Positions 1 through 20,584 of a DNA stretch of 20,584 nt are shown in pieces; the stretch's first letter is position 1; the number at the start of each line of letters is the position of its first letter. The position numbers and the translations under genes are program-made. The notes beneath the pieces were generated by a model. That model did not search any database. It was not told where the DNA came from and was given only the letters and a program-made list of their open reading frames with translations. The stretch comes from a virus. The stretch is taken from positions 1 through 20,584 of the IMG/VR virus record IMGVR_UViG_3300042879_004153; one strand, written 5' to 3'.

Positions 1-215
1 TCGAGTTCGGTACCGCCCGCCACTGGATCAAGCCGAAGAATCGCAAGAGCCTGTTTATTGCCGGGTTGATGAAGGAAATCGTCGATCACCCCGGCGCACG
101 CGCCAAGCCTTTCATGCGGCCCGCCTTCGACGGCAAGTGGCGGCAGGCCATCGACGCCATGGCGGACTACATCCGCACCCGGCTGCCGAAAGAATTCAAG
201 AAAGCCGGCAAATGA
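1..215 (+). CDS. HK97 gp10-like tail/head-tail protein, 3' end only
   Basis: The reading frame is open from the left edge (codons in phase from base 3) and ends with TGA at 213-215, so only about the last 70 residues are seen. The visible part contains HPGARAKPFMRPAFD followed by an amphipathic stretch and a Lys-rich tail. That is the conserved C-terminal pattern of HK97 gp10-family proteins, which act at the head-tail junction or tail completion of siphophages. The next gene starts inside its stop codon (ATGA), indicating translational coupling. Family assignment is from pattern recognition of the C-terminus; the N-terminus and start lie outside the window. Confidence 0.75.
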   Translation, partial: EFGTARHWIKPKNRKSLFIAGLMKEIVDHPGARAKPFMRPAFDGKWRQAIDAMADYIRTRLPKEFKKAGK

Positions 216-610
216 GCGCCGAACTCGTCATCAAAACCCTGCTCGATGCCAGCAGCGGCCTCGCCGCGCTGGTGTCCACGCGGCTGTACTCCGGCGCGCG
301 TCCCGAAGGCGATCCGCTGCCCGCCGTGGTTTGGGTCGAAGTGTCCGACCTGCCGCGCCCGCCGATCGACATCACCACCGGCACCGAGCCGATGAGCGGT
401 CGCATCCAGGTCAATTGCCTGGCCACCACCTCGGCCGGGGTCAAGGCCATCAAGGACGCCGTCATTGCCGCCTGCCACAAGCAGAGCGGCGTGATCGGCG
501 GCATCACCGTGCAATCGGTTCTGCAAGACAGCGCAGGGCCGCGCAGTTACGACGCGCTGGTGGATACCTTCCAGCAGCCCGTCGATTTCATCGTGCAGTA
601 CCTGCGCTGA
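212..610 (+). CDS. DUF3168-like tail completion/terminator protein
   Basis: A 132-aa protein starting MSAELVIKTLLDA. The start at 212 is chosen because its ATG overlaps the preceding TGA; an upstream ATG at 137 would extend through the end of the upstream gene. An N-terminal helix is followed by RLYSGARPEGDPLPAVVWVEVS and a C-terminal half with DALVDTFQQPVDFIVQYLR. This is the size and pattern of DUF3168 proteins, which occupy the tail-terminator position in siphophages and cap the tail tube after assembly. Its place between an HK97-gp10-like gene and the tail tube gene fits that role. Function is inferred from family and position. Confidence 0.75.
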   Translation: MSAELVIKTLLDASSGLAALVSTRLYSGARPEGDPLPAVVWVEVSDLPRPPIDITTGTEPMSGRIQVNCLATTSAGVKAIKDAVIAACHKQSGVIGGITVQSVLQDSAGPRSYDALVDTFQQPVDFIVQYLR

Positions 611-639
611 CGTTTTCACCGCCCGCTTCACCACCCATG

Positions 640-665
640 ACCCGCTTCGGCGGGTTTTGTTTTTT
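640..665 (+). terminator. Rho-independent terminator with TTCG tetraloop
   Basis: A six-pair stem, ACCCGC/GCGGGT, closes a TTCG tetraloop and is followed by TTTTG and a further run of T. This is a textbook intrinsic terminator. It lies between the tail-completion gene and the tail tube gene, and the ribosome binding site of the tube gene (GGAG at 666-669) begins directly after the T tract. Transcripts from upstream may therefore be partly terminated just ahead of the most highly needed tail protein. Confidence 0.8.
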
Positions 666-675
666 GGAGATCATC

Positions 676-1884
676 ATGACCATCGCCGCCGGCGTTGCCA
701 AGCAACTGCGTTACAAAGTCGAATCCGCCTTCGGCACCGCGCCCGGTGCCACCGGCGCCCAGGTTCTGCGCCGGGTGTCCTCCACCCTCGATCTGTCGAA
801 GGACACCTACCAGTCCGGCGAGATCCGCGCCGACATGCAGATCGCCGACATGCGTCACGGCGTGCGTCGCGTTGGCGGCAACATCAAGGGCGAGCTGTCG
901 CCAGGCACGTATAAGGACTTCATTGCCGCTGCCCTGCGCAAAGCCTGGGCCGCCACCACGGCCATCACCGGCATGTCGATCACCGTCGCCGGCAGCGGGC
1001 CCTACACCATTACCCGTGCCGCCGGCGATTTCCTCGCAGGCGGCATCAAGATCGGCGACGTAGTGCGGCTCACCGCCGGCAGCTTTGTTGCTGGCAACCT
1101 CAACAAGAATATCCTGGTGACGGGCGTTACCGATACCGTCATCACCGGCATCGTGCTCAACGCCAGCGCCCTGACGGCCGAAGGTCCGATCGCCAGCGCC
1201 ACGCTGACCGTTGTCGGTAAAAAAACCTGGGTGCCCACGAGTAGCCACACGGACCTGAGCTACAGCATCGAGCACTGGTATTCCGACATCAGCCAGTCGG
1301 AGCTGTTCCGCGGCTGCAAGGTCAATACCGTCGGCATCAACCTGCCGCCTACCGGCATGGCCGAGATCGATCTCGGCTTCATCGGCCAGGACATCACCAC
1401 CGACAGCAGCGTCTACTACACCAGCCCGACGGCCGCCACCGCCACCGGCATCGTCGCCGCCGTCAATGGCGCGCTGCTGGTCGGGGGCACGCAGATTGCC
1501 ATCTGCACCGGCCTCTCGCTCAACATCGCCGGCGGCTACAGCGGCGACCCGGTCGTCGGCGCCAACACCATCCCGGCGCTGCTGCCGGGCCGTGTTGTCG
1601 TAGGCGGGCAATTCACTGCCTACTTCACCGACGGTACCCTGCGCGACAACTTTATCGACGAAGACGAGATCACCCTGGTCGTCGCCCTCACCACCAGCAA
1701 CGCCGCCGCCGCCGATTTCCTGACGCTGGTGCTGCCGCGCATCAAGGTCGGCGGCGCTGGCAAGGACGACGGCGAAAAGGGCCTGGTCGCCACCTTCCCC
1801 TTCACCGCGCTCTACAACAGCGCAGGCGGCTCCGGCATCAGCAGCGAGCAGACCACGCTGGTAGTGCAGGACAGCACGGCATGA
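676..1884 (+). CDS. Major tail tube protein
   Basis: A 402-aa protein. The ATG at 676 is preceded at 6 bases by GGAG; an in-frame ATG at 637 lies in the terminator hairpin region and lacks a comparable site. The N-terminus has the pattern of phage tail tube proteins (Phage_tail_2 type): KQLRYKVESAFGTAPG, then SSTLDLSKDTYQSGEIRADMQIADMRHG, then GNIKGELSPGTYKDFIAAALRKAW. The rest is Gly/Thr/Val-rich beta structure, ending with a Ser/Gly-rich stretch (SAGGSGISSEQTTLVVQDS). Hexamers of such proteins stack to form the siphophage tail tube. It follows the tail-completion gene and overlaps the chaperone start by ATGA, the usual order in long-tailed phages. Confidence 0.85.
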   Translation: MTIAAGVAKQLRYKVESAFGTAPGATGAQVLRRVSSTLDLSKDTYQSGEIRADMQIADMRHGVRRVGGNIKGELSPGTYKDFIAAALRKAWAATTAITGMSITVAGSGPYTITRAAGDFLAGGIKIGDVVRLTAGSFVAGNLNKNILVTGVTDTVITGIVLNASALTAEGPIASATLTVVGKKTWVPTSSHTDLSYSIEHWYSDISQSELFRGCKVNTVGINLPPTGMAEIDLGFIGQDITTDSSVYYTSPTAATATGIVAAVNGALLVGGTQIAICTGLSLNIAGGYSGDPVVGANTIPALLPGRVVVGGQFTAYFTDGTLRDNFIDEDEITLVVALTTSNAAAADFLTLVLPRIKVGGAGKDDGEKGLVATFPFTALYNSAGGSGISSEQTTLVVQDSTA

Positions 1885-2375
1885 ACCTTCTGCATCGTCT
1901 GTGGCGCCGCGTCTTCGCGCGGCAGTACGTTGTCGACGCGTGCGCCGTATCGCCAGCGCCGACTTTCTCCGGCGCGGACGTGGTCGACCTCGCCACCATC
2001 CGCAGCCGGCTGCAGGCCACGGTGGATCTGCGCCACCCGGTCACCGGCGACTTGCTCGGCGCCCGCGTCACGCTCGCCAGCCCGGACCACCCGGCGCGGC
2101 GCCAGGCGCGGCTCGACATTGCCCGCGCCGATCGCGGCCGTGACGATCTCGATGGCGACACCGCGCTGGAGCTGGTCGACGAAGCCGCCATCGAATTCCT
2201 CGCCCGTATCGTCTTCGGATGGGAAGGCATCAAGGTCGATGGCGCGCCGCTGGTGTATTCCGCTGCCGCCGTGCGCGAGCTGCTGCGCCCCGAGCCGATG
2301 CGCTGGCTGGTGAATCAGCTGCTCAACGAAGCGGCGCGCGCCGAAAATTTTATCGAGACCTCCGCACCCGCCTGA
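1881..2375 (+). CDS. Tail assembly chaperone (gpG-like)
   Basis: A 164-aa protein whose ATG overlaps the TGA of the tail tube gene. It has TVDLRHPVTGDLLGARVTLASPDHP in the middle and a conserved EFLARIVFGWEGIKV...LLRPEPMRWLVNQLLNEAARAENF segment near the C-terminus, as in tail assembly chaperones placed between tube and tape measure genes. Such proteins coat the tape measure during tail assembly and are absent from the virion. Near its end it carries a canonical -1 slippery heptamer (2345-2351) leading into a second open frame, as in lambda G/GT. Residues 22-30 (AVSPAPTFS) are encoded by a 27-bp sequence that recurs in the NlpC-like gene at 6005-6031. Confidence 0.78.
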   Translation: MNLLHRLWRRVFARQYVVDACAVSPAPTFSGADVVDLATIRSRLQATVDLRHPVTGDLLGARVTLASPDHPARRQARLDIARADRGRDDLDGDTALELVDEAAIEFLARIVFGWEGIKVDGAPLVYSAAAVRELLRPEPMRWLVNQLLNEAARAENFIETSAPA

Positions 2376-2704
2376 TCGCACACGCGGAGGGTGAAGCACG
2401 GCTGGCCAAGCCGCAAGGCGACGGCAAGCCGCTGCGCGATCACCTCAAGGCCGTCGCCCGCGCCACGCGGCAACGGCCGAAAGAACTGGATGTACCGGCC
2501 CTGCCGGTGTCGCTGCAACCGCTGTGGCAGATCTACCTGCAGCTCGATGCCGGGCGCGGCGGTACCGGCTTCGGCGCCGCCGTCATCGGCTGGCAGGACA
2601 TCGCCGCCTGGCAACGCATCACCGGCCAGCCGCTCACCGGCTGGGAAGCAGAAACACTGATCCGCACCGATCGCGCCGTCCGCGCGATCCTCGACAAGGA
2701 CTGA
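1881..2704 (+). CDS. Tail assembly chaperone frameshift fusion (gpGT-like)
   Basis: This product is predicted from -1 frameshifting at 2345-2351. Residues 1-157 come from the upstream frame, and reading then resumes at base 2351 for 117 more residues (YRDLRTRLIAHAEGEARLAKPQ...), about 274 aa in total. The second frame has no convincing start of its own close to its conserved part. Its C-terminus (LPLWQIYLQLDAG...IGWQDIAAWQRITGQPLTGWEAETLIRTDRAVRAILDKD) resembles T-type extensions. In lambda the T part binds the tail tube protein and recruits it to the tape measure. The tape measure gene starts one base after this stop. The overlap of frames and the slippery site are seen; the fusion itself is inferred. 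Confidence 0.75.
2345..2351 (+). promoter_or_regulatory. Programmed -1 frameshift heptamer AAATTTT
   Basis: In the chaperone frame the codons read GAA AAT TTT ATC, giving the X XXY YYZ heptamer A AAT TTT. A -1 slip on it moves ribosomes to the frame that stays open to 2704. It lies about 8 codons before the zero-frame stop, the geometry of gpG/gpGT-type programmed frameshifting. A stimulatory downstream structure was not worked out. Confidence 0.8.
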
Positions 2705-2705
2705 C

Positions 2706-4586
2706 ATGGCAACGGAAATCGGCAGCCTGCTGATCGACATGCGGGCGGATGTGGCACGTCTGTCGCAGGACATGGCCAAAGTTCAAGGCACCGTCGATGG
2801 TGCCATGAAGAATGTCCAGACGGCAGCCAGCCGCGCAGTGACGGCGCTTGGGTTGATCGGCGTCGGCGTGTCAGTCGCGGGAATGATCGGCATCGTCAAG
2901 CACGCCGTCGGCGCCATGGCCGCACTGGACGACATGGCCGCCAAGGCCGGCACCACCGTCGAAAAGTTTTCCGCCCTGGCAGATGTTGCCAAGATCGGCG
3001 GGCACGACATCGGGCTGGTCGAAGGCGCCATGGTGCGTTTGACCAAAGCGCTGGCGGGTGGCGATGAGGAAGCCAAGGGTGCGGGGCATGCGCTGGCCGC
3101 GCTCGGGCTCAAGGCAGAAGAGTTGCGCAAGATGGACACCGCCGACGCCATGCTGAAGGTGGCGATGGCGCTGAACAAGTACGAAAACAGCGGCGCCAAG
3201 ACTGCGCTCATGCTCGACCTGCTGGGCAAGAGCGGCGCTGCGGCCATTCCCTACCTCGAAGACCTCGCTGAAAAAGGCGAGTTGGTGGCCAAAGTCACCA
3301 CCGAACAATCTGCCGCCGCCGAGAAGTTTGAAAAGAATCTCGGCGCGGTAAAAGTGGCTGCCGACGATCTGACGCGCAGCCTGGCCGTTCCGCTGGTCGG
3401 CGCACTGAATGAGGTCATCAAGAACTTCAACGCCGCGCGCGATGCCGGTTATGGATTCTTTCAGTCCTTGACCGGCATCGGCGTGCGCGGGCTGGGCGAG
3501 GGCATCGGCGATGCCAAGGCCAATGCCGGGCAGCGCATCAAGGAATTGAAGGAGGAAATCGCTAGCCTTGAAGCGGATCGTGATCGCCAGTTGAAGTTCG
3601 GTGCGGGCGCCAGCGCCACCAGTGTGCAGGTCGGCATCGACACCGCGCAGCAGCGTCTGAAGTACTACAAAACCATTCAGCGACAGGCCGCCGAGGATCA
3701 GTGGTCCGGCACCAGTCATCTGGACGCCCGCGATCTGCGGGCGCGGCAAAAAGAGAGCCTGGCCGGTTACGAATCCAAAAACGACAAGGACAAGAAGAAA
3801 AAAAAGGATCATTTCGACCCGGAAGGCGACTTCGACCTCAAGTTCGCTGTCATGAACGAAAAGGCCAAGCGCGCCGGTTTCGACGAGCGCGACAAGGCCG
3901 CCGAAGCCGAGGCCGCCGCGCTCGACAAGCTGCGCGAAAAATACATCGGCATGGCCGACCCCCTGCAGCAGTACCGGGTGCAGCTCGACGAAATCAACAA
4001 TCTGCGCGCCAACGGCCTGCTGAGCACCGACCAGGCCCTCGAAGCCGAGTGGGCGGTGAACGAGGCCATGGACAAGGCCATCGACAAGATGAACGGTCTG
4101 GGCGAAGCGATGAAAGAGAACGGCAACTTCGCCCGCGACATGGGGCTGTCGTTTACCAGCGCCTTCGAAGACGCCGTGGTCGGCGGCAAGGAAGCCATCG
4201 ACGTGATCCGCTCGCTGGGGCAGGACATCAGCCGCATCATCATGCGCAAGAGCATCACCGAACCCTTTGGCAACGCCCTCAGTGGTGCCCTGGGGAAAAT
4301 CGACTTCGGCAATCTGTTCAAGGCCGAAGGCGGCCCGGTCTCCGGCGGGCAGTCCTATATTGTCGGCGAGCGCGGACCGGAGCTTTTCACGCCGGGGGCC
4401 TCCGGCAATATCACGCCAAACAATAAGCTGATCGGCGGCGGCACCAGCAACCACTTCACCGTCGACATGCGCGGCGCCTCCGTCGAAGCCGTCGCGCGCC
4501 TCGAACAACTGGTGATGTCGGTCAACGGCTCCATCGAGCGGCGCGCCCTGAACGTGATGGGCCAGGCCCGCGTGCGGGGCGGGTAA
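2706..4586 (+). CDS. Tail tape measure protein
   Basis: A 626-aa protein starting MATEIGSLLIDMRADVARLSQDMAKVQGTVDGAMKN. This is the helical N-terminus typical of tape measures, followed by a hydrophobic segment near residues 43-65 (VTALGLIGVGVSVAGMIGIV). The middle is helical and charged, with a Lys-rich stretch near residue 362-368 encoded by eight consecutive A. The C-terminus, AEGGPVSGGQSYIVGERGPELFTPGASGNI, is the signature of lambda-type tape measure C-terminal domains. The protein sets tail length and may be ejected with the DNA. At about 626 residues it implies a fairly short siphophage tail. Its stop overlaps the next ATG (TAATG). Confidence 0.9.
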   Translation: MATEIGSLLIDMRADVARLSQDMAKVQGTVDGAMKNVQTAASRAVTALGLIGVGVSVAGMIGIVKHAVGAMAALDDMAAKAGTTVEKFSALADVAKIGGHDIGLVEGAMVRLTKALAGGDEEAKGAGHALAALGLKAEELRKMDTADAMLKVAMALNKYENSGAKTALMLDLLGKSGAAAIPYLEDLAEKGELVAKVTTEQSAAAEKFEKNLGAVKVAADDLTRSLAVPLVGALNEVIKNFNAARDAGYGFFQSLTGIGVRGLGEGIGDAKANAGQRIKELKEEIASLEADRDRQLKFGAGASATSVQVGIDTAQQRLKYYKTIQRQAAEDQWSGTSHLDARDLRARQKESLAGYESKNDKDKKKKKDHFDPEGDFDLKFAVMNEKAKRAGFDERDKAAEAEAAALDKLREKYIGMADPLQQYRVQLDEINNLRANGLLSTDQALEAEWAVNEAMDKAIDKMNGLGEAMKENGNFARDMGLSFTSAFEDAVVGGKEAIDVIRSLGQDISRIIMRKSITEPFGNALSGALGKIDFGNLFKAEGGPVSGGQSYIVGERGPELFTPGASGNITPNNKLIGGGTSNHFTVDMRGASVEAVARLEQLVMSVNGSIERRALNVMGQARVRGG

Positions 4587-5206
4587 TGGCGATCACCTTC
4601 CCCCTCTCGCTGCCCTCGGTCGGCGGCATCTCCGGCGTCACCATCACCATGGTCGACGTGGTCGGCGTCGGCGAATCGCCCTTCACCCTCTCGCAGGAGA
4701 CCTTCGAGCACGCCGGCAAGCGCTTCGAGGCCGCGGTGCAGGTCGGGCGCATGGCCCGCGCCGATGCCGAGCAGTGGGTGGCCTTCCTCGCCACCCTGCG
4801 CGGGCGGCGCGGCACCTTCCTGATGGGCGACCCCATCGGCGCCACGCCGCGCGGCGTCGCCACCGGCACGCCGCTGGTGAAGGGTGCCGCCCAGACCGGC
4901 GGCACCCTGCTGACCGACGGCTGGACCATCAGCACCACCGGCATCCTCAAAACCGGCGACTGGATACAGCTCGGCACCAGCACGTCGTCGCGGCTGCACA
5001 AACTGCTGCAGGATGCCAACAGCGACGGCAGCGGCAACGCCACGCTGGAGCTGTGGCCCGGCCCGCGCATCGCGCCGGCCGACAACGAGGCCATCGTGGT
5101 CAGCAATGCCAAGGGCCTGTGGCGGCTGGCCGGCAATTCGCGCAGCTACGACATCGGCGCCGCCATGACCATCGGCCTCGGCTTCAACTGCGTGGAGGCC
5201 TTGTAA
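4586..5206 (+). CDS. Minor tail protein downstream of tape measure (distal-tail-like)
   Basis: A 206-aa protein starting MAITFPLSLPSVGGISGVTITMVDVV, with SPFTLSQETFEHAGKRFEAAVQVGRMARADAEQWVAFLATLRGRRGTFLMGDP in the first half. A beta-rich Gly/Thr segment follows, and the end is SRSYDIGAAMTIGLGFNCVEAL. Proteins with this pattern sit directly after the tape measure in many Burkholderia- and Pseudomonas-type siphophages, where they probably form the distal tail ring or adaptor. The start overlaps the tape measure stop. The role is inferred from position and general pattern; no catalytic motif is seen. Confidence 0.65.
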   Translation: MAITFPLSLPSVGGISGVTITMVDVVGVGESPFTLSQETFEHAGKRFEAAVQVGRMARADAEQWVAFLATLRGRRGTFLMGDPIGATPRGVATGTPLVKGAAQTGGTLLTDGWTISTTGILKTGDWIQLGTSTSSRLHKLLQDANSDGSGNATLELWPGPRIAPADNEAIVVSNAKGLWRLAGNSRSYDIGAAMTIGLGFNCVEAL

Positions 5207-5208
5207 TC

Positions 5209-5769
5209 ATGGCGCGCGCACTTACCGCCGGCATGCTCGCCGCCATGGCCACCGGCAATCTGCGACCGCTGATCCTCTACGAGGGCGAGTTCGCTGGCGG
5301 CACCGTGCGCCTGTTCTCCGGCCACGGCTCGCTGGTCTGGAACGGCAACACCTTCACCGGCAGCGGCCAGATGCTGCGGATATCCGCCATCCAGGAAGTC
5401 TCGGCCCTGCAGGCAATCAACTTCACCATCTCGCTCAACGGCGAGCTGCCGGCGCTCATCCAGGTGGCGCTGGCCCAGGTGCGCCGCGGCAAATCCGGCA
5501 GCGTCTGGCTTGGCCTGCTCGACAGCAACAACGCGCTGATCGCCGATCCTTTCTTGTGCTTCAAGGGCCGCGCCGACAAACCGGACATCGTGCCCGACCC
5601 GTCGCACACCGTGATTTCCGTCGCCTACGAATCGCGCCTGATCGACGCCTCGCGCCGGCGCGAGCGGCGCTACACCTCGGAAGACCAGCAAATCGATTTC
5701 CCGGGCGACAAGGGCTTCGATCAAGTGCCCAGCCTGCAGGACACACAATTCACCTGGGGGCGGCGATGA
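5209..5769 (+). CDS. Minor tail protein (tail hub/adaptor-like)
   Basis: A 186-aa protein. The ATG at 5209 is chosen because GGAGG lies 10 bases upstream and the previous gene stops 2 bases before it. It begins MARALTAGMLAAMATGNLRPLILYEGEFAGGTVRLFSGHGSLVWNGNTFTGSGQMLRIS and ends RRRERRYTSEDQQIDFPGDKGFDQVPSLQDTQFTWGRR. The final block is a common ending of minor tail proteins encoded between the distal tail protein and an NlpC/P60 peptidase in siphophages, roughly the place of lambda gpL. The stop overlaps the next start (ATGA). A structural role at the tail tip is inferred. Confidence 0.65.
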   Translation: MARALTAGMLAAMATGNLRPLILYEGEFAGGTVRLFSGHGSLVWNGNTFTGSGQMLRISAIQEVSALQAINFTISLNGELPALIQVALAQVRRGKSGSVWLGLLDSNNALIADPFLCFKGRADKPDIVPDPSHTVISVAYESRLIDASRRRERRYTSEDQQIDFPGDKGFDQVPSLQDTQFTWGRR

Positions 5770-6188
5770 GGCGCGACGGATGGGAATCACGGCTCGCCGC
5801 CGTGATCGAAGCCGCCGCCGGGCGGCCCTACGTGCTGGGCGAGAACGATTGCCTGCGCCTGGCTTGCGCCGCCGTCGAGGCGCTGACCGGCGTCGACTTC
5901 TGGCCGCGCTTTAGTGGAAAACGCGGCTACAAAACCAAGCGGCAGGCGCTGGTGACCATCGCCAAGATCGCGCCCTCACTGGGTGAAGCAGTGACGGCCA
6001 CGCTCGCCGTGTCGCCAGCGCCGACTTTCTCGGCCCTGCGCGGCGACCTGCTGCTGTACCGCGACGAGCAGGGCGAAGACCATCTGGGCGTCTGCGTCGG
6101 CCGCGACGTAGTGCTGATGGCCGCTGAAGGACCGCTCACCGTCGGCATCGAGCATGCCGGCCTGCTGTGTTCGTGGAGGATCGGCTGA
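5766..6188 (+). CDS. NlpC/P60-like tail peptidase (DUF6950-like)
   Basis: A 140-aa protein starting MRRDGWESRLAAVIEAA. The first conserved block, PYVLGENDCLRLACAAVEALTGVDFW, carries the candidate nucleophile Cys29. The second, DLLLYRDEQGEDHLGVCVG, carries the candidate His106, an NlpC/P60-type arrangement like the C-terminal part of lambda gpK. In tails such proteins sit at the tip and probably cut peptidoglycan during entry. Residues 81-89 (AVSPAPTFS) between the two blocks are encoded by a 27-bp sequence also present in the chaperone gene, possibly an inserted repeat in a loop. It is shorter than gpK because the Mov34-like domain is absent. It overlaps its neighbours on both sides. Confidence 0.75.
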   Translation: MRRDGWESRLAAVIEAAAGRPYVLGENDCLRLACAAVEALTGVDFWPRFSGKRGYKTKRQALVTIAKIAPSLGEAVTATLAVSPAPTFSALRGDLLLYRDEQGEDHLGVCVGRDVVLMAAEGPLTVGIEHAGLLCSWRIG

Positions 6189-8812
6189 TGCCTACCTCTG
6201 TTGTTGCCGCGGTGGCCGCTTCAGCTGTCTCCGAGTATGTGGTCGGCGCCGCCATATTTGAAACTGTGCTGGCGAATCAAATCCTCGGCGCAGTGGCCGG
6301 CGGCCTGACATCCATGGCGGTCAACGCCGCCTTCTCCGATTCCTCCGACACCAGCCAGGGCCAGCAGCAATTCGTCCAGGAACTGCGCGACAACCTGGTC
6401 ACCGTGCGCCAGCCGATCTCGCACTGGCGGTACATCTACGGCCGCGACCGCGTGCCCGGCGCGCTGACCTTCATGCATGAGAGCGCGGACGACAAGCTCC
6501 ACATCGTGATCACCTTCGCCGGACATGTCTGCGAAGAGATCGAGGCCATCCAGTTCAACGACGAGGTGGTGCCGCTCGATGTCGACGGCAACGCCACCGG
6601 CCGCTACGCCGGCTACGTGCGCATCAAGAAGTCGCTCGGTGCCGAAGCCGGCCAGCCCTTCCCCGACTTGGTGGCCGAATCCGAAGGCAAGTGGACCGAC
6701 ACCTGGCGCCAGAGCGGCCGCACCAAGATTTACGTGCGTCTCACCTTCAGCCCTGACATCTTCCCCACCGGCCTGCCGAACATCACCGCCATCATCAAGG
6801 GCAAGAAGGTCTATGACCCGCGCACCGCGACCGAGGTGTGGAGCGACAACGCCAGCCTGTGCCAGGCCGACTTCCTCTGCGACGCCCCCGCCGGGCTCGG
6901 CTCCGTCTATGCCGTCGAGATCGACGAGCCGCAGCTGATCGCGGCGGCAAACATCGACGACGAGCCGGTCAACCTCGCCGCCGGCGGCACCGAAAAACGC
7001 TACACGCTCAACGGCAGCTTTTTCGTCAATGCCGAACCGCGCACCCCGCTGGGGCGGATGCTGACGGCGAACGCCGGCAAGGCGCGCTACATCGGCGGCG
7101 TCTGGCGCCTGCATCCGGCGGCCTACGCCACGCCGACCATCACGCTGAATGAAGGCGACGTCCGCGCCGTGCCGCACATCACCCCGCGGCTGTCTGGTGC
7201 CGATCTGGCCAACGGCGTCAAGGGCTTGTACGTCTCGGAAGACAACTACTGGCAGTCGACCGACTTCCCGCCGATCACCAACGCCACCTACCTCGCTGAA
7301 GACGAAGGCGAGCGCTCCTGGCGCGAGCTGGACCTGCCCTTCACCAAGAGCGCCGCCACCGCGCAGCGCATCGCCAAGATCGAGCTGGAGCAGGTGCGCC
7401 AGCAGATCGGTGTCGATTGGCCGGGGAAATTCACCTGCTACCGCCTGCAGCCTGGCGATACCGTCAAGCTGGATTTCACCCTGCTGGGCTGGTCCGAAAA
7501 GGTCTTCGAAGTCGAGCAGGCCGGGCTGGTGTTCGAAGAAGACGACGGCATTCGCATCGGCTGCGACATGGTGCTGCGCGAAACGGCGTCGAGCGTCTTC
7601 GACTGGAATTCCGGCGAAGAAACCATTGTCGACCCCGCGCCGGACACCAACCTGCCCGACCCCTACACCGTCGCCGCCCCCGGCACGCCCGACGTCGCCG
7701 AAGCCCTGTTCGAGACCACTGGATCGGCGGGCGTCAAGGCCCGCGCCACGATGTCGTGGGCGGCGGTCACCGATGCCTTCGTGCGCGATTACCTGCCCGA
7801 GTACCGCGTCGCCGGGGGCGCGTGGGTAGTGCTGCCGGCCTCCGCCGCGCTGGCGATCGACATCAACGACATCGCGCCGGGGCAGTATGAATTCCGCGTC
7901 CGCGCCCGCAATTCGATGGGTGTTTCGTCTGCGTATTCCGCCACCCGCGCCAAAGAAATCCTCGGCCTCACAGCGCCGCCAGCGGACATTACGGGGCTGG
8001 GTATCCAGGCCGCCGGCGGCTTGGCCATCCTCACCTTCGCGCTGCATCCGGATCTCGATGTGCGCCAGGGCGGCGCGATTCGTGCGCGGCACTCGCCCAG
8101 CCTTTCCGGCGCGACATGGGAAACCAGCACCGGCATCGGCGAAGCCGGCGCCGGCACGGCCACCGTGCTGGTGCTGCCGCTCAAGGCCGGCACCTACCTG
8201 CTCAAGGCTGAAGACAGCGGCGGCCGGCCCTCCGTCACCGCCGCCAGCATCAGCACCAAACAAGCCACCGCGCTGGCGTGGAGCACGCTGTCATCGGTGC
8301 AGGAGGACGACGACTTCCTTGGCACGCATTCCAGCACCTACGTCGACGGCGTCGATCTGCAACTGGGCAGCGACACGCTGTTCGATGCCGCGACGGGCAA
8401 TTTCGACGATGCCGCCGGCCTCTTCGACTACTTCGGTGGCGTGGCAGCAGCTGGCACTTATGACTTCGCGGCCGGCATGGACCTGGGCGTCGTGTCGCGC
8501 GTTCGCCTGACCTCGTTGATCGCCGCCTCGGCGGTCAACGTATCGACCAGTTTCGACGAAACGGCCGGGCTGTTCGACGATGCCGCCGGGCTGTTCGACG
8601 GCACCGAAGGCGCGCCGGTCGACGCCTGGGTCGAAGCGCGCGAGACCGACGACGACCCCGCCGGCACCCCGACGTGGTCTGCCTGGAAGCGGCTCGACGC
8701 CGCCGAATTCGTCGCCCGCGGCTTTGATTTCCGCGCCCGCCTGACCAGCGGCGACCTGAACTACACCATCAAGATCACTCAGTTGCGCGTCGCGGCTGAG
8801 CAAATTGCCTAA
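6188..8812 (+). CDS. Tail tip attachment / central hub protein (gpJ-like)
   Basis: An 874-aa protein. The ATG at 6188 overlaps the previous TGA, with GGAGGA 7 bases upstream; a start at 6167 would lie before that site. Residues 1-45 are hydrophobic, as in J proteins (gpI-like segment). Then come QELRDNLVTVRQPISHWRYIYGRDRVPGALTFMHE, GRTKIYVRLTFSPDIFPTGLPNITAIIKGKKVYDPRT and WSDNASLCQADFLCD, all typical of Phage-tail_3/J hubs. A fibronectin-type III-like region follows near residues 505-600 (YRVAGG...GQYEFRVRARNSMGVSSAYS). Near the C-terminus short repeats occur (FDDAAGLFD twice, with NFDDAAG/GLFDDAAG variants). It forms the tail tip hub and usually helps determine host recognition. Confidence 0.88.
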   Translation: MPTSVVAAVAASAVSEYVVGAAIFETVLANQILGAVAGGLTSMAVNAAFSDSSDTSQGQQQFVQELRDNLVTVRQPISHWRYIYGRDRVPGALTFMHESADDKLHIVITFAGHVCEEIEAIQFNDEVVPLDVDGNATGRYAGYVRIKKSLGAEAGQPFPDLVAESEGKWTDTWRQSGRTKIYVRLTFSPDIFPTGLPNITAIIKGKKVYDPRTATEVWSDNASLCQADFLCDAPAGLGSVYAVEIDEPQLIAAANIDDEPVNLAAGGTEKRYTLNGSFFVNAEPRTPLGRMLTANAGKARYIGGVWRLHPAAYATPTITLNEGDVRAVPHITPRLSGADLANGVKGLYVSEDNYWQSTDFPPITNATYLAEDEGERSWRELDLPFTKSAATAQRIAKIELEQVRQQIGVDWPGKFTCYRLQPGDTVKLDFTLLGWSEKVFEVEQAGLVFEEDDGIRIGCDMVLRETASSVFDWNSGEETIVDPAPDTNLPDPYTVAAPGTPDVAEALFETTGSAGVKARATMSWAAVTDAFVRDYLPEYRVAGGAWVVLPASAALAIDINDIAPGQYEFRVRARNSMGVSSAYSATRAKEILGLTAPPADITGLGIQAAGGLAILTFALHPDLDVRQGGAIRARHSPSLSGATWETSTGIGEAGAGTATVLVLPLKAGTYLLKAEDSGGRPSVTAASISTKQATALAWSTLSSVQEDDDFLGTHSSTYVDGVDLQLGSDTLFDAATGNFDDAAGLFDYFGGVAAAGTYDFAAGMDLGVVSRVRLTSLIAASAVNVSTSFDETAGLFDDAAGLFDGTEGAPVDAWVEARETDDDPAGTPTWSAWKRLDAAEFVARGFDFRARLTSGDLNYTIKITQLRVAAEQIA

Positions 8813-8823
8813 AGGACCCCGCC

Positions 8824-9972
8824 ATGCCGCAACATGACATGATCATCGCAAACGCGAACTTCCCCACCCTTCGAGCCGACGTCAACGACGCCCTCGCGGC
8901 GCTGGTAGCCAACAGCAGCGGCGCCACGGCGCCGGCTACCGCTTACGCCCACCAATGGTGGGCCGATACTACCGCTGGCATTCTCAAGCGCCGAAATACC
9001 GCCAACAGTGGATGGATCGATGTCATGAGCCTGGCCACCGGCCTGGTCATCGGCACCGACGTGCAGGCGTATGACGCCAACACGGTGAAGAAGAACGTCG
9101 CCAACACCTTCGGCGCCGCCCAGCGCGGCGCCTACGTCGTACTCACCGATGGCGCGACGATCACGCCGGACTTCGCACTGGCCAACCAGTACCGGGTGCA
9201 GCTCGGCGGCAACCGCACCCTGGCGAATCCGAGCAACCTGGTCGCCGGCCAATCCGGCGCGATCGACATCTACCAGGACAGCACCGGCAGCCGCACGCTG
9301 GCTTACCAGTGGGGCTGGCAGTTCGCCGGGGGTACGGCGCCGACGCTCACGACCACAGCGCGCGCCAAGGACAAGCTGGCCTACTCGGTCGATGTGTATG
9401 CGCAAGCGACCGTCACCATCACCATCGCCACACCGGGCGTGGTGACCTGGAATGCCCACGGCTTGATGGCGGGGCAGCAGGTACAGCTCTCCACCACCGG
9501 AGCGCTGCCCACGGGCCTTGCGGCAGCCACGACTTACTTTGTAATTCCGGTAGACGCCAACAGCTTCCAGCTCGCCGCGACGCAGAGCGGTGCCGCGATC
9601 AACACCACCGGCTCACAGTCCGGCGTGCACACCATGACGGCGATCAGCATCACCGGCGCACTGAACACCGGCGAGTCTGCTCCAATGTTTGAATGCTGTG
9701 CATGGGTGTTTTTCAACGGCACCGGAACTGTTTCGATTTATGGTAGCGGCAACGTGTCGAGCATTACTGACCACGGGACCGGCGATTACACCGTGAATTT
9801 CACGGCGGCACTGCCTGATGCGAATTACGCCATTGTCGGCAGCACGCAGTCGGTCTTCAACTCCTACAACGGCACCGACGCTCGGACGGCGTCTGCCGCC
9901 AGGGTGCGGACCATCAACTCCGGCGGATCGGTAACTGATTGGTCCTACGTTGATATTGCCTTCTTCCGCTAA
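8824..9972 (+). CDS. Tail fibre / receptor-binding protein
   Basis: A 382-aa protein; AAAGGA lies just upstream of the ATG. The N-terminus (IIANANFPTLRADVNDALAALVANSSG...QWWADTTAGILKRRNTANSGWIDV) is the segment that attaches many phage fibres to the tip. Near residues 198-272 lies a module with PGVVTWNAHGLMAGQQVQLSTTGALPTGL and ANSFQLAATQSGAAINTTGSQSG, common in phage fibre proteins. The C-terminus (AWVFFNGTGTVSIYGSGNVSSITDHGTGDYTVNFTAALPDANYAIVGS) is a widespread fibre-tip domain. It lies directly after the J-like gene. It has no C-type-lectin-like ending matching the template repeat at the right edge, so it does not look like the target of that retroelement. Confidence 0.85.
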   Translation: MPQHDMIIANANFPTLRADVNDALAALVANSSGATAPATAYAHQWWADTTAGILKRRNTANSGWIDVMSLATGLVIGTDVQAYDANTVKKNVANTFGAAQRGAYVVLTDGATITPDFALANQYRVQLGGNRTLANPSNLVAGQSGAIDIYQDSTGSRTLAYQWGWQFAGGTAPTLTTTARAKDKLAYSVDVYAQATVTITIATPGVVTWNAHGLMAGQQVQLSTTGALPTGLAAATTYFVIPVDANSFQLAATQSGAAINTTGSQSGVHTMTAISITGALNTGESAPMFECCAWVFFNGTGTVSIYGSGNVSSITDHGTGDYTVNFTAALPDANYAIVGSTQSVFNSYNGTDARTASAARVRTINSGGSVTDWSYVDIAFFR

Positions 9973-9995
9973 CTACTACCGCAAGGAGACCCCCG

Positions 9996-10250
9996 ATGAA
10001 TACGCGCATTATTTTTCAAAACAACGCAGGCGGCGTTGTCATCATTATTCCGTCACCAGAAGCCCTCAATAAATACGGGATCGAGGCCATCGCGCAGAAG
10101 GATGTGCCGGCGGGCAAGCCTTACAAGATCGTCGATGTCGCCGACATTCCAACCGACCGCACCTTCCGCGCGGCATGGGAAGTTGATGTCGCCACCCTCA
10201 CCGACGGCGTTGGCGCAGAGAGCAACGAATTCCCGCAGGAGGCTATGTGA
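9996..10250 (+). CDS. Small phage protein downstream of tail fibre
   Basis: An 84-aa protein with AAGGAG about 10 bases before the ATG. It starts MNTRIIFQNNAGGVVIIIPSPEAL and contains DVPAGKPYKIVDVADIPTDRTFRAAWEVD, a pattern seen in short hypothetical proteins encoded between phage tail fibre and DUF4376-type genes. A chaperone-like or fibre-associated role is possible from position only. The next gene begins inside its last codons with a GTG start, preceded by AGGAGG within this gene. No known catalytic motif or membrane segment is seen. Confidence 0.7.
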   Translation: MNTRIIFQNNAGGVVIIIPSPEALNKYGIEAIAQKDVPAGKPYKIVDVADIPTDRTFRAAWEVDVATLTDGVGAESNEFPQEAM

Positions 10251-10543
10251 TTACGATCAATCAAAATAGAGCGGCACTACATACCCGAGCCACCGCCAAA
10301 GTCGCCCGCGCCGCCGCCGTCGCCGCGATCGCCGTCACGGTGGGCGACAAGACGTTCGACGGCGACGAGCAAAGCCAGACCCGCATGGCCCGCGCCATCC
10401 TCGGCCTGCGCGCCGCCGGCGTGCCGACCATCGTCTGGACGCTGGCCGACAACACCGTGACGCCGGTGACCGAAGCCGAGCTGACTCAGGCGCTGATCCT
10501 TGCTGGACAAGCGCAGGCCGCGCTGTGGCCGCTCAACGTGTGA
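10247..10543 (+). CDS. DUF4376-like tail fibre-associated protein
   Basis: A 98-aa protein starting with GTG at 10247; AGGAGG at 10237-10242 supports this start. The sequence VTVGDKTFDGDEQSQTRMARAILGLRAAGVPTIVWTLADNTVTPVTEAELTQALILAGQAQAALW matches the pattern of DUF4376, a short domain found in or beside phage tail fibre proteins. It follows the fibre gene and a small fibre-associated gene and overlaps both neighbours, so a structural or assembly role with the fibres is likely. Function is inferred from domain context only. Confidence 0.75.
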   Translation: MITINQNRAALHTRATAKVARAAAVAAIAVTVGDKTFDGDEQSQTRMARAILGLRAAGVPTIVWTLADNTVTPVTEAELTQALILAGQAQAALWPLNV

Positions 10544-10827
10544 TGTACGAGTACTTCCACAACCTGTTCCTCGCCGTGGATCAACTGTGCAACACGATCA
10601 TCGGCGGTGATCCCGACGAGACATTTTCATCGCGGGTGGGGAAGTGCCTGCGCGGGGATCATGGAGTGCTCATCAGCATCTTGGCGTACCCGCTGGCGGT
10701 GGTCATCAACCTGCTGTTCATCTGGCAGGGCTGGAAGATGGATCACTGCCAGCAGTGCATCGAGGATGACGAAGGGCAACGAGAGCTGGTTTTGAATACC
10801 CACTTGAAAGGACAGAATGGTGCCTGA
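10543..10827 (+). CDS. Small phage membrane protein at start of lysis cassette
   Basis: A 94-aa protein whose ATG overlaps the previous TGA. It starts MYEYFHNLFLAVDQLCNTIIGGDPDETFSSRVGKC, a block recurrent in small phage proteins next to lysis genes. One clear membrane segment follows near residues 46-64 (GVLISILAYPLAVVINLLFIW). The polar tail has three Cys residues close to the membrane. Its gene ends inside the start of the holin gene. It may assist holin action or be a second small lysis membrane protein; the sequence alone does not decide. Confidence 0.7.
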   Translation: MYEYFHNLFLAVDQLCNTIIGGDPDETFSSRVGKCLRGDHGVLISILAYPLAVVINLLFIWQGWKMDHCQQCIEDDEGQRELVLNTHLKGQNGA

Positions 10828-11137
10828 AAAAATCGTCCAAGCCGCCACCGAATGGCGCGAGGCCATCGCACAGGCGCTTCTGTTCGGCCTGATCGGCACG
10901 CTGACTGGCCTTGGCCAGCTTCTGGCCAGCAAGGAAATCCTGACGCGGCGCATTGTGATCGGCCGCTGCCTCTCCACAGCAGGCATCGCCATGGCGGCGG
11001 GCGTGGTACTGCTGGCTTTCCCTGGCGTGCCGCCGATCGCGCAGATCGGCGTGGCGGCCGCTCTCGCCAGCCTGGGAACCTCGGGCCTGGAGCGCGTCAT
11101 CCAGCGCGCACTCGGCATCGGCCGGGCGGGGGGCTGA
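10817..11137 (+). CDS. Holin
   Basis: A 106-aa protein; AAAGGA lies just upstream of the ATG. Three hydrophobic stretches are visible, near residues 18-37 (AQALLFGLIGTLTGLGQLL), 51-70 (LSTAGIAMAAGVVLLAFPG) and 74-90 (IAQIGVAAALASLGTSG). A short charged segment with RR lies between the first two, and the tail is basic. This fits a three-segment phage holin that opens the inner membrane to let the endolysin out. It sits two genes before the endolysin, with a tiny membrane gene between. The exact holin family was not determined. Confidence 0.75.
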   Translation: MVPEKIVQAATEWREAIAQALLFGLIGTLTGLGQLLASKEILTRRIVIGRCLSTAGIAMAAGVVLLAFPGVPPIAQIGVAAALASLGTSGLERVIQRALGIGRAGG

Positions 11138-11140
11138 GCG

Positions 11141-11257
11141 ATGAATACCGTCGTCATCCTCGCGCTGATTCTTCCCGTTGTGCTGATCGCCGTCGGTGGC
11201 TGGGCGATGTTTTGCGGGCACCGACATGACCGCGACAATCGAAAGGAGAAACCATGA
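11141..11257 (+). CDS. 38-aa single-span membrane peptide in lysis cassette
   Basis: A short frame, MNTVVILALILPVVLIAVGGW..., starts three bases after the holin stop and ends in a TGA overlapping the endolysin ATG (ATGATG). It is 38 residues long, with one hydrophobic span at about residues 4-23 followed by a charged tail (CGHRHDRDNRKEKP). The endolysin ribosome binding site (AAAGGAG) lies within its last codons. Size, position and topology suggest an accessory lysis peptide such as an antiholin or pinholin partner. No homology is claimed, and its own ribosome binding site is weak. Confidence 0.6.
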   Translation: MNTVVILALILPVVLIAVGGWAMFCGHRHDRDNRKEKP

Positions 11258-11736
11258 TGATCGATCCGCAATGGCTCGCCATCGCCCGCCCGTTGGTCGG
11301 GCTGCATGAAATACACGGCCCGGACCACGCGCCGGAGATCCTCGACATGTGGCGCGCGATCAAGCGCAGCGGCATCCAGTCGGACGAGGTGCCGTGGTGC
11401 GCGGCGTTCGTCGGTGCCTGTCTGGAACGCGCCGGCATCCGCAGCAGCCGCTTCGAGTCGGCGGCGAGCTATCTCACTTGGGGCGTGCGGCTCGACGGGC
11501 CGCAGCATGGCTGCATCGTAGTGTTCAGCCGCGAGGGCGGCGGCCATGTCGGGTTCGTGGTCGGCATGGACGCGGCGGGCAAACTGCTGGTGCTGGGCGG
11601 CAACCAGGGCGACAGCGTGAGCGTGAAGGCGTTTCCGCAGGATCGCGTGACCGGCTACCGTTGGCCGGTGGATGTGCCGATTCTGTCGCATGTGCTGCAA
11701 ATCGGCACGGCGGAAACCAGTGCGAGCGAGGCGTGA
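11254..11736 (+). CDS. Endolysin, cysteine peptidase-like (TIGR02594 type)
   Basis: A 160-aa protein starting MMIDPQWLAIARPLVGLHEIHGPDHAPEILDMW, with AAAGGAGAA just upstream. The block DEVPWCAAFVGACLERAGI carries the candidate nucleophile Cys49. GGGHVGFVVGMD carries the candidate His98, and VLGGNQGDSV carries the candidate polar third residue Asn117. This Cys-His-Asn arrangement with PWC and GGNQGD is typical of the TIGR02594 group of phage CHAP/NlpC-like enzymes, which cleave peptidoglycan peptides. No signal peptide is seen, so release depends on the holin. It lies between the holin and the spanins, as expected for lysis. Confidence 0.85.
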   Translation: MMIDPQWLAIARPLVGLHEIHGPDHAPEILDMWRAIKRSGIQSDEVPWCAAFVGACLERAGIRSSRFESAASYLTWGVRLDGPQHGCIVVFSREGGGHVGFVVGMDAAGKLLVLGGNQGDSVSVKAFPQDRVTGYRWPVDVPILSHVLQIGTAETSASEA

Positions 11737-11737
11737 T

Positions 11738-12091
11738 ATGAATCCGACCATCCTGCTCGCGATCCTGCTCGCTATCTCCGTCGCCGGTAACGCCTGGCTG
11801 TTTCACGACCGCGACAAGCAGATCGCCGTCAGCGCCAAGACCGAGCAATTGGCCAAGGATACTCAGGCCGCCGCGGAGGCCTGCACGGCCGGCGTGACCG
11901 ATCTCGAAACCGCCGGCAAGCGCCGCCATGCCGACCTGGTGGCCAAGCTCGCCGCGCAATCGGGCGAAGTGTCGGCGCTGAAGGGCGCTGCGATCGGCGC
12001 GCTCAACGCCAAGCCGACCGATCCCGCCGACTTGTGCAAGAGCATCGAACTCTACCTGCGCGGCGAAATACGCAAGGAAAGGGGAAGGTGA
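11738..12091 (+). CDS. Rz-like inner membrane spanin
   Basis: A 117-aa protein. The ATG at 11738 lies two bases after the endolysin stop. An N-terminal membrane anchor (TILLAILLAISVAGNAWLF, residues 3-21) is followed by a charged helical region rich in Lys, Glu, Ala and Gln (RDKQIAVSAKTEQLAKDTQAAAEAC...KRRHADLVAKLAAQ). This is the topology of i-spanins. It is followed, with a one-base overlap, by a small lipoprotein gene. The pair would bridge inner and outer membranes and fuse them in the last lysis step. Assignment rests on topology and gene order. Confidence 0.8.
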   Translation: MNPTILLAILLAISVAGNAWLFHDRDKQIAVSAKTEQLAKDTQAAAEACTAGVTDLETAGKRRHADLVAKLAAQSGEVSALKGAAIGALNAKPTDPADLCKSIELYLRGEIRKERGR

Positions 12092-12360
12092 TGCGCGCAC
12101 ATAAATCAATGTGTCTGGCGGCGCTGTCCGCGATCGCGCTGGCCGGATGCGCTGGCACAGCTACCGCGCCTGGTACGGTCAAGGTCGCCGTGGCCACCGC
12201 GTGCGATGCACCGGTGCCCGCCAAGCCGGTATTCCCGGCCGACACGCTTACGGGCGACGAGGACATCTTCACCTTGGGCAAAACGCTGTGGGCCGACCGC
12301 AAGGCGCGGCAGGCTTACGAGTTGGAGATACGCACGGCGCTGGAGGGTTGTGTGAAATGA
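12091..12360 (+). CDS. Rz1-like outer membrane spanin lipoprotein
   Basis: An 89-aa protein whose ATG overlaps the i-spanin TGA (TGATG). It has a basic N-terminus, a hydrophobic core and a lipobox LAGC with Cys at residue 20, so the mature part would be a lipoprotein of about 70 residues. The mature part contains VATACDAPVPAKPVFPADTL, with several Pro residues as common in o-spanins, and ends in a charged helix. Together with the preceding gene it forms a separate, non-nested spanin pair. It closes the late gene block. Confidence 0.8.
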   Translation: MRAHKSMCLAALSAIALAGCAGTATAPGTVKVAVATACDAPVPAKPVFPADTLTGDEDIFTLGKTLWADRKARQAYELEIRTALEGCVK

Positions 12361-12549
12361 GATCCGGAATATTGCGCTGCCGATCGGCAGCGCTTCGACG
12401 GCGGCGTCGATAAAAGAGTAGGCGACCGGCAGGGTGTGTCACCACCCCGCCGGCCGCCGCAACCCACAGGCATGCACCTGTGAGCCTTGGCCAAGGCCTA
12501 CCCACCACGCGCGTGGCGGGCCGAAGCCTACCAGATTCGAGGGCTCACC
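12361..12549. other. Non-coding, palindrome-rich gap before the methyltransferase gene
   Basis: No convincing gene is present in these 189 bases. They contain a perfect 20-bp palindrome (12374-12393), an imperfect hairpin (12426-12453, arms CCGGC-GGGTG/CACCC-GCCGG), CACAGG/CCTGTG (12465-12482), the palindrome GCCTTGGCCAAGGC (12484-12497) and CCACGCGCGTGG (12505-12516). None is followed by a T tract. The gap may hold end-of-operon structures, a small RNA, or protein-binding sites for the next gene. Confidence 0.6.
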
Positions 12550-13341
12550 ATGTCTGCACCCATCATTCCCTGGCTCGGCGGCAAGCGCCGCCTGGCCGAT
12601 CGCCTCATTCCACTCTTCCCGCCCCATGAGTGCTACGTCGAGTTGTTCTGCGGCGGCGCCGCGCTCTATTTCCTGCGCCCGGTGCCGGCATCGGTCGAGA
12701 TCCTCAACGACGTCAACGGCGAGCTGATCAACCTCTATCGCGTGGTGCAGCACCACCTCGAAGAGTTCGTCCGCCAGTTCAAGTGGGCGCTGACCAGTCG
12801 CCAGGTGTTCAAGTGGCTGCAGGACACCAAGCCCGAGACGCTCACCGACATCCAGCGCGCCGCGCGCTTCTACTACCTGCAGCACCACGCCTTCGGTGGT
12901 CGCGTCGAAAGCCAGTCCTTCGGCACCTCCACCACGGTGCCAGCGATCAACCTGCTGCGTATCGAGGAGAGCCTCTCGGCCGCACACCTGCGCCTGGCCA
13001 ACGGCACCACCGTCGAGAACCTGCCCTGGCTGGATTGCCTGACACGCTACGATCGCGCGCACACCTTCTTCTACGCCGACCCGCCCTACTGGCAGACCGA
13101 GGGCTATGGCGTGCCGTTTCCCTTCAGCGAATACCAGGCGCTGGCCAGCGCCATGCGCACCATCAAGGGCCGCATGATGGTCAGCATCAACGACCACCCG
13201 CAGATCCGCGAGGCCTTCGAGGGCCTTGTGATGCACGATCTGGAGATCACCTACTCGGTCGGTACCGCCGACTCGCACCGCGCCAGCCGCGAGCTGGTGA
13301 TCACCAACTGGGAGATCTCGGACCTGGGGCAATTATTTTGA
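12550..13341 (+). CDS. DNA adenine methyltransferase (D12 class, Dam-like)
   Basis: A 263-aa protein starting MSAPIIPWLGGKRRLADRLIPLFPP, with the WLGGKRRL block (residues 8-15) of D12-class N6-adenine methyltransferases. VELFCGGAAL (residues 30-39) is the AdoMet-binding motif, and DPPYW (DPPY 177-180) is the catalytic motif. Length is normal for the family. No restriction endonuclease gene lies beside it, so it is an orphan phage methyltransferase, probably masking phage DNA from host restriction or affecting host GATC-based control. The target sequence cannot be read from the protein; GATC is only the family's usual choice. It starts after a palindrome-rich gap and has a weak ribosome binding site. 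Confidence 0.88.
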   Translation: MSAPIIPWLGGKRRLADRLIPLFPPHECYVELFCGGAALYFLRPVPASVEILNDVNGELINLYRVVQHHLEEFVRQFKWALTSRQVFKWLQDTKPETLTDIQRAARFYYLQHHAFGGRVESQSFGTSTTVPAINLLRIEESLSAAHLRLANGTTVENLPWLDCLTRYDRAHTFFYADPPYWQTEGYGVPFPFSEYQALASAMRTIKGRMMVSINDHPQIREAFEGLVMHDLEITYSVGTADSHRASRELVITNWEISDLGQLF

Positions 13342-13351
13342 CTGGAACCGC

Positions 13352-13380
13352 TTGACTTGTGCCGGCACCAGAGCGTTACT
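13352..13380 (+). promoter_or_regulatory. Possible weak promoter upstream of DUF6900 gene
   Basis: TTGACT at 13352-13357 is followed after 17 bases by GTTACT, which matches the -10 consensus poorly. The -35 and following bases (CTTGACTTGT) are identical to those of the strong promoter at 13778. Only a tentative call. Confidence 0.25.
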
Positions 13381-13411
13381 GCCGACGTCGCCAACGCGCC
13401 CGGAGCCCACC

Positions 13412-13582
13412 ATGGACCAGACCCTGCAGCAGATCGCCAAAACCGCCCTCGATATCGATACCCTGGAGACGCAGCGCTCTGACCGTCTGGACTTCCACGA
13501 CGTGGCCGTCTGGCGCCTCAAGGCGGCCCTGGAAGCGGCCTACCAGGCTGGCCAGCAGGCGGCTGCCGGGAGTCGGTCATGA
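13412..13582 (+). CDS. DUF6900 domain protein
   Basis: A 56-aa protein: MDQTLQQIAKTALDIDTLETQRSDRLDFHDVAVWRLKAALEAAYQAGQQAA. The segments IDTLETQRSDRLDFHDVAVW and ALEAAYQAG are the conserved core of DUF6900, a small domain often found in phage and plasmid accessory proteins, sometimes with methylases or DNA-processing proteins. A GGAG lies about 8 bases upstream of the ATG. Its stop overlaps the start of the next gene. Function is unknown. Confidence 0.75.
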   Translation: MDQTLQQIAKTALDIDTLETQRSDRLDFHDVAVWRLKAALEAAYQAGQQAAAGSRS

Positions 13583-14157
13583 GCCAATACACCAGCGGGG
13601 AATTCACGGTGGACCAGATCGGATTCATCCAGATCGCCGACGTCGAGGTCCTGGCCGCCGTTGCGCGCGGCGAGATCGACCTCAACCAAATCGCCCGCGA
13701 GGAGCTGGCCAGCCGGGGGATGAGCGATCAGGGACGGTGGGTGGGGTTTGATGCTGCAAAAAAATTCTCGAAAGGACTTGACTTGTTCGCAAACGCGAAC
13801 TATGATCTAATCATAGTGAATCGCAACCGGCGGTTCCTACTCCAGGAGAACACCATGAACACACAACTTCAAGCCTTCGCAGTCGCCACCAACAACGAGC
13901 TGTTCGATGTCGACTACAACGGCGGCGAGTGGATGATCGAAGCGGTCGAAACGCACGAGACGATCGACCAGTTCGTGCAATCTTCAAACGGCTACAACGA
14001 GTGCACCCGCGAGAAGTTCGGCGAGATCGCCGGCTTCAAATTCGTGGCCTTCAGTCAAGTTCAGCCGCGCAAGGGCGATCAGCGCCGCCAGCTCTCGGTG
14101 ATCGACTTCGGTGATGTACGCTACGCGCTCAATTGCGATCTGACCGACTTCACATGA
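13579..14157 (+). CDS. Conserved small phage protein read through into downstream gene (192 aa)
   Basis: The start overlaps the previous stop and has GGGAG upstream. The first 60 or so residues (MSQYTSGEFTVDQIGF...EIDLNQIAREELASRGMSDQGRWVGFDAAKKF) look like a short conserved phage protein that usually ends soon after the WVGFDAAK motif. Here no stop follows. The frame runs through a promoter region (13778-13817), giving a non-conserved linker (GLDLFANANYDLIIVNRNRRFLLQENT), and then into the full 100-aa protein that starts at 13855. It could be a real fusion, or an accident in which an inserted cassette removed the original stop. Confidence refers to the existence of the open frame and its start. 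Confidence 0.55.
   Translation: MSQYTSGEFTVDQIGFIQIADVEVLAAVARGEIDLNQIAREELASRGMSDQGRWVGFDAAKKFSKGLDLFANANYDLIIVNRNRRFLLQENTMNTQLQAFAVATNNELFDVDYNGGEWMIEAVETHETIDQFVQSSNGYNECTREKFGEIAGFKFVAFSQVQPRKGDQRRQLSVIDFGDVRYALNCDLTDFT
13778..13806 (+). promoter_or_regulatory. Strong sigma-70 promoter for the acr-aca-like pair
   Basis: TTGACT (13778-13783), a 17-base spacer and TATGAT (13801-13806) form a near-consensus promoter. Transcription should start near 13813, about 40 bases before the ATG at 13855, which has an AGGAG ribosome binding site. The promoter sits inside the upstream open frame. Two inverted repeats overlap it, implying repression. Confidence 0.8.
13785..13800. promoter_or_regulatory. 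Operator candidate 1: GTTCGC-AAAC-GCGAAC
   Basis: A perfect 6-bp inverted repeat with a 4-base centre fills the spacer between the -35 and -10 boxes. A dimeric helix-turn-helix protein bound here would block RNA polymerase. The obvious candidate regulator is the Aca2/YdiL-like protein encoded two genes downstream in the same transcript. Confidence 0.7.
13799..13817. promoter_or_regulatory. Operator candidate 2: ACTATGAT-CTA-ATCATAGT
   Basis: A perfect 8-bp inverted repeat with a 3-base centre covers the -10 box and the expected start of transcription. It overlaps the end of operator candidate 1 by two bases. In the transcript it could also form a hairpin near the 5' end. Confidence 0.6.
13855..14157 (+). 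CDS. Unknown acidic 100-aa protein; candidate anti-CRISPR
   Basis: A 100-aa protein (MNTQLQAFAVATNNELFDVDYNGGEWMIEAVETHETIDQFVQ...LNCDLTDFT). Its ATG has AGGAG upstream and its own strong promoter at 13778-13806. It is rich in Asp and Glu, with no membrane segment, signal peptide or enzyme motif. I do not recognise its family. Its stop overlaps the ATG of an Aca2/YdiL-like regulator (ATGA). A small unknown acidic protein, a strong promoter with inverted repeats and a downstream Aca-type gene are the classic layout of an anti-CRISPR operon, so a host-defence inhibitor role is inferred. It also reads in frame as the C-terminal part of the 13579 frame. Confidence 0.6.
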   Translation: MNTQLQAFAVATNNELFDVDYNGGEWMIEAVETHETIDQFVQSSNGYNECTREKFGEIAGFKFVAFSQVQPRKGDQRRQLSVIDFGDVRYALNCDLTDFT

Positions 14158-14612
14158 CCCCTGCCACCCTGCAGGCGCTGCGGCGCCTGCTCTTCTTCAC
14201 TGTCGAGGAGGCCGCTGCGATGATCGGCGGTGTTTCGCCTCGCTCGTGGCAATTCTGGGAGCGTGGCGAACGGACCATTCCGGCCGATGTGATCGAAACC
14301 GTCCAGCGCCTGCTGGCCTGGCGTGCCCAGGCGCTGGCTACGGCTCAAAACGCCATGGCCGAGATTCAGGCCCAGCACGGCCCGGCTGAGGGTATTCGGC
14401 TGGTGTGGTACCAGTCCGCCGACGATTGGGCCACGGTGCCAGGATTTGATCCGCTGCTGTGGCGTCCGCATTGCTCGGTAGCCGCTGACCTGGCCGCGAA
14501 TCATGGCGCGGAGCTGGTGGCGTTCGATGGTCCGGCCTACGCGGCCTGGCTCGGGAAGCGCAAGGACTCTGAGTCGATGCGGGGTGCGTGGGCGGCGAAT
14601 TCTTGTCAGTAA
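14154..14612 (+). CDS. Aca2/YdiL-like helix-turn-helix regulator (DUF1870)
   Basis: A 152-aa protein whose ATG overlaps the preceding TGA. Residues 1-60 (MTPATLQALRRLLFFTVEEAAAMIGGVSPRSWQFWERGERTIPADVIETVQRLLAWR) form a helix-turn-helix of the YdiL/DUF1870 type, with the VSxRSWQxWExG core. From memory this closely resembles Aca2, the autorepressor of anti-CRISPR operons, including a C-terminal domain with IRLVWYQSADDWATVPGFDPLLWRPHCSVAADL. It is longer than Aca2 by a C-terminal extension. It probably represses its own promoter through the inverted repeats at 13785-13817. The likeness is from recall, not from an alignment. Confidence 0.75.
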   Translation: MTPATLQALRRLLFFTVEEAAAMIGGVSPRSWQFWERGERTIPADVIETVQRLLAWRAQALATAQNAMAEIQAQHGPAEGIRLVWYQSADDWATVPGFDPLLWRPHCSVAADLAANHGAELVAFDGPAYAAWLGKRKDSESMRGAWAANSCQ

Positions 14613-14615
14613 TTC
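14604..14615 (+). repeat. 12-bp att-flanking repeat, copy 1 (TGTCAGTAATTC)
   Basis: First of four copies around the tRNA-like core, inverted relative to copy 2. It overlaps the stop codon of the regulator gene. Probable arm-type binding site for the integrase or excisionase. Confidence 0.6.
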
Positions 14616-14641
14616 CAACGAGAACGGCGCAACCACGCGGG

Positions 14642-14647
14642 TATAAT
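14642..14647 (+). promoter_or_regulatory. Isolated perfect -10 box TATAAT
   Basis: A consensus TATAAT stands between att-flanking repeats 1 and 2, with no recognisable -35 at the right distance. It could be activator-dependent or chance. No gene follows directly. Confidence 0.25.
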
Positions 14648-14655
14648 AGCTGCCT

Positions 14656-14667
14656 GAATTACTGACA
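14656..14667 (-). repeat. 12-bp att-flanking repeat, copy 2
   Basis: Reads GAATTACTGACA on the plus strand. Together with its flanks (CTGAATTACTGACAGA, 14654-14669) it is a 16-bp direct repeat of copy 3. Confidence 0.6.
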
Positions 14668-14709
14668 GAATATAACTAAGTCGCTGTTTTGTCGGGTTTT
14701 GGCGTCTGC

Positions 14710-14754
14710 TTCGTAATCAGTAGGTCGCCAGTTCGATTCCGGCCAACAGCACCA
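14710..14754 (+). other. attP core: 3' half of tRNA-Thr(CGT)
   Basis: These 45 bases have the order of a tRNA from the anticodon loop to the end. They run anticodon loop TTCGTAA (anticodon CGT, Thr), 3' anticodon stem TCAGT, variable loop, T arm with TTCGATT loop, acceptor strand CAACAGC, discriminator A and CCA. The 5' half is not a proper tRNA: the anticodon stem is broken at two of five pairs and no D arm is visible. A GCTGTT at 14683-14688 could pair with the acceptor strand, but this may be chance. A 3' tRNA fragment beside an integrase gene is the usual form of attP, which restores the host tRNA on integration. Confidence 0.75.
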
Positions 14755-14762
14755 ATACTTCA

Positions 14763-14793
14763 ACGGGTTAGCATTGCGCTAGCCCGTTTTTTT
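14763..14793 (+). terminator. Rho-independent terminator after the tRNA fragment
   Basis: The stem is ACGGGTTAGC/GCTAGCCCGT, with one G-T pair, a 5-base loop and then seven T. It probably came with the tRNA 3' end and would end rightward late transcription before it enters the integrase operon. The integrase stop codon (14779-14781 on the minus strand) lies within its right arm. Confidence 0.8.
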
Positions 14794-15891
14794 GTCTGAA
14801 TTACTGACAGATGTCAGTAATTCCGCCTCCTCTGGCCGCATCGGGATCGATCCCGGTAGCGTGTCGATTCGCACCTCGTAATGACGTGCGGTTGTGCGCG
14901 GGTCGGTATGCAATCCGCGTCGGCGCGCCTCCTCGAGCGTGGCTGCCTGGTTGAGGCTCGTCTTGCGCAGATCCCTCATCTGCCAGTCGATGAAGGCTTC
15001 GCCAATATCTTCCCTCGCCTTGATTCTGGCGTCGTCGAATCGATTGCGCAACATGGCGTGGGTTACTCGCTGGCCCTCGTCCGTCTGCAGCAGCCAGGGG
15101 CCGGTCGCCTTCCGCTTGCGTTCCTTCAGTTCCTCGATCAGCGCCTTCAGGTCGCGCTCGACGGCCATCAGGCCGAGCGTTCCCGTCTTGGTCGATCGGT
15201 ACCGCAGTGCATCCTTCTTGTCGCCGTCAGTCACCACGTCTGTGCGCATGATTCTGGTGATGTCGCTGACCCGTTGGCCGATGACGATGTCCAGACGCAT
15301 CCAGTCTCGCAGCACCTGGTCGCCGCGATCGTAGATCGCCCAGAACATTTCCGCCGTGACCAGGACTGTGCGCACTTCTTCGGCGTAGCCTTCGACGCCG
15401 GTGCAAGGGTTGGGTAGGTCCGTCTTGCCGCGTGATCGCGCCCAGTTCCACATGCGCGAGAGCGTGGCCTTGATGCGGTTGGCCAGCACCGGCGTGCCGG
15501 CCAGTTCGTCAAGCAGCTTGCCGACGTGTACCGGCTTGATCGTGGCCATGGGCGCGTCCTTGAAGACGGCTTCAAGGCGGTCGAGTGCGGCTTCATATTC
15601 CTTCTGAGTTTTTGCCGACAGGCGCTTCTTGGTGCGCGGCGAGACTTCGGTCAGGCCCTTCGTGCGGAATTCCTTGGCGATCGTCGAGAAGACGTCCTGA
15701 GCCCCGTTGAGCGGCTTGACGCGCATGGCCGTCCACTTCTTCACGGCCTCGTCGAAATCGCCGCCCAGGGGCGGCTGGCTGCCGTCAGGATGCTGGAAGT
15801 AGTACCGGGTTGATCCGCCGCGCACGCGCCGGATCATTCCCGGTGGCAGGTCTCTGTTGGCAGCGCAGCGCGGGCGTCCTGCGGGTGGCAT
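14779..15891 (-). CDS. int: Tyrosine recombinase, phage integrase
   Basis: A 370-aa protein. The start at 15891 (MPPAGRPRCAANRDLPPGMIRRVRGG) is chosen because integrases of this type begin with GRPR..NRDLPP; a longer frame reaches 15990. An N-terminal arm-binding region (YYFQHPDGSQPPLGGDFDEAVKKW) is followed by a core-binding domain (about 65-165) and the catalytic domain. Visible catalytic residues are Arg207 (GQRVSD), Arg309 (MRDLRKT), His328 and Tyr338 (ARHYEV). The box II His is replaced by Arg (MRDLR instead of HxLR), a variant I believe occurs in related phage integrases. It lies beside the tRNA fragment and is last in a leftward operon. Its final codons lie in the att repeats. Confidence 0.9.
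   Translation of the reverse strand: MPPAGRPRCAANRDLPPGMIRRVRGGSTRYYFQHPDGSQPPLGGDFDEAVKKWTAMRVKPLNGAQDVFSTIAKEFRTKGLTEVSPRTKKRLSAKTQKEYEAALDRLEAVFKDAPMATIKPVHVGKLLDELAGTPVLANRIKATLSRMWNWARSRGKTDLPNPCTGVEGYAEEVRTVLVTAEMFWAIYDRGDQVLRDWMRLDIVIGQRVSDITRIMRTDVVTDGDKKDALRYRSTKTGTLGLMAVERDLKALIEELKERKRKATGPWLLQTDEGQRVTHAMLRNRFDDARIKAREDIGEAFIDWQMRDLRKTSLNQAATLEEARRRGLHTDPRTTARHYEVRIDTLPGSIPMRPEEAELLTSVSNSDKKTG
14798..14823. repeat. 26-bp palindrome made of two inverted 12-bp att-flanking repeats (copies 3 and 4)
   Basis: Copy 3 (GAATTACTGACA, 14798-14809) and copy 4 (TGTCAGTAATTC, 14812-14823) face each other across a GA spacer, forming a perfect palindrome. It lies inside the last codons of the integrase gene. 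With copies 1 and 2 on the other side of the tRNA fragment, the layout resembles integrase arm sites around an attP core. Confidence 0.65.
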
Positions 15892-16120
15892 GGATGGCGG
15901 AGAAATCGAAGGTCTGGGTAGGGGAAGCATTCTGCGCCTCGCTGTCGTGTTGTGGCAAGAGTCGATCGCGATAGACCAGCGGCCAGCCATGCAGGCCGAT
16001 GACGTGGGGAACCCTGCTGCTGATCAGCCAGGCAATGATGCGTGCTCGCTGCGGACTGCCGGCGGTGGCCTGCAGCTCGGCAATGCTGAAGAATTCATCG
16101 GGCAGGGTGGGGATGGCCAT
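15785..16120 (-). CDS. DUF4224-like protein upstream of integrase
   Basis: A 111-aa frame starting MAIPTLPDEFFSIAELQATAGSPQRARIIAWLISSRVPHVIGLHGWPLVYRDRLL. This is the pattern of DUF4224, a short domain encoded directly upstream of many phage integrases and thought to be a DNA-binding or excision-related partner. The typical domain ends near residue 55. The remaining tail is low in conserved character and overlaps the integrase N-terminal coding region by about 107 bases in another frame, so the true product may have an unconserved tail. A role with the integrase is inferred from position. Confidence 0.7.
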   Translation of the reverse strand: MAIPTLPDEFFSIAELQATAGSPQRARIIAWLISSRVPHVIGLHGWPLVYRDRLLPQHDSEAQNASPTQTFDFSAIHATRRTPALRCQQRPATGNDPARARRINPVLLPAS

Positions 16121-16122
16121 GG

Positions 16123-16314
16123 TCAGGGCAGCCGGTACCGGTCACGGCAGCGCGCACAGGCGCCGCCCACCAGGCGACCGGACCAGTCGCCGCATAGATC
16201 GCAGTCTCCGGAGACGCCGGCCGGGATCTGGCTTGCCTTGTCGCGGGCCTCGGCGATCGCGCGCTCGTTGTCGGCCTGGGCGCGGTCGTTGGCGATGTCG
16301 ATTTCGTCAGCCAT
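16123..16314 (-). CDS. C4 zinc-finger protein (TraR/DksA-like)
   Basis: A 63-aa protein starting MADEIDIANDRAQADNERAIAEARDKASQIPAGVSGDCDLCGDW and ending GGACARCRDRYRLP. An acidic N-terminal helix precedes a CxxC-x11-CxxC zinc-finger candidate. The layout is that of short TraR/DksA-type proteins common in phage early operons, which in some cases modulate RNA polymerase. The spacing between Cys pairs is shorter than in DksA. It ends two bases before the DUF4224 start, and an in-frame upstream extension to 16458 is rejected because it lacks family character. Confidence 0.75.
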   Translation of the reverse strand: MADEIDIANDRAQADNERAIAEARDKASQIPAGVSGDCDLCGDWSGRLVGGACARCRDRYRLP

Positions 16315-16316
16315 GA

Positions 16317-16649
16317 TCAGAAGAGCGGCAGCGTGAGGGTATCGACTACCGGGATCGGGCTGTCGGCTTCGATGTAGGCGGTGCACTTTGGCACGCCTTT
16401 TTCGTCGTAGATCCACTGACCTACCGGGCCGATGAACGAGTTGGCGATGATGTCGCACTTTTCGTTATCGTCGCAGTCGTCGAGGTCGGCGCCTTCGCGC
16501 ATGGCTTTGTCACGAGCGCAGTGGCAGCACCATGCTTCCATGAAGCAATGGCCCTCGGTGCCGTTTGACGGGTAGTAAAGCTCGGGCGACGGTGCCTTGG
16601 TTTCCGCGTTACCTGGATTGATGCCCAGGTGCTCGATGACGGTAGTCAT
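16317..16649 (-). CDS. Conserved Cys-rich phage protein of unknown function
   Basis: A 110-aa protein (MTTVIEHLGINPGNAETKAPSPELYYPSNGTEGHCFMEAWCCHCARDKAMREGADLDDCDDNEKCDII...). The start at 16649 is chosen because GGAG lies 6 bases upstream and the ATG overlaps the stop of the upstream gene; another ATG at 16676 lacks this. Seven Cys residues, including WCCHC, suggest metal binding. Proteins with this TTVIEHLGINPGNAE...YPSNGTEG pattern recur in early regions of proteobacterial phages, but no function is known to me. Confidence 0.72.
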   Translation of the reverse strand: MTTVIEHLGINPGNAETKAPSPELYYPSNGTEGHCFMEAWCCHCARDKAMREGADLDDCDDNEKCDIIANSFIGPVGQWIYDEKGVPKCTAYIEADSPIPVVDTLTLPLF

Positions 16650-16906
16650 GCCCGGCTCCAATTCCTGCGCAGCCATGGATGCACGCGCATGGCGCAGATG
16701 ATGGCCAGCGGACCGCCGGCGAGGTAGCAGGCGATCTCGATGCCGCCAGCGTCGGGCGCCATCTTGTAGAGCGCGAGCTGGCTCAGGCCGATGAACAGGC
16801 TGGTGAAGAATGCCGCGACCTGGTGGCCGTGCTGCACGTTGAGCTGCTGCACGCCGAGCAGGAAGACCAGGGTGAAGGTGCTGGCGAAGAGGGCGATCGC
16901 GGTCAT
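16646..16906 (-). CDS. Small phage integral membrane protein
   Basis: An 86-aa protein starting MTAIALFASTFTLVFLLGVQQLNVQHGHQVAAFFTSLFIGLSQLALYKMAPDAGG. Three hydrophobic stretches (about residues 3-20, 32-49 and 57-73) predict an inner membrane protein. The pattern of a QQLNV-NxGH turn followed by AFFTSxxIG and a YKxAPDA motif is a recurrent small phage protein next to single-stranded DNA-binding proteins and Cys-rich early proteins. It starts two bases after the ssb stop codon and its stop overlaps the next start. Function unknown. Confidence 0.7.
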   Translation of the reverse strand: MTAIALFASTFTLVFLLGVQQLNVQHGHQVAAFFTSLFIGLSQLALYKMAPDAGGIEIACYLAGGPLAIICAMRVHPWLRRNWSRA

Positions 16907-16908
16907 GG

Positions 16909-17355
16909 CTAGAACGGAATGTCGTCTTCGAAGTCGTTGAAGTTGCCGCCCGTCGCCGCCGGGGCGGGTGCGGCGCTCTGTTCCGGGCGGCTGGCTGCTG
17001 GTGCGGCGGCCGCCCCTTCCGGTTTGCTGCCGAGCATCTTCATTTCATTGGCGACGATCTCGGTGGTGTAGCGGTCGGTGCCTTCCTTGTCCTGCCACTT
17101 GCGGGTGCGCAGTGCGCCCTCGATGTAGACCTGCCGGCCTTTCTTGAGGTACTGGCCGGCGATCTCGGCGAGCTTGCCGAAGAACACCACGCGATGCCAT
17201 TCGGTGGCTTCCTTCTTCTCGCCGGTAGCTTTGTCTTTCCAGTTGTCGGTGGTGGCGATCGTGATGTTGGTGATCGAGTCGCCGTTCGGGGTGTAGCGCA
17301 CTTCTGGATCGCGGCCGAGGTTGCCGACGAGGATGACCTTGTTGACGGATGCCAT
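16909..17355 (-). CDS. ssb: Single-stranded DNA-binding protein
   Basis: A 148-aa protein starting [87 protein letters not shown]. This is the complete OB fold of bacterial-type SSB. A Pro/Ala-rich linker leads to the acidic tip DFEDDIPF, which binds partner proteins. The start at 17355 overlaps the TGA of the parB-like gene; an extension to 17385 adds residues with no SSB character. It protects and organises single-stranded DNA in phage replication and could assist cDNA processing by the co-transcribed reverse transcriptase, which is inference. Confidence 0.95.
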
Positions 17356-19208
17356 CAGGTATTTGCTCCTGTCGGAAATGGCCACGCGGCCATGGGTTTA
17401 ACCGGCGCAGCCGGTTCGTTCGCCGGCAACGCCGGCGCTGGATTTGCCTTTGCTTTGGCTTTTTTCGCAGCGGGTTTCTTCGCGGGGCTTTGGGCCTTCG
17501 CCGGCGCAGCCGGGGGCGCGCTTGACGCTGGCGCTTGCGCAGCATTGGAAGGGGGAGAAACGGGTTTCGCGGCCTTGGTTTTTGCAGTTTTTGGCTGTTC
17601 GCGCAGGGTCTCGACGTCGATGCCGAGGCGGGCGGCCTGGGCGAGCAGCAGGGTGGGTTGTGGCTCGATGGTGCTGTTGAATGCCCATGGCGCGACCCAG
17701 GTATCCTCGACCAGGGCGATGTCGGTCAGGAACAGCCACAGCGCGGGCATGGCGAGCGTGGCGAAGAAGTCGGTGAGCACCTTGATTTCGACTTCTTCGC
17801 CATTCGTATCGGCTGAAAGATCGAGGTTCCACAGCTTCATCATTTCGTCGGTGCCGCGGCCGCCGTTACCGAGCTCGTGCCGGAACACTTCCATGACGAT
17901 CGGGCGCAGGTCGGTCTCGTCGAAGGTGCCGGCGGCGAAGCGCGCGCCGAGCTTGAGGCGGATTTCCTGAAACAGTTTTGCGCGCCAGGTGTTCTCGGTT
18001 TTGGCTTTGGTTTCGCGCTCGGCCTGGTCGCGCTGGTGGTTTTTGTCGGCGCGGTCGGTCTTGCCGGTAGGCTTGCCGATGCCGGCCTTTTTCAGCGCGA
18101 TCTCCAGTTGGCGGGTATCGACAGCTTCGATGAAGACCTTCTTGCGCGGGTCTTCAACCAGCGTGACGGCGGGGGCGGCCTTGCCGAGGATCTGGGCATA
18201 GGTGCGGTGGTCTTTGTCGTCGTGGCAGACAGCATCGAGGCGTGCCAGGTTGTGCGCGCGCAGGCTGAAGTCGCCGTTGTAGGTCATGTCCGCGGCTTCT
18301 TTGCCGGTGACGACTTCTTTGCCGCTTTGTTCGGCGAGCGTCTTGAGGCGCAGGAAGTTGGCGTCCCTCTTGTTCTGGAAGCATGGCGGGTCGGTGCAGA
18401 CGTTTGGACTGCCGATGTCGGCGGCCAGCAGCAGGTCGTTGCCGCTGCGCTTGGGGCAGGCGTCGCAACTGCCGGCTTTCTTGATCAGCTCCGCGTCGTC
18501 GGTCTTGAAGGTGGCGTCGTCAAGGTCGAGCATGTAGTGGTTCTGGATGTGCTCGGCGGCGCGACGGGTGGACATAACTTCCTTTTGCCAGTCCGGTGTG
18601 GTGATTTCGGTGGCGGCTTTCATCTGCAGCGTGGCGCCAGGAATGCGCGCGATCAGCAGGGCGGTGCTGGCGGTGAGCTTGCCGGCATAGAACAGATCCC
18701 GCGCGGCCGGCACCAGGGCGAGCAGCTTGAGGCGGGCATAAATGTAGGCGCGGCTTTTGCCGACCTTGTCGCCCAGGGTGTCGGCGGTGTAGTCGTGGAA
18801 CTTCAGCAAACGCTCGTAGCCTTCGGCCTCTTCCAGCGGGTGCACGTCTTCGCGCTGCAGGTTTTCGATCACCTGTAGCTCAAGCACCTGCTTGTCGTTC
18901 AGTTCGCGGACGATGACGGGCACGGTGGCCACGCCGGCGATCTGGCTGGCGCGCCAGCGACGTTCGCCACAGGCTATTTCGTGCGCATTCATGTCGGCCA
19001 TGTCGCCGAAGGTTTTGCCCGGCGGCATGGCCATGCCGACCTGCCACTTGCGCACCAGGATCGGCTGGATGACGCCGTGTTCCTTGATGCTTTCGGCCAG
19101 CTCGGCGAGCTTGGCCGGGTCAAAGTGTTTACGCGGATTGGTCGGCGAGGGCAGCAGGCTGGAGGGCGGCAGCAGTACGGCCGCGGGGAGGGTTTCGGGG
19201 GCATTCAT
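17355..19208 (-). CDS. ParB/Spo0J-like DNA-binding protein (long form)
   Basis: A 617-aa protein. The start at 19208 is chosen because the ATG overlaps the reverse transcriptase stop (ATGA), with AGGAGA upstream; a longer frame exists but runs over the upstream gene. The N-terminus has the ParB box ([40 protein letters not shown], then [24 protein letters not shown]), followed by [24 protein letters not shown] and a helix-turn-helix with [15 protein letters not shown] Cys cluster near residues 243-267 (SCDACPKR...[14 protein letters not shown]) follows, then a long helical domain and a Lys/Ala/Pro-rich tail. It is about twice a typical ParB. A role in DNA binding or phage replication is inferred; no parA gene is in view. 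Confidence 0.85.
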
Positions 19209-20536
19209 GTGCGATGTTCTCCTGGTGAGTGGGTGCGGTAGGTCTTGGTGAGGTCGCCCTTGATCGTGTGACCGCGATCGCGGAGCAGGTTGGCCAGCCT
19301 TGCGCGGTCGGCGTGGCTGTGGGTGGTTTGCCGCAACAGGCCGAAGTAGCTGTTGGCGGTGTGGAACAGATCCTCGGCCGGCATCGTGGCCACGCGACGC
19401 ATGGCGTCGCGGTAGGTGCGGCGGCGCAGGGTGCGATGCCAGGGGCGGATCACATGGCCGACGAAGTCGATGCCACGGTCGATGGGTTGCAGGATGGTCT
19501 TGCGCGGGTTGATGGCGAGCTGCAGGTGCGCCGGCAGCCATGCCTCGATGTCGGTGCGGGCGGCATTCAGCCAGTCGGCGGACTCGTGCAGCAGCACCAT
19601 GTCGTCGACGTAGCGGATGTAGTGCCGCGCCTTCAGCTCGTGCTTGATGTGTTGGTCGAGCGCGTCGAGCAGGACGTTGGCGAAGAACTGGCTGGAGAGG
19701 TTGCCGATCGGCAGGCCGTGGTGCGCGTCCTGGTTGAAGAGGCTCTTGTGCGCGGGAACGCGCGCGAACTCGTCGGGGCGGCCCTGGGTGACGACATCGC
19801 GGCGCGGGTCATGGAACAGGATGTCCAGCGCGAGTTGGCGCCACCAGGGCTCGGCAATGCGTCGGGCGAGCAGTTGGCCGACGATGCGCTTGTCGATGCT
19901 GACGAAGAAGTTGGCGAGGTCGAGCTTGAGGTAGTGGCCGTGCCGGCTCCAGTTCTGTGTCTGGCTGCGGACCTTGGCTTCAAGCCGCTGGGCGGCGTAG
20001 AGCGTGCCGCGCCCTGGGATGCAGGCGCAGGAATCGGCGATGAAGCTGGCTTCGAAGCGCGGACCGATCTTGCGGTAGAGCAGGTGGTGCACGATACGAT
20101 CGCGGAACTGCGCGGCCCAGACTTCGCGCACCTTGGGCCGGGTGATGACGAAGCAGATCGACGGACCGGGGCGGTAGGTGCCGCCGGTCAGCTCGTCGTG
20201 CAGTGTGGCGAGATTGTGTTCGAGCAGCTGCTCGAAGGCCAGCGCGCTGGCGCTGTTGCGTTTGGTGCGCCGACAGGCGAGGTAGGCCTCGACCAGGTCG
20301 GTAAACGAAAAATCAGCCGGGTGGCGGTAATCATCTGCGGACGGAGCGGGCGCGGCACTGGTTGTTGATGTGGTTGTTGTTCTGGTTGCCGTTGTTGAAG
20401 TTCTGATACCAGGCGTAGCTCGCGTCGGAGGCGTCGTTGTCTCGCTATCGATGTCGCGCTGCCGATTGCTCGGCAGGGAAACTGCGCCGGACCGTTCCGG
20501 CGCAGTTTCCCTGCCGGCGGTCTCCGTGGTGCGCAT
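19205..20536 (-). CDS. Diversity-generating retroelement reverse transcriptase
   Basis: The reverse transcriptase core begins near 20332 and runs about 375 residues. Key blocks are KLDLANFFVSID (first catalytic Asp, near 19924-19890), HHGLPIGNLSSQFFANVLLDALD (IGNLSSQ at 19708-19688) and HYIRYVDDMVLL (YVDD at 19612-19601), followed by INPRKTILQPIDRGIDFVGHVI. The IGxxxSQ motif replacing QGxxxSP is the mark of DGR reverse transcriptases. No ATG, GTG or TTG occurs in frame between the core and 20536, so the given start makes the N-terminus run through the template repeat in another frame (a Thr/Ser-rich stretch); a non-canonical start is possible. The frame is open to the right edge. It would copy template RNA with errors at adenines. 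It is coupled to parB by ATGA. Confidence 0.85.
   Translation of the reverse strand: MRTTETAGRETAPERSGAVSLPSNRQRDIDSETTTPPTRATPGIRTSTTATRTTTTSTTSAAPAPSADDYRHPADFSFTDLVEAYLACRRTKRNSASALAFEQLLEHNLATLHDELTGGTYRPGPSICFVITRPKVREVWAAQFRDRIVHHLLYRKIGPRFEASFIADSCACIPGRGTLYAAQRLEAKVRSQTQNWSRHGHYLKLDLANFFVSIDKRIVGQLLARRIAEPWWRQLALDILFHDPRRDVVTQGRPDEFARVPAHKSLFNQDAHHGLPIGNLSSQFFANVLLDALDQHIKHELKARHYIRYVDDMVLLHESADWLNAARTDIEAWLPAHLQLAINPRKTILQPIDRGIDFVGHVIRPWHRTLRRRTYRDAMRRVATMPAEDLFHTANSYFGLLRQTTHSHADRARLANLLRDRGHTIKGDLTKTYRTHSPGEHRT
20331..20445 (-). repeat. DGR template repeat (TR)
   Basis: Read on the minus strand in a frame different from the reverse transcriptase, this stretch gives NDASDASYAWYQNFNNGNQ, then NNNHINNQCRARSVRR and a stop at 20333-20331. 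The Trp-Tyr-Gln-Asn-Phe core, dense AAC codons and the final CRARSVR are the hallmark of template repeats for C-type-lectin-fold (FGE-sulfatase/DUF1566-like) variable proteins. An in-frame TAG just upstream shows it is not the end of a normal gene. The adenine-rich part lies at 20353-20412 and the GC-rich initiation-like end at 20331-20352. The exact limits need the variable repeat, which is not in the window. Confidence 0.85.
20460..20475 (-). other. Small competing hairpin with GCAA tetraloop
   Basis: On the minus strand TGCCGA/TCGGCA closes a GCAA loop, a GNRA tetraloop. Its 5' arm shares the last bases of the neighbouring 21-bp hairpin, so the two stems compete or only partly coexist. It lies just before the template repeat. 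Confidence 0.5.
20471..20516 (-). other. 21-bp hairpin beside the DGR template repeat
   Basis: Two perfect 20-base arms (20472-20491 and 20496-20515) flank a 4-base loop, with a further C-G pair outside. No T tract follows on either strand, so it is not an ordinary terminator. It lies about 30 bases upstream of the template repeat on the transcribed strand. It may fold at the 5' side of the template RNA or end an upstream transcript. Confidence 0.75.
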
Positions 20537-20584
20537 GGCGGTGCCCTTGTGGGGCAGCGGCGTGACCAGATTGATTGAGCGCAC

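What the first reader, a model, noticed from the sequence alone, without database searches (positions are those of the whole stretch)
19205..20536. Phage-borne diversity-generating retroelement: reverse transcriptase plus template repeat
Seen: a reverse transcriptase with IGNLSSQ in place of QGxxxSP and a YVDD active site, directly preceded by an Asn-codon-rich stretch (20331-20445). That stretch reads ASYAWYQNFNNGNQ...NNQCRARSVRR and a stop in another frame. Known: DGRs pair such a reverse transcriptase with a template repeat whose adenines are mutated during copying into a variable repeat of a target gene, often a phage tail protein. Inference: this phage diversifies a surface or tail protein.
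Basis: partly seen in the sequence, partly recalled or inferred. Interest (0 to 1): 0.9.

Follow-up and report, generated by a model that had tools for sequence, protein, structure and literature searches.

The report
Phage mutator with swapped RNA layout
The window holds part of a real gene-diversifying retroelement of a phage; its relatives rewrite small lectin-like proteins rather than tail proteins, and its template RNA is laid out the other way round from the textbook case, which suggests a different way of starting the copying step.

Summary
A diversity-generating retroelement (DGR), correctly spotted. The RT (19205-20536, minus strand) falls in the DGR clade, and the Asn-rich stretch is the template repeat (TR, ~20333-20435). 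The variable repeats (VRs) and avd are not in the window: the contig ends just before them. In 77 of 80 RT-selected prophage relatives one or more VRs are present, with 1955/3935 template adenines changed against 12/6025 other bases. Two near-identical cassettes differ at 41 of 3000 bp, 39 of them inside the two VRs, so the family is active.

The "tail protein" inference is not supported: targets are stand-alone ~120-200 aa C-type-lectin (Lcl_C/DUF1566) proteins in the early/recombination region.

What is unusual is the RNA. BPP-1 has avd-TR-structured spacer-RT. Here the order is avd-structured RNA-TR-RT. The structured element is Rfam's uncharacterised RT-15, 5' of the TR; the TR lies inside the RT reading frame, and no nucleotide-level constraint is seen 3' of it. 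An unpaired RT-15 hexamer (AAUCUG) pairs with the TR 3' end (CAGAU); the pairing covaries across 227 loci and follows the TR, not the VR. I propose that RT-15 does the job of the BPP-1 spacer from the 5' side, a retron-like geometry: inferred, not shown.

The parts
19205..20536 (-). DGR reverse transcriptase ORF, 443 aa; residues 1 to about 68 are encoded across RT-15 and the TR, the conserved RT domain follows directly
   Evidence: open frame conserved in 40 of 41 relatives
19688..19708 (-). IGNLSSQ motif (DGR form of QGxxxSP)
19601..19612 (-). YVDD catalytic motif
20333..20435 (-). template repeat (TR), about 103 nt; 5' limit set by TR/VR homology in relatives, so approximate
20333..20337 (-). 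TR 3' end CAGAT, proposed to pair with the RT-15 hexamer
20433..20584 (-). Rfam RT-15 RNA (RF03018), model positions 38-192, 5' part cut off by the contig end; holds the RT start codon
   Evidence: 115.1 bits, E 9.5e-27
20472..20515 (-). 20-bp perfect hairpin inside RT-15
20567..20572 (-). RT-15 unpaired AATCTG, complementary to the TR 3' end
20534..20536 (-). conserved ATG, probable RT start
   Evidence: same start annotated in Magia with an RBS

Best explanation
This is a DGR of a temperate phage, cut off by the contig end so that its avd and VR target genes are missing. In the intact family one operon runs VR target gene(s) - avd - RT-15 RNA - TR - RT. SHOWN by sequence: adenine-specific TR-to-VR transfer in relatives, stand-alone lectin-fold targets, RT-15 5' of the TR, TR read through in the RT frame, and conserved, covarying complementarity between an RT-15 hexamer and the TR 3' end. 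INFERRED: RT-Avd binds RT-15; the RT-15 hexamer holds the TR 3' end near the active site; cDNA starts there and copies the TR towards its 5' end with errors at A; the cDNA replaces the VR of small lectin-fold proteins. RT-15 would thus do from the 5' side what the BPP-1 spacer does from the 3' side.
For: DGR: RT clade support 100/100 against group II; best solved relative 8ub7, E 3.4e-38, next 7.5e-12; BPP-1 brt E 9e-37. VRs: the three closest relatives carry them 0.6-3 kb upstream of the TR; 77/80 RT-selected prophages, A 1955/3935 against 12/6025 non-A. Activity: Haboob vs L306, 41 differences in 3 kb, 39 in the two VRs, 38 at template A. RNA: RT-15 in the window and 7/7 relatives and, in 299 Pseudomonas genomes, all 26 above-cutoff hits lie beside this RT. 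Synonymous-site identity is 2.0-2.8 times expectation over RT-15+TR and falls to about 1.1 after the TR. Pairing: 227 loci, double changes at pairs 2, 4, 5 reached in 3 of 5000 shuffles and over pairs 2, 4, 5, 6 in 0 of 5000; where TR and VR ends differ at positions 1-5 the leader fits the TR only 228 times, the VR only 28.
Against: No experiment. The pairing is 5-6 bp; several loci break one pair without a compensating change (a Pseudomonas group has C at TR position 4). Covariation counts are few (5 cells at pairs 2, 4, 5) and the loci are related, so shuffles overstate significance. RT-15 also contains the RT start and could be a translation control element. The absence of an element 3' of the TR rests on synonymous conservation only. 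The window itself shows neither VR nor avd.
Confidence: 0.68

Rival explanations
1. An ordinary BPP-1-like DGR: the spacer function lies 3' of the TR inside the RT coding sequence, and RT-15 is a 5'-UTR element that only controls RT translation or ends cDNA synthesis.
For: RT-15 contains the RT start codon and a Shine-Dalgarno-like AAGG; BPP-1 ends cDNA synthesis at a motif upstream of the TR (PMC12875486).
Against: Synonymous conservation drops to background right after the TR; the conserved RT domain begins within a few codons of the TR end, leaving no room for an intergenic spacer; the RT-15 hexamer covaries with the TR 3' end, which a pure translation element does not predict.
Confidence: 0.2
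2. The RT-15 hexamer is a guide that pairs with the VR target DNA, like the exon-binding sites of group II introns.
For: The commonest VR end, CAGATT, is also complementary to AAUCUG; in L016, L153, L161 and L123 the VR fits the leader better than the TR does.
Against: Across 427 VR instances, where VR and TR differ at positions 1-5 the leader fits the TR only 228 times against the VR only 28 times.
Confidence: 0.05
3. A retron or other non-DGR reverse transcriptase next to a chance Asn-rich stretch.
For: Phage annotations often call these genes retron-type RT.
Against: RT clade, IGNLSSQ, TR/VR pairs at 39 and 77 loci in two separate sets, recent adenine-restricted divergence, Avd next door.
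Confidence: 0.02

Closest known systems
BPP-1 DGR of Bordetella phage (mtd-avd-TR-Sp-brt)
   Same: RT family, Avd, adenine-specific TR-to-VR transfer, C-type-lectin fold target, gene order target-avd-...-RT
   Different: BPP-1 has its structured spacer (Rfam Phage_DGR) 3' of the TR, a hairpin after the VR and a tail-fibre target; here the structured RNA is 5' of the TR, the TR lies inside the RT frame, no perfect stem of 7 bp or more follows the VR in 38 of 39 cases, and targets are stand-alone proteins
DGR of Burkholderia phage Magia
   Same: Same RT family (66% identity), RT-15, TR inside the RT frame, lectin-fold targets; its annotators already noted Avd and possible DGR targets
   Different: Myophage of Burkholderia; the window is a siphophage fragment with a lambda-like J protein
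Rfam RT-15 (RF03018)
   Same: The window and every relative tested match it
   Different: The library copy gives it no function; here it is tied to a DGR template RNA
Retrons (msr-msd-RT)
   Same: Order of structured RNA, then template, then RT on one transcript (PMC8867640)
   Different: RT clade, Avd, TR/VR homing and adenine mutagenesis; no msDNA features tested

Membership tests
Diversity-generating retroelement | RT in the DGR clade, with IGxxxSQ in place of QGxxxSP | tested here: met
   outgroup was group II introns only
Diversity-generating retroelement | TR with a VR near-copy differing at template adenines | tested here: met
   Met in relatives of 60-90% RT identity; in the window itself no VR, contig truncated
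Diversity-generating retroelement | Avd or another accessory gene | tested here: met
   In relatives only: bAvd PF22296 E 6.8e-15 in L004, PHROG 'Avd protein of DGR'; outside this contig
Diversity-generating retroelement | VR at the C-terminus of a C-type-lectin-fold protein | tested here: met
   In relatives: pLDDT 96; Lcl C-terminal domain, E 5e-5
BPP-1-type DGR RNA | Structured spacer RNA 3' of the TR, between TR and RT | tested here: not met
   RT-15 lies 5' of the TR
BPP-1-type DGR target | Hairpin/cruciform just downstream of the VR | tested here: not met
   38 of 39 VRs lack a perfect stem of 7 bp or more within 70 nt
BPP-1-type DGR RNA | cDNA primed by an adenine of the structured RNA | not testable with these tools
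   needs biochemistry
Retron | msr-msd RNA giving msDNA, retron-clade RT | not tested
   No retron RT was in the tree; the NCBIfam retron model scores far below its cut-off (52.7 against 235 bits)

The most novel reading that the evidence does not exclude
A lineage of DGRs has a permuted template RNA: the RT-recruiting, cDNA-initiating structured RNA sits 5' of the template, as in retrons, holds the template's 3' end by base pairing, and the template doubles as coding sequence for the N-terminus of the RT. The orphan RNA family RT-15 is that element.
Probability: 0.55. Interest if true: 0.75.

Novelty: new variant of a known kind. Interest (0 to 1): 0.62.

Why it matters
It gives a function to an orphan structured RNA family, shows that DGRs do not all use the BPP-1 layout, and links DGR and retron RNA topology in a directly testable way. 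A compact cassette whose structured RNA, template and RT lie on one transcript would also help DGR engineering. The stand-alone, early-region lectin-fold targets ask what, other than a tail fibre, a phage gains by hypervariation.

Tried and rejected
VR inside the window: none. VR-guide idea for the RT-15 hexamer: rejected. RNAalifold's alternative pairing of UCUGGU with ACCAGA inside the TR: not adopted, because the Haboob TR reads ACACGA there (read by eye). Spacer hidden in the RT coding sequence: no synonymous signal. Searches for a paper tying RT-15 to DGRs found none in the open library, but the paper I recall as describing the RT-n motifs is not held, so prior recognition is not excluded. 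Counts inside the search pattern were set aside as biased.

Full report
OBSERVATION. The ORF 19205-20536 (minus) is a reverse transcriptase with IGNLSSQ and YVDD. The Asn-codon stretch is real, ends in NNQCRARSVRR*, and lies in a different frame from the RT. It has no second copy in the window. The window is a whole 20,584-base virus record, with phage tail genes on the left (tape measure, lambda-J-like), an integrase and a ParB-like gene.

IT IS A DGR. In a maximum-likelihood tree the RT sits with BPP-1, BalMu-1, Lagaffe, ANMV-1 and VP58.5 RTs, split from group II intron RTs with 100/100 support. The best match among solved structures is 8ub7 (labelled only 'Reverse transcriptase'; I take it to be the BPP-1 enzyme), E 3.4e-38, against 7.5e-12 for the next. 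The three closest relatives, 86-88% identical over the query, carry VRs 0.6-3 kb upstream of the TR; the best-aligned VR of L002 differs from its TR only at adenines (14 of 14), and those of L003/L004 at 14-15 adenines and 3 other bases. Among IMG/VR contigs fetched by a TR/VR pattern, and counting only positions outside that pattern, 603/1472 template adenines are changed against 1.0-1.7% of other bases. Among 80 bacterial genome loci fetched by RT alone (mostly beta-proteobacteria and Pseudomonas), 77 have at least one VR and 72 have two or more; adenines changed 1955/3935, other bases 12/6025 (windows were chosen to have at most three non-A mismatches, so the second figure is a floor).

IT IS ACTIVE. 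Haboob and the IMG/VR locus L306 differ at 41 of 3000 bases of the cassette; 39 lie in the two VRs, 38 of them at template adenines, and 2 elsewhere.

TARGETS. 137 distinct VR proteins are mostly 116-206 aa, those tested match Lcl_C (formerly DUF1566) below its cut-off, and one folds with high confidence (pLDDT 96) like the Legionella Lcl C-terminal domain and C-type lectins. In the complete genomes of Magia, QDWS and Haboob the VRs lie with recombination, repressor and avd genes, none in a tail gene. Magia has a contractile tail, Haboob and the window have siphophage-type tail genes, so the same cassette serves unrelated tails. The tail-protein inference is therefore not supported; whether the targets decorate virions is unknown.

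THE RNA. Rfam RT-15 matches 20584-20433 (minus), cut at its 5' end by the contig, and all seven relatives tested. In BPP-1 the Rfam Phage_DGR RNA lies 3' of the TR, and in BalMu-1 (and weakly VP58.5) RT-14 lies 3' of the TR. In this family the order is reversed: RT-15, then TR, then the RT domain. In 299 Pseudomonas genomes every above-cutoff RT-15 hit (26) is beside this RT; the four sub-threshold hits are not.

TR INSIDE THE RT FRAME. In 41 of 41 loci the RT frame is offset by one from the TR coding frame; it is open through the TR and RT-15 in 40 (stops upstream of the TR, by frame: 51, 2, 71), usually back to a conserved ATG (window 20536), and TR-to-RT spacing varies only in multiples of three. 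Synonymous codon identity is about twice expectation or more from that ATG to the TR end and falls to background immediately after. So the nucleotide-level signal covers RT-15 and the TR, not a 3' spacer.

PAIRING. The Rfam consensus leaves AAUCUGG unpaired. It is complementary to the last five or six bases of the TR, CAGAU(U). Over 227 distinct loci, pairs 1-4 are kept in 98% or more; changes on both sides occur at pair 2 (L024, a synonymous change in the RT codon), pair 4 (L194, L238, L269) and pair 5 (L156), and at pair 6. Shuffles reach this in 3 of 5000 (pairs 2, 4, 5) and 0 of 5000 (pairs 2, 4, 5, 6); slid partners pair in 21-50% of cells against 90%, though the +3 slide gives nearly as many double changes (17 against 20). 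Relatedness is not controlled in the shuffles. I then tested whether the hexamer might instead target the VR, because a few loci hinted at it; over 427 VR instances it follows the TR (228 to 28). A set of loci found through Rfam rather than RT shows the same pattern, with a Pseudomonas group mismatched at pair 4.

MECHANISM. In BPP-1 the spacer recruits RT-Avd and its internal adenine primes cDNA at the TR 3' end (PMC12875486); by sequence, BPP-1 AGGUGGU, next to the adenine that I recall as the primer, can pair with AUCACCU near the TR 3' end. The simplest reading here is that RT-15 plays this role from the 5' side, which is the order of a retron (PMC8867640). Priming itself is not shown.

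MEMBERSHIP AND NOVELTY. It meets the features that define a DGR, partly through relatives, and fails two BPP-1 features (3' spacer, VR hairpin), so it is a DGR but not of the BPP-1 RNA type. Magia's annotators had noted a DGR. I found no held paper on RT-15 in DGRs; the source I recall for RT-15 is not held, so priority cannot be judged.

Noticed in passing
L107:1283-1538: BalMu-1 has a TR/VR pair and Rfam RT-14 directly 3' of the TR, so orphan RNA family RT-14 also looks like a DGR spacer RNA.
   Followed up: partly
L101 (Aeromonas caviae conjugative plasmid), about 5535-6157: A DGR on a conjugative plasmid, whose VR lies at the end of a ~4000-residue Ig-like domain protein; an IS30 gene separates TR and RT.
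   Followed up: no
L004:10205-11313: The RT is split into two frames and may be inactive or a sequencing error.
   Followed up: no
L002:15697-16021: Six 42-nt-spaced tandem repeats downstream of the ParB-like gene.
   Followed up: no
window 17355-19208 (-): A ParB-like gene overlaps the RT stop (ATGA) and follows the RT in L002 and L004 too, so it may be in the same operon.
   Followed up: no
L098, L172, L177: Up to four VR targets served by one TR, some 3-5 kb away.
   Followed up: partly
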